The notes under the pieces are model-generated. The model ran no database searches, was not told where the DNA came from, and saw nothing but the letters and a program-made list of their open reading frames with translations. From the NCBI RefSeq assembly GCF_020405225.1, contig NZ_CP084472.1, positions 3,658,001 to 3,722,000 of the forward strand: a DNA stretch of 64,000 nt, read 5' to 3'. The position numbers were made by a program, and so were the translations under genes. Positions 1-64,000 of the stretch are shown here, piece by piece. How positions within the stretch are numbered: position 1 is the stretch's first letter; each line of letters begins with the position of its first letter. Source of the DNA: Natrinema sp. DC36. Lineage in GTDB: Archaea > Halobacteriota > Halobacteria > Halobacteriales > Natrialbaceae.

Positions 1-2
1 GA

Positions 3-1013
3 ACGGGACTCTCGGGCGAGGACGTCGACGATATCCGGTGGGGGTGTGCCAAGCAGGTCAACGAGCAGAGCAACAACATTGCGCGGGTCATCGCCCTCCT
101 CTCCGATCTCGGCGAGGGAGTCCCGGGCACCACTATCGACCGCCTCTGTGCCTCCTCGGCGGAGGCGATCATGAGCGCCAGCGACGCGATCCGGGCGGGC
201 CAGCGCGAGGTCATCGTCGCGGGCGGCGTCGAGAACATGTCCCGCAACGAGCGCCGCAAGGGGATCGACTCCTACGCCGGCATCGCCGAGCAGTACGACG
301 CGGCCGGCCTCGCGATGGGCCAGACCGCCGAGAAGGTCGCTCGAGAGTACGACGTCTCCCGCGAGGAACAGGACGCGTACGGCGCCCGGAGCCAGCAGCG
401 CGCGGTCGAGGCGACCGAGGCCGGCAGGTTCGACGACGAAATCGTCCCCATCGAAACGGACGATGGGACTGTCACCGAGGACGAGGGGCTTCGTCCCGGC
501 ACGACGGCCGAAAAAATCGCCGGCCTGCCGCCCGCCTTCGCAGAGGACGGTACCGTCACCGCCGCGAACGCCTCGCAGGTCTCCGACGGCGCTGCCGGGG
601 TCCTGATCACGAGCCGTGAGTTTGCCGAGGAGCGAGGCCTCGAGGTCATGGCCGAAATCGAGGATCACAACGTCGCCGGCGTCGACCCTACGGTGATGGG
701 GATCGGCCCGGTGCCCGCGGTGGAGGGAATCTGGGAGCGCAACGGCCGGTCGGCCGACGACTACGACCTCGTGGAACTCAACGAGGCCTTCGCGAGTCAA
801 ACGATCTACTGCCGGGACGAGCTCGGCTTCGACGACGACAGCTTCAACGTCAACGGCGGCGCGATCGCCATCGGCCACCCGCTGGGTGCCTCGGGCGCAC
901 GGCTCCCCGTCACGCTGATCCACGAACTCCAGCGGCGGGGCGGCGGCCTCGGCCTCTCGACGATGTGCGTCGGCTACGGGCAGGGCGCGGCCGTCGAGTT
1001 CACCGTCGACTGA
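3..1013 (+). CDS. Thiolase family protein (acetyl-CoA C-acyltransferase), 5' end cut by window
   Basis: The reading frame is open from base 3, so the start lies before the window; about 336 residues are present of a family that usually has 380-400. The acyl-accepting cysteine is in [10 protein letters not shown] (codon 147-149). The C-terminal thiolase signatures are [17 protein letters not shown], with the catalytic His, and CVGYGQG, with the proton-transferring Cys. The enzyme makes or cleaves 3-ketoacyl-CoA in beta-oxidation or acetoacetyl-CoA metabolism in the cytoplasm. The acyl-CoA dehydrogenase and acyl-CoA ligase just downstream on the other strand fit fatty or organic acid degradation. 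Chain-length specificity cannot be read from the sequence. Confidence 0.93.
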
Positions 1014-1434
1014 GGCGGTCGAACTAGCCTTTTTGGCCCAGATTTTGCGAGGGAGGAGAGCGCAGTTCGGAGCGAACGAAGTGAGCGAGAACTGCGGGAT
1101 GCGAACGGGAGGAACGACCGTGAGCGCAAGCGACGACCGAGACAAAAGGTGGACGTGGTAGGGCGCGGCCGTCGAGTTCCGCGTGCCGGAGCAGTAGAGT
1201 CGGCTCGAGCAGACCCCGCTTGAGGCTCGAATCCACGCGATGACCGGGGCCTCGAGCCCTGTCACGTCTCCATTCTGATAGCGTTCTCTGCAGAATTCAA
1301 ATTCGCACTCGAGTACAAATTCAACGGCCGAAATAGGCCTCTGTGGCACTGAGAAATCGTGTAAGCTATCCGATAGCGGACTGCAAAAATACCGAAATGT
1401 TCGCGTCCCGGATCCGTCCTCGAGCGGAGCCCGA
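1014..1434. other. Intergenic region with a relic of a thiolase 3' end
   Basis: No convincing gene. Bases 1161-1178 repeat exactly the 18 bases at 983-1000 near the thiolase stop. In the same frame they continue as GAAVEFRVPEQ-stop (the real gene ends GAAVEFTVD), preceded at once by a stop codon. It reads as the leftover tail of a second thiolase copy. The rest, with GAACGAAGTGAGCG-type words, looks like ordinary haloarchaeal spacer. The genes on either side converge here. Confidence 0.5.
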
Positions 1435-2574
1435 TTACAGGATCTGGTCGGCGATGATGTTCTTCTGGATCTCGCTGGTACCCTCGTAGATCTTCGTGAT
1501 GCGGGCGTCGCGGTAGTAGCGCTCGGCGGGGTAGTCCGTGACGTAGCCCGAGCCGCCGTGGACCTGAATGCCCTCGTCGGCGACTTCGACCGAAATCTCG
1601 CTCGCGAAGTACTTCGCCATGCTCGAGTACTGCGCGGCGATATCCTGATTGTTCTTCTCGACCTGCGAGGCGGCGCGGTAGGTCAGCGAGCGGGCGGCCT
1701 CGACTTTGGTGGCCATCTCGGCGATCTTGTGCTGGATGGCCTGGAACTCGGAGATCTTCTGGTCGAACTGCTCGCGCTCGTTGGCGTACTCGATGGCGGC
1801 GTCGAGCGCACCCTGGGCGGCACCGACTGCCTGGGCGGCGACGTTCGTCCGGCCGGCGGCGAAGAACTCCATCAGCTGGTAGAAGCCCTTGTCGACTTCG
1901 CCGATGACGTTCTCCTCGGGAATGCGAACGTCGTCGATGATGACTTCGGCGAGGTCCGACGCACGGATACCGAGTTTGTTGTCGATCTTCTCGGTCTTGA
2001 TGCCGTCCCAGCCCATGTCGACGAGGAAGGCGGTGATGCCGCGGTGGCCCTCGCCGGGGTTCGTCTTGGCCATGAGGACGCCGACGTCGGCGACGGTCCC
2101 GTTGGTGATCCACATCTTGTTGCCGTTGGCGACGTACTCGTCACCGTCCTTCTCGGCGACGGTCTCCATTCCGGCGACGTTCGAGCCGTGTGCGGGCTCG
2201 GAGATCATCGACACCGACGCGCTCTCGCCGTTCGCGATCTTGGGCAGCCACTCCTCTTTCATCCACTCGTCGCCGAACTCGATGATCATGTTCGCCCCGA
2301 AGCCGGCGCTACCGATGGCCGAACCGATTCCCGGGTCGGCACGCCAGAGTTCCTCGGTGACGATGGTACTGGCGATCTTGTCCATCCCGGCACCGCCGTA
2401 CTCGAGCGGAATACTCGGTGCGACGAAGTCGTACTCGGCGGCCTTCTTGCGGAGTTCCTCGGGGTACTTCCCCTCTTGGTCGTGTTCCTCGGCGACCGGT
2501 ACCATCTCGTTTTCGCCGAACTCGCGGACGGCCTCGCGAATCGCGTTGTGTTCGTCGGACAGCGTGAATGCCAT
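1435..2574 (-). CDS. Acyl-CoA dehydrogenase
   Basis: A 379-residue FAD enzyme of the usual family length. It dehydrogenates an acyl-CoA at the alpha-beta bond and passes electrons to ETF. Visible signatures are MISEPAHGSNVAG in the middle (FAD/substrate region), the helical C-terminal domain with YANEREQFDQKI, and IYEGTSEIQ near the end, which contains the usual catalytic Glu. The start ATG at 2574 gives MAFTLSDEHNAIREAVREF, a typical family N-terminus. It lies 166 bp after the acyl-CoA ligase gene on the same strand and may follow it in one transcript. Substrate length is unknown. Confidence 0.93.
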   Translation of the reverse strand: MAFTLSDEHNAIREAVREFGENEMVPVAEEHDQEGKYPEELRKKAAEYDFVAPSIPLEYGGAGMDKIASTIVTEELWRADPGIGSAIGSAGFGANMIIEFGDEWMKEEWLPKIANGESASVSMISEPAHGSNVAGMETVAEKDGDEYVANGNKMWITNGTVADVGVLMAKTNPGEGHRGITAFLVDMGWDGIKTEKIDNKLGIRASDLAEVIIDDVRIPEENVIGEVDKGFYQLMEFFAAGRTNVAAQAVGAAQGALDAAIEYANEREQFDQKISEFQAIQHKIAEMATKVEAARSLTYRAASQVEKNNQDIAAQYSSMAKYFASEISVEVADEGIQVHGGSGYVTDYPAERYYRDARITKIYEGTSEIQKNIIADQIL

Positions 2575-2740
2575 ACGTCACCGCTCGTGTGCTGGTACCA
2601 AAATAGCTTCGATATATTCAACAGTTGCAAGGTATCGCCGACGACGTTCTAACGTTGTTAAGGACGTTCCGAACCCTCGCTCGTCCCGAGCTGAATAACA
2701 GATTCCGTCGCGAACCGCCCGCGGGCCGCTTGTGAGCCGG

Positions 2741-4297
2741 CTACGACTCGTCGCGGAGCTCGAACTTCTGGACCTTGCCGGTCGTCGTCCGAGGGAGTTC
2801 CTCGACGAACTCCACTTCGCGGGGGTGTTTGTACGCCGCGAGGTTGGTCAGACAGTACTGCGTGATGTCCTCGGGCGTGGCCTCGGCGTCGGGCGTCGGC
2901 ACGACGAACGCTTTCACGGTCTCGCCGCGGCGGTCGTCCGGTACCCCGACGACGGCGGCATCGGCAACGTCCTCGTGTTCGAAGAGCAACTCCTCGACTT
3001 CGCGCGGGTAGACGTTGTAGCCGCCGGTGACGATCATGTGCTTCTCGCGGTCGACGACGTAGAAGAAGTCGTCCTCGTCCCAGTAGCCGATGTCGCCGGT
3101 GTGGAACCAGCGCTTGCCGTCCTCGTCGGTAAAGGCCTCCTCGTTGGCTTCGGGCAGGCCGTAGTACTCCTTCATCACGTTAGGGCCGTGGATGACGAGC
3201 TCGCCCGTGATCTCGTGGAGATCGGCCTCCTCCTCGTCGATCGGCCCTTCTTCGACGCGCGGGACTTCTTCGAACTCCTCGGTGACGATTTTCGATTCGA
3301 CACCCTCGAGCGGCCGGCCGATACTCCCCTTCCGGCGAGCGTCCCCGCGGTTGGCGTGGGTGACCGGGCTCGTCTCGGTCAGCCCGTACCCCTCGTAGAG
3401 CTCGACGCCCCACAGGTCCTCGAAGCGCTCTAGGACCTCGATCGGCAGGCTCGAGCCGCCGGAGTTGACGAAGCGAAGCGCCTCAAATTCGTAGCTCTCG
3501 GCGTCGGGCTGGTTGATCATGTCGTTGAACATCGCCGGCACGCCGAACATGATCGTGATGCGTTCCTCCTCGAGGAGGTCCATCACGGTCGGGGCGTCCC
3601 ACTCGGAGACGGGGTAGTAGGTGCCGCCGCTGTACATCGTGCCGTTCATGACGACGGACATGCCGTAGATGTGAAACAGGGGCAGGGTGCCGACGAGCCG
3701 GTCGGCGGCCTGGAACCCGCCCGGCGGGACGTCCGCGTTCGCTCGCGTCGTCCAGCCGATGTTGTGATGCGTGAGGAGGACGCCCTTCGGCGTGCCGGTC
3801 GTGCCGGACGTGTAGGGCTGGACCGCAACGTCGTCGTCCGCGCGGTCGACGATATCCTTCGTCTCGTCGGCGAGGAAGTCGTCGAACTCGGTGGCTCCCT
3901 CGACGTCCGCACCCACGCTGATCACCTGTTCGACCTCGGTGTCGTCCCGTACCTCGAGGACGTTCGGAACGAGATCGGCCAGCGCGACGACCGCTTTGGC
4001 CCCGCTGTCGCCGAGCATGTGGCTGATCTCTCGAGCCTTGTACTGGGGATTCATCGGGACGATGATCCCGCCGGCGCGCAGGGTGCCGTAGAAGGCCGTG
4101 ACGAACTGCGGCAGGTTCGGCAGGTAGATTCCGACGCGGTCTCCCTCGCCAATTCCGCGATCCTCGAGGGCCTGCGCGAACTGGCCGGCTCGCTCCCAGA
4201 ACTCCTCGTAGGTCAGTTCCGTCCCCTCATACGCGATCGCGGCCGAGTCCGACTGTTCCTCGACGGTCTCGGCGACGTCCGTCACGAGATTTGTCAT
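2741..4297 (-). CDS. Acyl-CoA ligase (AMP-forming), long-chain fatty acid-CoA ligase type
   Basis: An ANL-superfamily enzyme of 518 residues that activates a carboxylic acid with ATP to acyl-AMP and then acyl-CoA. The P-loop-like A3 motif YTSGTTGTPKGV and the A5 motif GYGLTETSPV are clear. The C-terminal lid carries WFHTGDIGYWD and the catalytic-lysine region TTGKVQKFELR. I chose the ATG at 4297 (MTNLVTDVAETVEEQ); a 10-residue longer reading begins with TTG at 4327 and is less likely. Together with the acyl-CoA dehydrogenase downstream and the TRAP transporter upstream, it suggests activation of an imported acid. The exact substrate is not deducible. Confidence 0.92.
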   Translation of the reverse strand: MTNLVTDVAETVEEQSDSAAIAYEGTELTYEEFWERAGQFAQALEDRGIGEGDRVGIYLPNLPQFVTAFYGTLRAGGIIVPMNPQYKAREISHMLGDSGAKAVVALADLVPNVLEVRDDTEVEQVISVGADVEGATEFDDFLADETKDIVDRADDDVAVQPYTSGTTGTPKGVLLTHHNIGWTTRANADVPPGGFQAADRLVGTLPLFHIYGMSVVMNGTMYSGGTYYPVSEWDAPTVMDLLEEERITIMFGVPAMFNDMINQPDAESYEFEALRFVNSGGSSLPIEVLERFEDLWGVELYEGYGLTETSPVTHANRGDARRKGSIGRPLEGVESKIVTEEFEEVPRVEEGPIDEEEADLHEITGELVIHGPNVMKEYYGLPEANEEAFTDEDGKRWFHTGDIGYWDEDDFFYVVDREKHMIVTGGYNVYPREVEELLFEHEDVADAAVVGVPDDRRGETVKAFVVPTPDAEATPEDITQYCLTNLAAYKHPREVEFVEELPRTTTGKVQKFELRDES

Positions 4298-4405
4298 ACC
4301 CTGCGTATGGTTGTCAGGGGGATTCAAAAGGATTGTTACTCGCCAGCCCGATTTACTTCGGTTGTTCGGGAAACGGATTGCGACGCCCCGTCGATGGGGA
4401 CGTCG

Positions 4406-6589
4406 TCAGTCCAGCGTCGCGTCGACGCCGGAGTCGCTGCCGGTATCGCCGGGCAAGTCGTAGCCGACGACGAAGCGGGCGTGCAACAGCGTAGCGACGA
4501 TGGCCGCCGCAGCGACGACCTGGACGGCGGCGTGGGCGATCGAGCCGAACATCGCGACCATTGCGGCGACGACGTAGAGCCCGCGGACCGGCGCGGAGAG
4601 ATCGCGCGCGCCGTCGAACCCGACCGCCGCGACGATCAGGGCGACGGTGCCGGCCAGCACGACGGGGAACGCGAGCAGCGTCTCGCTCGACCAGTAGATC
4701 AGACTCTCGTTCGCGATGAACGCGTAAGGGATAACGAACCCGGGCGCACCGAGCCGGAGCGCCTGCTTACACGACTGGAGGAAGCTCGCGTCCGCGATGC
4801 GCGCGCCGATCGCGACCGAGATCGCGACTGGTGGCGTGATCGCCGACAGCATCGCGAAATAAAACACGAACATGTGCGTCGCGATATCTGGGGTCCCCAG
4901 TTCGGTGATCGGTTTCGCGACCAGGATGGCCACGAGGATGTACGCCGCGGGCGTCGGCATCCCAAGCCCGAACAGGATGCTCGCGATCATCGCGAGGAAT
5001 AACACGACGAACAGTCCCCCGCCGAATCCGAGCAGACTCACGTCGCCGAGTCCGACGATCGACGTCGCGACGCGCGCGGTCAGCCCGCTCCCCTCGAGCA
5101 GTTCGACGATTATTCCCATGGCTGCGAGGACGCCGACCAGCGGTGCCATATCGACGCCGCCCTGCTTGAATCCATCGAGGGTCTGTTTCGTTGTCGCGAC
5201 GAGGTTCTCGAGTAGGTCGTCGCCCCGTATTTCCCGTCCGAAGATACTGGCCGTCACTTCGTCGGAGCCGACGCCGACGACGCCGACGACGACGTTCCGA
5301 ACGAACATCACGCCGATAATTGCGAAGATAGTGTTCATCCCCGACGACAGCGGTGTGTACCGCAGATAGATGAGCGTATACAGGAGGACGCCCATCGGTA
5401 CCGCGAAGTGGATCCCCTTGAGCAGGAGCCGCCACTTGAACGACGAGAGGTCGCTCGAGATCCAGCCGAACTTGAGGATCGTGAAGTGGATGGCGAGACA
5501 GACGCTGAAGTAGAACAGCGCTGCCGGAATGACGCCCGCCTGGACGATATCCAGATACGGGACCTGAATGATGTCGGCCATTAGGAACGCGGCGACGCCC
5601 ATCACCGGCGGCAGCATCTGGCCGCCTGCGGAGGCGACCGCCTCGATTGAGGCGGCGACGTCGTCGTCGACGCCCTGGTCCTTGATCATTGGGATGGTGA
5701 AGCTGCCGGTCGTCGCGGTGTTGGCCGCCGCACTGCCGGTGATCGAACCCATGATCATGCTCGAGATGACGGCGATCTGGACGACGCCGGTCCGGAGGCT
5801 CCGTCCGAGTTCCGTCCCGACCTCGCGGACGAACTCCATCAGCCCGAACGCCTTCGCGATCCCGGCGAACATGATGAAGATCGCGACCCACGTCGAGCCG
5901 ATCCCCATCATCGTTCCATCGTAGACGCCGCTGAGTCCGATCGCGCCGTTCTCGGCGATCTGCTCCCAGCTCTGCCCTGAGTGCTCGAAGACGCCGAACA
6001 GTCGCGAGCCGACCGCGGAGTGGGCGTACGCGATCGCCGCGACGGCGACGGCTGCGATCGACGTCCCGAACGCCCGGCGAGTCGTATCGATCGCCAGCGC
6101 GATCAGTATCACGCCGACGACGTGGTCGGTGGTGGTGTAGCCGAGGATGTACGCGTCCTCGTCGAGCCGAGTAAAGTTCGTGTAAACGTAGTACATCGTG
6201 AGCAGCGCCGCGATGGCGAACGCGAGCGCAACGTACGGATCGATCCTCGACCACGTGCGCCGCGCCCGCTCGAGCGCGCTCCCGGAGGCTTCCTCGGTTG
6301 TCGACGAGGACGCTGCCCCGTCGATACCGAATTCGTCGCTCTCGCCGGCGAACTCCTTGCGGGCATAGTCGAGATAATACAGCCCGAGCCCGAGCCCGAG
6401 GAAGAGGATCATATACAGCTTGTCCCGCTTCACCCAGCCGGGTTCGGGGACGAGCCCACTGAGGGGCCACCCTCCCACGAGAGACACGGCGTACGTGACG
6501 GTGTACAGCGTCAGGGAGAACCCCAACGCGTAGACGACGAACCCGAGGGCTATCTCGGGAAGGTCGCGGTCGGAATATGTTCCGGACAT
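4406..6589 (-). CDS. TRAP transporter fused permease (4TM/12TM, TAXI type)
   Basis: A 727-residue polytopic membrane protein. The N-terminal third is DctQ-like, with several segments around a soluble acidic insert (about residues 75-105). The remainder is a DctM-like 12-TM core with the glycine-rich stretches IMGSITGSAAANTA and GLGMPTPAAYILVA typical of TRAP permeases. Fusion of the two subunits is normal for TAXI-type TRAP systems, which drive solute import with an ion gradient. The start lies 8 bp after the stop of the solute-binding-protein gene, so the two form an operon. The last two or three helices form an extra hydrophobic tail. The substrate is unknown. Confidence 0.92.
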   Translation of the reverse strand: MSGTYSDRDLPEIALGFVVYALGFSLTLYTVTYAVSLVGGWPLSGLVPEPGWVKRDKLYMILFLGLGLGLYYLDYARKEFAGESDEFGIDGAASSSTTEEASGSALERARRTWSRIDPYVALAFAIAALLTMYYVYTNFTRLDEDAYILGYTTTDHVVGVILIALAIDTTRRAFGTSIAAVAVAAIAYAHSAVGSRLFGVFEHSGQSWEQIAENGAIGLSGVYDGTMMGIGSTWVAIFIMFAGIAKAFGLMEFVREVGTELGRSLRTGVVQIAVISSMIMGSITGSAAANTATTGSFTIPMIKDQGVDDDVAASIEAVASAGGQMLPPVMGVAAFLMADIIQVPYLDIVQAGVIPAALFYFSVCLAIHFTILKFGWISSDLSSFKWRLLLKGIHFAVPMGVLLYTLIYLRYTPLSSGMNTIFAIIGVMFVRNVVVGVVGVGSDEVTASIFGREIRGDDLLENLVATTKQTLDGFKQGGVDMAPLVGVLAAMGIIVELLEGSGLTARVATSIVGLGDVSLLGFGGGLFVVLFLAMIASILFGLGMPTPAAYILVAILVAKPITELGTPDIATHMFVFYFAMLSAITPPVAISVAIGARIADASFLQSCKQALRLGAPGFVIPYAFIANESLIYWSSETLLAFPVVLAGTVALIVAAVGFDGARDLSAPVRGLYVVAAMVAMFGSIAHAAVQVVAAAAIVATLLHARFVVGYDLPGDTGSDSGVDATLD

Positions 6590-6597
6590 CGGTTTCG

Positions 6598-7671
6598 TTA
6601 GTTACCGCCGTCGGCGATGAAGAACCACGGCAGGTCGTAGAAGTGGACGATCTGTGCCATATCGAAGCCGAGTTCGCTGTAGTTACCGGCGTCTTCCTGC
6701 ACCTGCTGTGCCGACCAGTTCTGGATGTACACCATCTCGGCGTCCTCCTGGTCGAGCGCACCGAGGTTCGCCTCGGTGCCCTGACTCGTCTGTGCCTCGA
6801 CGAACAGATCGTCGGTCCCTTCATTGACGGCGCTTGCCATCCCCTGATTCGCGGCGTAGGCCGTCGTCGTCGATGTCGACGTCCGCATCCGGACGTCCGT
6901 GTCGCCGGTCGCACCGCCGCTCGTACTGCCGCCGGCGCGCTCGAACTCGTCGCTCCAGACGCCGATCTCTTCGTAGAAGTCGGCCGCGGCGTCGTGGAAG
7001 GGGACGCCGTCGTACATGTTCTTGACCCAGAACTCGTCGTCCTCGTAGGTTCCCAGCAGGCCGTGGTACTCCGCTAGCTCCTGTTGCTGTTCGTACATCG
7101 TCTCGAGGAACGTATATACCGTGTCGTACTCGAGGTCGGCCCGAGAGACGAAGTTGTACGCGAAGGTCGGCGCGGGAACCTCGTCGGGAGCGTCGACGTT
7201 GTCGATCTGACCTGTCTCAGCCGGCCGGATCAGCAGTCGATCGTCGTCGTTCCAGGCCTGCTCGGTCTCGTCGGTCACGTCGAGGACGCGGAGGTTGTCG
7301 ACGGTACTCGCGGTCTGCTGGAGCCAGCTGGGCGTGATCGAGAAGTTCATCAGCGTCCCGACGCCGACGTTGAGCTGGTTCTCGTTGATCGCGTTGCCCT
7401 GTTCGCCGTAACTGGTACTCACGCGGTCGTAGCCGTCGGTCGCGTGATCGAGCGCTCGCTCGAGTGCCGGGGCGGTCCCGGAGCCGCTCGGCGTCGGTGA
7501 CACCGACGTGTTCTCGGTGATGTCTGACAGGGTCTCGAGGTTCTGATTGCTGCCGCCGCTCGTCTCGCCGCCGATACAACCGGCGATCGCCGCGAGAGAA
7601 CCGACGCCTGCTGTCGCGAGAATCGATCGTCGAGTGGTACGCCTGTCCGTGGACTTGTCTCTCTTCGCCAT
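6598..7671 (-). CDS. TAXI-family TRAP transporter solute-binding protein (lipoprotein)
   Basis: A 357-residue extracytoplasmic receptor for the neighbouring permease. The N-terminus has twin arginines (RRTTRRSILATAG), a hydrophobic stretch and a lipobox IAGC, so Tat export and lipid anchoring are expected. The mature part has the pattern of NMT1/TAXI binding proteins (ERALDHATDGYDRVSTSYGE; LGLLGTYEDDEFW-like segments). I chose the ATG at 7671 over the in-frame ATG at 7686 because a TATA-like AT box lies about 23-31 nt upstream of 7671, fitting a leaderless transcript. It is the first gene of the importer operon and diverges from the glutaryl-CoA dehydrogenase-like gene. Confidence 0.85.
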   Translation of the reverse strand: MAKRDKSTDRRTTRRSILATAGVGSLAAIAGCIGGETSGGSNQNLETLSDITENTSVSPTPSGSGTAPALERALDHATDGYDRVSTSYGEQGNAINENQLNVGVGTLMNFSITPSWLQQTASTVDNLRVLDVTDETEQAWNDDDRLLIRPAETGQIDNVDAPDEVPAPTFAYNFVSRADLEYDTVYTFLETMYEQQQELAEYHGLLGTYEDDEFWVKNMYDGVPFHDAAADFYEEIGVWSDEFERAGGSTSGGATGDTDVRMRTSTSTTTAYAANQGMASAVNEGTDDLFVEAQTSQGTEANLGALDQEDAEMVYIQNWSAQQVQEDAGNYSELGFDMAQIVHFYDLPWFFIADGGN

Positions 7672-7693
7672 GCCAAACATCTTCATAGTTACC

Positions 7694-7702
7694 TATTATA
7701 AT
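7694..7702 (-). promoter_or_regulatory. TATA-like box of the TAXI/TRAP operon
   Basis: The minus strand reads ATTATAATA, centred about 27 nt before the ATG at 7671. This is the spacing expected for an archaeal TATA box on a leaderless transcript. It favours 7671 over 7686 as the start. No operator repeat is obvious next to it. Confidence 0.5.
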
Positions 7703-7916
7703 CCTTCCGCAATCTGCCGAAATTGCATTCTATTATACAATATTCCAACATGAACGGCCGGGAGAAACGACTCGAAGCGATCGGTGCGGACGACACCCTC
7801 TTTTCGGGCGATCGACAGCGAGTGGTCGAAACCGGCCGTCCGCTTCTGCCTCGGCGGCCGCTCATGTGACACCCCGTATCGCAATACCTATTGTGCCATT
7901 CCCATAGGTCTAATGT

Positions 7917-9080
7917 ATGCTGGATTTCGTTCAGCTCGAGGAGGACCTCGACCAAGAAGAGCGGATGATCCGGGACACGGCCCGAGAGTTCGTCGAAGAG
8001 CACGTCAAACCCGATATCGGGGAGCACTTCGAGAACGGGACGTTCCCGAAAGAGCTCATAACGAAGATGGGCGAACTCGGCTTCTACGCGCCGAATCTCG
8101 AGGGGTACGGCTCGCCGAACGTCTCCGAGACGGCCTACGGGCTCCTGATGCAGGAACTCGAGGCCGGCGACTCGGGGCTGCGCTCGATGGCGTCGGTCCA
8201 GGGGGCGCTCGTCATGTACCCGATCCGCGCCTACGGGAGCGAGGAGCAGAAAGAGGAGTGGCTGCCCGCGATGGGACAAGGCGAGGCGATCGGCTGCTTC
8301 GGCCTCACCGAGCCCGAACACGGCTCGAATCCGTCGGCGATGGAGACCCGCGCGGAGGCGGACGGTGACGGCTACGTGCTCAACGGCTCGAAAACGTGGA
8401 TCACGAACTCGCCGATCGCCGACGTCGCCATCGTCTGGGCGCGTGACAAGTCGGCCGAGGACGACCCCGTCCGCGGATTTCTGGTCGAGACCGATCGCGA
8501 CGGCATCACGACGAACAAGATCACCGAGAAGCTCTCGCTTCGCGCGTCGATCACGGGCGAGATCGGTCTGAACGACGTCCACGTCCCCGAGGAGAACGTT
8601 CTCCCCGGCGTCTCGGGCATGAAGGGGCCGCTGTCCTGTCTCACGCAGGCCCGCTACGGCATCGCCTGGGGCGCAATCGGCGCCGCTCGAGACTGCTTCG
8701 AGGAGGCTCGTCAGTACGCCAAAGACCGCGACCAGTTCGGCGGTCCGATCGGCCGGTTCCAGCTCCAACAGCGCAAGCTCGCGGAGATGGGTACCCAGAT
8801 CACGCTGGCCCAGCTGCTGGCCCACCGCCTCGCCGAACTCAAAGAGCGCGGCGAGATGCGACCCCAGCACGTCTCGATGGCCAAGCGGAACAACGTGCGC
8901 ACGGCCCGCGATCAGGCTCGGATCGCCCGCGAGATGATCGGCGGAAACGGCATCACCACCGACTACTCGCCGATGCGCCACATGGCCAACATGGAGACGG
9001 TCTACACCTACGAGGGAACCCACGACATCCACACGCTCGTCCTCGGCGAGGAGTTCACCGGTATCCCCGCTTACCAGTAG
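7917..9080 (+). CDS. gcdH: Glutaryl-CoA dehydrogenase-like acyl-CoA dehydrogenase
   Basis: An acyl-CoA dehydrogenase of 387 residues. Its features match glutaryl-CoA dehydrogenases better than generic members: LSLRASITGEIGL, RYGIAWGAIGAARDC, QYAKDRDQFGGPI, and the C-terminal YEGTHDIHTLVLG with the catalytic Glu. Glutaryl-CoA dehydrogenase oxidises and decarboxylates glutaryl-CoA to crotonyl-CoA in lysine, tryptophan and aromatic degradation. It is transcribed away from the TRAP operon and followed by an IclR regulator gene, which suggests a shared catabolic role. Decarboxylating activity is inferred from family resemblance, and some relatives are non-decarboxylating. Confidence 0.82.
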   Translation: MLDFVQLEEDLDQEERMIRDTAREFVEEHVKPDIGEHFENGTFPKELITKMGELGFYAPNLEGYGSPNVSETAYGLLMQELEAGDSGLRSMASVQGALVMYPIRAYGSEEQKEEWLPAMGQGEAIGCFGLTEPEHGSNPSAMETRAEADGDGYVLNGSKTWITNSPIADVAIVWARDKSAEDDPVRGFLVETDRDGITTNKITEKLSLRASITGEIGLNDVHVPEENVLPGVSGMKGPLSCLTQARYGIAWGAIGAARDCFEEARQYAKDRDQFGGPIGRFQLQQRKLAEMGTQITLAQLLAHRLAELKERGEMRPQHVSMAKRNNVRTARDQARIAREMIGGNGITTDYSPMRHMANMETVYTYEGTHDIHTLVLGEEFTGIPAYQ

Positions 9081-9208
9081 CGACGCGAATCGACGATTCG
9101 CACTACGCTTTTTCTCTCCGATTCGGGTTCGGGGACGTCCGTCCCGCACGATAACACTCCTGTCCCAGTATCCGGAACATTGATTGCGGCGTGCGAACAG
9201 TATCGGAT

Positions 9209-9967
9209 ATGAACACGGATCGGGACGAGACCGTCGGCGTCTCGACGACGCGAAAGACGTTCGAACTCCTCGAGGCGCTCAAAGCCGAGGAAGGGGTCAC
9301 GATCGCGGATCTCACGCAGCGGACCGACCTTCCCAAGAGTACCGTCTACCGCCACCTGCAGACGCTCACCGACATGGGCTACGTGATCGAGCGCGACGGG
9401 AAGTATTACGTCGGCTTCCGGTTCGTCGAACTCGGCGAGCAGGCCCGTTCCCGGAAAGTGGGTTACACGGCCGCCAAACGAGCGGTGTTCGAACTCGGCC
9501 AGGAGACGGATGAACGAGCGGTATTCATCGTCGAAGAGGACAATGAGGCCGTCTACGTCCACCGCTACGGCAGCCTCTCGAACACGATGATCGGCCACCG
9601 GCGACCGCTCCACTCGATGGCCTCGGGCAAGGTCATTCTCGCAGAGTGGGACGACGCCGCAGTCGCCCGCTACGTCGAGGAGGTGGGACTCGAGGCGATC
9701 ACGTCGAACACGATCACCGATCCCGACACGCTGTTCGACGAACTCGAGCGGATCCGTGAGCGGGAATACGCGGTGAACAATCAGGAACACATGGCCGGAC
9801 TCCGCGGCGTCTCCGTCCCCGTCTACACACCCGACGACGAGTTCCTCGGGTCGCTGGCCGTTTTCGGACCGACCAGCCGATTCACGGACGACTACGTTCA
9901 CGATGAGCTCCCGGCCCGGCTTCGGGACAAGGCGGGCGAGATCAGGATCACGCTCGCGTACGGCTGA
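9209..9967 (+). CDS. IclR family transcriptional regulator
   Basis: A regulator of 252 residues with an N-terminal winged helix (about residues 10-70; recognition region DLPKSTVYRHLQTL) and a C-terminal IclR effector-binding domain (HRRPLHSMASGKVILAEW; NQEHMAGLRGVSVPV). These proteins bind operators next to catabolic genes and respond to small aromatic or organic acids. The ATG at 9209 is preferred; a GTG six codons upstream is possible. It lies 128 bp after gcdH, so it may control gcdH and the TRAP/acyl-CoA genes. No clear operator palindrome was seen. Confidence 0.9.
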   Translation: MNTDRDETVGVSTTRKTFELLEALKAEEGVTIADLTQRTDLPKSTVYRHLQTLTDMGYVIERDGKYYVGFRFVELGEQARSRKVGYTAAKRAVFELGQETDERAVFIVEEDNEAVYVHRYGSLSNTMIGHRRPLHSMASGKVILAEWDDAAVARYVEEVGLEAITSNTITDPDTLFDELERIREREYAVNNQEHMAGLRGVSVPVYTPDDEFLGSLAVFGPTSRFTDDYVHDELPARLRDKAGEIRITLAYG

Positions 9968-10214
9968 CGGCCGCCGCGATCGGCCGACCGACGACTCGAC
10001 CGGCAAACCCGGCTCTCAATTAGCGTCGATATTTCACTCGACGAAACGCCGATCGGACGGAGCGAAAACGGAGATCGTCCAGCGGCAGGGATGCATCGTC
10101 TCTCCCGGTCCCCGGAACGGAAACTTCGATACACAAACAGTTCGTTCCGCACGATGAAACGAAGGCCGTTTGTCACCGAAACGACTTTCCTCGTCTTTCG
10201 GAACAGTCCATTCG

Positions 10215-10829
10215 ATGAACGATCAGCCGACGGGTCCCGGACCGGACCCGAAAGTTCTGCGTCTCATTCGGAAATACGACCTCGAGGGCGTCGGCGACGA
10301 ACTCGAGGCGCGGTGGACCCATCCCGAGAACCGAACGAGTCTGCGAGCGCTCGCCGATTCGTTCAACGAACGAGTTCTCCGGGCCGCACTCGACGACGCC
10401 GATGTCGAGACGATCACCGACGATGTCAGCCGCCTGTACGCTCTTCTCGATGGAGCCGAGGGGAGTCGCGGCGAGCAAACCGCGGCCAGACGGCGACTCG
10501 AGCGAGCGGGGGTCGACGTCGAGACGGTGCGAGCGGAGTTCGTCTCCTACGGCGCGATCCGATCGTATCTCACGGGTCACCGGGACGCGTCGCTCCCGGA
10601 GACCGACGAGGACGCTCGAGCGACGGAGTCCCGAACGATCGAGGGCCTCCGACAGCGGACGGTCGCCGTGACCGAAAGCAAACTCGCCCGACTGCGGGAT
10701 ACCGACCAGTTGCAACTCGGCTCATACCGCGTTCTCGCCGACCTGCAGGTCCTCTGTGAGGACTGTGGCCGACAGTACGACGTCGCTACGCTGCTCGAAA
10801 CTGGTGCCTGCGAGTGCGGCGATCAGTAG
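10215..10829 (+). CDS. rdfA: RdfA family protein (rod-determining factor)
   Basis: A 204-residue protein that I recognise as the haloarchaeal rod-determining factor family. It has the N-terminal VLRLIRKYDLEGVGDELEAR and RTSLRALADSFNERVL, a central helical part ending VTESKLARLRDTDQLQLG, and a C-terminal zinc-ribbon-like CEDCG...CEC. In Haloferax volcanii the founding member is needed for rod-shaped cells; haloarchaea often carry several paralogues, so the role here is not certain. The ATG at 10215 is preferred over a start 45 nt upstream. It stands alone, with AT-richer spacer downstream. Confidence 0.78.
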   Translation: MNDQPTGPGPDPKVLRLIRKYDLEGVGDELEARWTHPENRTSLRALADSFNERVLRAALDDADVETITDDVSRLYALLDGAEGSRGEQTAARRRLERAGVDVETVRAEFVSYGAIRSYLTGHRDASLPETDEDARATESRTIEGLRQRTVAVTESKLARLRDTDQLQLGSYRVLADLQVLCEDCGRQYDVATLLETGACECGDQ

Positions 10830-11344
10830 TGCACCCCCGCGAGCCGGTGATCGTTCAGAAACCATAACAATTGTACTCCTGTTATGGGTCTCGCCGCGTT
10901 TCCCGTTTCGCGCCGGTATCGCTCGAGTCGATTTCGAATCTGTTTCGAATATCTATCATGTACTAAAATATTATGGTTTTAGAATATGGTAATCTCCCCA
11001 CTCGTATACTTTGACTCGCTAAGACGCCCTATATCTCACACAATCAGCTTTAATAACCGAGCTCTCTCAATCTCTACGTGAATTAATCGCTTGCGTTTCG
11101 CCCTCACTCTTGAGTTCCAGGTAAATGGCGAGAATGCGAGTTTCTGTACGTCTTAGACAGGTACTGTGACAGATCGAAACAGACCGGCTCAAGTATACTA
11201 TTCCATACTGTTTTATCGAAGTAGTAGGACTTCTATAGATCTACGAACGGCGTACATCATCGACCGACGGGTTCGGTTGACCGGACGAGCGAGACAATCC
11301 GACTCAACCGAGGGTTTATCAGACAATCCGCGGCCAACAGGGGC
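10830..11344. other. Intergenic spacer, AT-richer than surroundings
   Basis: No gene, tRNA or strong repeat was found in these 515 bases. The stretch around 10,930-11,240 is clearly richer in A+T than the flanking genes and may hold promoters. It is followed by a secreted-protein gene at 11,345. Confidence 0.5.
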
Positions 11345-11800
11345 ATGTCGGACCAACCCCGACGATCGCGACGGACAGTCCTTCGAACGCTCGGTGCGCT
11401 CACGACGGGTGCGATCGCCGCAGTGACGACCGCCGGTGCGAGCACCGGTAAAACGCCTGATCGACCGGATCACCCATCGATTTCCCGGAGACTACGACCG
11501 CCGTTCCGCGGTTCGTCCTCGGACGACGTCGCGATCGGCGATGTCCTCGACGGAACCGATCTCTACATCGGCGTCGTCGACCGAATCGTCGACGGAGAAC
11601 ACGTCGTCCTCCTGCTCGAGGACGGCGAGGCTGTCGTCGATCAACTCGTGCTACCGGTCGATCGGTTCGACGAGATCGCACCGGACGATATCCTGCTGAG
11701 TGCTGCCACCGATGGCGAATTACACGCTTACCGACGCGTTCCCTCGAAACCGAACGGCTGTCCCGACCCCGATTTCGAACGATTGTCGTCGGACGGCTGA
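11345..11800 (+). CDS. Tat-exported DUF3006-like protein
   Basis: A 151-residue protein with a twin-arginine signal (RRSRRTVLRTLGALTTGA) followed by a short linker. From about residue 70 it has a domain reading YIGVVDRIVDGEHVVLLLED and AVVDQLVLPVDRFDEIAPDD. This pattern (VDRIxDG..VLLLEDGE..VDQLxLP) is that of DUF3006 domains, whose function is unknown. There is no lipobox, so the mature protein is probably released or wall-associated. The start codon is the first ATG before the signal. It is isolated from its neighbours. Confidence 0.72.
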   Translation: MSDQPRRSRRTVLRTLGALTTGAIAAVTTAGASTGKTPDRPDHPSISRRLRPPFRGSSSDDVAIGDVLDGTDLYIGVVDRIVDGEHVVLLLEDGEAVVDQLVLPVDRFDEIAPDDILLSAATDGELHAYRRVPSKPNGCPDPDFERLSSDG

Positions 11801-12044
11801 GACGGACTTCTGTCAATCCCGGCGCACCCGCATGGCGGGTCGCGGGTACGTCGGGACACAGTTACAGCAGATCGTACGAAACGACGACCCGTGTAACCCG
11901 TCGTCCTCTTCCAGCGCTACGTCCGGGTCCCCGTCGGTCGTTTGCTTGCAGCGCTGTCTCGTTCCCGCAGCAAGTCAACCCATCACACGGCCGGAATCAG
12001 CAAGTACAACGCGTAATGCTCGGACAAGCGTTGTCTTCAATACG

Positions 12045-12404
12045 ATGGTGGACACGGCCTCTTTCGGGATCGAGCTGAAGCGACCGGGGACTACCAGACT
12101 TCGGGCCGCGTTCTTTAGCGTGTGGTTCGTCGATCTCGTCGCAACCGTACTGTTCTTTACCGTCCCGTACGCGTACGAGATAAATCCCGTGACGGTCTTT
12201 CTTCACGACCTCTTCGGTATCGCCGGCGTCGTTTTCGCCGCCCTCATCTATGCCAGTTTCGTGCTTCTGATCGGCTACGTCCTCTCGACGCCGCTGGACA
12301 TCGCCTTCGTCGCTACTATCGTCGGAATGTACGCCCTCTTCGCGAGCAACAACGTCGTTCTGCTCGTCTCACGCGAGCCGTTACTGGCCCCGATCGTTCC
12401 GTGA
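12045..12404 (+). CDS. Small polytopic membrane protein, function unknown
   Basis: 119 residues with three to four predicted membrane segments (about 20-42, 48-72, 75-95 and 95-112). Features are FFSVWFVDLVATVLFF, an INPVTVFLHDLFG loop and IAFVATIVGMYALFASNN. The ATG at 12045 is chosen because the frame upstream lacks haloarchaeal coding character. The order of an Asp-containing first helix, an NPVT loop and further helices is seen in small archaeal membrane proteins of unknown function. No partner gene is apparent. Confidence 0.6.
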   Translation: MVDTASFGIELKRPGTTRLRAAFFSVWFVDLVATVLFFTVPYAYEINPVTVFLHDLFGIAGVVFAALIYASFVLLIGYVLSTPLDIAFVATIVGMYALFASNNVVLLVSREPLLAPIVP

Positions 12405-12645
12405 CCGAGTCGACCGTCGCGACGATCCGTCGAGCAGAAGGGGCACGCGAGTCCGTAGTGCTTCGGTGACTCGAGTCGTCCGGTAGGCCGCTGGTTTGCG
12501 AAGTGATTCGCCGCGAGAAGCGGCCTCGAATGTGAACCGACGGACGACGATCTCACTCGCTTTGCCTGTGAGCGTGCGACTTGCAGGACTCAAATCCTCG
12601 CGGCAGCACATACTCTCGGCCCACGACGTTATTCGCCGAGAATAG

Positions 12646-12667
12646 TGGGCCAACTCGGATTTGAACC
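12646..12667 (-). repeat. Relic of the tRNA-Ile 3' end
   Basis: 22 bases identical to 12783-12804, the 3' end and T-arm of the adjacent tRNA-Ile gene. The rest of the tRNA is missing. Such partial copies are left when an element that had integrated into the tRNA is lost or decays. The bases between the relic and the gene are noncoding. Confidence 0.7.
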
Positions 12668-12782
12668 ACCGGAAGACGTTCTGGGTCGCTCACTTCGTTC
12701 GCTCCCGGGCTGCGACTTCCGTAATTCAAATTCGAGTAGGGTTCCGTATTTGCGGCTCGCGAGGTTGCTCGCCGCAAAAGTA

Positions 12783-12856
12783 TGGGCCAACTCGGATTTG
12801 AACCGAGAGCCTCCACCTTATCAGAGTGGCGCTCAACCTAATTGAGCTATTGGCCC
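12783..12856 (-). tRNA. tRNA-Ile (GAT)
   Basis: The minus strand folds into a full cloverleaf. The acceptor is GGGCCAA paired with TTGGCCC, the D-arm is GCTC/GAGC, and the anticodon stem is CCACT/GGTGG around loop CTGATAA (anticodon GAT). The variable loop has 5 nt and the T-arm is CTCGG-TTCAAAT-CCGAG, followed by discriminator A. No intron is present and CCA is not encoded. Confidence 0.96.
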
Positions 12857-12932
12857 GCGCCGTCTCCCTCGCACTCGGTAGTTGCCCGGTGGGACGTTTA
12901 AGCGTTTCTTTCTCCCCGACCCGTGAGATTCG

Positions 12933-13529
12933 CTACCGAGCGAGGGGATCGTCGTCTCTTTCGTCCCCGTCGTCCGTGCGGTCGTCGCCGAACTCGATCG
13001 TGTACGAGTCCTCGTTGCCGTCGCCATCAACGGTATAGTCGTCGGTACCGAGATCGTACGTCCCGCCGTCAGTCGGTCCAGTGCGTTCGTCTGCCGCTTC
13101 CTGCTCTGGGAAGCCGAACGTCCAGACCCCGCCGCTGGCGAAGCCGCCGGTCTTCTTGTCCGCGTACGGAACGATTACGAAGCGCTTGAGCGCGGCGCGG
13201 ATCGGGATCCGGGTCAGCGGAACGGCGAGCAGGAAGCCGATGAGATCCGTCACCAGTCCGGGGGTCAGCAGGAACGCGCCGGCGGCGATCAGCAAGCCGC
13301 CGTCGAGCAGTTCGTTCGTCGGCGGCTTCCCCTGTGCCATCGAGCGCTGCATCTTCCGGATCGTTCGCCGCCCTTCGGCCCGAACGAGTAGCATGCCGAC
13401 CAGTCCCGTCAGGACGACGAGCAGCACCATCCCGACCCAGTTGACGAACCCGAACTGGGTGACGATCACCGCGAGTAACACGGCGTCGAGAAACGGGATG
13501 AGCAACAGCGCGAGGATCCACCGGAGCAT
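12933..13529 (-). CDS. fxsA: FxsA family membrane protein
   Basis: 198 residues: an N-terminal FxsA domain (about residues 1-130) and an acidic, low-complexity cytoplasmic tail. The start LRWILALLLIPFLDAVLLAV is followed by WVGMVLLVVLTGLVGMLLVR, the conserved ELLDGGLLIAAGAFLLTPG and VTDLIGFLLAVP. The last segment is the family signature. FxsA proteins are small inner-membrane proteins; in E. coli FxsA affects phage T7 exclusion by F, but their general role is unclear. The gene ends close to the tRNA-Ile gene and diverges from the DUF255 gene. Confidence 0.88.
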   Translation of the reverse strand: MLRWILALLLIPFLDAVLLAVIVTQFGFVNWVGMVLLVVLTGLVGMLLVRAEGRRTIRKMQRSMAQGKPPTNELLDGGLLIAAGAFLLTPGLVTDLIGFLLAVPLTRIPIRAALKRFVIVPYADKKTGGFASGGVWTFGFPEQEAADERTGPTDGGTYDLGTDDYTVDGDGNEDSYTIEFGDDRTDDGDERDDDPLAR

Positions 13530-13688
13530 ACGCGGATATTGTCGCCGAACGGTGAAAATCTTTTACTCTCGTTCCAGCGACGGAATCGCCGCCCGTGCCC
13601 GCTCGAGGTCGCCCGAAACCGCTCGAGACCGCGATCCGGCACCGGACGCGAACGAAGGCCTTACGCCGGGGACTCACGTCGATGCGGT

Positions 13689-15335
13689 ATGAACGAGACG
13701 ACGCGCGTCGAGTGGCGCGAGTGGGGAGGGGAGGCCTTCGACGAGGCTTCGGACGAAGACGTTCCCGTCTTGCTCTCGCTGACCGCGACGTGGTGCGATC
13801 ACTGCCACGAGATGGACGCGGAGACCTACGCAGACCCTCGAATCGCGGCCAACGTCAACGATAGCTTCGTTCCCGTGCGAGTCGACGTGGACCGACACCC
13901 GCGCGTTCGCGATCGGTACAACATGGGCGGCTTCCCGTCGACGGTCTTCCTCGCACCGAACGGGGAGGTCCTGACCGGTGCCGGCTATCTCGGCCCCGAC
14001 GGAATGCGACAGGTCCTCGACAGCGTCCGAACGATGTGGCAGACGAAAGGGACCGGCGCGGCGCGCGTTCCCCGTCCGCTCCGCGAGGACAACCCACCCG
14101 CGGGCGAGTTGACGGCCGATATCGAGCAGGGAATGCTCGGCCACCTCACCGACACCTACGACGAAACCGCCGGCGGCTGGGGTCAGCAACCGAAGTTCCC
14201 GCTACCCGACGCGCTCGAGTTCGCGCTCAAACGCGACCGGGAGATGGCGTTGCGATCCTACGACGCGGTCAGCGCGAACCTGTTCGACGAGTACGAGGGC
14301 GGCTTCTACCGCTTTGCGACCGAGCCCGACTGGTCGGGGCTCCAGCGCGAGAAACTCCTCGACTCAAACGGCGCGCTCGTGCGGGCGTTCGCCAACGCCT
14401 ACCTGCTGACCGGCGCGGACGAGTACCGCGACCCCGCCGAGCGGACGATCGGCTATCTGACGGGCACCCTGTGGAACGGCGAGGCCGCCGCTTTCGCGAA
14501 CAGCCAGGCTCCCGGCGAGGACGACGCGTACAGCCTCGACGCCACCGATCGGGCGGCCGCCGCGGAGCCGCCGGTCGACGAGGGGGTCTTCGCCGGATCC
14601 AACGCGCTGGCGATCGAGGGACTGCTCACCTACTACGCCTACACCGACGACGAGCGCGCCCGTCGGTACGCCGAACGCGCGCTCGAGACCCTCCGCGAGG
14701 ACCTGCTCGCCGACGGCGTCGTCGTGCACGCGCTCGAGGACGCCCATCGCGACGGCAACGGAGACCCCGTCCCCCTTCTCAGCAATCAGGCGCGCGTTCT
14801 CGGCGCGCTGACGACGGCCGCGAGCACGATCGATCCGTCCGTCCTCGCGGACGCGACGGCGATCGCCGACGCGACGATCGAACGCCTTCACGACGAGGAC
14901 TCGTTCCTCGACGGTCCCGCCGCGGGCGTCGGCCTGTGCGATCGGCCGCTCCGGCCGCTGGACTCCAACGTGGCGTTCGCGGACGGGCTGCTCGAGCTGG
15001 CGGCCCTCACCGGTGAGAACCGCTATCGCGAAATCGCACGCGAGACGCTCGAGGCCTTCGCCGGTGCGAGCGACCGCTTCGGCGTCCAGATCGCTCGCTA
15101 CGCGACCGCGGTTTCCCGACTGCTCGAGGGGCCGCTGGTGATCAGGGTCGCCGGCGAGCCCGGTTCCGATCTGCACCGCGGCGCGCTTCGGCTGGCAGAC
15201 CACGAGAAGGTCGTCGTCCCCGGCGCCGATGCCCTCGAGGCGGGAACGGCGCGAGCCGAACTGGACGATCGCGTCTCCGATCGCGCCGAAACTCCCTCCG
15301 AGTTGAGCGAGCAGGTCCAGCACCTTCTGGACTGA
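13689..15335 (+). CDS. Thioredoxin-domain (DUF255/YyaL-like) protein
   Basis: 548 residues: an N-terminal thioredoxin-like DUF255 domain (about 1-130) with the redox-type motif TATWCDHCHEMDAETY, and a long alpha-helical domain like N-acylglucosamine 2-epimerases (about 160-480; FDEYEGGFYRFATEPDW, KLLDSNGALVRAF). Full-length relatives have about 680-720 residues, so this is a short haloarchaeal form. The biochemical role is unproven. The ATG at 13689 is used because the Trx domain begins just after it. It stands between the divergent fxsA and a TrmB-type regulator. Confidence 0.85.
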   Translation: MNETTRVEWREWGGEAFDEASDEDVPVLLSLTATWCDHCHEMDAETYADPRIAANVNDSFVPVRVDVDRHPRVRDRYNMGGFPSTVFLAPNGEVLTGAGYLGPDGMRQVLDSVRTMWQTKGTGAARVPRPLREDNPPAGELTADIEQGMLGHLTDTYDETAGGWGQQPKFPLPDALEFALKRDREMALRSYDAVSANLFDEYEGGFYRFATEPDWSGLQREKLLDSNGALVRAFANAYLLTGADEYRDPAERTIGYLTGTLWNGEAAAFANSQAPGEDDAYSLDATDRAAAAEPPVDEGVFAGSNALAIEGLLTYYAYTDDERARRYAERALETLREDLLADGVVVHALEDAHRDGNGDPVPLLSNQARVLGALTTAASTIDPSVLADATAIADATIERLHDEDSFLDGPAAGVGLCDRPLRPLDSNVAFADGLLELAALTGENRYREIARETLEAFAGASDRFGVQIARYATAVSRLLEGPLVIRVAGEPGSDLHRGALRLADHEKVVVPGADALEAGTARAELDDRVSDRAETPSELSEQVQHLLD

Positions 15336-15387
15336 CGTTCGGCCTCCTCGGGGCCGAGTCCGCCCTCCCGTCAAACTACCACAGTGT

Positions 15388-15394
15388 TTATATT
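15388..15394 (+). promoter_or_regulatory. TATA-like box of the TrmB-type regulator gene
   Basis: TTTATAT lies 22-28 nt before the ATG at 15416, as expected for a leaderless haloarchaeal transcript. A few bases of AT-rich sequence surround it in otherwise GC-rich DNA. Confidence 0.55.
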
Positions 15395-15415
15395 TCTTCG
15401 GAGGCATCGTCCGGC

Positions 15416-16219
15416 ATGGCCAGTCTCAGGGATCTCGGGCTCTCCGAGTACGAAGCTCGAGCCTACCGATCGCTCCTCACTACCGGCCCCACAACGGCCA
15501 AGGAGTTGTCGCGGGCGAGCGACGTGCCGATGGGGCGGATCTACGACGTGCTCAACAGCATCGAACAGTACAACCTGGTCCGCAGCCAGACCGCCAGTCG
15601 GCCGAAGAAGTACGTCGCCGTCGAGCCGTCGACGGCGCTCGATCGGCTGCTCGAGGACAAGAAACGCGAACTCGACGAGAAGGCGGATCAGTACGAGTCG
15701 ATCGTTGACGACCTCGCCGACGAACTCGATGCGGCCGAGCCCGTCGAGGAACAGTTCTGGACCGCCGCCGTCGGTCCCGAGGAGACGATCGACCTCCTCT
15801 TAGAGCGCCTCGCGGCCGCTGACCGCAACATCGTGATGGTGTCGTCGCATCCCTCTCCCCAGTGGGACATGCAGGCGGTCAGCGAGGAGATAAACGCTCA
15901 ACTCGAGGACGCACTCGATCGGGGCGTCTCGGTCGATCTGTTGATGACTCGCGAGATGGTCGCCTCGATGTCGGAGGAAGTGGGCCGGCGGTATCGGGAG
16001 ACTTTACAGCAACGCGACGACTTCGACGTCCGAACGCACGACGACATCACGGGCTCGTTCAACATCATCGACGGGGTCGAGGTCTGCATTCAGGTGCCCA
16101 ATCCGCTCTCCTCGGGCGAGGCCTTTGGCATGATCGACCTCAAGGATCCGGAGTTCGCCGCGAACGTCCACGAGGAGTTCGTGCCTCGGTGGGAGGAAGC
16201 GGAGCCGCTCGAGTTTTAA
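15416..16219 (+). CDS. TrmB family transcriptional regulator
   Basis: 267 residues with an N-terminal TrmB winged helix (about 1-75; [36 protein letters not shown]), a coiled-coil-like linker (about 80-105; [17 protein letters not shown]) and a C-terminal TrmB effector/PLD-like domain ([34 protein letters not shown]). Family members control sugar and other metabolic genes. The target is not visible. Its TAA overlaps the TAA of the convergent mptA gene by three bases, so the two genes share their ends. Confidence 0.9.
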
Positions 16220-17142
16220 TTCGCAATCTCGTCGCGAAGCGTCCCCATCTCGACCACGCGCTCGGCGTGGGCGTTGTGCTGGTGGATCGACTCGTCGTTG
16301 GACTGACTCATCGTGATCACCGCGTCGTCGGGCAGGTGGTCGAACTCGTCGACGACGCCTTCAGCTAACGCGCGCACACAATCCTCGACGAACTTCGCGT
16401 CGGCGTGGGCCTCGTAGGTCATGTGGTCCTCGTCGGGCCGCTTCGCGAGGTTGTAGATCCGCGCGCTCATCGAGTCCCGAGCGATGTCGATGATGTCGTT
16501 GAGATCGACCGCGGGATCGCCGTTCGCCTCGACGGTCAGCGTCGCGTGGCCCCGCTGTGAGTGTCCCGGCTGTGGCACCTCGTCCAGGAACTGCGTGATC
16601 GTCTCCTCCTCGACGCCGAGGTCCTCGAGGGTCTGCTTCGCGCGGGCCGTGGACATCCCCTGCGAGCAGGGACAGACCGTCATGCCGGTGACGTTCGCGC
16701 CGATCTCCTCGCGGGTTCCGTCCTCGGTGGCGGTCGCCGAGGCCACGATATCGACCGTGTGCTGGGTCTCGCGGTCGCTGGCCGGCGTCTGCTCGCGGCG
16801 CATGAACTCGGCTTCCATCGAGACCTCCGCTCTCGAGGTGTAGTCGTGTCGCTCGAGCAGGCGTTCGGCGGCCTCGCCACAGACTTCCTCGACGCCGTAG
16901 GCCTCCTCGCGGGTCGCGTCCTCGAGGATCTCGTCGATGACCTCCATGTTACGGCTCATGTCCGCGCCCTTGCGCCAGCCCGGGAGGTCGACGAAGACTT
17001 CGAATTCCGCAGTGAGGACGATCGGTCGCTTGCCCTCGCGGGCGATCTTGACGAGTTTGTCGACGCCGGTGACGCCGACCTGGCTCAGACCGACGGTGAC
17101 GTCGGGCGACGTCGCCTGCACGTCCGGCAACTGATGACTCAT
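16216..17142 (-). CDS. mptA: GTP cyclohydrolase MptA (type IB, FolE2 family)
   Basis: 308 residues. It converts GTP to 7,8-dihydroneopterin 2',3'-cyclic phosphate, the first archaeal step to tetrahydromethanopterin and folate-type pterins. Diagnostic stretches are [14 protein letters not shown] near the start, [15 protein letters not shown] with the metal-ligand Cys, [15 protein letters not shown], and the C-terminal [12 protein letters not shown]. The ATG at 17142 ([10 protein letters not shown]) is chosen over one three codons earlier. Length is normal for the family. A methenyl/formyl-folate salvage enzyme is encoded elsewhere in the window (55.5 kb). Confidence 0.94.
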
Positions 17143-17264
17143 TGCCCGCATTCAGGGTAGCGGGCGATTCAACCTTTCGGAACCAGTAGTAACTGGCTCG
17201 ACGTGGGTTCGAAGGGCTTCGATGGGGTACGGCGTTCGTCGTTGACTCGAGCGCCCCATCGTTT

Positions 17265-17303
17265 CTTTAAGTGCCTCTGGTCACAAGGTAGAGCTATGAC
17301 GGG
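17265..17303 (+). repeat. Promoter-like 40-bp repeat, copy 1
   Basis: Contains CTTTAAGTG, then the invariant TCTGGTCACAAGGT, then AGAGCTATGACGGG. The TTTAAG part looks like a TATA box and the conserved part would cover the region down to the transcription start. It lies about 200 nt before the GTG of the S2P protease gene, inside a 359-bp spacer with no other gene. Confidence 0.7.
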
Positions 17304-17501
17304 ACGGCCGCCGTTCTCTGAAACTTCGATTCGACAGTTACGACGCTCCGCCGCTCGATGCCGTTGAGATCGACGGCCGGGACGGTTCGCGTCCCGGAGC
17401 GGTCGGTGAAACGACCCCACAGTAACGGCGCTGTCGGGATCGTGCGACGCGGATTCCGACGAACCCGTCGGAACCGGTTTCCGGTCACCTAAGACCCCGG
17501 A

Positions 17502-18656
17502 GTGACAGCAGCGAGTGTGCGAAGTTACACTATCACCGAGATCTGGGATATCCCGATTCGAATCAACACATCATTATTGATCTTCCTCCCGATCCTCGCG
17601 TGGCTCATCGGGAGCGGCCAGCAGATCGAACTGTACGCCGGATTCATCGAAGGGGTCACCGGCTCCGAATTCGATCTGTCCCAGCTCCGCGCCGGGACGA
17701 CACCGTGGCTTATCGGTATCGCGGCGGCGATCGGGCTGTTCGTGAGCGTCACGCTGCACGAACTCGGCCACTCGTGGGTCGCGTTGCGGTACGGTATCGA
17801 GATCGACTCGATCACCCTGTGGATCCTCGGCGGCATCGCGTCGCTGAAGACGTTCCCGAAGGAGTGGGACCGCGAGTTCTGGATCGCCATCGCCGGCCCG
17901 CTCACGAGCGTCCTCGTCGCCGCCGTCTGTTACGCGGGCGTTCTCATCGCACCGAACTCCTTCCAGGTGTCGCGATTCATCGTCGGCTATCTGGCCCTCA
18001 CGAACCTGATACTGGCGGGATTCAATCTCCTCCCTGCGTTCCCGATGGACGGTGGACGCATCTTCCGCGCCCTCCTCGCTCGCTCCCGCCCGTACGGGAC
18101 CGCGACGCGGATCGCGGCACGAGTCGGGGTCCTCTTCGCCTTCCTGTTCGCCATCGTCGGCGTCCTCACCTTTCAGCTCATCCTCCTCCTCCTCGCCTTC
18201 TTCATCTACGGCGCCGCGACGACGGAATCGCGGTCCGTCCTCCTCGACGAACTGCTCGAGGGCATTACGGTCGGCGACATCATGACCCGAGATCCCGCGA
18301 CGATCTCGGCAGACGCGACGCTCGAGGAGTTCGGTGGCCGAATGCTTCGCGAACGCTACCCCCTTTACCTCGTTACGGATGATACCGGGGCGGTCCTCGG
18401 CATTATCACGCTCGATGACGTGCAAAAGGCTCGAGGAAAGGAGCGCGGAACGACCCGCGTCGAGGAGGTCATGCGAGTGGTCTCTCGCGTCGAGCCGACC
18501 GACGACGCCTTCGATACGTTGGCCGTGCTGAACCAGTCCGGGAGCGTGAACGCACTGGTTGAGGAAAACGGGGAACCCGTCGGTGTGCTCTCCCAATCCG
18601 ATTACGCACACGCCATGACGGTTCGCCGCGGCTTCCAGAGCGGGATCACCGGGTAA
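17502..18656 (+). CDS. Site-2-protease family (M50) metalloprotease with CBS domains
   Basis: A 384-residue membrane protease. The zinc-binding HELGH is at residues 86-90 within a helix, and the third ligand is D183 in AFPMDGGRIFRALL. There are about six membrane segments up to residue 235, followed by a pair of CBS domains (about 255-375; VGDIMTRDPATISADATLEE, GVLSQSDYAHAM), which probably sense adenosine ligands. It should cut substrates inside the membrane. The GTG at 17502 is used; a second GTG four codons later is also possible. A promoter-like repeat lies about 200 nt upstream. Confidence 0.9.
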   Translation: MTAASVRSYTITEIWDIPIRINTSLLIFLPILAWLIGSGQQIELYAGFIEGVTGSEFDLSQLRAGTTPWLIGIAAAIGLFVSVTLHELGHSWVALRYGIEIDSITLWILGGIASLKTFPKEWDREFWIAIAGPLTSVLVAAVCYAGVLIAPNSFQVSRFIVGYLALTNLILAGFNLLPAFPMDGGRIFRALLARSRPYGTATRIAARVGVLFAFLFAIVGVLTFQLILLLLAFFIYGAATTESRSVLLDELLEGITVGDIMTRDPATISADATLEEFGGRMLRERYPLYLVTDDTGAVLGIITLDDVQKARGKERGTTRVEEVMRVVSRVEPTDDAFDTLAVLNQSGSVNALVEENGEPVGVLSQSDYAHAMTVRRGFQSGITG

Positions 18657-18711
18657 TCGGACCTCTCTCCCCAGATTCCGTTTTGGTTTCCAAGTTTTCG
18701 CTCGGACCGTT

Positions 18712-18750
18712 CTTTAAGTACTTCTGGTCACAAGGTGAAGCTACGAAGGG
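18712..18750 (+). repeat. Promoter-like 40-bp repeat, copy 2
   Basis: CTTTAAGTACT, TCTGGTCACAAGGT, then GAAGCTACGAAGGG. It differs from copy 4 at only about three of 40 bases. It lies about 55 nt before the ATG of the nucleotidyltransferase gene, which it may drive. Confidence 0.72.
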
Positions 18751-18803
18751 CATTCGTCACCCGGTCTTCTCGCATTTCGTTCCCGCATACTCGAGACACA
18801 GCC

Positions 18804-19724
18804 ATGTCTCCCGTTCCAGCACACGTTCCCGAGACCGTCGACGACCACCTGACTGCGATCGAACGCGAGCACGATATCGCGGTGGCGCTGGCGGTCGCTC
18901 GCGGGAGCCACGCCTGGGGGGCGGCGAGTCCCGACAGCGACTACGACGTCGGGTTCGTCTTCGCGCCGACGGATCTGCGCCGGTACGCTCACCTCGAGGG
19001 CGCTCCCGAGACGGTCGTCGCGGACCGCGGTGAGTTCGAGTATCAGGGGTGGGACGTGCGGACGTTCGCGCGCCTGCTCGCCGACTCGAACGAGGGCGCG
19101 ATCGACCTGCTGCGGAGTCCGATCCGCTACCGCCTCGCGTACGACCCCGCCGATCTCACGGCGTATATCGAACGAACGTACAACCCGATCGACCTCTATC
19201 ACACGTGGCGCGGGATCGCAACCAGCAACTATCGCAAATACGTCTCGCACCATCTGGTCAACACCGGCGACGACACGTTTCCGATCCTCGAGGCGGGAGA
19301 CGAGACATACGTCGTCGAAGCCGACGACGGAACGATGACGGTCCCGGCCGACGACGACCGTTTCAGCGAGACACAGACCAAACCGACCGTGAAGCGAAAT
19401 CTCACGATCTGTCGGGCGGCCATGTCCGCGTCCTATCTCAAAGAGACCGGCGAGCGCGGCGAACACGAGCTGCCGGCCCTCGAGTTCGAAACCTTCCTCC
19501 GCGAGCAGGCACCCGCAGTTTTCGATGCGGATCGAATCGACCGGGCTCGCGAGTTGCTCGAGCGGAAACGAGCGGGCGACGGGGAGACCGATATCGGCGA
19601 CGCCGTCGGTGCCGAATTCGCACACCCGCCGAAGGAGATCGATCCCGCAATTCACGCACGGGGCGGGCCCGACACCGAACGGCTGAACGGGTTCATCGAC
19701 GAGATTATCGCGGCCGTCCGGTAG
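18804..19724 (+). CDS. RlaP-like nucleotidyltransferase (DNA polymerase beta superfamily)
   Basis: 306 residues. The N-terminal Pol-beta-type nucleotidyltransferase motif is complete: ARGSHAWGAASPDSDYDVGF, where GS and the D-x-D carboxylates bind metal and NTP. The remainder matches the predicted nucleotidyltransferase family (COG3541/RlaP), with WDVRTFARLLADSNEGAIDL and a helical C-terminus with the LERKRAGDGE region. In some bacteria relatives sit next to RNA ligases, but no ligase gene is adjacent here. The ATG at 18804 begins MSPVPAHVPETVDDHL. The substrate is unknown. Confidence 0.82.
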   Translation: MSPVPAHVPETVDDHLTAIEREHDIAVALAVARGSHAWGAASPDSDYDVGFVFAPTDLRRYAHLEGAPETVVADRGEFEYQGWDVRTFARLLADSNEGAIDLLRSPIRYRLAYDPADLTAYIERTYNPIDLYHTWRGIATSNYRKYVSHHLVNTGDDTFPILEAGDETYVVEADDGTMTVPADDDRFSETQTKPTVKRNLTICRAAMSASYLKETGERGEHELPALEFETFLREQAPAVFDADRIDRARELLERKRAGDGETDIGDAVGAEFAHPPKEIDPAIHARGGPDTERLNGFIDEIIAAVR

Positions 19725-19750
19725 CTCGAGCCGCGTCCCGACCCCGCTTT

Positions 19751-19790
19751 CGTTTACGTGTCTCTGGTCACAAGGTGAAGATACGACGAG
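19751..19790 (+). repeat. Promoter-like 40-bp repeat, copy 3
   Basis: The most diverged copy. The TATA-like part is CGTTTACGTG, followed by the invariant TCTGGTCACAAGGT and GAAGATACGACGAG. It lies in the spacer after the nucleotidyltransferase gene, 110 bp before copy 4. No gene starts directly after it. Confidence 0.68.
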
Positions 19791-19900
19791 AGCGACGCCC
19801 CGATTCTGCCGAGAAATCCGTTCTCGAACAGCCACGGCTCGACCTATCGATCGCTCGACGATACTCGCTGTTCCTTCGCGACTCGAGCGAGCCGTCCATC

Positions 19901-19940
19901 CTTTAAGTGCTTCTGGTCACAAGGTAGAGCTACGAAGGGC
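19901..19940 (+). repeat. Promoter-like 40-bp repeat, copy 4
   Basis: CTTTAAGTGCT, TCTGGTCACAAGGT, then AGAGCTACGAAGGGC. It lies 160 nt before the RNA polymerase epsilon gene. The bases between it and the gene show no open frame. Confidence 0.72.
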
Positions 19941-20099
19941 TTCTCGCGGACTCACTCACTCGAGAGCGAAGCGACAGCGATCGACATCATTCGAGCGCCG
20001 CTGCTATCGCCCGATACCTGTTAGAAAGGCTGTTAGTCCAGGTAATCGGCCACTAAATGGAGCGAGCCTTTTTCACTCTCCCTCTCCGACCGACAGACG

Positions 20100-20870
20100 A
20101 TGCAAGACGACGGTGCCGACCCTGGTCCAGATTCCGAGCGAGCCGCGGCGGTCGCGGACGGCGTCGAGCCCGATCCCGACTCCGAGCGCCGCCTCGAGAC
20201 CCGGCCCGGCTCCGGGTCGCTCTCCCGGGCGGATGTCCAGCGAGATTCGACGGTCCGCCAGTGGGGCGTCGTCACGCCGAGCGCGACGGTTATCGGCCGC
20301 GCCGACTCCCCCGACGCGGACCTCTCCGAGAGCGTTCGTCGCCTCCACGACGAACAGCACGCGGCGACGCCGGGCTACAGCGAACGCGCTCACCACCTCG
20401 ATCGGCTGCGAACCACCCAGGCGCTGTGCAACGCCCTCGAGGTGACGCCGTGGCAGCGCGATCTGGCACTCGGCGTCATGGACGAGATCGATCTCACCGA
20501 GTTCGGCAGCCAGCGAGCGATCGAGAAGGTCGCGCTGGTGGCGATCCGCCACGTCGTCGACGTCGACCGCCAGCAGTACTTCGGGCTGGACGAGATCGAC
20601 GCCCAGACGCTTTCCGCCGACCGAATGGAGGAGCTGTTCGCCCAGTACCGCGCCCACGATATCACCGATGAGGAATCGTTCAAGCGGCTCGCGGCCGACT
20701 ACGGACTGGACACGACGAGTCTGAACCGGCTCCGCCGCGTGCTGAAATCCCAGCTCGAGGACGAGTTGCCGGCCTACGGCCGCAACCCGTACCGGGATCC
20801 GAACCTGCCGGACGTGAGGGACGCCGAGACGAACGCTGCCGACGCGGCCGCCTCCGGATCGGAGAGCTAA
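20100..20870 (+). CDS. DNA-directed RNA polymerase subunit epsilon (haloarchaeal)
   Basis: 256 residues resembling the haloarchaeal RNAP epsilon family: RQWGVVTPSATVIGRADS, then an all-helical core (about residues 100-235) with LEVTPWQRDLALGVMDEIDL and FGSQRAIEKVALVAIRHVV. The subunit was described with purified halobacterial RNA polymerase and its role is poorly understood. The core has the look of a cyclin/TFB-like helical fold (my inference). The N-terminus and C-terminus are acidic and low-complexity. It is notable that an island protein at 36.8-37.3 kb shows the same core pattern. Confidence 0.8.
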   Translation: MQDDGADPGPDSERAAAVADGVEPDPDSERRLETRPGSGSLSRADVQRDSTVRQWGVVTPSATVIGRADSPDADLSESVRRLHDEQHAATPGYSERAHHLDRLRTTQALCNALEVTPWQRDLALGVMDEIDLTEFGSQRAIEKVALVAIRHVVDVDRQQYFGLDEIDAQTLSADRMEELFAQYRAHDITDEESFKRLAADYGLDTTSLNRLRRVLKSQLEDELPAYGRNPYRDPNLPDVRDAETNAADAAASGSES

Positions 20871-21047
20871 CGGGCTGGGCTATCAACTCAGACCGGTGCT
20901 ACGCCGCAGCCACCTCTCACTGGCCCGTCGTCACCCAACCTCGAGCTATCTCCACCCCTTCTCGAGCCACATGCACTTCGTCTCGAGCCGCCTCCAGCCG
21001 ACTGCCGGTGACCCGCGACTTTTCCGTGGTGACTGCCTAGCATCGCT

Positions 21048-21701
21048 ATGGCTGACGCTGACACCGAATCGACTTCGGAGACCGCGGATCGTATCACGAT
21101 TTACGCCGACTACGTCTGCCCGTTCTGTTATCTGGGGACCCGATCGCTCGAGCAGTACCGCGAGGGCCGTGACGAGCCACTGGCCGTCGAGTGGCACCCC
21201 TTCGACCTGCGACGCGGGAAGCGGAACCCGGACGGTTCGATCGATCAGGACGTCGACGACGGCAAGGACGACGAGTACTTCGAACAGGCGAAACAGAACG
21301 TCCGCCGGCTGCAGGAGGAGTACGGCGTCGAAATGGCCCAAGAGCTGGCGATCGACGTCGACTCGTTCGATGCGCAGGTTGCCTCGTGGTACGTCAAGCA
21401 AGAGTACCCCGGGCAGTGGGCGGCGTTCGACGACTCGATCTACACGGCGCTGTGGCAGGACGGCCGCGACATCGGTGATGTCGACGTTCTGGTCGACCTC
21501 GCCGAGGCCATCGACCTGCCGGGCGACGAAATTCGCGATGCTGTCTCGGACGAGAGTCTCCGGGCGGAGCTCGAGGACCGGTTCACCGAGGCACAACAGC
21601 AGGGTATCACCGGCGTGCCGACGTTCGTTTCGGACGGCCGCGCCGCCCGCGGCTCGGTGCCGCCGGAACATCTCGAGCGGCTCGTCGAGGGCGAGCAGTA
21701 G
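21048..21701 (+). CDS. DsbA family oxidoreductase (FrnE-like)
   Basis: 217 residues of thioredoxin fold with a helical insertion. ITIYADYVCPFCYLGTRSLE carries a CPFC redox motif near residue 22, and the cis-Pro loop is ITGVPTFVSDGRAARG. FrnE/2-hydroxychromene-2-carboxylate isomerase-like proteins act as thiol oxidoreductases or glutathione-dependent isomerases. There is no signal peptide, so it should act in the cytoplasm. Its stop is 2 bp from the stop of the convergent NAD kinase gene. Confidence 0.88.
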   Translation: MADADTESTSETADRITIYADYVCPFCYLGTRSLEQYREGRDEPLAVEWHPFDLRRGKRNPDGSIDQDVDDGKDDEYFEQAKQNVRRLQEEYGVEMAQELAIDVDSFDAQVASWYVKQEYPGQWAAFDDSIYTALWQDGRDIGDVDVLVDLAEAIDLPGDEIRDAVSDESLRAELEDRFTEAQQQGITGVPTFVSDGRAARGSVPPEHLERLVEGEQ

Positions 21702-21703
21702 GG

Positions 21704-22540
21704 CTACTCGAGTTTGTCGAGCCCGTCGAAGAAGTTCGCCTGCGGGCCGACGAGCGTCACGAACTCGTCGGCGATCGAGACCGATACCGTCGCGGGCGGC
21801 TCGAGCCGCCGTCGGTTGCGCCCGTCGCTGATCGCGTAGGCGGTGTCGGTCCCGGAGACGGTGAGCGTGAGTTCAGTGTCCGGTTCGACGACCAGCGGCG
21901 GCATCGACTCGGTCGCGGCCATCTGCGTGACGACGAGCGCGTCGGCCGACGGGTGAACCAGCGGGCCGCCCTCGCTGAGGTTGTAGGCGGTCGAGCCCGT
22001 CGGCGTGGCCACGAGGACGCCGTCCGCGTGGCTCTCGGTGTAGCGCTGGCCGTCGACGGTGATCTCGATGGTTGCCCCGCCGCCGTGGCCCCGCCGATGG
22101 CCGTGAACGACGACCTCGTTGAGCGCGGGTTCGAGCGTCCAGTCCTCGTCGACGCCGGTCGCCTGCAGCCGCGCCAGTTCGCGGCCCTCGACGGTGCCCG
22201 TCTCCGAGAGTTCGGTGACGAGCGCGGTGACGACCGCGAGCGCGTCGGCGGGGGCGACGGCGTTGAGAAAGCCGACTTCGCCGAGGTTGACCCCGATGAT
22301 CGGCGCGGGACTGACTTCGCGCGCGACGAACAGCAACGTTCCGTCGCCGCCGATGCTCACGACGAGATCGCGACTCGCCATCCCGGCGACCGGGACGGCG
22401 GCCGCCGCGATCGCCCCGCCGGTCGCCTCGTCGACGACGGCGCTCGCGCCCGTCTCCTCGAGGGCGTCGACGAGGCTCGCGGCGAGTTCCTGTGCACGCT
22501 CGTTGTCGCGTTGGGCGACGATTCCGACGTCGACGTCCAT
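21704..22540 (-). CDS. nadK: NAD(+)/NADH kinase
   Basis: 278 residues; phosphorylates NAD to NADP. Motifs are VVSIGGDGTLLFVAREV (GGDG, catalytic Asp), IIGVNLGEVGFLNAV, and the NAD-binding ATPTGSTAYNLSEGGPLVHP. Length fits the family. The ATG at 22540 starts MDVDVGIVAQRDNERAQELA. It diverges from the KaiC-like gene. Confidence 0.95.
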   Translation of the reverse strand: MDVDVGIVAQRDNERAQELAASLVDALEETGASAVVDEATGGAIAAAAVPVAGMASRDLVVSIGGDGTLLFVAREVSPAPIIGVNLGEVGFLNAVAPADALAVVTALVTELSETGTVEGRELARLQATGVDEDWTLEPALNEVVVHGHRRGHGGGATIEITVDGQRYTESHADGVLVATPTGSTAYNLSEGGPLVHPSADALVVTQMAATESMPPLVVEPDTELTLTVSGTDTAYAISDGRNRRRLEPPATVSVSIADEFVTLVGPQANFFDGLDKLE

Positions 22541-22783
22541 CGTCCGCGGCTAGCCCCCCCGTCGTCAAAAAGCCACGCTTGTCCCGTCGACGGCAACAAG
22601 CTTAATCCGGGTGGAACGAATCCGGTCACGTGAACGCCCGCGACGACCACGTCGCAGTGTCCAGTATGGCAGCCGTCTACTCGAGTACTCCCGTCGCGTC
22701 GCCGTCGATCCCAGCGGTCGGCCAGTTTGCGGTCCCCGTCGGCCGCCCCTGCCCGTTCCGGCGACGGCCAGCAGGTGGTCCCC

Positions 22784-23965
22784 GTGAGTGACGACGTCAC
22801 GGACTGGTTCGACCGAGCACTCGAGGGCGAGGACGACGGCGACGGATCCGAGTCGGAGCCGGACGCCGCCGATCTCGAGGACGACGACGCAAACGATCGT
22901 CTCGACGACACCGATAAGGCCGTCCGTGACGACCGTTCCGAGTCGCTCGCATCGGGCGACGGCGACCGGGCTCGGCCGGAAGACGACCAGCGTGACCCGC
23001 AGGGCGACGCATTCTCCGTCGCGGACGAGCCGCCGAGTCCCATCGACGACGATTCGGCCCGGAATCGAACGCCGGATGCGGATGACGCGGCGGACGGCGA
23101 CTCCCTGTTCGAGGAGGACTTCGGCTCGGCGTTACAGGACATCGAGGCGTCGGAGCCGGCTGCCGTCGGTGACGACGGCGACGCGGCGGCCGATCTCGAG
23201 GGATTCGATGATCTCGACTTCGTCCTGGGAAGCGACGAACCGGACTTCGACGAGGAACTCGATTCGGAACTCCCCCGAATCGACCTCGGCATCGACGGGC
23301 TCGATCAGATGATTCAGGGCGGCGTTCCCGAGCGCTCGCTCCTCGTTGCGATGGGCGGTGCCGGGACCGGCAAGACGACCTTCGGGCTCCAGTTTATCAC
23401 CCACGCCCTCGAGCGGGACGAACGGGCCGTGTTCATCACGTTAGAGGAGAGCCGTGACCGGGTCATCAATAGCGCGACCGAGAAGGGGTACGCCTTCGAC
23501 GAGTACGTCGCCGACGGTCAGCTCGCCGTGGTCGACGTCGACCCCATCGAGATGGCCAACAGCCTGGCGTCGATCCGCAACGAACTCCCCGCGCTCGTCG
23601 AGGAGTTCGGCGCCTCGCGGCTCGTTCTGGATTCGGTCTCCTTACTCGAGATGATGTACGAAGACCGGGCGAAACGCCGAAACGAAATATACGATTTCGC
23701 CCGAAGCTTGAAGGGGGCGGGGGTCACCGCGTTGTTGACCAGCGAGGCGTCTTCGGAGACCGCCTACGCCTCGCGGTACGGGATCGTCGAGTATCTCACG
23801 GATGCCGTCTTCGTCCTGCAGTACATCCGACCGGATGACTTCCGCGAGACGCGAATGGCGATCGAGATTCAGAAGATCCGCGATGCGAATCACTCCCGTG
23901 AGAAGAAGCCGTACGAGATCACGAGCGAGGGGATATCGGTCTATCAGCAGGCGAATCTGTTTTAG
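22784..23965 (+). CDS. KaiC/RAD55-type ATPase with long acidic N-terminal extension
   Basis: 393 residues starting with GTG at 22784. Residues 1 to about 165 are an acidic Asp/Glu/Ser-rich low-complexity region without obvious fold. Residues about 170-393 form a RecA-like KaiC domain with Walker A GGAGTGKTTFGLQF, the acidic patch TLEESRDRVI, Walker B LVLDSVSLLEMM, and a C-terminal YEITSEGISVYQQANLF. Single-domain KaiC-like ATPases in archaea act in signalling and regulation, and the target here is unknown. The amphi-Trp gene follows 128 bp downstream. Confidence 0.85.
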   Translation: MSDDVTDWFDRALEGEDDGDGSESEPDAADLEDDDANDRLDDTDKAVRDDRSESLASGDGDRARPEDDQRDPQGDAFSVADEPPSPIDDDSARNRTPDADDAADGDSLFEEDFGSALQDIEASEPAAVGDDGDAAADLEGFDDLDFVLGSDEPDFDEELDSELPRIDLGIDGLDQMIQGGVPERSLLVAMGGAGTGKTTFGLQFITHALERDERAVFITLEESRDRVINSATEKGYAFDEYVADGQLAVVDVDPIEMANSLASIRNELPALVEEFGASRLVLDSVSLLEMMYEDRAKRRNEIYDFARSLKGAGVTALLTSEASSETAYASRYGIVEYLTDAVFVLQYIRPDDFRETRMAIEIQKIRDANHSREKKPYEITSEGISVYQQANLF

Positions 23966-24093
23966 CGGTCGATTCGGTGTCGGTTTCTCGCAGTGCTATA
24001 GTGACCTGTTACAGCGGCGGTCGAGCCGGTAACAGCGAATTAGGACGCCGTTCGATGCCCATACTTTTGCGGACACGACCGCCATATTGGCGC

Positions 24094-24333
24094 ATGGCGC
24101 AACGGACGACCGCCGACGAAACACTGCCGCGAGAGGAACTCGCCGCGTACTTCACGGACCTCGCAGCGGAGTTCGAGCAGGGCGACGAGGAGATTACCGT
24201 CCCCGTCGGGAACAAGAACGTGTCGCTCGATCCACCACAGAACATCGACCTCTCAGTCGAAGTGGTCGAACGATCGTCGATGCTCCGCGGGAATCGTGAG
24301 ACGGTCGAGATCGAACTCAGCTGGAAACCCTAA
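24094..24333 (+). CDS. Amphi-Trp domain protein
   Basis: 79 residues with the complete family pattern: LPREELAAYFTDLAAEFEQG, EITVPVGNKNVSLDPP, SVEVVERSS and the terminal ETVEIELSWKP. This small haloarchaeal domain has no established function. A TATA-like AT stretch precedes the ATG, and the stop is followed after one base by the ATG of the next membrane gene, so the two are probably co-transcribed. Confidence 0.85.
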   Translation: MAQRTTADETLPREELAAYFTDLAAEFEQGDEEITVPVGNKNVSLDPPQNIDLSVEVVERSSMLRGNRETVEIELSWKP

Positions 24334-24334
24334 T

Positions 24335-24697
24335 ATGGCCGCCGCGGACTCAATCCTGATCTTCGTGCTGAGCTTGCTCGTGGGAACGATCGGTATCCTC
24401 GCGGGCGCACGGCTGGTGTTAGACCGAGAGGCGAGCTTCGTGAACGCGGCGGTGACGGCGCTGATCGGCGCGGTCGCGTGGGCCGTCACGAGCTTCTTCG
24501 TCGGCTGGGTTCCCCTGCTTGGTATCCTGTTGATGTTGATCGTCTGGGTCGCCGTCATCAACTGGCGCTACCCCGGCGGCTGGGGCTCCGCCGTCGCGAT
24601 CGGCTTCGTCGCCTGGATCGTCGCGGTCGGAATCGTCTACCTGTTCGCGGTGGTCGGTTTCGTCACTCCCGACGTGCTCGGTATTCCCGGTATCTAG
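24335..24697 (+). CDS. Small membrane protein, function unknown
   Basis: 120 residues with four predicted membrane helices (about 5-27, 38-58, 58-78 and 88-112) and short loops (LVLDREASFVNAAVTALIGA; INWRYPGGWGSAVAIGFVAW). The ATG directly follows the amphi-Trp stop. No recognised domain, though the pattern is shared by small conserved haloarchaeal membrane proteins. Confidence 0.7.
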   Translation: MAAADSILIFVLSLLVGTIGILAGARLVLDREASFVNAAVTALIGAVAWAVTSFFVGWVPLLGILLMLIVWVAVINWRYPGGWGSAVAIGFVAWIVAVGIVYLFAVVGFVTPDVLGIPGI

Positions 24698-24771
24698 CCC
24701 GATCGTTCCCGCCATCGGGGAGGGAGGGAAACCCCTTTTTCCGTCCGCGCGAGAGGGTAGCGCAGAGATCG

Positions 24772-25206
24772 ATGTACGAGACGATTCTGTTCCCCACCGA
24801 CGGCAGCGACCACGCGGCGACCGTTGCGGCGCACGCGATCGACGTCGCGGCCACGAGAAACGCGACCCTACACGTCCTCTCGGTCGTCGACGACCGCGCC
24901 TTTCTCGTCCTCGATGACGAGCGCGTCGCGCACGTCCGCGACGACCTCGAGGCGACGGCCCGCGAGGCGATCGACGACGCCGTGACGCGGGCCACGGCGA
25001 GCGACGTCGAGACGGAGACGGCGGTCGATACGGGTAATCCGGCTGAGTGCATCGTCGACTACGCCGCGGCCACCGACGTCGATCTGATCGTGATGGGAAC
25101 CAGCGGAGACGAGTACGAACAGAACGTCGTCGGGAGCGTCTCACAGCGCGTCGTCCGCGAGGCTCTCGTCCCCGTTACTACCGTCGGTCCCACCGTAGAC
25201 ACCTGA
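24772..25206 (+). CDS. Universal stress protein (UspA family)
   Basis: 144 residues, one Usp domain. It starts MYETILFPTDGSDHA. The C-terminal ATP-binding pattern is close to canonical (DVDLIVMGTSGDEYEQNVVG followed by SVSQRVVREALVPVTTV), so nucleotide binding is plausible. Haloarchaea carry many such proteins, mostly of unknown specific role. It lies 74 bp after the small membrane gene. Confidence 0.93.
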   Translation: MYETILFPTDGSDHAATVAAHAIDVAATRNATLHVLSVVDDRAFLVLDDERVAHVRDDLEATAREAIDDAVTRATASDVETETAVDTGNPAECIVDYAAATDVDLIVMGTSGDEYEQNVVGSVSQRVVREALVPVTTVGPTVDT

Positions 25207-25364
25207 TTTCGGCACGGAGACTCACAACAGAACCGGACGGCGGACCTGCGTCCCCTGACGTGGCTCTCGAGCACTGCTGATTCGACTGGAACGGTCGCTC
25301 CCCGACACCCCATCGGGTCGATTACATACGGTTTGATATGGGTCCCGTGGCTAGTACCGACGAA

Positions 25365-26918
25365 ATGCGCCGATCGCTCGTGATCGCGGCCGTGTTACTC
25401 GCCCTTTCGTTCGTGCTCGTCGGCGGCCCCTCGATGTTGCTGTCGCTGTCGACCGGCCAGCTCACGGCCGAGGATCCGGCCCCGAAGAAGCCGACTCCCG
25501 AGGTCGTCTCGTTCGATGACTCCGAGAGCGGGTTCTGGGAGTATCTCAGTCCGCGGGAGGGGTTCCAGAAGCGCAGTCCGATCAACGTGATCGTCCGCGG
25601 TGACGTCGACGATATCGAACGAATACTGACCGAATCGGGCGGCGGCGACTGGTCGGAAATCAACGAATCGGAGGAAGAGGCGGTGCCGGATACGTACGCA
25701 CTGACCGGTGGTGAAAACGTCTCTGAGAACGAGACCGATTCGGCCGCCGACGCGACGAACGATTCGGCCACCAATACGACCGCCGACGCGACGAACGATT
25801 CGGCCACCAATACGACCGCCAACGCGACGAACGATTCGGCCACCAATACGACCGCCAACGCGACGAACGATTCGGCCGACAATACGACCGCAGACGAACC
25901 GCCAGCGGACGAACGGCGTGGACGAATCCCCTCTCTCAACTGGGGTGAGGCCGACGGCGGCGTCCGCTACGCCTACATCGACCCCGGCCCGAACGAGAGC
26001 GGCTACTGGACGACCGAGACGCTCCAGCTCGAGGACGGCAATTACTACGGACAGCGATATCACATCCGGCTCTACGAGAGTCCCAACGAGGACGACGACT
26101 GGGTCGCCATGCAGACGCACTCCGAACACTTCGACTGGTTCACGTTGCAACACCGCGTTCACGGGTCCCAGTCCGCCCAGCGAAAAGTCGAGTCCAACTT
26201 CATGGCTCACCCGCAAGTAGACGTTCAGGACGACGTCAGCCGCATCTACCTCGATAACGGCAACTCCTCCGACGCAGACGGTTGGGCTACCCTCGTCGAA
26301 CTCGCCGGATTCCTCGTCATCCCCACGCTGGTCGGCATACGGTCCGGTAGGCGCGCCGCCGACGCTGCGAGCGACGCCGGCCGGTCTGCCGAACAGGTCC
26401 GCCAGCGGACGCCCGACGCCATCGACGATCACCTGACCGACGTCGACCGCCGGCGGATCGCCGCCGCCTACGATCGCGTCGAGGTCGGCCATCTCCTCCT
26501 CGTCGTCGCCGTCGTCGCGCTGTACCTCGGCGTCCGGGCGGCCGGCATCTTCCTCGAGCACCGCGCCGAGTTCCTCACGCCCCACCAGATCGCCGCGCTG
26601 CTCTATCCGGTGATCGGCATTGGCATCCCGGTGGCCACCTACCTGATCGCACGCGGGCTCACGCGCCGACTCGACGCCGCCGTCGTCGCCGCGGGCTCGC
26701 TCGCGGTCGCGGTCTGGCTCGACTACGGCATGCTCGGCGTCGACGCGCTCCCCCTCGAGGTCGTCGTCCAGCGCATGCTCGTCGTCGTCGCGCTCGGCCT
26801 GATCGCCGGCGGCGCGGCCAAACGCGCGGCTCGCGACTCGAAGTTCAACGACATGCTGCTGGTCGGGACCGCGATGTGGCTGTTGGTACTGGTCGGAACG
26901 CTGTTCGGCTACCTCTGA
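25365..26918 (+). CDS. Polytopic membrane protein with sequon-rich extracellular repeat
   Basis: 517 residues from the ATG at 25365 (an in-frame ATG at 25338 is possible). Order: an N-terminal anchor (about 2-24); an extracellular region with four tandem 12-residue repeats of the type DATNDSATNTTA; a folded domain of unknown type (about 185-300; NYYGQRYHIRLYESPNEDDD); a hydrophobic segment; then a C-terminal block of four or five helices from about residue 370. Each repeat unit holds two or three N-x-S/T sequons, so heavy N-glycosylation of a flexible stalk is likely. Function is unknown. Confidence 0.72.
   Translation: MRRSLVIAAVLLALSFVLVGGPSMLLSLSTGQLTAEDPAPKKPTPEVVSFDDSESGFWEYLSPREGFQKRSPINVIVRGDVDDIERILTESGGGDWSEINESEEEAVPDTYALTGGENVSENETDSAADATNDSATNTTADATNDSATNTTANATNDSATNTTANATNDSADNTTADEPPADERRGRIPSLNWGEADGGVRYAYIDPGPNESGYWTTETLQLEDGNYYGQRYHIRLYESPNEDDDWVAMQTHSEHFDWFTLQHRVHGSQSAQRKVESNFMAHPQVDVQDDVSRIYLDNGNSSDADGWATLVELAGFLVIPTLVGIRSGRRAADAASDAGRSAEQVRQRTPDAIDDHLTDVDRRRIAAAYDRVEVGHLLLVVAVVALYLGVRAAGIFLEHRAEFLTPHQIAALLYPVIGIGIPVATYLIARGLTRRLDAAVVAAGSLAVAVWLDYGMLGVDALPLEVVVQRMLVVVALGLIAGGAAKRAARDSKFNDMLLVGTAMWLLVLVGTLFGYL
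25749..25892 (+). repeat. Four tandem 36-bp repeats inside the membrane-protein gene
   Basis: Units begin at 25749, 25785, 25821 and 25857. Units 1 and 2 are identical, unit 3 differs in its first base, and unit 4 has a few more changes. They are in frame and encode the 12-residue sequon repeats. Length variation by slippage between strains would be expected. Confidence 0.93.
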
Positions 26919-27079
26919 AATCTTTCATCGTTCGGAAACGAGGTATTCGAACCCGAAAACGCGGCTGAAACGCTGCGTAATATCGATTTACCGTCGAAAC
27001 AGGACCTGATCGACTGACTTCGAGGGTGACTCTATGGTGGCGAGTCCTTAAGTCGTTGCAACATCGTTATCTACACGAA

Positions 27080-28045
27080 ATGGCTAGCCCACCCCGCCAA
27101 CGCGAACGAGAACCTGAAACGACAGAAAAAGAACAGGAACCGGAGCGTGAGCGGGTGTGTGACGAGTGTAACGGAGGGACACTCGTCAAGAGCGAGGATC
27201 AGGGCGAACTCGTCTGCGATCAATGTGGCCTGATCGTCGAAGGAACGAATATCGATCATGGACCGGAGTGGCGCGCGTTCAATCACTCCGAACGGCAGAA
27301 CAAGTCCCGCGTCGGCGCGCCGACGACCCAGACGATGCACGACAAGGGGCTGACGACCTCGATCGACTGGAAAAATCAGGACGCCTACGGCCGCTCTATT
27401 TCTTCGGACAAGCGCAACCAGATGCGCCGCCTGCGCAAGTGGCAGGAACGAATCCGCACCAAAGACGCCGGCGAGCGAAACCTGCAGTTCGCACTCTCCG
27501 AAACCGACCGGATGGCCTCCTCGCTGGGGATCCCCCGCTCGGTCCGCGAGGTCGCCTGCGTCATGTACCGGCGCGCGCTCGACGAAGACCTCATCCGCGG
27601 GCGCTCGATCGAGGGCGTCGCGACCAGCACGCTCTACGCCGCCTGCCGCATGGAGGGTATCCCACGCTCGCTCGAGGAGGTCGCCGCCGTCTCCCGCGTC
27701 GAGCGCAAGGAGATCGGCCGCACCTATCGGTACGTCGCCCAGGAACTCGGCCTCGAGATGGAGCCGGTCAACCCGAAGAAGTACGTGCCGCGCTTTTGCT
27801 CCGAACTCGAACTCTCCGAGGAGGTACAGGTGAAAGCCAACGAGATCATCGATACGACGACCGAGAAGGGGCTTCTCTCGGGCAAGTCGCCAACGGGCTA
27901 CGCCGCCGCCGCGATCTACGCCGCGTCACTGCTCTGTAACGAGAAGAAGACCCAGCGCGAGGTGTCGGACGTCGCGCAGGTGACCGAAGTGACGATCCGA
28001 AATCGGTACCAGGAGCAGATCGAAGCGATGGGAATTCACGAGTAA
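27080..28045 (+). CDS. tfb: Transcription initiation factor TFB
   Basis: 321 residues. The N-terminal zinc ribbon has C27, C30, C46 and C49 (CDECN...CDQCG). It is followed by the B-finger/linker ([19 protein letters not shown]) and two cyclin-like repeats (about 125-215 and 220-310), ending in a helix-turn-helix with BRE-binding character ([20 protein letters not shown]). TFB binds TBP and the BRE and recruits RNA polymerase. Haloarchaea have several TFB paralogues, so which one this is cannot be told. The ATG at 27080 is preceded by CTTAAGT about 30 nt upstream. Confidence 0.96.
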
Positions 28046-28222
28046 GCCGGTTTCCGGACCCGTTTTAGCTGTCATTTCGGCTGTGAAGCTCGTATGAAGT
28101 CCGTATCCACGGAGCCACCGCAAACTGGCATGTAGACAGGGCTGTTCTCCAGTAGATGTGACTCTCCTCCTGATAGCGAGCAGCGGTAGAGGGCGCTCTC
28201 GGAGCTTCGGTCGCTCGAGAAA

Positions 28223-28245
28223 TGCGCCGACCGGGAATTGAACCC
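28223..28245 (-). repeat. Relic of the tRNA-Gly 3' end
   Basis: 22 of 23 bases match the 3' end and T-arm of the tRNA-Gly gene at 28347, but the rest of the tRNA is absent. It lies about 100 bp beyond the tRNA 3' end, like an old attachment site. Confidence 0.65.
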
Positions 28246-28346
28246 GATGGCGAGACGTTCCTGCTCGCTCCGCTGTGCGGGCTACGTCTCGCGTGATTCG
28301 ATTCCCTCGTGGCGCACCGGTCGCTCACAGTTTGCTCGCAACAGGA

Positions 28347-28417
28347 TGCGCCGGCCGGGAATTGAACCCGGGCCGCGAGCTTGGGAAGCTCGAGTCCTAC
28401 CACTGGACCACCGGCGC
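28347..28417 (-). tRNA. tRNA-Gly (CCC)
   Basis: The minus strand gives acceptor GCGCCGG/CCGGCGC, D-arm GTCC/GGAC, anticodon stem CGAGC/GCTCG with loop TTCCCAA (anticodon CCC), T-arm CCGGG-TTCAATT-CCCGG and discriminator A. 71 nt, no intron, CCA not encoded. Confidence 0.96.
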
Positions 28418-28440
28418 ACTGCGCTCACTTCGTTCGCTTG

Positions 28441-28486
28441 TGCGCCGAGGATCGCAAATCCGCAGGATTTGCTCACCACCGGCGCA
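28441..28486 (-). repeat. Internally deleted tRNA-Gly-like relic
   Basis: Begins with TGCGCCG (tRNA 3' end on the minus strand) and ends with ACCACCGGCGCA (tRNA 5' end). The middle is replaced by a hairpin GCAAATCC...GGATTTGC. Further GGCGCA-type words follow at about 28,540-28,610. No gene lies between 28,418 and 28,774. Confidence 0.45.
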
Positions 28487-28774
28487 CTTCGTCACTGCGC
28501 TCCTCGCGTACCGAGGCTCGGAGTTCCTATGGAACTGCTCATCATCGGCACACTTCATCCGCTTGCGCGCCGTAATTCGACGGACGAAGTCCGTCTCCAC
28601 ATCGGCGCACTACTCACTCAAGCATATCTTCCGGTCGCACTTGAACGTAGCGCTCTCGAACCGGCCCACGTGCCCGCGACGACAAAAACCCGTCCTCGAG
28701 TTGCAATCGCTGCGGACTATCAGCACGTATTACGTGTCCACCGTGGTAGCGAGTCGTGTCGAAAGACGCGATGT

Positions 28775-28847
28775 GTCCGGGTTGGGGTAGTGGCTATCCT
28801 TCAGCCCGTCCGGCTGAGACGCGCAGTTCAATTCTCGCACCCGGACC
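28775..28847 (+). tRNA. tRNA-like sequence (possible tRNA-Asp GTC-type or pseudo-tRNA)
   Basis: GTCCGGG at the start pairs perfectly with CCCGGAC at the end. Between them are a D-arm-like GGGT-AGTGGCT-ATCC, a stem TCAGC/GCTGA around a 7-nt loop CCGTCCG with GTC in the anticodon position, and a TTCAATT T-loop. Against function: C instead of T before the anticodon, and a T-stem that pairs only if one base is bulged. It may be a decayed or unusual tRNA. Not to be used as a confirmed gene. Confidence 0.35.
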
Positions 28848-28968
28848 TTCCACTCGGCCGCGTTATTGACTCCGCCTCGAGTCGTGCCGTTCCGTCGAAA
28901 TCGACTGTTCGGGCACTTTTTCCCCGGAGAGGGCAGCCTATTAGGTCACGCCCGGCATAGGATCCCGT

Positions 28969-29763
28969 ATGATCGACCTTCGCTTTTCGGACAAGGAACT
29001 GGAACGGCAGCGCGACCACATCACGGCGTTCATTCGCGAGCGGGTCGACGCCGCGGGAGCCGACGGTGCCGTCCTCGGTCTCTCCGGGGGGATCGACAGC
29101 ACGCTGACCGGCTATCTGGCCGTCGAAGCCCTCGGAGCCGAGAACGTCCACGGACTCGTCCTGCCGGCGACCGTCAGCAGCGAGGGGAACATGAGCGACG
29201 CCGAGCGGGTCGCACGGGACCTCGAGATCAGCTACGACGTGATCGAGATCGAACCGATCGTCGACTCGCTGCTGTCGGTCTACCCCGAAGCGGAAGGCGA
29301 CCGCGAAGCCATCGGTAACGCCCGCGCTCGCGTTCGGGCAGTCCTGAACTATCTCGTCGCCAATCACGAGAGCCGGCTGGTCCTGGGAACCGGCAACCGC
29401 AGCGAGGCCGCCGTGGGCTACTTCACGAAGTACGGCGACGGGGCCGTCGACTGCCACCCGATCGGGACCCTCTACAAGGGGCAGGTCCGCCAGCTCGCGC
29501 GCCACGTCGGCGTCCCCGAGGAACTGGCGGCCAAAACCGCGACTGCCGAGCTGTGGGCCGATCAGACCGACGAGGACGAACTGGGGATCAGCTACGAGAC
29601 GCTCGATGATATCCTCGCAGCCCACGTCGACGGCCCACTCTCCGTCGCCGCGACCGCTCGGTTGCTCGAGGTCGATAAGGAAACGGTCGAGCGGGTCCGC
29701 GGGATGTACGAGCGCAGCGAACACAAGCGCAACGCGCCGCCGGCTCCGGACCCGCTCGCGTAA
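28969..29763 (+). CDS. nadE: NAD+ synthase (ammonia-dependent type)
   Basis: 264 residues; the final step of NAD synthesis, amidating deamido-NAD with ATP. The PP-loop is LGLSGGIDSTLTGYLAVEAL, and the other signatures are LVLGTGNRSEAAVGYFTKYG and the HPIGTLYKGQVRQLA region. There is no glutaminase domain, so ammonia is the nitrogen source, as usual for short archaeal NadE. The window also encodes NAD kinase (21.7 kb). Confidence 0.95.
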   Translation: MIDLRFSDKELERQRDHITAFIRERVDAAGADGAVLGLSGGIDSTLTGYLAVEALGAENVHGLVLPATVSSEGNMSDAERVARDLEISYDVIEIEPIVDSLLSVYPEAEGDREAIGNARARVRAVLNYLVANHESRLVLGTGNRSEAAVGYFTKYGDGAVDCHPIGTLYKGQVRQLARHVGVPEELAAKTATAELWADQTDEDELGISYETLDDILAAHVDGPLSVAATARLLEVDKETVERVRGMYERSEHKRNAPPAPDPLA

Positions 29764-29776
29764 CGGCTCGCGGACA

Positions 29777-30310
29777 TCAGGCGCTTCGCCACTCGTCCTC
29801 GAGGAGGCCGTACCAGTAGACGTCCTGGTGCTCGCCGTCGACGAACTCGGCGTCGCGATGGACGCCCTCTCGCGTGAATTCCAGCGACTCGAGGAGCCGC
29901 TGTGACGGCTCGTTGAACTCGAAGACGTGGGCGGTGATCCGGTGAAGCCCGAGTTGGTCGAAGGCGTACTGGACGATGCGCTCCGCCGCTTCGGTGCCGT
30001 ACCCCCGTCCGTGGTGGTCGGGTCCGACCCAGTAGCCGATTTCCGCGCTGCGGGCCTCCCAGTCGAATTCGAAGAGGCCGATCGTCCCGACGGGTGTCGA
30101 GTCGGCGACGATCAGTAGATCTACGGTGTCGTCACTACAGACGACGTTCTCGAAGAAATCGCGCTCCTGCTCGCCGTTGATGGGTCTGGATCGCCCGATC
30201 GCGCGCCAGACCCGTGGATCGTTGACCTGCGCCCGCAGGAACTCGAGATCCGCCTCCTCGATCGGCCGCAGCGTCACGCGATCGGCCTCCAGAAACGCCG
30301 GTTCGGGCAT
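29777..30310 (-). CDS. GNAT family N-acetyltransferase (RimJ/RimL-like)
   Basis: 177 residues. The acetyl-CoA binding region is YWVGPDHHGRGYGTEAAERI (Q/RxxGxG/A pattern). The N-terminus VTLRPIEEADLEFLRAQVN and the terminal part with RITAHVFEFNEPSQRLLESL complete the fold. It should acetylate an amine or protein N-terminus; the target is unknown. Convergent with nadE, 13 bp apart. Confidence 0.9.
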   Translation of the reverse strand: MPEPAFLEADRVTLRPIEEADLEFLRAQVNDPRVWRAIGRSRPINGEQERDFFENVVCSDDTVDLLIVADSTPVGTIGLFEFDWEARSAEIGYWVGPDHHGRGYGTEAAERIVQYAFDQLGLHRITAHVFEFNEPSQRLLESLEFTREGVHRDAEFVDGEHQDVYWYGLLEDEWRSA

Positions 30311-30385
30311 ATCTCGCTATTCGTGTTCGTGAACAAACTGCTTTCGGTCCAATAGTCGCCTGTAGCTTCCCTCGAGCGGCGACCG

Positions 30386-31090
30386 CTACTCGAGCAGCGC
30401 GTCGATATCGTCGGCGTGAGCGGCGACGAGGTCGGCGAAGGCGGTCGCCTCGCGTCGCTCTTGCGTCGCACGCTCGCCGTCGTCTCGGATCCGGCGCTTC
30501 AGGGCGACCAGCGCGTCGTCTGCGTTTTCCGCGATCTCCTCGGCGACCGATCGGGGATCGTCATCGATGCGGGAAATGAGTCCGATCCGCAGGGCTTCCT
30601 CGGCGTCGATCGATCGTCCGGAGAGGGCGAACTCGAGGGCGTCGCCCTCGCCCAGCACCCGGGGCAGCCGGACGGTTCCGCCCCAGGCACCGAACAGGCC
30701 GAAGCCGACTCCCGGTTCGCCGTAGGTGGAATCCGGAGTCCCCACCCGGACGTCGCAGGCGAGCGCGAGCTCGAGGCCGCCCCCGCGTGCGGGGCCGTCG
30801 ATGCCCGCGACGACGATCGCAGGGGCGTCCTCGATCGTTCGGGCGACCCGCTGGCCCAGGCGCGCGAAGTCGGCCCCGCGGTCGTGATCCCCCTCGAGTG
30901 CCGCGACCTCGTTCAGATCGGCCCCCGCGGAGAAGGCCGGGCCGCGCCCGCGGATGTAGATCACCGGCGCGTCGGCGCCGTCGATCGCCGTCTCGAGGGC
31001 CTCGAGACCGTCGACGGTGAGGGCGTTGCGCGCCTCGGGGCGGTCGATCGTGACGGTGCGAACCGATCCGTTCGTGTCAACGTCGAGCAT
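30386..31090 (-). CDS. Enoyl-CoA hydratase/isomerase family protein
   Basis: 234 residues of crotonase fold, a little shorter than the usual 255-260. The oxyanion-hole segments are GPAFSAGADLNEV and GPARGGGLELALACD (with the first family Glu), followed by TYGEPGVGFGLFGAWGGTVR (second Glu region). It should hydrate or isomerise an enoyl-CoA. The start is the ATG at 31090. It stands apart from the acyl-CoA genes at the left end, and the substrate is unknown. Confidence 0.9.
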   Translation of the reverse strand: MLDVDTNGSVRTVTIDRPEARNALTVDGLEALETAIDGADAPVIYIRGRGPAFSAGADLNEVAALEGDHDRGADFARLGQRVARTIEDAPAIVVAGIDGPARGGGLELALACDVRVGTPDSTYGEPGVGFGLFGAWGGTVRLPRVLGEGDALEFALSGRSIDAEEALRIGLISRIDDDPRSVAEEIAENADDALVALKRRIRDDGERATQERREATAFADLVAAHADDIDALLE

Positions 31091-31150
31091 GGTAGCAGTC
31101 GACCGGGCGTTTCCAAAGGTCTTTGGCTCCGCCCTCGTAACCCCCCGCTA

Positions 31151-31948
31151 ATGGAAAAGGCCGACAGCTGTCGGCGTGCCGCCGCCGAGGCCGTCGCGGA
31201 CGTCGAACCACCACGGCTGCACGAGTATCTCGACTCTATCCTCGATCGAGCGTCGATGGTCCCCGCGGTCCTCACCCTCGAGAGCGCCGCGGCGATGCGC
31301 ACTGAGGGTCGCGTCCTCGAGGACGCGGACGAGCCGTGCCGCGACGGCGAGTCCGAACCCGATCGGAACCGAACGCGAGCCGCCGGCCCCGATCGCGAGC
31401 CCGCTCGCATCACGACCCACGCGGCCGGCGTCCAACTCATCTACGAGGGACTGCGACTGACGCGTTCGCTCGCTCACGACGAACCCTGGACGGCGACCGA
31501 CGCCGACGCCAGCGACGCCGACCTCGGGATCCTCGCCGCCGACATTCTCGTCGCCCGCGGCTTCTACCTGTTGGCGCGCACCGACGCCGCCGACAAAGCC
31601 GTCCGAACGGTGCAGTCGTTCGGTCGCGACCAGACCCGCCGCGACGATCTCGAGTCCGGAACTGAAACCAGCGCCGGCACCGCCGTCGGCACCGACGGCG
31701 GCGACCCCGCATCGATCGATGCGAACCTCGAGCGAGACGTGCTCGAACTGGCCGTCCGCACCGGCGCCGTCGCCGTCGGCGAAACACCCTCACCCCGACT
31801 GCACGCCGTCGTCGCGGAGTTCGCCGCCGACGTTGGCACCTCGTTTCCCCCGGTCGAGGACTGTCTCACCGACCTCCACGCGCGGGCTCGAGAGCTGTCG
31901 CTCGAGGATTCCACGACCGATCGAGCGACGTCCGCGACGGATCCCTGA
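31151..31948 (+). CDS. Conserved haloarchaeal protein, function unknown
   Basis: 265 residues, mostly helical and acidic. Segments with conserved character are AVADVEPPRLHEYLDSILDR, GVQLIYEGLRLTRSLAHDEP and DILVARGFYLLARTDAADKA, followed by a low-complexity Gly/Thr insert and RDVLELAVRTGAVAVGE. The frame is well-formed haloarchaeal coding sequence from the ATG at 31151. I believe it belongs to a conserved haloarchaeal DUF family but cannot assign a reaction. The central helical motif faintly recalls all-helical polyprenyl synthetase-type folds (weak inference). Confidence 0.75.
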   Translation: MEKADSCRRAAAEAVADVEPPRLHEYLDSILDRASMVPAVLTLESAAAMRTEGRVLEDADEPCRDGESEPDRNRTRAAGPDREPARITTHAAGVQLIYEGLRLTRSLAHDEPWTATDADASDADLGILAADILVARGFYLLARTDAADKAVRTVQSFGRDQTRRDDLESGTETSAGTAVGTDGGDPASIDANLERDVLELAVRTGAVAVGETPSPRLHAVVAEFAADVGTSFPPVEDCLTDLHARARELSLEDSTTDRATSATDP

Positions 31949-32048
31949 TCGACGAACGCAATTCGCGGGATGGGGCTGCGACAACCCGGCGCACGGCCCG
32001 TTCGAATCGAAACCCATAAAGACGACTCCGGTCAACGAACAGATGCGT

Positions 32049-32120
32049 GCCTGGGTAGCTTAGCGGTAAAGCGCGTCCTTGGTAAGGACGAGAGCCCGGG
32101 TTCAAATCCCGGCCTAGGCT
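32049..32120 (+). tRNA. tRNA-Thr (GGT)
   Basis: Acceptor GCCTGGG/CCTAGGC (one G-U pair), D-arm GCTT/AAGC, anticodon stem CGTCC/GGACG around TTGGTAA (anticodon GGT), T-arm CCGGG-TTCAAAT-CCCGG, discriminator T. The last 34 bases are also the left attachment site of the integrated element. TGCGCC-TGC-GGCGCA right after it can form a small terminator-like hairpin. Confidence 0.96.
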
Positions 32121-32122
32121 TG
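32087..32122 (+). repeat. attL (36-bp direct repeat)
   Basis: From the anticodon-stem 3' side of tRNA-Thr to two bases beyond its end. Identical to 39650-39685. Integration here leaves the tRNA gene complete. Confidence 0.93.
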
Positions 32123-32416
32123 CGCCTGCGGCGCAGACTGTAATTCCTGTAGGGAACCGCTCTAGTATAGTTTTTACGCCGATTATCAGAGGGGATTTCC
32201 ACCCGTCTTCAGGAGACTTTTGCTGGGATTGAGAAAGAACAAAGGACACCCGCGCGCGCAGTCCCCCCGCTATGTACGGCATTTTTCGAAAAGGCAGGAC
32301 AGTTAACCAGAATAGGCACTATCTCATTCACAAATTCTCTCCTACAGACCTATTAAATGTATATGTTTAATAGGTATAGATTAGTAAATATGTATATATA
32401 TAATAAATATTAGTAG

Positions 32417-32703
32417 AATCTCACAATAGGCAGTCGAGAAGCGGCACTCGAATACGGTTCTATTCCTGCTTACGACAATCTTTCACCAAATGAGCGTGAT
32501 CACTGGAAAGGGCATTTAGCTCAGCGATTTGGGGAGTTGAAAGCCAAAGTAACAGCGCTGATTGGGACCGGGCCAATGGCTGGAAGTATACTTCGCTTAT
32601 TTGGACCAGTCTGAATGCTGGATTACACCCTGTGGAAGTCAAGCGAGCAAAGAGAACGTAGGTTGATTTGGAGAAGCAGGTTCTTCGTATCCGAAAAGAG
32701 GAC
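32417..32703 (+). pseudogene. Decayed tyrosine integrase fragment
   Basis: Two overlapping frames encode pieces typical of a common haloarchaeal phage-type integrase. From about 32432: SREAALEYGSIPAYDNLSP and WKGHLAQRFGELKAKV. After a frameshift near 32,550: DWDRANGWKYTSLIWTSLNA, then AGLHPVEVKRAK. There is then an in-frame TAG where a Trp codon is expected, followed by VDLEKQVLRIRKED. The family normally has GLRPVEV with the first catalytic Arg, here changed to His. The N-terminus and the rest of the catalytic domain are gone. It is not related closely to the intact integrase at the right end. Confidence 0.8.
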
Positions 32704-32901
32704 GTGAGAAGAGTATCAATAATTAAATAGTTGGTATCACTGATGAACAGCAGAATCCTTAGTTGCTCTATTATATTCCTCTACTCAATTCACTCTGTAA
32801 TCACCCAAGACACCTCGTTCTATCCTTCTAAATCACCTCGTATAGAAAATATACATTATTATATTCCCATATTGTAGCATATATTTGTTAGGAATTTATA
32901 T

Positions 32902-33837
32902 TTAATTCACCTTCTGTCCCCGAACGGTATCTATATCGTCAATTTCCTTCATCTCCTCAATCAATCCGCAAATATCTTTTAGCAAGCTCAATGCATTATT
33001 CACCTGACGAATAGCCTCTTCTAAAGTCAAATTCTCATATTCAGTATGAGCCACGTTATTCCGGTAGTCAACTAATATTGAAATCTCATGGTATTGACGT
33101 TTGCTTATCATCTTCTTCCCACTATTCGGTTTTTGAATCTTTTTCAGTGCTTCTTTTCTACTGTAGAACTTCGCCTCATCCCAGTCTTTTTCTCTACCAA
33201 ATGGCTCAATTGTCTCAATTTTCCGTTCTTGGCCTAATTCAAGCAAGGCCTTTTCTACTGCTCTTCCTAATACAAACAAGCCAGTTGAATAGTATCCGAT
33301 ACAAAACATATCTCGTGCCTCATAAACATCATTACGATATTTTTCAGGCACTTCATTCGGATTGATATTTGAACCCATAAATTCGATATAATTGGAGAGT
33401 TTTTGAAAAACACCAGCATAAAGAGAGTTAGGCTCATAGTCTAAAATATCCTCCAATCTACTAATTAGTCGGTCTGGTTCCCCCTTAAACCACCCTTCCT
33501 CAGCACGCCAGGTTGCAGCTGCAACTGTTTGCCAAAAGTCACCAAACCACTCGTTATGAATTATGTCTGGGAAATTATATATAAACACCTCTAATCCTCT
33601 AATGAGTTTAAAAATAAGGGTTTTACCATCCATAACCACAGAACCGCTTGAAATGTCTTCCCGTCGGTATTTTTTCACAATCTCATCTATGCCATTCATG
33701 GATTCAAATATATTCTTAAACTCACTATGCAATTGGAAAATCCGCTGAACAATATTCGAATTTTCATAAGGGATCCACGGTGGTTGAAAATAATAATAGA
33801 AATCATCATCAGCATCATGGAAAGTTCTGGGGTTCAT
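32902..33837 (-). CDS. HEPN-like domain protein (DUF4145-like C-terminus)
   Basis: 311 residues, AT-rich codons. The N-terminal half (DDDFYYYFQPPWIPYENSNI; WFGDFWQTVAAATWRAEEGW) is unrecognised and helical. The C-terminal part (about 170-300) has DMFCIGYYSTGLFVLGRAVE and then LVDYRNNVAHTEYENLTLEE. R259-N-N-V-A-H264 fits the Rx4-6H RNase motif of HEPN domains, in the arrangement seen in DUF4145-type proteins. HEPN proteins are frequent RNA-cleaving toxins and defence effectors. It diverges from the GIY-YIG gene across a 156-bp promoter region. Confidence 0.68.
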   Translation of the reverse strand: MNPRTFHDADDDFYYYFQPPWIPYENSNIVQRIFQLHSEFKNIFESMNGIDEIVKKYRREDISSGSVVMDGKTLIFKLIRGLEVFIYNFPDIIHNEWFGDFWQTVAAATWRAEEGWFKGEPDRLISRLEDILDYEPNSLYAGVFQKLSNYIEFMGSNINPNEVPEKYRNDVYEARDMFCIGYYSTGLFVLGRAVEKALLELGQERKIETIEPFGREKDWDEAKFYSRKEALKKIQKPNSGKKMISKRQYHEISILVDYRNNVAHTEYENLTLEEAIRQVNNALSLLKDICGLIEEMKEIDDIDTVRGQKVN

Positions 33838-33993
33838 ATACTAAAGTGAACACTCAAAAGTCAAAAACATGTTCATTCCGTCAACAAGAGTTGAGCCAGT
33901 ATATTCCAACTTTAAGTGGATGAGTAAAATACCATAGAATCACACGAGGGACAGGCTTAACACCTTTCTCTAAAAATTCTAATTTGCTCTTAA

Positions 33994-34668
33994 ATGACCT
34001 CAAAACTCGAAATCTGGGATCAATGGGTAGACGAACATATAAACTACAGAGAACCAATATCACTTTTCGATACTAATAGTCAAAAAAAGGTGACGACAAA
34101 ACAGCATGGGCGAGATAATCGTCCTATTCTTCATCGTAGCCGTCAGATGGAAGAACTACTGCGAATGGAAGGGTGGAAGGTTGTGGAGGATTGGAAAGAC
34201 ACTGATGATACATATGATGGCATTATTTACATTATGTATATTCTTGACGAAGATATGTTTGTACCAATGTATATTGGAAAAGCGGGAAAATATGGTCGGG
34301 ATGGAAAGCGTCTAAGCGCTAATTTCAAAAATATCCGTACAAATAATACGAAACTTGCTCGATGGGGTGATGGGTATGCTTACCACATTGGTGAACTTAG
34401 TGCAGTAGTTTTGGACCATTACGACGATACTAGTGTTAACCGAGATAGACCACCAAAAGGGAAATATCAGAGATGGGCTGATGCACTCTTTGTTTCCGAT
34501 ACAAGGCAACTTAGTGAACCCGTTTATTTCTGGGCAAAGGCTTGGAAGAAGACAGATACAGGTCCATTTTACGACTTTGAGACGAGTCTCGAACCGCTGG
34601 AATACAATCTTATTAACTTGGCTTCGGACCTCTACCCAAACCGGTTGTTAAACTCTGAAGGCGCTTAG
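33994..34668 (+). CDS. GIY-YIG nuclease-like protein
   Basis: 224 residues. YDGIIYIMYI at about 74-82 and VPMYIGKAGKYG at 90-101 form the GIY...YIG core. RDGKRLSANFKNIRTNN follows, with basic residues where the catalytic Arg is expected, then an acidic helix region (RWADALFVSDTRQLSEPVYF). The N-terminal 70 residues are extra. GIY-YIG domains cut DNA in homing, repair and restriction. It is divergent from the HEPN-like gene. The ATG at 33994 is the only good start. An imperfect direct repeat follows about 45 bp after the stop. Confidence 0.7.
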   Translation: MTSKLEIWDQWVDEHINYREPISLFDTNSQKKVTTKQHGRDNRPILHRSRQMEELLRMEGWKVVEDWKDTDDTYDGIIYIMYILDEDMFVPMYIGKAGKYGRDGKRLSANFKNIRTNNTKLARWGDGYAYHIGELSAVVLDHYDDTSVNRDRPPKGKYQRWADALFVSDTRQLSEPVYFWAKAWKKTDTGPFYDFETSLEPLEYNLINLASDLYPNRLLNSEGA

Positions 34669-35528
34669 TCGGAGTGCTATACTTTACAGGCAGGAAGGAG
34701 AGTCTGACGTCTGCCCCTATTATAACCAAATTATAGGATCTTCTCGAGCCGGGTTACGTTATCTGCCTTTTTCTCTCGAGCGTTCATGTTCTAACCTCCA
34801 AGAATTTCCAACTGCATCTATGTACCAGTCGAACACTCATACCAGAATACTTAGTATGATGTCTAATAGATCAATGGGATGGTATATTCACAAATAATTT
34901 TTTAAACGTTTAAATCACATCAGTTGCTAATTTAGAAAACAGACCAGATCTATTTGTGGGGGTTCTGAGGGAGTTTTCTACTCGAGGCGATGGAACCCAT
35001 TCACAACTTTCTAACGTTGCATAGACGGCGACTCAGATGTCTTAGAATTGATTTCAGCGAGTGAGGTCTGCTTCCATAGTAGAGATGGACTGGTAGTCAA
35101 AATCACGCCTCTGCTGTAGTCCCCAACAGTATGCTTTGCTGTAGTACTGTAACAGTAGTACTATAGAAAAGTCGGGAAGCAGAGTACAGCAACTGCACAG
35201 CATACAGCACAGCAATACATAATAAGGTAACTTACTTTGTTATTTTATCATTTCTCTATACGAAGACAGTGAGATATTTAGAAGGTTGCTCTCTTCTGAA
35301 GAGTACTCATTGGAGTAGTCACAGCTCACTGACCATTAATATAATATTTTATACCATTAATGAAAAGTATAATAAATATTATATATTTGATAGGGCACCT
35401 TCCAGACTTTATTTAGTTAGGCCAACTACACAAGTGGCAGTTGTCCGCTCTCGGCTCTTTTTATACCGATAGTGGGCCTATAAGAAATCAGCACTTTCAT
35501 ATTATCTTCCATTTTGGTATAGCTAAAT
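34669..35528. other. Long noncoding region with palindromes and clustered short repeats
   Basis: 860 bases without a credible gene. It holds the first copy of an imperfect 85-bp repeat (34,714-34,799), a perfect 14-bp palindrome TTTAAACGTTTAAA (34,901-34,914), and between 35,108 and 35,217 a cluster of short inverted and direct repeats built from GCTGTAGT, AGTACTGT and ACAGCA words. GAAAAGTCGGGAAG at 35,166 recurs at 36,543. It may be a control region or an origin used when the element is excised. Confidence 0.6.
34714..34799 (+). repeat. Imperfect 85-bp direct repeat, copy 1
   Basis: Shares CCCCT, ATACCAAA/ATAACCAAA, CGAGCC(G/A)GGTTACGTTAT and T(T/C)ATGTTCTAAC with copy 2 at 36,286, in the same order and spacing. 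It lies just after the GIY-YIG gene. With copy 2 it brackets the membrane-protein gene. Confidence 0.75.
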
Positions 35529-36254
35529 ATGGGAGAGGAAAGTAAGTCCCCAACACAGGCAGATTCTCAGACAGAGCTTCTAAGTGTTGATGAGTTTTTA
35601 TCTGAGAACTACTCTCTATTTGCCGTTGTTGGCGTACTTGCCGCTCTTGCGGTCTATATGCAGAATTTCCAAGAATCTGCTTCACGGGAATTAGTCAATC
35701 TTGGCTTAGTTTCTGCTCTGCTTATGTTCCTTGTTACAGCATTGATTCTTCTGTTCAAACTTTTTCAGCAGGCAACCTACGCTGACAAAGTCGATATAGA
35801 GAGAGTTGTACCATTTTCAGCCTTAATAATTGGTTTGGGAGGGCTAATTGTTTCTATTTCTGGCGTAGCATTTGAATTTTACACTCAATTCGTACAAGTG
35901 ATTGATTGGACTATTGGTGTTGTTATCTTTACGTCATATTTAATCTGGTTCCCTTGGGACAAATTCAGTAATGCAGATAATGTTTCAAAATCTACGCAAA
36001 AGCGGTTGAAAAAGACACCTGCTGTTGCCATCAACTTCACTGTGTGCGCCATTATAATCTATGCAGATAATTCATACGCGATTCTTCAAGGGTTAGTAAA
36101 GGTAGATGGTTATAATAAGATGATTATTTTTCCCGGCTTTATCGGGGCAGTAGTTCTACATCTTATAATTAGTAATCTTATCAAAGAGTATTGTCTGTGG
36201 AGAGACGATAATATGGAAGACAAGAACGAAGAAGAGGTAATTCTTTACGAATAG
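35529..36254 (+). CDS. Island-encoded polytopic membrane protein, unknown function
   Basis: 241 residues with about six predicted helices (roughly 29-47, 56-77, 94-115, 123-140, 166-184 and 201-219). The N-terminal 28 residues and C-terminal tail (WRDDNMEDKNEEEVILYE) are hydrophilic and acidic. AT-rich codons as in the rest of the island. No family recognised. It stands alone between two copies of an imperfect direct repeat. Small membrane proteins in such islands are sometimes abortive-infection effectors, but nothing in the sequence proves this. Confidence 0.7.
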   Translation: MGEESKSPTQADSQTELLSVDEFLSENYSLFAVVGVLAALAVYMQNFQESASRELVNLGLVSALLMFLVTALILLFKLFQQATYADKVDIERVVPFSALIIGLGGLIVSISGVAFEFYTQFVQVIDWTIGVVIFTSYLIWFPWDKFSNADNVSKSTQKRLKKTPAVAINFTVCAIIIYADNSYAILQGLVKVDGYNKMIIFPGFIGAVVLHLIISNLIKEYCLWRDDNMEDKNEEEVILYE

Positions 36255-36772
36255 AGCATATGATCAAAATAATGACACTGGGCGTCCCCTCTATACCAAA
36301 ATAATAGAATTTTTTCGAGCCAGGTTACGTTATTAGCTACTCACCTCTCCTCGTTTATGTTCTAACTCCCTCATGGGGTTCTGGTTTTGATATACTATTA
36401 CTAACAATAATCAGATTAACTGTTACATCGGAACACGCGAGAAGGGATATATTATGAGACAGTCTCTAATAAGATTGTTCTTAACAGTAAAAGGGGGAAC
36501 CACGTGGTAGGCACCTTCTTGCCTTCTAAAAAGGGCATCACTGAAAAGTCGGGAAGGCGCATAACACAGGTCATCCCATTAGAGAAGTCACTGTCCCGTT
36601 GGGACCAAGAAATCATATTGCGGGCGACTTCCCGACTTAATTCGGGTATCTCGAGACAGTGGCTCTTTCACAGACTTTCTAAACCACTTTTGGTGTCCCT
36701 GTAGACGGGATTCTCTTTCGTCAGGAAACAGTTCTTGGGTTCGTTACCTCAACCAAGATAATACACAGGGGT
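36255..36772. other. Noncoding spacer with direct and inverted repeats
   Basis: No credible gene. It contains the second 85-bp repeat copy, the palindrome CCACGTGG near 36,500, the pair AAGTCGGGAAG (36,545) and CTTCCCGACTT (36,628) about 70 nt apart, and AGGGGT-TTAAGT-ACCCCT at about 36,766-36,783, overlapping the stop of the next gene on the minus strand, which may help terminate it. Confidence 0.55.
36286..36370 (+). repeat. Imperfect 85-bp direct repeat, copy 2
   Basis: Matches 34,714-34,799 in the same orientation, by eye roughly three quarters identical, with the CGAGCC(A)GGTTACGTTAT block almost perfect. It begins about 30 nt after the membrane-protein stop. Confidence 0.75.
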
Positions 36773-37318
36773 TTAAGTACCCCTCTCCCTCTGACGGAAC
36801 TTGTGCTCAACTTTTCCGTATAAGCTTGTACACTCTCGTTGAGTCATTCCGAGGCTTATTGCAGCCTCGAGAACCTGTTCATCATAGTTATCATCGGAAG
36901 TCTGGGGATGACACTTTCGGCCATTCATCTCACTGCTATGGAGAAGATACGCACAAATCGCCCATGCTACGTATTCTTTCTGAACTCCCCATTTGCTTAG
37001 ATTCTGAGAGAGAAAGAAACTCTCTGCTTTATCGCACTGCTCATTCGTGAGCCCAAGATTTGAGCCTAAGTTATTGATTATGTCTCTACTAGTTATGTGT
37101 CTCAGGTACTTTTCGTTATACCAGAACCCATTCTTCTTGCCAGCATCAATTTCGTCAAGATGTTCATAGTATCTCCCTTTTCTCTCATAGACATAATCAG
37201 CAGGCCAATATTGGTTGGCTTCTCGCCTGTTCCAGTTTGCCCATCCGATGTATGTTTCCCTGCTGGTGTCTGATTGAACGATACCTGTCGCTGTAGAACT
37301 CTCTGTTTCTGTGCTCAT
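36773..37318 (-). CDS. Small protein with RNAP-epsilon/cyclin-like helical core
   Basis: 181 residues from the ATG at 37318 (MSTETESSTATG). Residues 72-125 read YLRHITSRDIINNLGSNLGL, then TNEQCDKAESFFLSQNLSKW and GVQKEYVAWAICAYLL. The pattern LxLTxxQxDxA...LSxxGxQ...I matches the helical core of RNA polymerase epsilon at 20.1 kb (LEVTPWQRDLALGVMDEIDL, FGSQRAIEKVAL). A second short helical part (LEAAISLGMTQRECTSLYGK) resembles its C-terminal region. I infer a helical regulator of transcription; no enzyme motif is visible. Confidence 0.55.
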   Translation of the reverse strand: MSTETESSTATGIVQSDTSRETYIGWANWNRREANQYWPADYVYERKGRYYEHLDEIDAGKKNGFWYNEKYLRHITSRDIINNLGSNLGLTNEQCDKAESFFLSQNLSKWGVQKEYVAWAICAYLLHSSEMNGRKCHPQTSDDNYDEQVLEAAISLGMTQRECTSLYGKVEHKFRQRERGT

Positions 37319-37563
37319 TGGAAATCTGGAATGACGATGACACCGAATGCCGTAGCTCAAAAGTCGGTGTTCAAGAGTATCCCACTATACTAATGATAGC
37401 CAGCTACTTATATATTTTGGATAATGTTGCATATCAAGTAAAACTACGATGCTCTGCCTTCCAGCCTGCAGAAAATGACCAGAGGAGAGAAATCAATTGG
37501 GAAGTCGCAATCCACCGACCGCAATCCTTCTCATGCAAAGGAATGCGCTGTGTCGGTTTTCAG

Positions 37564-38484
37564 TTATCTTGGCCTCTCCGGTGGTGAATCGTCAATTGAG
37601 GATTGGATAATCAAGTCCCTATTGAGTCCATTTTCCTCTAGAAGATCCCCTACTGCCTCTATAGTACTATCAGTTGTTCCTGGAGCCACATAGACCGATT
37701 CAATTAGCTCTTGTAGGTCTACAGAAACTGGAATTCCGTTCGGTTGTTGTTCCCACTTAATCTTGTGCGCATTATCTGGGCCATCCTCTACAGGCTCATC
37801 TGTGGTGGGCACTGAGAAAATAATTGCTCGAAGCTCCTTTTCTCCTTTGTATTGTTTCCTTTTATGAACGAAAGGAAGAAGACCATTGCCTTCTGGGATT
37901 GAATCCTCAGAAAAATCAATATACCTCACCTTTCCTATAAATACCTCCTGCTCTTTGTGGGGTCTAAATGCATTCTTTAAATTACCGATAGTAGATTTTA
38001 TAGCAATACCTTTCTTATCGGAATAGCTGTCCCACATGAGATTTGATTCAGCGTCATTTATATGCCAACAATTTAGGAAATGAGATGGTTTCGAAAATTC
38101 ATAGCTCTCTATTGGTCTTTCTCGGATTTGTTCAACTGCGCTCTCAAGATTTTCCTCTGAATATATTTCCTCTATCTGCTCTCTATCTATCTCTTCATCA
38201 GCGAACTCCTCTAGCTGCTCCTCGACAAACTCCAAATCAACATTTTCCCATTGTCTTTTCAAGCTCTCTCGGACTTGTTGAGCCCTCCTTTCTCGATATT
38301 CTTCCGAAAAATTCTCACCGGGAATAGCGCCTTCATAGTCATCGTCCATTTCGTCTGACCGTGCAAAATACAGTTGAGAATCCTCGACTATCTGTTCAAA
38401 CCGTTTGAAAGGCCGGTATCTCCAGATTCTGGTACGGTCAGAAGGCTCTTGTAGAGCACCGTGATCCTTATACATCACTTCCAT
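37564..38484 (-). CDS. DUF2971 family protein
   Basis: 306 residues from the ATG at 38484. It has the family order: IWRYRPFKRFEQIVEDSQLY and FARSDEMDDDYEGAIP at the start, a Glu-rich helical insert (about 65-120), CWHINDAESNLMWDSYSDKK in the middle, GKVRYIDFSEDS, then KRKQYKGEKELRAIIF. The function of DUF2971 is not established; members are often carried on mobile elements and near defence genes. It lies 30 bp after the integrase gene on the same strand and may be co-transcribed with it. Confidence 0.8.
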   Translation of the reverse strand: MEVMYKDHGALQEPSDRTRIWRYRPFKRFEQIVEDSQLYFARSDEMDDDYEGAIPGENFSEEYRERRAQQVRESLKRQWENVDLEFVEEQLEEFADEEIDREQIEEIYSEENLESAVEQIRERPIESYEFSKPSHFLNCWHINDAESNLMWDSYSDKKGIAIKSTIGNLKNAFRPHKEQEVFIGKVRYIDFSEDSIPEGNGLLPFVHKRKQYKGEKELRAIIFSVPTTDEPVEDGPDNAHKIKWEQQPNGIPVSVDLQELIESVYVAPGTTDSTIEAVGDLLEENGLNRDLIIQSSIDDSPPERPR

Positions 38485-38514
38485 CAAAAAATTCCAAAGA
38501 AAATAAATATGTGG

Positions 38515-39522
38515 TTAGATGTCTCGTATGTACTCTTGCCGTCGTTCAGCCTTTTCAGCACTTGATCCTTTGTCGTAGTGCTTCTCAAGTACCGTCCCGC
38601 TCATATTCACCCGTTCCCCAGTGACGTCCTTTGGTTGTCCAGCGTTCCGGGCGGCGGTCACATAGCCTCGACGCAGGGCGTGGGGGCTTACGCTCCCCGG
38701 ACACTTGGACGAAGCGTTCCAAGACATAGCCTCGCAAGATTCTGGGTCGCGGTCAAATGGACACTCTCTACCGTTGTAGTAGCAGGGCCGGGTTGCAGTG
38801 TAGACGTACCGTTGAATCGTCGTCTCTACCACACGACCGCTCTTGGACGTTAGAAGCGGTTCCCGCCCGTGTTCGTCACCTACCTCGTTCTGATTCATCT
38901 CGATGTAGTCCCGGATGATCTCAGCTGTCTCAGCCGTAATCAACACGTCTCTCTCGCTTTTTTCTTTGTTCTTTAGCGGCGTTCCTGTTGTTGGCCTGTG
39001 ACGAAGCTCCAGTGCAGGCCGTCCGTCGTCAAAGTCTTTGAGGTCGAGCGCCCGGAGTCCAGATATTCGCATACCTGTTTTCCACAGGATTAGCAGGGTG
39101 ATGTGACGGTTACTCGCGTACTCGAACTTTTCAAGGAAGTCGAGCATTTCAATAGCTTCGTCCCGGGTGAGGAGGTCGTCGCAGATCTCGTCGTCTTTGC
39201 TGACCGACGGGATACGGACCATGTCGGCTATGCCCCGAGGGACGGCTTGGATGTGCTCGCAGAACTCGATGAACTGCTTGAGCGTCATCATGTCCTGCCG
39301 GGCAGTAATGACCTTCACGTTCGATAGGCGGTGTTCCTTGTACCGCTGGATCAGTTCGCTGTCAAGGTCATTTAGGTCTCTGACGCGCTCGTCTTCCAGC
39401 CAGTCACAGAATTGCCGAATAGAGGTTCGATAATTCTTGAGCGTCTTTCGAGTGACACTAGGCTGTTTGTCTTTGAGGAACCGGTTTTTGGCTTCATGCG
39501 GTGGGGTTGGTTTGAGTGCCAT
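38515..39522 (-). CDS. Tyrosine recombinase (element integrase)
   Basis: 335 residues from the ATG at 39522; a longer frame would start with TTG at 39564. A SAM-like N-terminal domain (about 15-105; RKTLKNYRTSIRQFCDWLED) precedes the catalytic domain with R152 (TGMRISGLRALDL), H281-x-x-R284 (SPHALRRGYVTAARNAG) and the nucleophile Y316 (TVLEKHYDKG). An insert with Cys residues (CYYNGRECPFDRDPESCEAM) may bind zinc. It should carry out integration and excision at the tRNA-Thr site, about 130 bp away. All catalytic residues are present, so it is probably active. Confidence 0.92.
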   Translation of the reverse strand: MALKPTPPHEAKNRFLKDKQPSVTRKTLKNYRTSIRQFCDWLEDERVRDLNDLDSELIQRYKEHRLSNVKVITARQDMMTLKQFIEFCEHIQAVPRGIADMVRIPSVSKDDEICDDLLTRDEAIEMLDFLEKFEYASNRHITLLILWKTGMRISGLRALDLKDFDDGRPALELRHRPTTGTPLKNKEKSERDVLITAETAEIIRDYIEMNQNEVGDEHGREPLLTSKSGRVVETTIQRYVYTATRPCYYNGRECPFDRDPESCEAMSWNASSKCPGSVSPHALRRGYVTAARNAGQPKDVTGERVNMSGTVLEKHYDKGSSAEKAERRQEYIRDI

Positions 39523-39578
39523 GTGATTGTCTCCATGTCCAGCCTGCACCGCAGTTCCCGACAACCGGTGAATGTCTT

Positions 39579-39609
39579 CCTGAGCACCTTAGCGGGTTCA
39601 GCGCGTCCT
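39579..39609 (+). other. Degenerate tRNA-Thr 5'-half-like sequence beside attR
   Basis: CCTGAGCACCTTAGCGG and, after GTTC, AGCGCGTCCT line up with 32,050-32,079 of tRNA-Thr (CCTGGGTAGCTTAGCGG, TAA, AGCGCGTCCT), by eye about 24 of 30 identical. It is followed by about 40 unrelated bases and then the attR copy of the tRNA 3' half. It looks like a broken second tRNA-Thr carried at the element end. Confidence 0.55.
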
Positions 39610-39649
39610 GTTACCTACGCGTCGAGGGCGTGAAACCGCCCGACGGCGC

Positions 39650-39685
39650 GACGAGAGCCCGGGTTCAAATCCCGGCCTAGGCTTG
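39650..39685 (+). repeat. attR (36-bp direct repeat)
   Basis: Exact copy of 32,087-32,122 (3' part of tRNA-Thr). It marks the return from AT-rich element DNA to GC-rich chromosome. Confidence 0.93.
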
Positions 39686-39937
39686 TTCGGCTTCATCGTT
39701 TCTGTCGTGATTCACCTCGTTGAGTGCCGCTATCGTGAGCGGCCTCGCTGACGGGTGCTGCTATTCCCGTATTTTCGTCCGATTTCGAGAACGTGCCGCA
39801 ACTACTGACGGCCGATATCGGTTCGCCGCCCGACCCAAACTGTTGCCGTGTCAACTGCAAGTAGGCCTCGAGCCCGGCTGCAACTGCAGGCTGGTCGTTC
39901 TTGCTCGTCCCGGCGCTGCGTTGGTGTGGTGACCGTA

Positions 39938-40042
39938 ATGCCGATCTGTACTGCCTGTAACGACCCCGTCTCGTACGATTTCGCTACTGCACACGGTGAC
40001 GGCGACACCGTCGACTGGTGTCCGCGGTGTCGGGGACGCTAG
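39938..40042 (+). CDS. 34-residue zinc-ribbon microprotein
   Basis: ATG at 39938 to a TAG at 40,040-40,042. The protein has CTAC near the N-terminus and CPRC near the C-terminus, with an acidic linker including DFATAHGDGDTVDW. Two CxxC knuckles suggest one bound zinc. Very small two-CxxC proteins are common in haloarchaea and some affect stress responses or biofilm. It ends 64 bp before the secD stop on the other strand. Confidence 0.65.
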   Translation: MPICTACNDPVSYDFATAHGDGDTVDWCPRCRGR

Positions 40043-40106
40043 CGCTCTCGAAGACAAGAGAACCGACCGCAAAACACCGCTATTGGGAAGTCGCCGCTCG
40101 AGACGC

Positions 40107-41741
40107 TTACCGATCGGTGAGCAGGCGTCGGAGGATGTCACCGTAGGCGGGACGGGTGATGAGGACCCCGATGAGCACGCCGAGGATGGTGATGATCGCG
40201 AATCCCTTGAGGTCACCGAGGCTCAACACGGCGAGCGGGGAGAGGGCGACGATGGTCGTCGCCGCGGCGGCACCGATGACCCAGAAGGCTTTGCGGAACC
40301 GCGATTGGAAGACCCGTTCCGAGCTGACGTCGCCTTCGTCCATCACCTCGTCGGCGATGATCACGAGGTCGTCGACCCCAGTCCCCACGACGGCGATGAA
40401 CCCGGCGACGTGGGAGAGATCTAGCGGCATGCGTATCAGCGCGGCGAACCCGAGCAAGATTACCACCTCCGCGACCGCCGTCACGATCATCGGAAGTGCA
40501 ACTCGCGCGTCCGTGTATCGGGTGTAGACGACGCCGCTGACGGTGATCACCGAGAGCAGTCCGATCAGCAGCGAGAACTCCTTGAACTGGGCGGCGTGGG
40601 CCGGCTCGATCGAGTAGACCTGATCGTTTTCGAAGTCCAGCGGCGCGCGCAGGCTGCCGGCTCGGAGGTTGACCGAGAGCGACTGGGCGTGTTGCTGACT
40701 CGGCGCACCCATCTGGAAGGTCGGGTTGTCCGCCCAGTCGTTTCGCATCGTCTCTGCCAGGCCCGGCCCCATGCTGTGTGCGTCGATGACCTCTCCGTCG
40801 ACTACTGTCAGAAGGCAGTACTGTTCTCCCTCCTGATCGAAGTTGACGGTTCCATCGTCGCCGCGGAGGCCACACCGCCCGACTCCTTCGTTTTGATCGG
40901 TGAAGCCGAAGTCGTTCATTTGCTGCTGAAACTGGGATGCGGCCTCGCTTCTGACCTCCACCGGGACCACGTATCCCGACGTTTCCTGCCCCTGACTATT
41001 CGTCTTCTGTTGGGGCGGGTCGACATCGGCGATGTCGTCGCCGGTCAACACCGTCTGATTCGTCTGGTTCCCATTATCGGGATAGTAGGCGACGACCTCG
41101 ACGACCCCGCGCTCGGAGAGCAGTTGGCGGAGTTCGCTCGCGTCCATGTTCGGGACCTCGACGACGATGTAGTGGTCGCCACCCGGTGTCGTTTGCTGGT
41201 AGGCCGAGCCGCCGGAGAGCCCCGCCGCGTTGACCTTCGTCTCGATCGTCTGGATTATGTCGTCGCGGGTCTTCTGGGTGACGCCGTCGCGGATGTCGTC
41301 CTCCGAGGCGTCGACGTCAGCCGACTGCAGTGCCGCGGCGAACTCGGCCTCCGTCACGTTGTCGGTGAACACCTCCGCGGTGACGGTCCCGTCGTCTTGT
41401 ACGTCGACGCTGGTGTCCGCCGGCTCGAGGCCGAGTTCGTCGGTCATCGTCGACTCGATCTCGTCGAGCCGTTGGCTCTCCTGTTGGTCGATTCCGCCAT
41501 CGGCCATGTCGGGCGCGATGTTCTCGGCGGTCATCCCGGTGACCGGGACCCTGATTCGGGTGCCGCCCTCGAGGCCGAGCCCGAACTCGAGGTTGGTGGG
41601 GCCGCTGTCGACGGTGCTCTCGGCGTAGCTGCTGTCGGCCACGATGCCACCGGGGATGAAGAGGGCGACGACGGCGAAGGTGACGAACAGGACGAGCAAG
41701 AGGAGCCGCCAGTTGGACTTGACGGCAGCGATCGGGTTCAT
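40107..41741 (-). CDS. secD: Protein export membrane protein SecD
   Basis: 544 residues. One N-terminal helix (about 12-34) is followed by a large extracellular P1 domain (FGLGLEGGTRIRVPVTG; GGDHYIVVEVPNMDASELRQ) and five C-terminal helices, with the conserved VGTGVDDLVIIADEVMDEG and PLAVLSLGDLKGFAIITILG. With SecF it assists Sec-dependent export using the proton-motive force. Its ATG overlaps the secF stop by 4 bp, so secF-secD form an operon with secF first. Confidence 0.95.
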   Translation of the reverse strand: MNPIAAVKSNWRLLLLVLFVTFAVVALFIPGGIVADSSYAESTVDSGPTNLEFGLGLEGGTRIRVPVTGMTAENIAPDMADGGIDQQESQRLDEIESTMTDELGLEPADTSVDVQDDGTVTAEVFTDNVTEAEFAAALQSADVDASEDDIRDGVTQKTRDDIIQTIETKVNAAGLSGGSAYQQTTPGGDHYIVVEVPNMDASELRQLLSERGVVEVVAYYPDNGNQTNQTVLTGDDIADVDPPQQKTNSQGQETSGYVVPVEVRSEAASQFQQQMNDFGFTDQNEGVGRCGLRGDDGTVNFDQEGEQYCLLTVVDGEVIDAHSMGPGLAETMRNDWADNPTFQMGAPSQQHAQSLSVNLRAGSLRAPLDFENDQVYSIEPAHAAQFKEFSLLIGLLSVITVSGVVYTRYTDARVALPMIVTAVAEVVILLGFAALIRMPLDLSHVAGFIAVVGTGVDDLVIIADEVMDEGDVSSERVFQSRFRKAFWVIGAAAATTIVALSPLAVLSLGDLKGFAIITILGVLIGVLITRPAYGDILRRLLTDR

Positions 41742-42613
41742 GAGCGGATCCCCTCGAACTTGTACCAGCGAAGCAGACTCAGATTCAACATGTAGGTGTT
41801 CATCAGGTCGGCCGCGAGGCCGACGAAGAGGATGATGCCGATCGATGCCAGGAGGCCGATGCCGAAGATGTACGCCGAGATAGCCATGACGAGCATCGCG
41901 GCCATCGACGTAACCGTCATCGTGACGCCGGTCCGCATCGCGCGGTGCGTGCTCTCGTAGAAGCTACCGCTCCGGCGCAAAACGTGGTTGTTCAACAGGA
42001 TGTCGGAGTCGACCGAGTACCCGATCAACATCAGCAAGCCGGCGACCGTCCCGAGCGAGAGTGGGATTCCGGCCAGGCGCATGAACGCCAGCGGGATCAC
42101 GAGGTCGGAAAACGCCGAGATGACGACCGCGATCGACGGGACGAACGTCCGGAAGAGCAAAAAGACGATGGCGCTCATCCCGACGAACGCGATGGCGAGC
42201 CCCAGCATGGCCGTCTGCTGGCTCTGCTGGCCGAAGCTCGCCGACGTCGAGGAGACCGCCTGAACGACCTCGCTATCGCCGTCCGAATTGAGCCCCTCCT
42301 CGGCCTGATCGCCCAGGGCCTGCGAGTCGGTCGAGGAGAACTGCACGATGTACTGGTTTTCGCTCCCGGTTCCGGTCACCGATTCGGGCTGTTCGTCGAA
42401 CGCCGCCGGAATCTCGTCGGCCGGCGTCGTCGTCTGGACGGTCAACTCCGTCCCGCCGGCGAAGTCCATCCCCAGCGGGACCGGCGTGCCGTACGCGAGA
42501 AACGATCCGCTGAGGACGATCAGTGCAACCGCGAGAACCGCGAGCGGAACCGCCGCGAGCTGACGGTTGCTGTACCGGGTGTACTCTATCTCCGGTACGT
42601 CGAAATACGCCAT
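41738..42613 (-). CDS. secF: Protein export membrane protein SecF
   Basis: 291 residues, six helices. The N-terminal helix leads into PVPLGMDFAGGTELTVQ (SecF signature), then a small P1 domain and VAGLLMLIGYSVDSDILLNN with the conserved Asp residues of SecDF. Start ATG at 42613 (MAYFDVPEIEYTRYSNRQLA). It is the partner of SecD in the overlapping downstream gene. Confidence 0.95.
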   Translation of the reverse strand: MAYFDVPEIEYTRYSNRQLAAVPLAVLAVALIVLSGSFLAYGTPVPLGMDFAGGTELTVQTTTPADEIPAAFDEQPESVTGTGSENQYIVQFSSTDSQALGDQAEEGLNSDGDSEVVQAVSSTSASFGQQSQQTAMLGLAIAFVGMSAIVFLLFRTFVPSIAVVISAFSDLVIPLAFMRLAGIPLSLGTVAGLLMLIGYSVDSDILLNNHVLRRSGSFYESTHRAMRTGVTMTVTSMAAMLVMAISAYIFGIGLLASIGIILFVGLAADLMNTYMLNLSLLRWYKFEGIRS

Positions 42614-42780
42614 ATACCGGACCACTTGCACCCTCCCGAAGTAAGCCTTCTCAATTCCACCGGCCTCTCGCGGCCGCGAGGCGTCGACTCGAGCCCGGGA
42701 CTGCGGACAGTCGCCAGTGCTGAGTACGTCTTCGTTGGACGCAGCAGGCGGCGAGCGGATCGTTCGTCGGACGCCACCGA

Positions 42781-43254
42781 TCAGTCCGGCAGGTATCGCA
42801 CGCTCACCACGCCGTCGTCGGCCGAGCGGCGCACTTCCACGCGGACCGCCTCGAGCCGGGCCGCCCGCGAGATCGTCTCTTCGTCGGTGAGAACGTCCTG
42901 AGCCGCGGGTTCGACCTCGTCCTCGGGCACGCGGAACACGTGGATTTCGCCCGTCCCGGCGCGCTCCTCCTGGACGAGGTCGCCGACCTCGCTGTCGGCC
43001 GCGAGCTCTTTTTCGTGTTGGGTCGGCTCGAGGTCGCTGTCGACCAGGTCGATCGAGCGTCGGTCTTCGATGTCGATCACCTCCCAGGCGACGTCCAGCG
43101 GCGGCTCCGGTGCGACAGTGGCCTCGAGGATGTCGTGAATCTCGAGGCCGGGGTTCGACGCGAGGGTGTGGACCTGTGCGGTCTCGACGTCGCGAACGAC
43201 CGCCGATTCGTCTTCGGCGTGCGTGACGACGAACGTGCCCGTCTTTTCGCTCAT
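42781..43254 (-). CDS. Conserved haloarchaeal protein (DUF5812-like)
   Basis: 157 residues, acidic. Conserved-looking segments are TGTFVVTHAEDESAVVRDVE, VHTLASNPGLEIHDILEATV, EPPLDVAWEVIDIEDRRSID and a basic-acidic C-terminus. It lies directly upstream of secF (167 bp) on the same strand, an arrangement I recall from other haloarchaea, and may be a DUF5812 member. Function is unknown; a role in export is only suggested by position. Confidence 0.7.
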   Translation of the reverse strand: MSEKTGTFVVTHAEDESAVVRDVETAQVHTLASNPGLEIHDILEATVAPEPPLDVAWEVIDIEDRRSIDLVDSDLEPTQHEKELAADSEVGDLVQEERAGTGEIHVFRVPEDEVEPAAQDVLTDEETISRAARLEAVRVEVRRSADDGVVSVRYLPD

Positions 43255-43410
43255 GGCCGACCCTACGCGAACCGTCGGTTTCGGGGTTTCGGCTTTCGAC
43301 CGCGGTCCGACGGGGTGCGCCGGCAGAGTGCTCGTCGCTCTCCCATCGGCGACCGGTCGACCGTCCCTTCGAAGTCCGCTCGGACAACTCCGGTGCCCAC
43401 CGGCACCGAT

Positions 43411-43863
43411 CTACGACGGCGCGGGGGGATGCCGCGCCGAGTCGATCCAGAAGTCCTCGATCGCTTGCGCTAACGTGTCGAACTCGTCGGGATCATCCGG
43501 CTTCGTGAGGTACGCGTTCGCGGCCCGATCGTAACTCTTGACGATGTCCGCTTTCGCTTCCGAACTCGAGAGGACGAGGATCGGCGGTGGTGGAGAGTCC
43601 AGTTCGGTTTCAAGCGTTTCCAGGACCGTGAGCCCGTCTACTCGCGGGAGGTTCAGATCGAGGAGGACGAGATCGGGGTCCGTCCTCACGGTGCTCGTTT
43701 CACCGACGTCGAAGTATCTCGTGGCCTCTTTTCCGTCGGTGACCGTGTGGAACTCGATGTCGCTATCGACCGCTTTGAACGCTTCCCGGGTCAGACGAAC
43801 GTCACCCGGATTATCTTCGACGAGCAAGATGTCGATCGGCTCGTTTGGCGTGTGGCTATTCAT
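43411..43863 (-). CDS. Response regulator (receiver domain only)
   Basis: 150 residues from the ATG at 43863. A single CheY-like receiver: acidic pocket at E16/D17 (LLVEDNPGD), phospho-acceptor D69 (LVLLDLNLPRVDG), LVLSSSEAKAD with the conserved Ser, and K121 (YLTKPDD). No output domain; such proteins relay signals from histidine kinases. No kinase gene is adjacent. The longer frame start at 43887 lacks support. Confidence 0.93.
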   Translation of the reverse strand: MNSHTPNEPIDILLVEDNPGDVRLTREAFKAVDSDIEFHTVTDGKEATRYFDVGETSTVRTDPDLVLLDLNLPRVDGLTVLETLETELDSPPPPILVLSSSEAKADIVKSYDRAANAYLTKPDDPDEFDTLAQAIEDFWIDSARHPPAPS

Positions 43864-44003
43864 AGTGCTCGCTCTCGAGTAACACATACGAGCGCGTAAG
43901 AGTGATCCCTACATATGTGGTGGATCGGACTTGCTCGGCGCGATCGGTGACACCGGCGCCGTCGAACCGATCCCGGAGCGCCGTTGAACCGATCACGGAA
44001 CGA

Positions 44004-44010
44004 TTTTAGG
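44004..44010 (+). promoter_or_regulatory. TATA-like box of pgi
   Basis: TTTTAGG lies 23-29 nt before the pgi ATG at 44033, fitting a leaderless transcript. Confidence 0.4.
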
Positions 44011-44032
44011 CCCGGCGGTCGCCTCCTCGCGT

Positions 44033-45328
44033 ATGCACGTCGACATCGGAAACGCGCTCGCGTCCGTCGCGTCGCCGGGCGTCTCGAGGGAGTCCCTCGA
44101 GCGCCTGGACGAGCAGGTGGCGGCCGCCCACGAGCGCATCGAGCGCGGGATGGCGAACGAGGAGCACGGCTACGAGGCGCTGAATCTCCCCGAACGAACC
44201 GATCCGGACGAGATTCGAGCGGCGGTCGAGCCGGTTTCCGACGCCGAGGCGCTGCTCACCGTCGGCATCGGCGGCAGTTCGCTGGGCGCGGCGACGATCA
44301 CGAACGCGCTCGATTCGGACACCGAAACGGTCTTTCTGGACAACGTCGATCCCGAGTGGGTCTCGAACCGCCTCGAGGGACTCCCCCTCGAGAACGCCGC
44401 GATCAACGTGGTCTCGCGATCCGGGACGACGGCGGAGACGCTGGCGAACTTCCTGGTCGTTCGCGAGGCCCTCGAGTCGGCCGGCGTCGACTGGACCGAG
44501 CGGACGATCGTCACCACCGGCGAGGCCGGTCCGCTCCGCGACCTCGCGAACCGGCACGATCTGCCGTCGCTGAAGGTCCCCGATGGGGTCCCCGGTCGCT
44601 TCTCCGCGCTGTCGGCGGTCGGCATGGTCGCCGCGGCCGTCTGCGGACACGACCTCGAGGCGCTGCTCGCGGGCGCGGACGCCGAGCGCGAGACGCTGTC
44701 GGGGTCGCTCTTCGACTGTCCGGCCTACGCCTACGGCGCGACGACCTACGCACTGGACCAGCGAGGTGCGGGAATCAACGCGATGATGCCCTACGCGGAG
44801 TCCCTCGAGACCTCGGCCGAGTGGTTCGCACAGCTGTGGGCCGAGAGCCTCGGGAAGGACGATCTCGGCCAGACGCCCGTGCGAGCGCTCGGTGTGACGG
44901 ACCAGCACTCGCAACTCCAGCTCTATCGCGCAGGCCCGCGGGACAAGCTCGTCACCTTCGTCACCGCTCGAGAGGGAACGGACCGGCCGATTCCTGACAC
45001 CGACGCCGAGGATCTGGCGTATCTCGGCGACGCGACGCTGGGCGAACTCCTCGAGGCCGAATTCGAGGCCACCGAGGCCAGCCTCGCGGCCGCGGGCCGA
45101 CCGAACGTCCGCGTCGAACTCGAGCGCGTCGACGAGTACGAACTCGGCGGGCTGCTCTACGGGATGGAAGCCGCCTGCGTGCTCGCGGGCGAACTCTACG
45201 GCGTGAACACCTTCGAGCAGCCGGCCGTCGAGTGGGCCAAGAAGGCGACGCGCGGCCTGCTGGGCGGCGGGGACTTCGAGGAGGTCGACGCCGTCGCGGC
45301 GAAGACGGAGCTTCGGATCGAACGGTAG
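44033..45328 (+). CDS. pgi: Glucose-6-phosphate isomerase
   Basis: 431 residues of the classical PGI family (shorter than bacterial forms of about 450-550, normal for haloarchaea). The sugar-phosphate binding segment is VGIGGSSLGAATIT (about 77-90), followed by SRSGTTAETLANFLVVRE and the C-terminal NTFEQPAVEWAKKATRGLL with the catalytic-Lys signature. It interconverts glucose-6-phosphate and fructose-6-phosphate. Monocistronic by spacing. Confidence 0.95.
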   Translation: MHVDIGNALASVASPGVSRESLERLDEQVAAAHERIERGMANEEHGYEALNLPERTDPDEIRAAVEPVSDAEALLTVGIGGSSLGAATITNALDSDTETVFLDNVDPEWVSNRLEGLPLENAAINVVSRSGTTAETLANFLVVREALESAGVDWTERTIVTTGEAGPLRDLANRHDLPSLKVPDGVPGRFSALSAVGMVAAAVCGHDLEALLAGADAERETLSGSLFDCPAYAYGATTYALDQRGAGINAMMPYAESLETSAEWFAQLWAESLGKDDLGQTPVRALGVTDQHSQLQLYRAGPRDKLVTFVTAREGTDRPIPDTDAEDLAYLGDATLGELLEAEFEATEASLAAAGRPNVRVELERVDEYELGGLLYGMEAACVLAGELYGVNTFEQPAVEWAKKATRGLLGGGDFEEVDAVAAKTELRIER

Positions 45329-45702
45329 CCGACCGCTGGGTCCCGTCCTCGTCGCGCCGTTGATAGTGAATGGAACGGTGTGTTCTGGAGGGATTGGGTG
45401 AGACAAAGCGTCCTGCTATCGTGGCAACACGGAATCGCCACGCCCTCCCCAGCCGATTCGCTCGTTCACTCCGTTCTCTCGCTCATCCCTCGCACGGCTT
45501 CAGGACGCGGCTCACCTATCGGGTTCGCCGCGGCCCAGCGCGCGCCACCGCGTGCCGGGTGGTCAGTCTGGAGTGATACGTCGTTCGCTGTACTGACCGC
45601 AGGGGAGAGGAGACACGGTGCCGCTGCGGAGTGAAACCGGATCCTCCCCGTCGCATCGTCCGTTTGCGGTGCGCCTATCAGCCCTCGCACGAACACCTAC
45701 GT
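45329..45702. other. Intergenic spacer
   Basis: 374 bases between pgi and the CPBP protease gene. Words such as TCGTTCACTCCGTTCTCTCGCTC are typical haloarchaeal spacer. I see no gene, RNA or strong repeat. Confidence 0.5.
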
Positions 45703-46836
45703 ATGACCGAGACTGCACGGGCCGACGACGCCGGCCCGATCGCCTCAGACGTGATTCCCGGGATCGGGACGGCCCTCGCGGGGATCACCATGGTCGCCAT
45801 GCTCGTCCCCGTCCGCCAGGGCGTCGACGATCTCGCCGTCTGGGCGGGCGTCGGGTTCGCCCTCGCCGCCGTCCTCGCGTTTCTCGTCCGTCGCCACGGC
45901 GGCATCGAGCGGACGATCGCTGGACCGATCGCAGCCGGCTCGAGCGTCGCGGTCGTCTTACTCACCGGCTACGCCCTGAATCAGGGGATTACGGCATCGA
46001 CGTCGCTACCGTCGGTCTCGCTGTCGATTCCCCTCGTCTTCGTCGCTTTCGTTACTGCGGGACTGACCGCCGGCGTGGGCGTCGCGGAGTCCCTGGGTAT
46101 CGGACTCGTCGGATTCAAACGCCGGACGCAGCAACTGGCCGTCCTCACCGGCGTCGGGTTCGCCGGTCTCTTCGCTCCCGAAGTCACGACGCCCATCCTC
46201 GCGATTCCGATCTTCCCGTTCATCGAGTCGCTCTCGGAGACCGAACTCCTCGTCGTCAGTCAGGTCGTCGGCAATCTCGGTATGGCGCTGGGGACGGCGA
46301 TCATCGTGGTGGGCTATCTCCAGCTGACCGATCGCGACCGCTCCTTTCTCGATCTCCGATTGCCGACGGCGCGGGAGGTCGGCTGGACCGTCGCCGGACT
46401 GATCGTCCTCTTCGGGGCCGTCTTCGCGATCGATTTCGTCATGCGGACGGTCGGCGTCGAGGGCTCGGATCACGCGACGACCCAGCGAGCCCAGGAGCGT
46501 CCCGAGCTGATGCTTATAATGATCCCGATCGCGATCCTGATCATCGGTCCCTTCGAGGAGCTGCTGTATCGGAACGTCATTCAGAAATCGCTCTACGACA
46601 CGTTCTCACGGGCCGGTGCCGTCGTCACGGCGAGCGTCATCTTCGCCGCCGTCCACGTCTCCGCGTACGCCACCGCCGGTCTCGGCGCGGTCATCGCCAG
46701 TCTCGGTACCGTCTTCGGACTCTCGCTCGTCCTCGGGACGATTTACGAGCGAACCGAGAACCTCGTGATCCCCGCGCTGGTCCACGGGCTCTATAACGCC
46801 GTGCTGTTCGCGAACCTTTACTCACTCTACGGATAA
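45703..46836 (+). CDS. CPBP family intramembrane glutamic endopeptidase
   Basis: 377 residues with about ten membrane helices. The C-terminal CPBP/Abi domain carries PFEELLYRNVIQKSLYD (the E-E-x-x-x-R motif), FAAVHVSAYATAG and LVHGLYNAVLFANL with the conserved His and Asn. Proteases of this type process prenylated or other membrane substrates. The N-terminal half consists of extra hydrophobic helices. The ATG at 45703 begins MTETARADDAG. Substrate is unknown. Confidence 0.9.
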   Translation: MTETARADDAGPIASDVIPGIGTALAGITMVAMLVPVRQGVDDLAVWAGVGFALAAVLAFLVRRHGGIERTIAGPIAAGSSVAVVLLTGYALNQGITASTSLPSVSLSIPLVFVAFVTAGLTAGVGVAESLGIGLVGFKRRTQQLAVLTGVGFAGLFAPEVTTPILAIPIFPFIESLSETELLVVSQVVGNLGMALGTAIIVVGYLQLTDRDRSFLDLRLPTAREVGWTVAGLIVLFGAVFAIDFVMRTVGVEGSDHATTQRAQERPELMLIMIPIAILIIGPFEELLYRNVIQKSLYDTFSRAGAVVTASVIFAAVHVSAYATAGLGAVIASLGTVFGLSLVLGTIYERTENLVIPALVHGLYNAVLFANLYSLYG

Positions 46837-46858
46837 ACTGCGCCCAGCTCCCGTCCCG

Positions 46859-47317
46859 TTACGAGGGGTTCTTTCTGGCCAGTTCCGACCCGCAGATCGG
46901 GCACCGGTCTTTTTCCTCGTCGAACTCGCGACCGCAGCCCTGACACTGGTAGCGCCAGTGGCGCTGTTCGTCGATCCCCTCGCGGGCGATCACTTCGACC
47001 TCGACGTTGAGTTTCTCCGCGACGTTTTGCATCGCGTAGTCGTCGGTCACGAGGACGGCGTCGAGTTCGAAACTCGCCGCGACGAGGCGAACGTCGGTGC
47101 CGGAGAGGACCTCGAGGTCGCCGGACTCTCGGGCCGCGCGCTCGACCTTTTCGGTGGTGTCGTCGTTGGGAATGTGAATGTGCATCCCGGAGCCCTCCAT
47201 CGCATCGTAGCGATAGGCGCTCTCGTCTTCCAGTTCCTCGCGGACGAGCGGGATAGTTGCAGTCTGTTCTGTCGTGTGGAAATCGTGGATAAAAGCCGAG
47301 GAGTCGAGAACGTACAT
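46859..47317 (-). CDS. nob1: rRNA maturation endonuclease Nob1 (PIN + zinc ribbon)
   Basis: 152 residues. The PIN domain has acidic residues at D5 (MYVLDSSAFI), D75 (SGTDVRLVA) and D92-D93 (LVTDDYAMQNVA). The C-terminal zinc ribbon has C125-x-x-C128 and C139-x-x-C142. Nob1 cuts the 3' end of 16S rRNA precursor in small-subunit maturation. It lies 4 bp after the PRC-barrel gene, and the two are convergent with the CPBP gene. Confidence 0.93.
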   Translation of the reverse strand: MYVLDSSAFIHDFHTTEQTATIPLVREELEDESAYRYDAMEGSGMHIHIPNDDTTEKVERAARESGDLEVLSGTDVRLVAASFELDAVLVTDDYAMQNVAEKLNVEVEVIAREGIDEQRHWRYQCQGCGREFDEEKDRCPICGSELARKNPS

Positions 47318-47321
47318 ACCG

Positions 47322-47567
47322 TTAGCGCTGGACGACGATGTAGTCTTTTACCGCCTGAACGCGGTTGACGGGAACGAGGAAGTGGCCGGCGTCGTCGAGA
47401 TCGAAATCGACGGCGCGCCGGGACAGTTCCTCGTCCGGTTCGATAACGAGATCGTTGAGTTTCCCCGATTTGAGATCCATCGTGATGTTGTAGAGCAATC
47501 CGAGCTCGGTGCCGTCGGAACCCATGACGGACTTCCCCGAGAGGTTTTCAGCGAGTATATCGCTCAT
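47322..47567 (-). CDS. PRC-barrel domain protein
   Basis: 81 residues, one PRC-barrel domain: ENLSGKSVMGSDGTELGLLY followed by SGKLNDLVIEPDEE and HFLVPVNRVQAVKDYIVV. PRC barrels occur in RimM and photosynthetic reaction centres. Stand-alone archaeal members are linked to RNA or cell-division functions. It precedes nob1 by 4 bp in one operon, which hints at a role in ribosome maturation. Confidence 0.9.
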   Translation of the reverse strand: MSDILAENLSGKSVMGSDGTELGLLYNITMDLKSGKLNDLVIEPDEELSRRAVDFDLDDAGHFLVPVNRVQAVKDYIVVQR

Positions 47568-47865
47568 GCATACCCGTACTTACTAATCGGTATTAAAAAC
47601 CACGGGGTGAGCGCGGCTCGGCGTCTGACGCCGGGCAGACACGGGCCGAACGCCCGCCCGATCGAACCCCGTTCGGACACGATTGGATCCGTTCGAACGC
47701 GCTCGAGTTCGACGCGGACGTTCGGGGCTGGACCCACCCGTCGAACCGGTCCGCGGTCGTCGGGCGGGACGCGATTGCAGCCGTGATCACCGGAACGGCG
47801 ATGACGATGGGTTTAACTGCGGCGATACGGACGATTTAGACAAGACCTTCCTCGGGTGGTTCACC

Positions 47866-49665
47866 ATGTCGGACACGGATACACGCGACCCCACATCCCT
47901 CAGAACGCCGATCGTCGCCGTCCTCGGACACGTCGATCACGGCAAGACAAGTCTCCTCGACAAGATCCGCGGCTCCGCGGTCATCGAGGGCGAAGCAGGC
48001 GCGATCACCCAGCACATCGGCGCGACCGCCGTTCCGCTGGACATCATCTCCACGATCGCGGGCGAACTCGTCGACCCGGACGACTTCGACCTCCCCGGCC
48101 TCCTCTTCATCGACACGCCGGGTCACCACTCCTTTACCACGCTGCGATCCCGCGGTGGCGCGCTGGCCGATATCGCCATCCTCGTCGTCGACGTCAACGA
48201 CGGCTTCCAGCCCCAGACGCTCGAGGCCCTGGATATCCTCAAGCGCTCCGAAACGCCGTTCATCGTCGCGGCGAACAAGATCGACACGGTTCCCGGCTGG
48301 AATCCGAACGAGGACTCGCCGATCAACGACACCTACGAGTCCCAGTCCGAGCGCGTCCGCCAGCGCCTCGACGAGAGCCTCTACGAGATCATCGGCAACC
48401 TCTCGGACGAGGGCTTTTCCGCCGACCTCTACTGGCGCGTCCAGAACTTCCAGCGCAACGTCGGCGTCGTCCCCGTTTCGGCGATGACCGGCGAGGGCGT
48501 TCCGGACCTCCTGACCGTTATGATGGGCCTCTCCCAGCGCTACATGAAAGAGGAGATGGAGATCGACGTCGCCGGCCCCGGCGTCGGCACCGTCCTCGAG
48601 GTCAAAGAGGAGAAAGGGTTCGGGACGACGATCGACACGGTGCTGTACGACGGGACGATCCGGTCGGACGATCAGCTCGTCGTCGGCGGCCAGAACGAGC
48701 CGATCGTTACCGAGGTGCGCGCGCTGCTCCAGCCGCGACCGCTGGCCGAGATCCGAACCGAGAGCCGGTTCGAGAAAGTCGACGAGGTCTCGGCAGCGTC
48801 CGGGATCAAAGTCGCCGCGCCCGAACTCGCGGACGCGATGGCCGGCGCACCGGTCCGGGTCGTCCGCGATCGCGACCTCGATGAGGTCGTCGCTGAAGTC
48901 CAGGCCGAACTCGCGGACATCGCCGTCGACACCGCCGAAGACGGTGTCGTCGTCAAGGCCGACACGCTCGGCAGCCTCGAGGCCATGGCCGACGCCTTGG
49001 GCGACGCGGAGGTGCCGATCGTCCGCGCGGAGGTCGGCGACGTCGCGCCGCGGGACGTCTCGGTCGCCTCGACGGCCGAGGATGGGAAACAGAAGGCCAT
49101 CCTCGGGTTCAACGTCGACGTGCTCGACGACGCCGAGGACCGGGCCGAGATCGAAGACGTGACGATCTTCACCGACGAGGTCATCTACCAGCTGATCCAG
49201 GAGTACGAGGAGTACGTCGAGGGCATCGAGAAGGCCCAGCAAGACACCATTCTCGAGAACATCACGCGCCCCGCTCGATTCCGAATCCTCCCGGACCACA
49301 CCTTCCGCCAGAACGACCCCGCGGTCGTCGGCGTCGAGGTGAACTCCGGAACGGTCCAGAACAACGCGAACGTCGTCAAGTTCGATGGGAACGAGGCCGA
49401 CCGCGTCGGCCAGGTCAAGGGGATCCAGGAGCAAGGCGAGGACGTCGACGAAGCCCGCGCGGGCAACCGCGTCTCGGTCGCCATCGACGGCCCCACCGTC
49501 GGCCGCCAGATCGAGGAGGACGACGAACTCTGGATCGAGATCCCCGAGAAACACGCGAAGATCCTCGAGCAGGAACTCGCGAGCGATATCCCCGGCGACG
49601 AACTCGAGGCGCTGAATATGTACCTCGACAAGCAGCGCAGCCGGGACCCGTTCTGGGGGAAGTAG
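47866..49665 (+). CDS. infB: Translation initiation factor aIF5B/IF-2
   Basis: 599 residues. The G-domain has G1 GHVDHGKTSLLD, G3 DTPGHHSF and G4 NKID; domains II-IV follow, with GTVLEVKEEKGFGTTIDTVL and a long alpha helix ending near KQRSRDPFWGK. It promotes initiator tRNA placement and subunit joining. The ATG at 47866 follows an AT box (GATTTAGAC) about 30 nt upstream; the longer open frame before it is not supported. No intein is present. Confidence 0.96.
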   Translation: MSDTDTRDPTSLRTPIVAVLGHVDHGKTSLLDKIRGSAVIEGEAGAITQHIGATAVPLDIISTIAGELVDPDDFDLPGLLFIDTPGHHSFTTLRSRGGALADIAILVVDVNDGFQPQTLEALDILKRSETPFIVAANKIDTVPGWNPNEDSPINDTYESQSERVRQRLDESLYEIIGNLSDEGFSADLYWRVQNFQRNVGVVPVSAMTGEGVPDLLTVMMGLSQRYMKEEMEIDVAGPGVGTVLEVKEEKGFGTTIDTVLYDGTIRSDDQLVVGGQNEPIVTEVRALLQPRPLAEIRTESRFEKVDEVSAASGIKVAAPELADAMAGAPVRVVRDRDLDEVVAEVQAELADIAVDTAEDGVVVKADTLGSLEAMADALGDAEVPIVRAEVGDVAPRDVSVASTAEDGKQKAILGFNVDVLDDAEDRAEIEDVTIFTDEVIYQLIQEYEEYVEGIEKAQQDTILENITRPARFRILPDHTFRQNDPAVVGVEVNSGTVQNNANVVKFDGNEADRVGQVKGIQEQGEDVDEARAGNRVSVAIDGPTVGRQIEEDDELWIEIPEKHAKILEQELASDIPGDELEALNMYLDKQRSRDPFWGK

Positions 49666-49936
49666 ACGTACCTTTTTCTCGTCGGGTTCGCTCGCGTCGC
49701 TCGCTCACCACTCCTCCAAAAATCTACGCTAAAAAGGCCGCTCGCTCCCTGACTCACGGGCTAGCGCGCGTTCGTCTGTCCGCGGCGCAACGCGCCGCGC
49801 TGCTGGTCGCTCGCGGGTGCACTCCTTGCAACTCGACCGCAGCGGTAACTCCTTGGGCTGTACTTATCGCTAGAACGCTGCCCGCATCACCACCTGAGCA
49901 TTAACAAAGCCGTTCGTTTCCGGATCATCCGCATAC

Positions 49937-50315
49937 TCACTCCTCGGACCGCTCGAGGCGAACCCGCGCCCCGCCCTCGAGGTCCGCGAGCGGCTCCGTA
50001 TCAGTAATCCGCCCGACGACGGTTACCGGGCGCGGCGGCCCGCGGCTCGCCGTCCTCGCTGGCCGGCGTCGGTCCCCAGAACAGACACACCTTCCCGCCG
50101 GCCGGCCAGTAGGCGATCGCGCCCTCGGGGACGACCGCGCTGGCGTTCTCGAGCGGTACGTCCAGCGCGAGATCGAAATAGAGTTCGTCGCCCCAGCGCG
50201 TCGCCTCGCCCGCGACGGGGAGCGCGTCCTCGAGTGCGGCTCTCGTTTCGGGTGCGTCGTCGGTCCACTCGGCCTCGAGGTTACGGTCGTCGACGGTAAC
50301 GCGGAGATCGCTCAT
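49937..50315 (-). pseudogene. Cyclophilin-like fold protein, frameshifted near 50,028
   Basis: Frame 1 from ATG 50315 encodes about 95 residues of the cyclophilin-like family (ETRAALEDALPVAGEATRWG; KVCLFWGPTPASEDGEPRAA) and then ends with an untypical tail at 50,001. In the next frame the expected ending is present intact: PVTVVGRITDTEPLADLEGG, then ARVRLERSEE-stop at 49,937. A single extra base in the GGG/CCC run at 50,028-50,030 explains it. It is a recent frameshift, a sequencing error or, less likely, programmed frameshifting. Family function is unknown. Confidence 0.75.
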
Positions 50316-50371
50316 ACGAACACGTCACGAAGCAGGGGTACTTCTCGGTGACGACCGAGTCGCGTCGCGTC

Positions 50372-51292
50372 TCAGCCCGCGGTTTCGACGGCCCTCGAGT
50401 CGCGACGTTCGGCCCGGACGCGAGCGCGCTCGAGCGCCTCGGAGATCGATTCGGGATCGTCGATCGCGGAGCGGTCACAGCGGAGGTCGAACACGCTACT
50501 GTCGAACCCGAACCGCCGGCGTTCGACGACGAGTTCGTCGTCGGTCAGTCGGACGCCGTCGATCGTCTCCCACGGGATACATCTCTTCCAGAACGATCGG
50601 TCGACGACGAGACCGACCTCGTGGATGCGGATCTCCGGCGGATTCCACCGATCGGTTTCGTCGAGATCGTACCAGCCGTACCGCCGCGAGAGGATCATGA
50701 CGGCACCGTAGATGATCCAGAACGGGCCCAGGAGCCACTCCCCCTGCCAGACGCTGACGACGCCGGCGAGGATCATCAACGCCATAATCACGGTGTAGGC
50801 CGGCTCGCCGGTCCAGCCGCCGCTTCGCTGCCACGTCCACGTCGCGACTGGCTCGTCGGCCGTGAGCGCGTCGACGTACCGGTTTTTCGCCATTCGCTCG
50901 AGGCCGAAGCCCGAAACGCCGGCCAGGACGGCGACGACGATCGTGACGACGACGAACCGGCCGGTGGCGTCGATCGGTGTGAATGCGGACCCGACGAGGA
51001 CCGCGGTAAACGCCACTACCGGCGCGTAGCAGGCGAGGCGTCGCCACCGGGTCCCACCGATCCGCTCGGGGAGGCCGTGGGATCGCTTCGCGAAGATGTG
51101 GCCGACGATCGCGACGACAGTCACCGTACTCGGCAGGACGCCCAGCAGCGTCGCCGTGCTCGCCCCGGCCAGCAGGCCCGCGATTGCGACGATCCCGGTG
51201 GCGACGATCCCGAGGTAGAAGCCGAAACCGGCCTGAAAGCCGATGTCGGGCTCGTCGATCTCGAGCCGGGCACGTCGTTCGTGCGATGACAC
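50372..51292 (-). CDS. Membrane protein with C-terminal PH-like region, unknown
   Basis: 306 residues from the GTG at 51292 (MSSHERRARLEIDEPD); an upstream GTG at 51310 is possible. About six helices (roughly 22-42, 45-65, 85-105, 112-130, 165-185 and 190-205) precede a soluble C-terminus (IRIHEVGLVVDRSFWKRCIP; IDGVRLTDDELVVERRRFG) that looks like a PH/DUF304-type beta domain. A TTTTATG box about 28 nt before 51292 supports that start. Function is unknown. Confidence 0.75.
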   Translation of the reverse strand: MSSHERRARLEIDEPDIGFQAGFGFYLGIVATGIVAIAGLLAGASTATLLGVLPSTVTVVAIVGHIFAKRSHGLPERIGGTRWRRLACYAPVVAFTAVLVGSAFTPIDATGRFVVVTIVVAVLAGVSGFGLERMAKNRYVDALTADEPVATWTWQRSGGWTGEPAYTVIMALMILAGVVSVWQGEWLLGPFWIIYGAVMILSRRYGWYDLDETDRWNPPEIRIHEVGLVVDRSFWKRCIPWETIDGVRLTDDELVVERRRFGFDSSVFDLRCDRSAIDDPESISEALERARVRAERRDSRAVETAG

Positions 51293-51317
51293 AGTGTTCG
51301 CGTCTTCCACTGCTGGG

Positions 51318-51324
51318 CATAAAA
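51318..51324 (-). promoter_or_regulatory. TATA-like box favouring the GTG start at 51292
   Basis: The minus strand reads TTTTATG, 26-32 nt upstream of GTG 51292, but only 8-14 nt before GTG 51310. For leaderless transcription the former spacing is right. Confidence 0.45.
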
Positions 51325-51447
51325 CAAGTGCGGTGTCATTACTCCCCTTACACGATCCGTGTCGCCGTGCTCCGTGATCTCGGTAGTTCGAGACGGGCCG
51401 GCGAGTTCCAGTGTGAGAGTTAACACACCGCTCGTCGTGGACGACGT

Positions 51448-51798
51448 ATGCTCGTCCAGCTTCGCCAGTACAAACACGAGGAGGTCCAGTTCGACGACAA
51501 TCGGACGACCGGCGAGTCCCAGACCGAGGACACGGTCAACCCGGATGCGGACGACTACTTCGGCACAGACATGGAGGATCTCGATATCGAGACGTGGGAC
51601 ACCGTCGAGCACGAGGACGATCCGATCCAGCGCCGTTCCGTCACGGTCGACGGAGTCACCGCCGTCTCCGTCCCCGAGGATTCGGCCGAGGAAGATCCGG
51701 ATCTCCCCGGACGGACGGTTCAACTCCGCATGAAAGGGGGCATCGAGTCCCTCGAGCACGCCGAGATCGTCGAAGTCCAGGACGAAAACCCGCAGTAA
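51448..51798 (+). CDS. Small acidic protein, unknown function
   Basis: 116 residues, strongly acidic. Parts with possible structure are MLVQLRQYKHEEVQFDDN and the C-terminal GRTVQLRMKGGIESLEHAEI. The middle is Asp/Glu-rich. Good haloarchaeal codon use supports it as a gene. It precedes pyrG by 136 bp on the same strand. No family recognised. Confidence 0.65.
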   Translation: MLVQLRQYKHEEVQFDDNRTTGESQTEDTVNPDADDYFGTDMEDLDIETWDTVEHEDDPIQRRSVTVDGVTAVSVPEDSAEEDPDLPGRTVQLRMKGGIESLEHAEIVEVQDENPQ

Positions 51799-51934
51799 TC
51801 CATCTCCATTTTTGGACGAATGTTCGCCCACAGCGCGAAACGCCGAGCGGTGGCCCTCGACGAGGGGGTGACAACCTCTGTCGGAGACAGTGCAGTCCCG
51901 AAATCGTTTTCAAGCGGTCGCGCGCACACTCGGT

Positions 51935-53626
51935 ATGCCGACGGAATCGGACACTCATTATGACCCCTCGCTGGGGAACAAGTTCATCTTCGTCACCGGC
52001 GGCGTCATGTCGGGACTCGGGAAGGGGATTACGGCCGCGAGCACCGGCCGACTCCTCAAAAACGCCGGGTTCGACGTCACCGCGGTCAAGATCGATCCGT
52101 ACCTAAACGTCGACGCGGGGACGATGAACCCCTACCAGCACGGGGAGGTCTACGTCCTCGAGGACGGCGGCGAGGTCGACCTCGATCTCGGGAACTACGA
52201 GCGGTTCCTCGACATCGACATGACCTCGGACCACAACATCACGACGGGCAAGACCTACCAGCACGTCATCGAAAAGGAACGCGCCGGCGATTACCTGGGA
52301 AAGACGGTCCAGATCATTCCGCACATCACCGACGACATCAAGCGCCGCATTCGCGAGGCCGCGGACGGAACGGACGTCTGCATCATCGAAGTCGGCGGCA
52401 CCGTCGGGGATATCGAGGGGATGCCCTACCTCGAAGCGCTGCGCCAATTCGCCCACGAGGAACCCGAGGAGAACGTCCTCTTTACCCACGTCACCCTCGT
52501 TCCGTACTCGAAGAACGGGGAGCAGAAGACGAAGCCGACCCAGCACTCGGTCAAGGAGGTCCGCTCGATCGGCCTCCAGCCCGACGTGATCGTCGGCCGC
52601 TGCGAGGACCGCCTCGAGCCGAAGACCAAGGAGAAGATCGCGCTGTTCTGTGACATTCCCACGGACGCGGTGTTCTCCAACCCGGACGTCGAGGACGTCT
52701 ATCACGTCCCGCTGATGGTCGAAGACGAGGGGCTCGACCAGTACGTCCTCGAGCACTTCGGCCTCGACGACGAGGCGCTGCCGGAGGGCGAGCGAACCAA
52801 CGCGTGGCGCGAGATCGTCACCACCGAGAAAACCGGCGAGATCGACATCGCGCTGGTCGGCAAGTACGACCTCGAGGACGCGTACATGTCGATCCACGAG
52901 TCGCTGAAACACGCCGGCTTCGAGGTCGGCAGTAACGTCACGACCCACTGGGTGTCCGCCGACGAACTGAGCGAGGGCCACGACGGCCAACTCGAGGGGA
53001 TGGACGGGATCATCGTTCCCGGCGGGTTCGGGATGCGCGGCTCCGAAGGCAAGATCCGAGCCGTCCAGTACGCCCGCGAAAACGACGTTCCCTTCCTCGG
53101 ACTCTGTCTGGGCTTCCAGATGGCCGTCGTCGAGTACGCCCGAAACGTGCTCGGCCTCGAGGGCGCTCACTCCGCCGAGATGGAAGAAGAGACGCCCCAT
53201 CCGGTCATCGACATCCTGCCCGAGCAGTACGAGGTCGAAGATATGGGCGGGACGATGCGGTTGGGCGAGCACACGACCGTCATCGAACCCGAGACGCTGG
53301 CATACGAGCTCTACGGCGACACGTCCTGTTCCGAACGCCACCGCCACCGCTACGAGGTCAACCCCGAGTACTTCGACCAGTTCGAGGACGAACCGCTGGT
53401 CTTCTCGGGCACTGCGGGCAACCGGATGGAGATCCTCGAACTCGAGGACCACCCGTTCTTCCTCGGGACGCAGTTCCACCCCGAGTACACATCCCGCCCC
53501 GGGCAGCCGAGCCCGCCGTTTCTGGGACTGATCGAGGCCGTCCTCGAGCAGACCGACGATGCGGCCGAGGCGGAGAGCGAACCCGACGACGCGGACACCG
53601 ATGCTGAAACCGAGGTAACCCACTGA
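51935..53626 (+). CDS. pyrG: CTP synthase
   Basis: 563 residues. The N-terminal synthase domain starts [18 protein letters not shown] and includes [20 protein letters not shown]. The C-terminal class I glutaminase domain has the Cys nucleophile in [17 protein letters not shown] and His/Glu in [11 protein letters not shown]. It makes CTP from UTP, ATP and glutamine. The TGA overlaps the ATG of the next gene (TGATG), so pyrG, guaAb and a third gene form an operon. The last 25 residues are a loose acidic tail. Confidence 0.97.
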
Positions 53627-54543
53627 TGGTAGACACCGAGACGTTCGTTCCAGACGCAGTTGCAGAGATCGGCGACGAAATCGGCGACGCGAACGCCGTC
53701 ATCGCCCTTTCGGGCGGCGTCGACTCGTCGGTCGCCGCCGCACTGGCCTACGAGGCCATCGGCGACCGACTCACACCGGTCTACGTCGACACCGGCCTGA
53801 TGCGGAAGGGCGAGACCGACCAGATCCGCGAGACGTTCGACTACATGGAGTCGCTGCGAATCGTCGACGCGAAAGACCGCTTCCTCGAGGCGCTCGGGGG
53901 AACCACCGATCCCGAGGAGAAGCGCGAGATAATCGGCGAGCAGTTCATTCGAGAATTCGAGCGCGAGGCCAAAGACGCGGACGCGGACTATCTCGTCCAG
54001 GGGACGATCTACCCCGACCGCATCGAGAGCGAGGGCGGGATCAAGTCCCACCACAACGTCGGCGGGCTCCCCGAGATCGTCGACTTCGAGGGCATCGTCG
54101 AACCGGTCCGTGACCTCTACAAGGACGAAGTCCGCGAGGTCGCTCGCCACCTCGGCCTCGACGAGATCGTCGCCGAGCGGATGCCGTTCCCCGGCCCCGG
54201 ACTCGCCGTGCGCGTCATCGGCGAAGTCACCGAGGAGAAACTCGCGGTCGCCCGCCACTCGTGTCACGTCGTCGAGGAGGAACTCGAGGAGTACGAGCCC
54301 TGGCAAGCGCTCGCAGCCGTCATCGGCAAGGCCACGGGGGTCAAGGGAGACAACAGAGTTCACGGCTGGGTCGTCTCCGTGCGCTCAGTCGACTCGCGAG
54401 ACGGAATGACCGCCCGCGCCCAGGAAATCGACTGGGAGACCCTCCAGCGCATCCAGTCCCGGATCACCGGCCAGAACGACAACGTCGCCCGCGTCGTCTA
54501 CGACGTGACCCACAAGCCGCCCGCGACAATCGAGTACGAATGA
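53626..54543 (+). CDS. guaAb: GMP synthase subunit B (ATP-pyrophosphatase)
   Basis: 305 residues. The PP-loop is [18 protein letters not shown], and downstream signatures include [24 protein letters not shown] and [20 protein letters not shown]. It has no glutaminase domain; the amidotransferase subunit (GuaAa) must be encoded elsewhere. It converts XMP to GMP with ammonia from that subunit. It overlaps pyrG upstream and the following gene (ATGA) downstream. Confidence 0.96.
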
Positions 54544-54875
54544 GTACTACAATCACGACCGCAATCGTCGCCGGCCCCGACGACGACGGTATCGGCGACG
54601 CGCTCGAGCACGAGGGCGTCGACGTCACCCGACTCAACGGCGTTATCTCCCGTCCGCACCTCGAGGAGGCCGGCATCGTCGCGGCCGATCTGTACGTCCT
54701 GACCGACACCGAGCAGGCGACGACGATCCCGATCGCCTGCGACCTGAACGACGAGCTTCGAACCGTCGTCTACGCTCGGGACTCCGTCCCCGAGTTCGTC
54801 AGGGGCCAGCTCGATCTCGCGATCGACCCGCAACTGATGGACGCGAGCATCGTCGCTGACGAACTGGTCGCCTGA
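54540..54875 (+). CDS. RCK/TrkA-N-like small Rossmann protein in the pyrG-guaAb operon
   Basis: 111 residues. [20 protein letters not shown] is a Gly-rich nucleotide-binding-type start, and [20 protein letters not shown] followed by [20 protein letters not shown] and [11 protein letters not shown] copies the pattern of TrkA-N/RCK-N Rossmann domains. Translationally coupled to guaAb by an ATGA overlap. It may sense a nucleotide for the operon (inference), and relatives are sometimes mislabelled CTP synthetase because of this position. No catalytic motif is seen. Confidence 0.75.
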
Positions 54876-55470
54876 CGCCGGAACCATCGACCGCGAGTCC
54901 GTGCATACGTGCCGATCGGTTTCGCATCGAGGCTCCTGACCGACCTCGAGTCGCACCGCTGAACTGCTCACGAACGGGGCACCGACAGGGTAATTTCGTC
55001 GTGTGAACCCCGCTTCGCTACAGCCGCCGTATGAACCGTCTCGAGACGGGTTTCGCCGGTGTAAATTCGTATTGAATTCGGGAGAACTCGGCGTAAGATC
55101 GGTATACCATCACCGCCGTTCAAGTAGCAATCGCCAGTAACCACGAGCGGAGGTCGACGGGCAGACCCCACCGATGGCACCCACCACCTGTACCCGCGAC
55201 TTCCAGCAACCCCACCACAGCACCCTTCCCCACCACTGCCAACCGATTCTCGTCGACGCGGGCCCACCCCACCGGCTCGCGTCACACCCTGCGATTCTGG
55301 CACTCGGGCGCGGCGTTTTTCGCCGCGCTCCGGGGATGGACCGCTTCGCGGTCGTTTTGTACTGATCGGTCTCTCTTCTCGATACCGTAGTGGTCGCCAC
55401 GTTCCGCTCTCCTCGAACCGTCCGTCTGAAACCCGCGTTTCAACGATAGAATCGGTCGATGACGCGTCGA
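54876..55470. other. Intergenic region
   Basis: 595 bases with no believable gene on either strand. A perfect 8-bp hairpin GCGCGGCG-TTTTT-CGCCGCGC (55,308-55,328) is the only structured element. Composition is irregular (C-rich around 55,160-55,290), suggesting decayed sequence. Confidence 0.5.
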
Positions 55471-56244
55471 TTACGATGATTCGAGCCGGTCGAGGACCGG
55501 AATCTCCTCGAGTCGCTCGTCCGTGAGCAGGTCCCAATCGATCCCCTCGGGTTGACCGGTCCCGTCGATTTCGGGTCGCAGCACCCGCTCGGGCGTGACG
55601 ACGAGGTCCATCGCGACGTCGTGAGCCGCGATCGCGACGGCGTCGTCGATCACCTGCCGTTCGTGGACCGTCGTCGCCACCGGCGTCGACTCGTCGACCA
55701 GACCGAGTTCTCGGAGGACGGCGTACTCGAGATCGCTGTAGCCCTCTCCTTTGCCGATTCTGCCACCCGCCTCGGTTACAGCAACGCTGCCAGAGACGAT
55801 CAGATCGACGCGGTCCACCGCTTCGGGGCCGACCTGCTCGCCGTGTTTCGACGAGCCGGAGACGGTGGTCGCCGCGTCGTAATCCTCGAGGTCGTCGGGA
55901 TCGAGTTTCAGGAAACACCGCTCGTCGCTGAGTCGCGGCACGGCCATGTAGACCGTCTTCCCCTCGCGCAGCGCCCGCCGTCGAACGGGCAACTGCGGCG
56001 CGTCGGGATTGGCCTTGATCGTCGTCGCCTCGTTCCACTCCGGTTGCTCGGCCAGCCGGTCTGCAGCGTCGCTCGCACCGGCGAAGTTCGGAATCCGGCC
56101 GTGGGGCGGGAACGGAAACCGGGCCTCGCCGCTTTCTTCAAGGTCGTCCCAGATTCGTTCGCGGACGGACGCCTTGTCGACGGCCTCGGTTTCGGTACCG
56201 CCACCGTCGCCGGTGCCCACGTCAGGCACCCCCGTTCGTCGCAT
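55471..56244 (-). CDS. 5-formyltetrahydrofolate cyclo-ligase family protein
   Basis: 257 residues. The family signature GRIGKGEGYSDLEYAVL (nucleotide/folate region) and the N-terminal Arg/Lys pattern are present, with LPVRRRALREGKTVYMAVP before it. It should make 5,10-methenyl-THF from 5-formyl-THF with ATP, though archaeal members can have other roles. The ATG at 56244 overlaps the moaB end by 23 bp; a GTG at 56220 would avoid this. It is co-transcribed with moaB. Confidence 0.85.
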   Translation of the reverse strand: MRRTGVPDVGTGDGGGTETEAVDKASVRERIWDDLEESGEARFPFPPHGRIPNFAGASDAADRLAEQPEWNEATTIKANPDAPQLPVRRRALREGKTVYMAVPRLSDERCFLKLDPDDLEDYDAATTVSGSSKHGEQVGPEAVDRVDLIVSGSVAVTEAGGRIGKGEGYSDLEYAVLRELGLVDESTPVATTVHERQVIDDAVAIAAHDVAMDLVVTPERVLRPEIDGTGQPEGIDWDLLTDERLEEIPVLDRLESS

Positions 56245-56872
56245 CGGTGTCGTTCACTACGTCGGTTTTCATCGTCTCCGCGTCCGGTTCGTCTTCGGTA
56301 CCCGCATCGTCTTCCACATCCGCTTCGCCATCGGTGTCCGCCTCGTCTCCGTCGTCCGGTTCCTCCTCGCGTGCGAGGTCGACGATCCTGGCCGCTTCCG
56401 AGAGGATAATTTCCTCGAGCGCGAGGCGGGTCGCTTCGGGGTGGCCGGGGAGACAGAAGACTGGCGTCCCCTCGGCGATGCCGGCGAGGGTCCGTGCGGT
56501 GACGGCTTGCGTGCCGGTCCGCTCGTAGGCCAACGCGGTGAATAGCTCGCTGAACGTGGTCAGTTTCTTCTCCAGGAGCGGGCCGACGGCCTCGACGGTG
56601 ATATCGTTCGGTTCGACGCCGGTCGCGCCGGCGGTAATCACGACCTCGACGTCGTTCCGGTCGATCAGCCGCGAGACGATCGACTGGACCTTGTCGTAGT
56701 CCGAACCGACGTGTTCTCGGACGACGATCTCGTTGCCGTCGTCCTCGAGCGCCTCGTTGATGGTCTCCCCGGCGGCGTCGGCCTCGAGACTGCGATCCGA
56801 GGCGATCGTGACGACGCCGGTACAGAGCGTCCCGTCGCCGGGTTCGGTGGCGTCCGAGTCCGTCTCGTTCAT
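56222..56872 (-). CDS. moaB: Molybdenum cofactor biosynthesis protein MoaB/MogA
   Basis: 216 residues: a MoaB/MogA domain (about 15-165) with GETINEALEDDGNEIVVRE, the signature TAGATGVEPNDITVEAV and FCLPGHPEATRLALEEIIL, then an Asp/Glu-rich tail of about 45 residues. It adenylylates molybdopterin before metal insertion, or is a paralogue of it. Start ATG at 56872. It overlaps the cyclo-ligase gene. Confidence 0.9.
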   Translation of the reverse strand: MNETDSDATEPGDGTLCTGVVTIASDRSLEADAAGETINEALEDDGNEIVVREHVGSDYDKVQSIVSRLIDRNDVEVVITAGATGVEPNDITVEAVGPLLEKKLTTFSELFTALAYERTGTQAVTARTLAGIAEGTPVFCLPGHPEATRLALEEIILSEAARIVDLAREEEPDDGDEADTDGEADVEDDAGTEDEPDAETMKTDVVNDTDATNGGA

Positions 56873-56915
56873 ACCGCGTCTTCGAAAGCCGGCGGGTAAA
56901 AACGTACGTCTCCGG

Positions 56916-57842
56916 TCATCGTTGCTCGGCGGAAGTCGGCGTCGACGGGCCGTTCGTGTAGTACGTGAAGAGGTCGGTGTAGGTCGGTTCGGCGATCGCG
57001 AGCGCCGTTCGACCGATCCCCGATGTGGCCGCGAGTTCGTCGAGTACCCGTCCCGAATCACCCGTAACCGCGTCCTCGTACCGCTCGGGGACGAACCCGC
57101 GGATATTTCCGGCCACCGCGAACGGCTCGCCGTCGACGACCGCCCTGAGCGCGCTCGCGTTCGATGCGCCCGTCTCGAGGACGGGGGGAACCGACGCCAG
57201 CAGTTCATCAGGCGTTCCGGTGGCGACGATCCGACCGTCCGCGAGGAAGGCGATTCGGTCGGCGATGTCTGCGGTCATCGGTCGGTGGCTTGCGACGACG
57301 ATCGTCTTTCCCGCGGCCTGTTTCTCGCGGAACAGCTGGTGGACCGCCGGGATCGTCGCGAGATCGAGCGCCGCGGTCGGCTCGTCGAACAGGTACAGCG
57401 GGACGTCGATGCTGGCGGCGATGGCGAGTTCGAGTTTCCGTACCATTCCGCCGGAGTAGTCCGCGACGGACTTGTCGAGGTCGCCGGTGAGCCCGAGACG
57501 CTCGACGTGCGTGCGCCAGTCGTCCGTGAACGCCGGATGGAGCCGGCGGTAGAAGTGGATGGTTTCCCGACCGGTGAGTTTCTCGAGGGCGAGCGCGTCC
57601 TGCAGGAGAAAACTCGTCGTGTCCGCGCGAGCCGCCGCCGGCTCGCCGAAGACGTCGATGCTACCCGCGGAGGGACGCTCGCTGCCGGCGAGACAGGACA
57701 GCAACACCGATTTGCCGACCCCGTTCGGCCCCATCAGAACGAGGAGTTCGCCGTCCTCGACCGTGAGATCGACGTCCTCGAGGACGCCCTCCTCGCCGAA
57801 GGACTTGCGGACGCCGTCGACGGTCGCGACCGGATCAGTCAC
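56916..57842 (-). CDS. ABC transporter ATP-binding protein
   Basis: 308 residues from the GTG at 57842. Walker A is MGPNGVGKSVLL, Q-loop SFLLQDALAL, signature YSGGMVRKLELAIAA, Walker B LYLFDEPTAALDL, H-loop VASHRPM. The C-terminal 80 residues are extra. Its GTG overlaps the stop of the upstream permease gene by 4 bp, so the two form one exporter. The substrate is unknown. Confidence 0.93.
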   Translation of the reverse strand: MTDPVATVDGVRKSFGEEGVLEDVDLTVEDGELLVLMGPNGVGKSVLLSCLAGSERPSAGSIDVFGEPAAARADTTSFLLQDALALEKLTGRETIHFYRRLHPAFTDDWRTHVERLGLTGDLDKSVADYSGGMVRKLELAIAASIDVPLYLFDEPTAALDLATIPAVHQLFREKQAAGKTIVVASHRPMTADIADRIAFLADGRIVATGTPDELLASVPPVLETGASNASALRAVVDGEPFAVAGNIRGFVPERYEDAVTGDSGRVLDELAATSGIGRTALAIAEPTYTDLFTYYTNGPSTPTSAEQR

Positions 57843-58696
57843 GGCCACCACCCCTGGTCGTAGAGCATTCGATTCACGAGCACCGTTCCCGCGACGACTG
57901 CGAGGACGGCATAGATGGCCAGCAACGCGAGGAATCCCGGCCCGGTCGGCATCGCAGGCGGTGCGATGCCGAGCCCCGTCCAGCTCTCGGCCGGGACGAG
58001 GTGAGCGATAAGCAGTCGAGTCGGGAGCGTATTCGGGAGATAGTTCAGCACCGGGCCGTCGATCACCGATTGCGCCGGAACGGCACCGTTGATCCCGGTC
58101 AGGATGAACGTCGTGACGGCGACGAACGTGGTCGCCACCGTCGCGACCTGTTTGTTCCCCGCGGCGATCACGAACGGGATGGCGACGACCATCCAGATCA
58201 GGCAGGTCAGCACGCCGGCGACCAGGACGATCGGTATCGATTCGGGACCGCGGAGGCCGTAGGACGCGCCGGTGGCCAGCCCGGCGACCAGCGTCGCGGT
58301 GAACGCGCCCGCTGCGAGGACGATCCCGGCGGCCATTCGGCCGGTCAGTTCGGCCGACGACGAGATGGGCATCGATCGATAGGCGACGTAGCGCCGGTCT
58401 TCGAGGTCGGTCGCGAGCTGGTTTCCGAAGACGAAGAGACAGACGAACATCGACCCGAGGACACCGATTCCGATGGACGCGCTCGCATCGGCCGTGGCAG
58501 TCGTTCCGGCCCCCTGCACCGTCTGGAGCGAGTACATAAACGCGGGGAATGCGAGTACCCACAGCAGCATGATCTCGCTGTTTCGCATCTCCTGTAGACT
58601 CCGGCGGGTGAACGCGTCGGCCTGCTCGAGCCAAACGCGCCACCCCGCGTCCGCCTCCCGTTCGGTCTCGGACACGGTCTCCACTTCAGTTGCCAT
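57839..58696 (-). CDS. ABC-2 type transporter permease
   Basis: 285 residues from the ATG at 58696 (MATEVETVSETEREA); an upstream ATG at 58741 is possible. Six helices follow a soluble N-terminus (about 10-40), starting IMLLWVLAFPAFMYSL. The pattern RYVAYRSMPISSSAELTGRM is typical of ABC-2 permeases. It partners with the ATPase of the overlapping gene. Export role inferred from family. Confidence 0.88.
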   Translation of the reverse strand: MATEVETVSETEREADAGWRVWLEQADAFTRRSLQEMRNSEIMLLWVLAFPAFMYSLQTVQGAGTTATADASASIGIGVLGSMFVCLFVFGNQLATDLEDRRYVAYRSMPISSSAELTGRMAAGIVLAAGAFTATLVAGLATGASYGLRGPESIPIVLVAGVLTCLIWMVVAIPFVIAAGNKQVATVATTFVAVTTFILTGINGAVPAQSVIDGPVLNYLPNTLPTRLLIAHLVPAESWTGLGIAPPAMPTGPGFLALLAIYAVLAVVAGTVLVNRMLYDQGWWP

Positions 58697-58836
58697 CGGT
58701 CTTCCGTTGCCTCTACACATCTCTGACAGATAATAGTTCATAGTGTAACGTCACGTTCCAGTACAGAGCGATTGCGGCGAATACGGCATGCTGGTAGCCC
58801 AACTGTTATGGACGCCGTTTCCGTTGGTCCGGGTAT

Positions 58837-59862
58837 ATGCAGGCAGTCCAATTCGCGGACCACGGCGACAGGGACGTCATCGAGTACGGCGAGTATCCGG
58901 ACCCCGAGGTCGACCGGGACGAGGTACTGGTCGACATCAAGGCGGCCGCGCTCAACCACCTGGACATCTGGACCCGACGGGGGATGCCGGGAATCGACCT
59001 CGAGATGCCACACATCCCGGGCAGCGACGGGGCCGGCGTCGTCGAGGACGTCGGCGAGGACGTGACCCGCTTCGAGGCGGGCGATCACGTCGCGCTCTCG
59101 GCCGGCGTCGGCGACCTGCGGATGGACGATCCGACGCTCGATCCGCGCTTTCACATCATCGGCGAGCACGTCACCGGCGTCCACTCCGAGTACGCGGCGA
59201 TCCCCGAGGATAACTTGATCCCCGTCCCCGACCACGTCGACTGGTCGGTCGCCGGCTCGAGCTCTCTGGTCTTCCAGACCGCCTGGCGGATGCTCATCGA
59301 GCGCGCCGACCTCGAGGCCGGCGAGTCGGTGCTCGTCCTCGGTGCGAGCGGCGGGGTCGGTCACGCCGCCCTCCAGATCGCCGACTACGCTGGCGCGGAG
59401 GTGTACGCGACCGGTAGCACCGAGGAGAAACTCGACTACGCCCGCGAGCACGGCGCGGACCACGTCTGCAACTACGAGGAGGAGGACTTCGCGGACTGGA
59501 TCCTCGAGGAGACGGGTCGCCGCGGCGTCGATGTCGTCGTCGAACACGTCGGCGCGCCGACGTGGCAGAACTCGCTGAAGAGCCTGACCAAGGGCGGGCG
59601 ACTCGTCACCTGCGGGGGCACCGGCGGCGGCAACCCCGAGACGGACATTCCGCGCATCTTCTGGAACCAGCTGCAGATCATCGGGTCGACGATGGCCACG
59701 CCGGATCAGGTCGACGACGTGATGGAACTCGTCTGGGACGGCACGTTCGAGCCCGCGATCCGCGAGGAACTACCGATGAGCGAGACCGCACGCGCCCACG
59801 AGATCATCGAGAACCGCGAAGGGTTCGGCAAGGTCGTCGTCCGGCCGGACAGCGAACTCTAG
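58837..59862 (+). CDS. Medium-chain dehydrogenase/reductase (zinc-type or quinone oxidoreductase)
   Basis: 341 residues. The N-terminal GroES-like half has ALNHLDIWTRRGMPG and GSDGAGVVEDVGEDV, and the NAD(P)-binding half LGASGGVGHAALQIADYAG. The GHE-type zinc motif is not clear (LNHLDIW replaces the alcohol dehydrogenase Cys), so quinone oxidoreductase or enoyl reductase activity is more likely than classical alcohol dehydrogenase activity. Unpaired gene. Confidence 0.88.
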   Translation: MQAVQFADHGDRDVIEYGEYPDPEVDRDEVLVDIKAAALNHLDIWTRRGMPGIDLEMPHIPGSDGAGVVEDVGEDVTRFEAGDHVALSAGVGDLRMDDPTLDPRFHIIGEHVTGVHSEYAAIPEDNLIPVPDHVDWSVAGSSSLVFQTAWRMLIERADLEAGESVLVLGASGGVGHAALQIADYAGAEVYATGSTEEKLDYAREHGADHVCNYEEEDFADWILEETGRRGVDVVVEHVGAPTWQNSLKSLTKGGRLVTCGGTGGGNPETDIPRIFWNQLQIIGSTMATPDQVDDVMELVWDGTFEPAIREELPMSETARAHEIIENREGFGKVVVRPDSEL

Positions 59863-59970
59863 TCGGGAGCGACCGACGCTCGACGAACCGTTCTCGTTTC
59901 CGATCGCGTTCGGAGACGGGCGGAGGGGGAACCGTGAGTGCTTTCACTGCGCGCTCGAAACGAATCGGTA

Positions 59971-60291
59971 GTGAGCTCGAGCGACGACGGCGGCTACGTC
60001 CACGATCCAGCGGCGGTCGACGCCGGCGCGAACGGCGAACGGGGAGCCGACGGACCGGCCGATGGCGGGGGAGATCACGAACCGGGACACCCCGCGACGG
60101 CCGACCGGGAGTTCGACTGGCGCGGCTGGACCCTCGTCGCCGTCATCGTCTTCGCGTTTCTCGCCGCCCCGACTGCGATTTACCTCGTCCCGCCCGGTGC
60201 GGAGGGCTACCGCTTCGCGCTGTTGATCGTGCCGCTGGCACCCGCTATTTTGCTCGCGATTACGGCCGTCTGGGCGACGACGCGGCCCTGA
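59971..60291 (+). CDS. Small membrane protein, unknown function
   Basis: 106 residues from the GTG at 59971 (MSSSDDGGYVHDPAAVDAG). An acidic N-terminus of about 50 residues is followed by DWRGWTLVAVIVFAFLAAPT, a short loop with YLVPPGAEGYRFA, and a second helix VPLAPAILLAITAVWA. Two membrane spans are expected. The family is unknown, but the sequence reads as true haloarchaeal coding DNA. Confidence 0.65.
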   Translation: MSSSDDGGYVHDPAAVDAGANGERGADGPADGGGDHEPGHPATADREFDWRGWTLVAVIVFAFLAAPTAIYLVPPGAEGYRFALLIVPLAPAILLAITAVWATTRP

Positions 60292-60352
60292 GCACGGCTG
60301 ACCGTGCGGACTGTTCGACGACGAATCGCGCGACTAGTGAAACGAAAACGGC

Positions 60353-60670
60353 CTAGACTTCGGCTTCGCGGACGACCTCGAGCCGGTCGAGCACTGTCGA
60401 GCCGTCGCTCACGTCCCGGTCGGGCGTCTCCTCGCGGTCGACGTACGTCGCCAGTTCGTCATAGAGGCGGTCGGCCTGTGGGCCGGTGAGTCGCTCCGTG
60501 TCGCCGTCGGCCTCGAGCGTCTCGAGCAGCTCGAGGGTCCACTCGGGCGGCAGTTCGTCGATCTCGAGGGCCTCGTCGAGGCGCTTCGAGAGGACGTGGT
60601 GGGCGACCCATTGCTCGTCTCGGGTGAGCGTGACTTCGTACGTCTCGGTTTCCGGTGGTGAGGAGCTCAT
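60353..60670 (-). CDS. Conserved haloarchaeal protein, unknown function
   Basis: 105 residues, acidic and helical. YEVTLTRDEQWVAHHVLSKR and PEWTLELLETLEADGDTERL are conserved-looking parts. Monocistronic, divergent from the phosphatase-like gene. I recall similar haloarchaeal DUF proteins but cannot name a function. Confidence 0.65.
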   Translation of the reverse strand: MSSSPPETETYEVTLTRDEQWVAHHVLSKRLDEALEIDELPPEWTLELLETLEADGDTERLTGPQADRLYDELATYVDREETPDRDVSDGSTVLDRLEVVREAEV

Positions 60671-60855
60671 ATCGTCAGACGGGACCTGTCTTCGTGGTCC
60701 TCAATCTGGGCTACGAACAGGGATGTAATAAGCCTTGTTACCGCATGCCATAGCTGCGACGCGGTCGGGGGTCGTCCCGTTCGATTGAACGGTTCGTTTG
60801 CCGATCAAAAGCTACTAACAGAACCGTCTCCAGTCCACAGACAGGTGCAGTGGTA

Positions 60856-61944
60856 ATGGATCTCGAGACGGTCTCCGAGCGGATCGCGACCGGTCGCATC
60901 GGACGCGCGGTCTCGCGACTGGTCCCCGCAACCCCCATCTGGGAGCGCGAGTGGGACGTCTGCTGCGTGCTCGACGGCTGCCGTCTCGATCTCATGCGAG
61001 AGCTGTCCGCGGCCGGGCACGACGCGCTGCCGGACCCGGACGGGGTGGACTCGCTGTGGTCGGTCGGTTCCCAGTCCGCGGAGTGGATGGACCGAACCTT
61101 CGCGCCGCGGTACCGCGAGAAGATGGCCCGGACCGCCTACGTCACCGGCAACCCCTTTTCGTCGCAGCCCTGCGAGCACATCACCGTCACGTCCGGCGAC
61201 GTCCTGCCGCTCGAGGCCGACGATTTCGGCGTCTTCCACGAGGCCTGGCGCGACGAGTGGGTCGACGACGACATCTCGACGATCCCGCCAGCCCCCCTCA
61301 CGGACGCCGCGATCGCAATCTGGCGGCGTCGCGAGGAGTTGGGCATCGACCGCGTGCTCGTCCACTACATGCAGCCCCACGCGCCCTTCCGGTCGGAGCC
61401 GGGGTGGTTCTTCGGTTCGGCCGACATCGAGCACTGGGGACAGTTCACCGACGGCGAGTCGTCCGCGGCGGACGACGATTTCGACCCCGACGACCTCTCG
61501 CCCGCGGAACGCGAGGCCCTCGAGGCGCTCGCCGAAGCCGAGGCCGAGAGCGACGACGGGACGGATTCGATGAACGATCCCTGGATGCGCCTGCGCGACG
61601 GCGACTTCTCGTTCGACGCGGTCTGGGCGGCCTACCGGGACAACCTCGAGTGGGTCCTCGACGACGTCTCTCGACTGCTCGCGAACTGCGACGGGCGGGT
61701 CGCGATGACCAGCGACCACGGGAACGGACTCGGCGAGTTCGGCGTCTGGTCGCACCCGCCCGGGACGCCGGTCCCCGCGCTCCGACGGGTCCCCTGGGTG
61801 GTCCGCGACGGGCAGGATCGGGAGACCTGCGATCCCGCACTTCCCGCGGGAATTCGCGAGGGCGGGGCGAGCGGTGCGGACGATGCGGACGGCGAAGAGG
61901 GTGCGGCGATCGAATCGCGCCTCGAGGCGCTGGGCTACCGATAA
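60856..61944 (+). CDS. Alkaline phosphatase-superfamily (sulfatase-like) protein
   Basis: 362 residues from the ATG at 60856. WDVCCVLDGCRLDLMREL is the metal and nucleophile region near the N-terminus, YMQPHAPFRSEPGW is in the middle, and MTSDHGNGLGEFGVWSHPP carries the paired Asp/His ligands. Related haloarchaeal enzymes act on surface glycans. There is an acidic linker around 205-235. The stop overlaps the ATG of the next gene by 1 base, so they are a pair. Confidence 0.82.
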   Translation: MDLETVSERIATGRIGRAVSRLVPATPIWEREWDVCCVLDGCRLDLMRELSAAGHDALPDPDGVDSLWSVGSQSAEWMDRTFAPRYREKMARTAYVTGNPFSSQPCEHITVTSGDVLPLEADDFGVFHEAWRDEWVDDDISTIPPAPLTDAAIAIWRRREELGIDRVLVHYMQPHAPFRSEPGWFFGSADIEHWGQFTDGESSAADDDFDPDDLSPAEREALEALAEAEAESDDGTDSMNDPWMRLRDGDFSFDAVWAAYRDNLEWVLDDVSRLLANCDGRVAMTSDHGNGLGEFGVWSHPPGTPVPALRRVPWVVRDGQDRETCDPALPAGIREGGASGADDADGEEGAAIESRLEALGYR

Positions 61945-62675
61945 TGGTCCCGAACACGCTCAGAGATGCGATCTACGCCGTTCGGAAGGCCCGACTGGGA
62001 CTCGAGCGGCGGCGACTCGACTACGGTGAGGAAACCCGCGAGCGAGCCGAGCGGCTGGCCGCCGTGCTCCCCGCCTCGGCGGCCGAACTGCGCGAGTACG
62101 AGCGGGAGTACGAGGACCTCGAGTGGTTTCACGACACGTACGCGGACCGCGTGGCGGAGATCCACGAGGCCGGCGTGGCAACCGACACGACCCACTGGCG
62201 CGACGGGGTGACGCTGTACGTCGTCTGTCGCGCGCTCGAGGTCGAGACCGTCGTCGAAACGGGGGTGCTGTTCGGCTCGTTCGACGCGCACATTCTGGCG
62301 GCGATGTGCGAGAACGGCGGCGGGACGCTACATGCGGTCGACCTGCCCGGCGGCCCGCCGGGGCCGTTCGAGTACGGTCACCTGATCCCGGATCGGTGTC
62401 GCGACCGGTGGGAACTCCATCGGGGCGATGCGCGGGAAGTGTTGCCCGGGCTGCTCGAGCGCGTCGGCCCCCTCGATCTCTTCTTGCACGACTCGGATCA
62501 CCGGCTGCCCCACATGCGATTCGAGTACGAGGCGGCGCTGGGTCACCTCGATCCCGGTGGGGTACTGGCGAGTCACGACGTGCGGCTCTCGAGGCTGTTC
62601 GATCGGTTTACCGAGGAAAACGGGTTACAGTCGTGTGTGGTCTGCGATACGGGGCTCGGGCGGCAATCACGATAG
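61944..62675 (+). CDS. Class I SAM-dependent methyltransferase (Methyltransf_24-like)
   Basis: 243 residues. The helical N-terminus (AELREYEREYEDLEWFHDTY) is followed by motif I VVETGVLFGSFDAHILAA, then TLHAVDLPGG and LFLHDSDHRLPHMRFEYEA. The latter, with HLDPGGVLASHDV, is characteristic of glycan or cell-surface methyltransferases. Coupled to the phosphatase-like gene, so both may act on the same glycan (inference). Confidence 0.85.
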   Translation: MVPNTLRDAIYAVRKARLGLERRRLDYGEETRERAERLAAVLPASAAELREYEREYEDLEWFHDTYADRVAEIHEAGVATDTTHWRDGVTLYVVCRALEVETVVETGVLFGSFDAHILAAMCENGGGTLHAVDLPGGPPGPFEYGHLIPDRCRDRWELHRGDAREVLPGLLERVGPLDLFLHDSDHRLPHMRFEYEAALGHLDPGGVLASHDVRLSRLFDRFTEENGLQSCVVCDTGLGRQSR

Positions 62676-62757
62676 CGCTCGCCACGAACTCGTGAGGGCG
62701 GCGACGAATCGTTCGATAGACGAACGTGTTTTTTAACTATAGTCTCATAGCTGGCGT

Positions 62758-62934
62758 ATGGACCGGAGGACGCAGACGTTTTTGGTCAGCGTGATCGGAT
62801 TCATCGGTGCGGTGATTTTCCTCGGACTCTCCGTTTACCCTTTCCAGTATGGGTTCCTGGACAGTGTCCTCTTGGCAGGTGGCTTCGTCGTTCTTTCACT
62901 CGTTGCGTTCGTCCTGGACGATACAGCTATCTGA
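62758..62934 (+). CDS. 58-residue two-helix membrane protein
   Basis: ATG at 62758 to TGA at 62932-62934. It begins MDRRTQTFLVSVIGFIGA. Two hydrophobic segments (about 8-26 and 36-54) are separated by YPFQYGFLDS, and the end is DDTAI. A TTTTTTAACTATAGTC AT-rich box lies about 25-30 nt before the ATG, which supports expression. Unknown function. Confidence 0.65.
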   Translation: MDRRTQTFLVSVIGFIGAVIFLGLSVYPFQYGFLDSVLLAGGFVVLSLVAFVLDDTAI

Positions 62935-62950
62935 TGGTGAGTAGCGCCAG

Positions 62951-63361
62951 TTACGACTCCCCCATTTCTTCATCCGCGCTGGCCCGGAGGTCACAGAGCA
63001 CGGCGAGGCGTTCGGCGCGCTGGATGAGCAGCGCGCGTCCGGCACCCGTGAGGCCGTAGGCGGCCACCCGCTCGTCGGGGCCGTCGCGTTCGGCGAGGAG
63101 GTCGCGCCCGACGAGCGCGCGCAGGTTCGGCTCGAGTCGGGCGCGGCTGACCGTGGGATACCGGCGCTCGAGGGTCCACGTGATCCCGGAGGGGTAACAG
63201 CGCGTGCCGTCGCGCTCGCGCCGGGCGACGGCCTCGAGACAGTCGCGCTGGAAGGCGGTGAGTTCGATCCACGCGCGTCGGCCGTCCTTCGGTGGGTAGT
63301 CAGGGGGTGATGCGTCCGCTCGAGCGGGGCTTTCAAGGCCCCGCGAATCGTGGTCGGGCAT
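62951..63361 (-). CDS. Winged-helix DNA-binding protein (PadR-like)
   Basis: 136 residues. ELTAFQRDCLEAVARRERDG, then YPSGITWTLERRYPTVSRAR (recognition area) and LEPNLRALVGRDLLAERDG make a winged helix. The ending VAAYGLTGAGRALLIQRAER is the wing and a dimerisation helix. The N-terminal 30 residues are disordered. Regulator of unknown target, located between two small genes. Confidence 0.75.
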   Translation of the reverse strand: MPDHDSRGLESPARADASPPDYPPKDGRRAWIELTAFQRDCLEAVARRERDGTRCYPSGITWTLERRYPTVSRARLEPNLRALVGRDLLAERDGPDERVAAYGLTGAGRALLIQRAERLAVLCDLRASADEEMGES

Positions 63362-63595
63362 GGCTTTCTGCGGGTTACGGAAGCCACGCGGGCCGGTGGT
63401 AGGGACACCGGGTCCGCATTCTCTCTCGAGGACCGATTTAGGTAGTTGTGGGTCCGTCTGGCCTCCGCAATTCGGTCAATGAGCAGACAGTACTTAGAAC
63501 TAGTGCATCAAATACAGTACTAGAAAGAGCCAAACAACGCACAAATACTATCGAATCGAGCGTTCTAACACGGTGTTTCGTGTGTTCACGGTCGA

Positions 63596-63871
63596 ATGCG
63601 ACGGCCACGGGTGGACTGGATGACGCGGGCCGACGACGCGATCCTCGAGTTCCTTCTCAACGAGGGGAACCGACCCCTTATCGCGAATCCGTCCACCGTC
63701 GAGGCTAACATCGATTACAAGATCTCGCACGTGAGACGCAGACTGCGGGCACTGCAGGACGGTGGGCTCGTCGAGTACTACGACGAGGATCGTGGTCTGT
63801 ATCGGATCAGTGAGCGAGGTCGAAAATATCTCGCTGGGGAGCTTGATGCGGATGCCCTCGAGCCATCATAA
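63596..63871 (+). CDS. Winged-helix repressor-like protein (haloarchaeal, PhiH1-type)
   Basis: 91 residues. MTRADDAILEFLLNEGNRPL and the winged helix ISHVRRRLRALQDGGLVEYY followed by GLYRISERGRKYLAGELDAD. Similar small proteins in haloarchaea act like phage PhiH1 repressor. The ATG at 63596 or one eight codons later could be used. An AT-rich stretch upstream carries the promoter. No prophage genes are visible within the window end. Confidence 0.78.
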   Translation: MRRPRVDWMTRADDAILEFLLNEGNRPLIANPSTVEANIDYKISHVRRRLRALQDGGLVEYYDEDRGLYRISERGRKYLAGELDADALEPS

Positions 63872-64000
63872 CAAGAAAGCGTCGCAGGTGACCTCCCGCC
63901 ATCTAATTTACTCGTACACACAACCCTGCTAACCTTATTTTTTGATCTTGCTAAATTGCCGATCTTGGACCTCAAACGCGCACCGCGTAAACTCTTCAGA
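63872..64000. other. Window end, noncoding
   Basis: About 130 AT-richer bases after the winged-helix gene with no recognisable feature. The window ends before any further gene. Confidence 0.4.

Follow-up and report, generated by a model that had tools for sequence, protein, structure and literature searches.

A conserved promoter-like element of haloarchaea and its co-occurrence with the presumed gene for RNA polymerase subunit epsilon

The window (the whole 64-kb stretch of DNA that was analysed) carries four copies of a promoter-like element, all on the + strand, in a cluster with the genes for an S2P-type M50 protease with CBS domains (17502..18656, +; PF02163 and PF00571), an RlaP-type nucleotidyltransferase (18804..19724, +; PF10127, E 4e-28) and a presumed homologue of RNA polymerase subunit epsilon (rpoeps; 20100..20870, +), whose name goes back to an earlier reading of the sequence. 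The core of the element, the 14-mer TCTGGTCACAAGGT, is found exactly at positions 17276, 18723, 19763 and 19912 (4 matches vs. about 0.0005 expected in the window from a simple base count), and a TATA-like box starts exactly 10 bp 5' of it in every copy (TTTAAG in copies 1, 2 and 4, TTTACG in copy 3), which bears out an earlier note on this DNA that described four promoter-like copies with a perfect 14-base core just behind TTTAAG or TTTACG. Copy 1 (17255..17304, +, class B, R1 model match E 7e-14) has its TTTAAG at 17266, its core at 17276-17289 and its predicted start at about 17288-17299. Copy 2 (18703..18752, +, class A, R1 model match) has TTTAAG at 18713 and the core at 18723-18736, copy 3 (19742..19792, +, class B, R1 model match) has TTTACG at 19753 and the core at 19763-19776, and copy 4 (19891..19941, +, class A), the best R1 model match of the genome, has TTTAAG at 19902 and the core at 19912-19925. 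The two classes are separated by the base at core position +24 (class A, GAAGGG..TTTTCG; class B, GACGGGA..TTCTC). TrmB-like genes are located near the cluster.

Identity among the copies is 72-88% over 43 bp (-12 to +30 from the start of the 14-mer), whereas that of their flanks is near chance, with means of 33% over 100 bp upstream and 26% over 100 bp downstream; the four copies are therefore not recent duplicates, and recent duplication, which had been named as fatal to a regulatory role, is ruled out by these unrelated flanks. Conservation as such was described correctly, but the conserved unit measures about 50 bp rather than 40 bp. Regarding the genes behind the copies, the distance from core start to ATG is 81 bp for copy 2 and the RlaP-type gene and 188 bp for copy 4 and epsilon; both arrangements are common across the family, and the placement of class A before rlaP is syntenic among the family loci. 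The proposed assignment of copies 1, 2 and 4 to S2P, the nucleotidyltransferase and epsilon thus holds for copies 2 and 4. It is doubtful for copy 1, whose core starts 226 bp before the S2P gene: among 59 further family loci that were mapped, just 2 gave an S2P match, and in many family loci without S2P a class-B copy follows mptA. From its rarity, the S2P gene looks inserted, and it is probably an insert of this cluster between copy 1 and rlaP.

The common order in the family is mptA (on the opposite strand), B, A, rlaP, B, A, epsilon; class A often stands directly before rlaP and epsilon and class B further upstream in tandem, with exceptions both ways. Neighbouring sites are at least 108 bp apart and never closer, a distance wide enough for a promoter plus a transcript of about 70 nt. 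The exact 14-mer is confined to its four places in the window within the 5.1-Mb genome, so that the genome search for it that had been suggested returns nothing further. A 54-nt sequence-only model, trained on 49 diverse sites, detects six in the genome at E 2.5e-9 or better (the four in the window plus C1:3581664 and C1:3444487), with no further match up to E=1. One of the two additional sites lies 196 bp before a GNAT acetyltransferase gene; the other is in a gap and has no gene downstream in the sense direction. These two sites, the two copy classes and the link to epsilon at genome level were overlooked by the earlier note.

Among the 125 genomes of the family, 98 contain the exact 14-mer, mostly in co-oriented clusters, while the reversed 14-mer, used as a control, gave one match in all over the same 125 genomes. 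In the family loci the exact core follows 173 TTTAMGT boxes and a core with 1-3 mismatches follows 79 more; the invariance claimed for the 14-mer therefore applies to the four window copies but not to the relatives. The anatomy was determined from 183 family sites, which were chosen for an exact core. The conserved block begins about 20 bp upstream of the core start and ends some 30-40 bp downstream of it; its parts are, in this order, a C/T-rich stretch, the TTTAAGT box, three variable bases, the core and RRAGMTAYGAMGGG, after which conservation decays. The relative entropy is about 77 bits over 67 nt (for sites chosen for an exact core), and the TATA-like box stands at a fixed spacing from the core in all sites used. 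The reading as a conserved promoter-like element with a fixed TATA spacing is supported.

Haloarchaeal basal promoters consist of a TATA box, a BRE, for which CGAAA has been proposed, and WW at -10 (PMC4983044). The element resembles them in its TATA-type box and in the expected distance to the start, but differs in that A is nearly absent before the TATA box and in the long fixed core between the TATA box and the start. The A counts at the three bases before TTTAAG are 2, 0 and 7 of 183, these positions being rich in T and C instead, and an A-rich BRE just upstream of the TATA box is not seen in the 183 family sites. Assuming ordinary archaeal spacing, the start would fall about 22-33 bp after the TATA box, which would leave most or all of the core untranscribed.

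Outside the family, TTTAMGTNNNTCTGGTCACAAGGT is matched with at most two mismatches in 33 genomes, and the consensus reads TTTAAGTNNTTCT[GC]G[TC]NA[CT]AA[GC]G. The named matches of the pattern are nearly all Natrialbaceae, with one Halorientalis, and variants of the element occur in further haloarchaeal families. This distribution and the unrelated flanks of the four copies show that the element is old. In the literature searched, the motif strings tried were absent from relevant papers and matched only in unrelated ones.

The distributions of the element and of epsilon were compared in the same 392 genomes of the order, with epsilon detected by profile search (195 matches, of which 15 weak ones with E about 1e-11 to 1e-22 were left out, giving 180 genomes) and the element by the 54-nt model (E 0.001 or better, giving 175 genomes; negatives beyond the first 20 genomes were counted by subtraction). 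Both were present in 174 genomes, epsilon only in 6, the element only in 1 and neither in 211 (phi 0.96); by genus the respective numbers were 40, 2, 0 and 53. The linkage between element and epsilon is a firm result. The p-values overstate it, since the genomes are not independent, and they are outweighed by the contrasts within genus g11, within family f5 and among the genera of f4, f6, f7 and f12. Within g11 (family f1), G030 and G032 have both and G029, G031 and G033 have neither, and in f5 both a full epsilon match and the element occur in G323 and in no other genome. The epsilon-only genomes are five of f4 genus g69 and G309, whose epsilon match is divergent. G262, the one genome with the element but without epsilon, is 87% complete; two of its four sites fall within the terminal 450 bp of a contig and come after dsbA. 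At the corresponding place in sister genomes (loci L147-L149) epsilon is the next gene, and its lack in G262 is apparently an assembly gap. With this exception the 54-nt model found no element in epsilon-less haloarchaea among the 392 genomes, although a strongly diverged element in such a genome could be missed, as the model was trained on sites of epsilon genomes. If all sites were promoters of epsilon itself, their absence together with the gene would carry little information; about 61 of the 101 sites in 13 genomes, however, are over 10 kb away from epsilon or sit on a different contig, and the element is thus not only a promoter of epsilon. Another gene could have a distribution equal to that of the element. 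RlaP was considered as such a partner and rejected: outside the family it occurs in 11 genomes, of which only 3 have the element. In genus g14 (G042, G043, G046, G047 and G048) the RlaP matches come in two or three separate pieces, so that the gene there has inserts or is broken.

Around the epsilon genes, a sense site lies within 600 bp upstream in 46 of 60 loci and a site is present anywhere in the stretch in 52 of 60; some epsilon genes (e.g., L260 and L273) have no sense site upstream, and antisense sites lie beyond the 3' end of epsilon in 15 of 60. In L236-L245, L251, L264 and L265 (mostly family f17) the antisense elements are found just past the 3' end and point towards epsilon, often two or three in tandem. 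A distant epsilon paralogue of G209 (L392 1480-2624, C4) has its own element 230 bp upstream.

A 1983 report described epsilon with purified polymerase and, according to the passages of PMC8305020 covered here, its relevance was called enigmatic in that 2021 survey; native DNA was transcribed well by polymerase with epsilon and poorly without it (PMC8305020, citing Madon and Zillig 1983). The described rpoeps (OE_1279R; Madon and Zillig 1983, Leffers 1989, cited in PMC8305020) is presumed to belong to the same protein family, and its distribution over a subset of haloarchaea, as given in those passages, agrees with the one observed here; a promoter class, target genes or a TFIIB-like fold are not mentioned in them. 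In the present analysis epsilon gave no Pfam family match, and a sequence search of the PDB returned nothing credible. An AlphaFold2 model (14 sequences, mean pLDDT 64) has a helical core of usable confidence at about residues 90-222, with one predicted cyclin fold at about residues 90-223 and with residues 1-68 below pLDDT 50. The best Foldseek matches of the model were cyclins, Brf2 and TFIIB, none with E below 0.5, and VIA-align gave Z 10-11 for a CDK8-module cyclin, Brf2 (10.8), TFIIB and archaeal TFB (10.0), values that, near 10, helical models can reach by chance according to the tool's note. The cyclin fold predicted from this model, resembling those of TFIIB, Brf2 and archaeal TFB, is therefore suggestive only. 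With these factors (Brf2 at Pol III type 3 promoters, TFIIB or archaeal TFB at BRE and TATA box) epsilon would have this predicted fold in common, and like them it would work beside TBP at a TATA box. Unlike TFIIB, TFB and Brf2, epsilon has one predicted cyclin domain and not two, a zinc ribbon is not evident in its sequence (no pair of CxxC motifs is present in epsilon sequences), and its contact with DNA is a putative one. In TFIIB-type factors the N-terminal cyclin domain touches DNA downstream of the TATA box.

Many dispersed sites in other families have no sense gene within 500 bp (ORF calls around these sites are approximate, as they come from a simple codon model), which favours short units of roughly 70-100 nt behind the sites, mostly non-coding in appearance; these may be small RNA genes. 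The suggestion that the copies could be small-RNA promoters is in line with this, in that many copies elsewhere resemble promoters of short non-coding units. Rfam gave nothing near the gathering score for positions 16500-21000 of the window, and for a shared RNA fold downstream the mean z was near 0 over 183 family sites (65 A, 118 B) and 140 outside sites. Only in G323 (L370-L374) and G237 (L387-L388) were stable hairpins seen directly downstream of the predicted start, and their sequences differ. A small peptide was considered as the product and rejected, because the ATG in GCTATGACGGGA is present in part of the copies only (T there in 70 of 183) and the frame is not kept by eye. The dispersed copies of G271 (L355-L358) appear to share an inverted repeat, GTTAGTA...TACTAAC, which is situated roughly 85-95 nt downstream of the core and may be a terminator. 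Three copies in G018 (L384, L385 and L386) also agree around the core, over 60 bp or more on its upstream side and about 75 bp on its downstream side, so that this unit was copied together with its flanks.

The reading regarded as somewhat better than evenly probable is that the element represents a dedicated haloarchaeal promoter class, the core of which is read by epsilon, proposed as reader on account of the co-occurrence and the predicted cyclin fold, with a helping role in initiation. TBP would bind the TATA box (TTTAAGT), while epsilon, a polymerase-associated protein with one predicted TFIIB/TFB-like cyclin domain, would read the stretch from 3-4 bp downstream of the TATA box to a few bases before the predicted start, and would thereby aid the polymerase in starting at these promoters. 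The near-absence of A before the TATA box, unlike the CGAAA of the proposed BRE, would fit a need for such a helper. Binding by epsilon would be direct and control positive rather than negative, with starts at about the predicted positions; the targets of epsilon would then be its own gene, a small number of nearby genes (here rlaP) and short units, arranged in tandem or scattered, that mostly look non-coding. The five g69 genomes with epsilon but without the element run counter to this mechanism, as do the epsilon genes that have no sense site upstream and the modest quality of the fold prediction.

The main rival is that the core is the operator of a separate regulator (activator or repressor), epsilon being one of its targets and lost along with it. 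This is considered unlikely, though with a sizeable share of the probability: a fixed position between the TATA box and the start would be suitable for an operator, a site lies upstream of most epsilon genes and TrmB-like genes lie near the window cluster, but the neighbours at dispersed sites are varied, no other partner is known here, and sites beyond the family still accompany epsilon in the absence of rlaP. Small RNA genes whose products, in a manner reminiscent of 6S RNA, would bind to polymerase or epsilon or regulate them, with a promoter conserved because the RNAs must be co-expressed, appear improbable. The tandem units never closer than 108 bp, the sites without a sense gene behind them, the sites on both sides of epsilon, some of them antisense, and the lineage-specific hairpins behind the start would agree with such genes, whereas conservation is strongest in the part expected to be untranscribed and neither a shared fold nor an Rfam match was obtained. 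Known 6S-type or tandem regulatory small RNAs are similar in their short units, several tandem copies and a link to a polymerase gene, but differ from the units considered here, which have no Rfam match and, in most lineages, no conserved fold.

Two further explanations are given very little weight. That the copies are a mobile short repeat with an incidental promoter, as the earlier note had also suggested, is largely refuted for the window by flanks near chance and by clusters that are syntenic over genera, even if the three G018 copies have flanks in common too. It is equally hard to believe that these are ordinary strong promoters, alike because haloarchaeal promoters are alike: the TATA box and its spacing to the predicted start are normal, but about 77 bits over 67 nt (exact-core sites), six sites and none weaker in a 5-Mb genome, and absence from epsilon-less haloarchaea by the 54-nt model all speak against it.

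A wider form of the preferred reading, in which epsilon reads the core, is put forward more tentatively, as a possible rather than a probable one: epsilon might act as a TFIIB-like initiation factor that is dedicated to a small class of promoters, mainly those of short non-coding RNAs and of its own gene, in an archaeal parallel to the way in which Brf2 divides the work at Pol III type 3 promoters; many outputs of the element resemble short RNAs in this respect. If true, archaea would have in epsilon a polymerase subunit that is restricted to a lineage and serves a promoter class of its own. As a defined promoter set is present only where the epsilon gene is present, its role is directly testable. 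Elsewhere in the window, the ORF at 25338-26918 contains, towards its N-terminus, an imperfect repeat (DATNDSATNTTA type).

Follow-up and report, generated by a model that had tools for sequence, protein, structure and literature searches.

The window, a stretch of 64,000 nucleotides of Natrinema sp. DC36 DNA, raises the question of why an element that integrates into a tRNA gene should carry, besides its att repeat, a diverged copy of the 5' half of the same tRNA. It bears on two wider problems, namely how archaeal integrases recognize tRNA targets with the help of bases outside the identical stretch and how related integrases come to use different tRNA genes, and an attP arm holding a degenerate, matching tRNA copy gives both of them a concrete and testable form. 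The reading that we favor, and consider probable, is that a captured and worn copy of the target tRNA, consisting of a 5' half, a hairpin in the anticodon loop and a 3' half, makes up the attP arm of the element, with attP at its 3' end.

The element and its insertion site

The window holds a 7.5-kb element inside the tRNA-Thr(GGT) gene of its haloarchaeal host. The intact target gene lies at the left end (attL, 32049..32120, + strand; ARAGORN and Rfam RF00005, 70.4 bits). A repeat search placed the left copy of a direct repeat, i.e., the 3' part of the tRNA and 2 nt, at 32087..32122 (+ strand, 100%) and the right copy (attR) at 39650..39685 (+ strand). The initial annotation had referred to an expected 36-bp att repeat at this end of the element, and the repeat proved exact, as the two copies are identical at 36/36 positions and comprise the last 34 nt of the tRNA and two further bases. 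This combination, with an intact tRNA at one end and its 3' part directly repeated at the opposite end, is the mark of a tRNA-targeting integrative element. The empty site is found in a congener genome (L202 of G078), where the intact tRNA-Thr gene is joined directly to the counterpart of the host flank that follows position 39685 in the window (39686..39900). The other attP arm (P', 32121..32215, + strand) consists of the palindrome TGCGCCTGCGGCGCA directly after the tRNA and further conserved bases. In an alignment of 15 attL downstream flanks the mean column identity of P' is 77%, a value for an aligned stretch that includes the tRNA end.

The element encodes a tyrosine integrase of 335 aa (38515..39522, - strand; start codon at 39522), identified by domain, PHROG (1.3e-31) and SNJ2 matches. 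The domain matches, to PF00589 (6.7e-8) and PF02899 (2.5e-7), were obtained with the longer reading 38515-39564. The criterion for the SNJ2-type family, as quoted in a review, is an identity of 30% or more across 60% of the protein (PMC8371274). The window integrase exceeds both values, being 39.8% identical to that of the pleolipovirus SNJ2 over 99%, and it shares with SNJ2-type integrases both the Phage_int_SAM and Phage_integrase domains and insertion at tRNA 3' ends. The layout differs, however: attP of SNJ2-like viruses is described as downstream of int and inside a CDS (PMC7911831), whereas att in the window, as in the relatives scored, precedes the integrase start codon and is accompanied by a tRNA body.

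A diverged tRNA copy at the right end

Together with the core, the attP arm that adjoins the integrase, as left in attR, spans 39523..39685 (+ strand), and the same layout is found upstream of related integrases. Within this arm, 39579..39609 (+ strand) is a diverged copy of nt 2-31 of tRNA-Thr, aligning to tRNA-Thr(GGT) at 32049-32120 with one gap and five mismatches in 31 nt. The alignment score was reached by 0/2000 dinucleotide shuffles of the 91-nt upstream stretch. When the arm was compared with the 5' halves of 42 tRNAs from the same genome, tRNA-Thr(GGT) ranked first (z ~6). Together, these results show that the diverged tRNA-Thr 5' half reported in the initial annotation is real and was correctly placed. 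The alignment likewise bears out the separation of the halves by about 40 bases near the anticodon loop (39610..39649, + strand).

This insert folds as a hairpin (39618..39650, + strand; inner stem GGGCG-TGAAAC-CGCCC; RNA-parameter folds). Taken as a single hairpin, it is not unusual compared with shuffles (z ~ -1). Similar insert-like hairpins were seen in folds of the relatives, although ten of these aligned poorly to one another. The initial annotation had included neither the recurrence of a hairpin in this gap nor the place of the arm as a part of attP that adjoins the integrase start codon and is conserved within subclades.

Loss of the tRNA fold

The right-end copy has lost the tRNA fold and is not a working tRNA. 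Neither ARAGORN nor Rfam at gathering score called a tRNA at the copy, a permissive Rfam scan (E<=5) of the window copy and of five relatives' loci holding attR copies gave no tRNA match, and direct reading showed D-stem pairs to be lost. Of the two origins first proposed, a captured and decayed tRNA or a tRNA mimic made by the element, capture is supported, as the copy is element-borne, target-like and matched in relatives; an RNA mimic is not supported, given the lack of an Rfam match and the loss of D-stem pairs.

A function at the RNA level would require transcription of the copy into an RNA that works like a tRNA, or like a tRNA with an intron. The position of the insert would suit this, as it is close to the usual position of archaeal tRNA introns. 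Likewise, attP sites have been proposed as intron carriers (Sugahara et al., 2012; PMC3293823). Against this stand the missing tRNA matches at E<=5, the absence by eye of a bulge-helix-bulge in folds of the insert hairpins, and the intact tRNA at attL, which is without an insert. We therefore regard an RNA function as very improbable, and the intron reading was dropped for want of a splice motif.

Two known systems resemble the copy in part. In Caldiarchaeum, a tRNA-Thr(GGU) copy of a mobile element also has an internal insert, but this is an intron at 24/25 that ended up in a host tRNA, whereas the host tRNA here is uninterrupted and no splice motif was seen (PMC3293823). In the tRNA-dependent lysogeny of mycobacteriophages, the element also carries a tRNA related to that of its integration target. 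However, that tRNA is described as working and as replacing a broken host tRNA (PMC10865867), while insertion of the present element restores the tRNA of the host and the element's copy has lost the tRNA fold.

Arms of related elements match their own targets

Halobacteria of other genera and families encode integrases that are 81-87% identical to that of the window, and further related integrases are 56-68% identical. The relatives include Haloterrigena sp. H1, Halorussus halobius, Haloarcula argentinensis, Halobaculum gomorrense, Halobellus sp. Atlit-31R and Haloferax larsenii. In the Thr(GGT) group, 15/15 genomes searched had a full-length tRNA-Thr(GGT) gene. Upstream of the related integrases, a tRNA 5'-half-like sequence is followed, often after a hairpin at the anticodon-loop position, by the tRNA 3' half, and the arm from start codon to 3' half measures about 48-167 bases. 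The 5' similarity in the window is thus more than a matter of local decay.

The 5' half (first 38 nt) of the element's own target ranked first among 42 tRNAs in 16/37 elements, the window included, compared with 1/37 for equally long control flanks beyond the att core (the control of L079 also ranked first). The 42 comparison tRNAs were all from the window's genome and may differ from those of each host, and borderline ranks vary with the random seed (L008 ranked second in one run and first in the final one). By target group, own-target first ranks were found in 10/18 Thr(GGT) and 6/17 Thr(CGT) elements. When arms were merged at 70% identity, the own target came first in 8/21 cluster representatives (binomial p 1.6e-8). 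The 37 elements exclude L012 and L083, in which the core could not be placed, L190, whose arm is that of L179, and L183, a second copy in the genome of L082, and 13 further listed integrase matches and many matches of about 37-44% identity, all without a locus, lay outside the scoring.

These counts also bear on chance similarity beside an ordinary 36-bp att repeat. The shortness of the copy, just 31 nt, and the nature of GCGCGTCC, a short GC-rich word, would allow for it. Set against the shuffles and against 16/37 elements vs. 1/37 controls, chance is hardly credible.

The clearest relative is L179, whose reading CTGGGTACAGCCT-GC-GTAAACGGCGCGTCCGTTGGT extends through the anticodon to TTGGT and is followed by a hairpin. 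Elements that target tRNA-Thr(CGT) have Thr(CGT)-like halves in their arms, and in one of them, L075, the copy runs through the anticodon to TTCGT. Alignment with relatives could have exposed the 5' similarity as non-homologous; instead, it yielded counterparts that are matched to their own targets. This suggests that the copy is part of a docking site rather than an accident or a working tRNA. In 21/37 elements the own tRNA did not rank first, and in several of these, L067, L073, L077 and L187 among them, z was close to 0 or negative. Many elements thus have a worn copy or have lost it. Among 23 distant relatives (33-45% identity), the core was found and scored in 10, and the own tRNA came first in 3/10, a weak signal in which two of the three first ranks involve two tied alanine tRNAs.

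An arm of this kind might also have arisen by convergence, without any capture, if the integrase needs similar attB and attP sites and selection pulled the arm toward the tRNA sequence. According to the review (PMC8371274), nucleotides that flank the stretch of identity are also required in archaeal att sites, and this, like the conservation of the arm described below, agrees with convergence. However, about 35 nt in L179 and L068 align in order with few gaps, which is more like descent than scattered binding sites, and we consider convergence unlikely.

A DNA search for the 5' copy in 125 genomes found nothing convincing, the best other match being E 4.8e-4 over 36 nt of the insert. In plasmid and phage collections, the search gave one match, to the 3' half, in one collection and none in the other. 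L205 (G059) holds a longer contiguous 5' copy, with no integrase reading frame standing out alongside. In G088 (L090 / L099, G088:C1:313856-314156), the left end of a related element has a tandem pair of complete tRNA-Thr(GGT) genes that are of different sequence types and separated by 157 bp. The reading of this pair as a delivered tRNA was set aside; both copies have promoter-like upstream sequence.

Position of strand exchange

In 16 Thr(GGT) elements, attR differed from the element's own attL within the 13 nt left of the T loop in 7/16, in the T loop in 3/16 and in the last 13 nt in 1/16. The corresponding values for 17 Thr(CGT) elements, compared with their common sequence, were 7/17, 9/17 and 0/17, where assignment of Thr(CGT) targets by the tRNA 3' end favors an intact right block. 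Over all 33 attR copies, the T loop was altered in 12/33 and the last 13 nt were intact in 32/33; in this comparison, an extra base by the T loop of L082 was counted as unchanged. While the identity in the window extends over 36 nt, the last 13 nt alone are kept throughout nearly all copies. For the SNJ2-type att site, the review gives 13-14 nt (PMC8371274). In addition, the attR of L065 and L069 are chimeras, with the left T-stem strand of one tRNA type and the right strand of the other.

These patterns suggest that strands are exchanged at or right of the T loop, although some of the changes may postdate insertion. In that case, all of the tRNA body to the left of this loop would be part of the element. 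Exchange in the anticodon stem, at the start of the identity in the window, was dropped, as the differences between attR and attL lie left of or inside the T loop and hardly in the last 13 nt.

The attR copies with an altered T loop are L004, L008, L010, L070, L072-L075, L079, L181, L182 and L184, and several of them share one extra C (GTTCCAAAT). In the attR of L184, the hairpin-plus-core stretch CGCCCGACGGCGTGCCGAGGTTCCAAAT is tandemly duplicated.

Conservation of the arm

In 7/7 pairs compared within subclades, which were chosen from the most similar arms and are non-independent, the arm has diverged less than the third codon positions of the integrase (P 1.5e-6 to 0.002). For example, the arms of L064 and L065 have 2/66 differences compared with 16.5 expected. 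Conservation of the arm alone does not imply that the tRNA-like bases matter, because the arm also holds any integrase promoter. In the L006 type, the tRNA-like stretch lies near the integrase start, where repeated GGGTACA motifs and a TAAAC box, read by eye, overlap with it. Part of both the similarity and the conservation could therefore be due to arm sites or a promoter.

The arm might be a pure relic of an ancestor whose att site was a longer stretch of the tRNA, or which acquired a whole gene once, and the remainder left of the core would be decaying without function. The patchy similarity, with the own target below the top rank in 21/37 arms, and the lost tRNA fold agree with this. However, decay does not fit arms that are more conserved than third codon positions within subclades, and target matching in two target groups would require separate captures. 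We therefore find a pure relic rather doubtful.

A model for the attP arm

In the reading that we favor, the captured copy as attP arm, capture is supported, and we infer its function from sequence comparison. The element would carry a copy of its target tRNA gene, acquired by capture, and attP would lie where this copy has its 3' end. From the start codon to the core, the arm would consist of a worn tRNA-Thr 5' half, a hairpin in the anticodon loop and the 3' half. The tRNA 3' end would serve as the recombination core, and recombination there would rebuild the host tRNA at attL, so that the tRNA body of the element would remain at attR without tRNA duty. The body may have been captured whole, and the integrase or a helper may read it as DNA, with exchange at or right of the T loop. 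Such reading is plausible in view of the reported requirement of archaeal integrases for bases beyond the stretch of identity (PMC8371274). In a more specific version, which we put forward only tentatively, attP of this integrase family would be a tRNA-shaped and target-matched docking site, and the recombinase would read the tRNA body at attB as well as at attP. The hairpin would show which of the two partners is attP and would close, e.g., as a cruciform, to join the halves, and targets would change by capture of a whole tRNA gene.

Imperfect or truncated tRNA-Thr copies at haloarchaeal integrases, prophage sites and the haloviruses HF1/HF2 have already been published (PMC3119063). The copy described there is also a diverged partial tRNA-Thr (57 nt, 5 mismatches, without 15 nt at the 5' end). 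In contrast to the arms analyzed here, it has no integrase nearby, and the extracted text describes neither an anticodon-loop hairpin nor target matching across relatives. In the open-access literature, which most subscription journals lie outside, we found no account of an attP that contains both a target-matched 5' half and a hairpin. Relative to the published imperfect tRNA copies, the target-matched 5' half with its hairpin is new.

Cargo genes and small units at tRNA ends

Among the other genes of the element, 32902-33837 (- strand) encodes a protein with weak HEPN-domain matches in domain searches, and 37564-38487 (- strand) encodes one that matches the candidate defence family PDC-S31 (2.2e-19, family search). 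Three further element proteins had no useful functional matches in domain, defence-family and PHROG searches. A 42-nt repeat inside the element (34721-34762 and 36292-36333, 83% identical) may be a shared promoter or regulatory site.

In several relatives, attR is directly adjoined by a unit of 85-151 bp, at whose boundary the tRNA 3' end occurs a second time (e.g., the attR flanks of L009, L083 and L181; further loci are L216-L235). Such units consist of a hairpin, an inverted T arm, a second hairpin and a tRNA 3'-end copy, and they lie directly after many kinds of tRNA (Thr, Phe, Val, Pro, Ile, Met, Asp), sometimes in tandem. Their inner motif (inverted T arm, short hairpin and GTTCACAATC) was found in 125 of 391 Halobacteria genomes drawn and in 51/86 genera, while a backward control pattern gave no match among the matches listed. 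Possibly, these units form a family of miniature elements that are bounded by att sites and make use of tRNA 3' ends. The genome of the window also holds two identical tRNA-like genes of 119 nt with an internal insert (G000:C1:629807-629925 and 701618-701736; L169 and L170), which ARAGORN calls, with uncertainty, as Ala(cgc).
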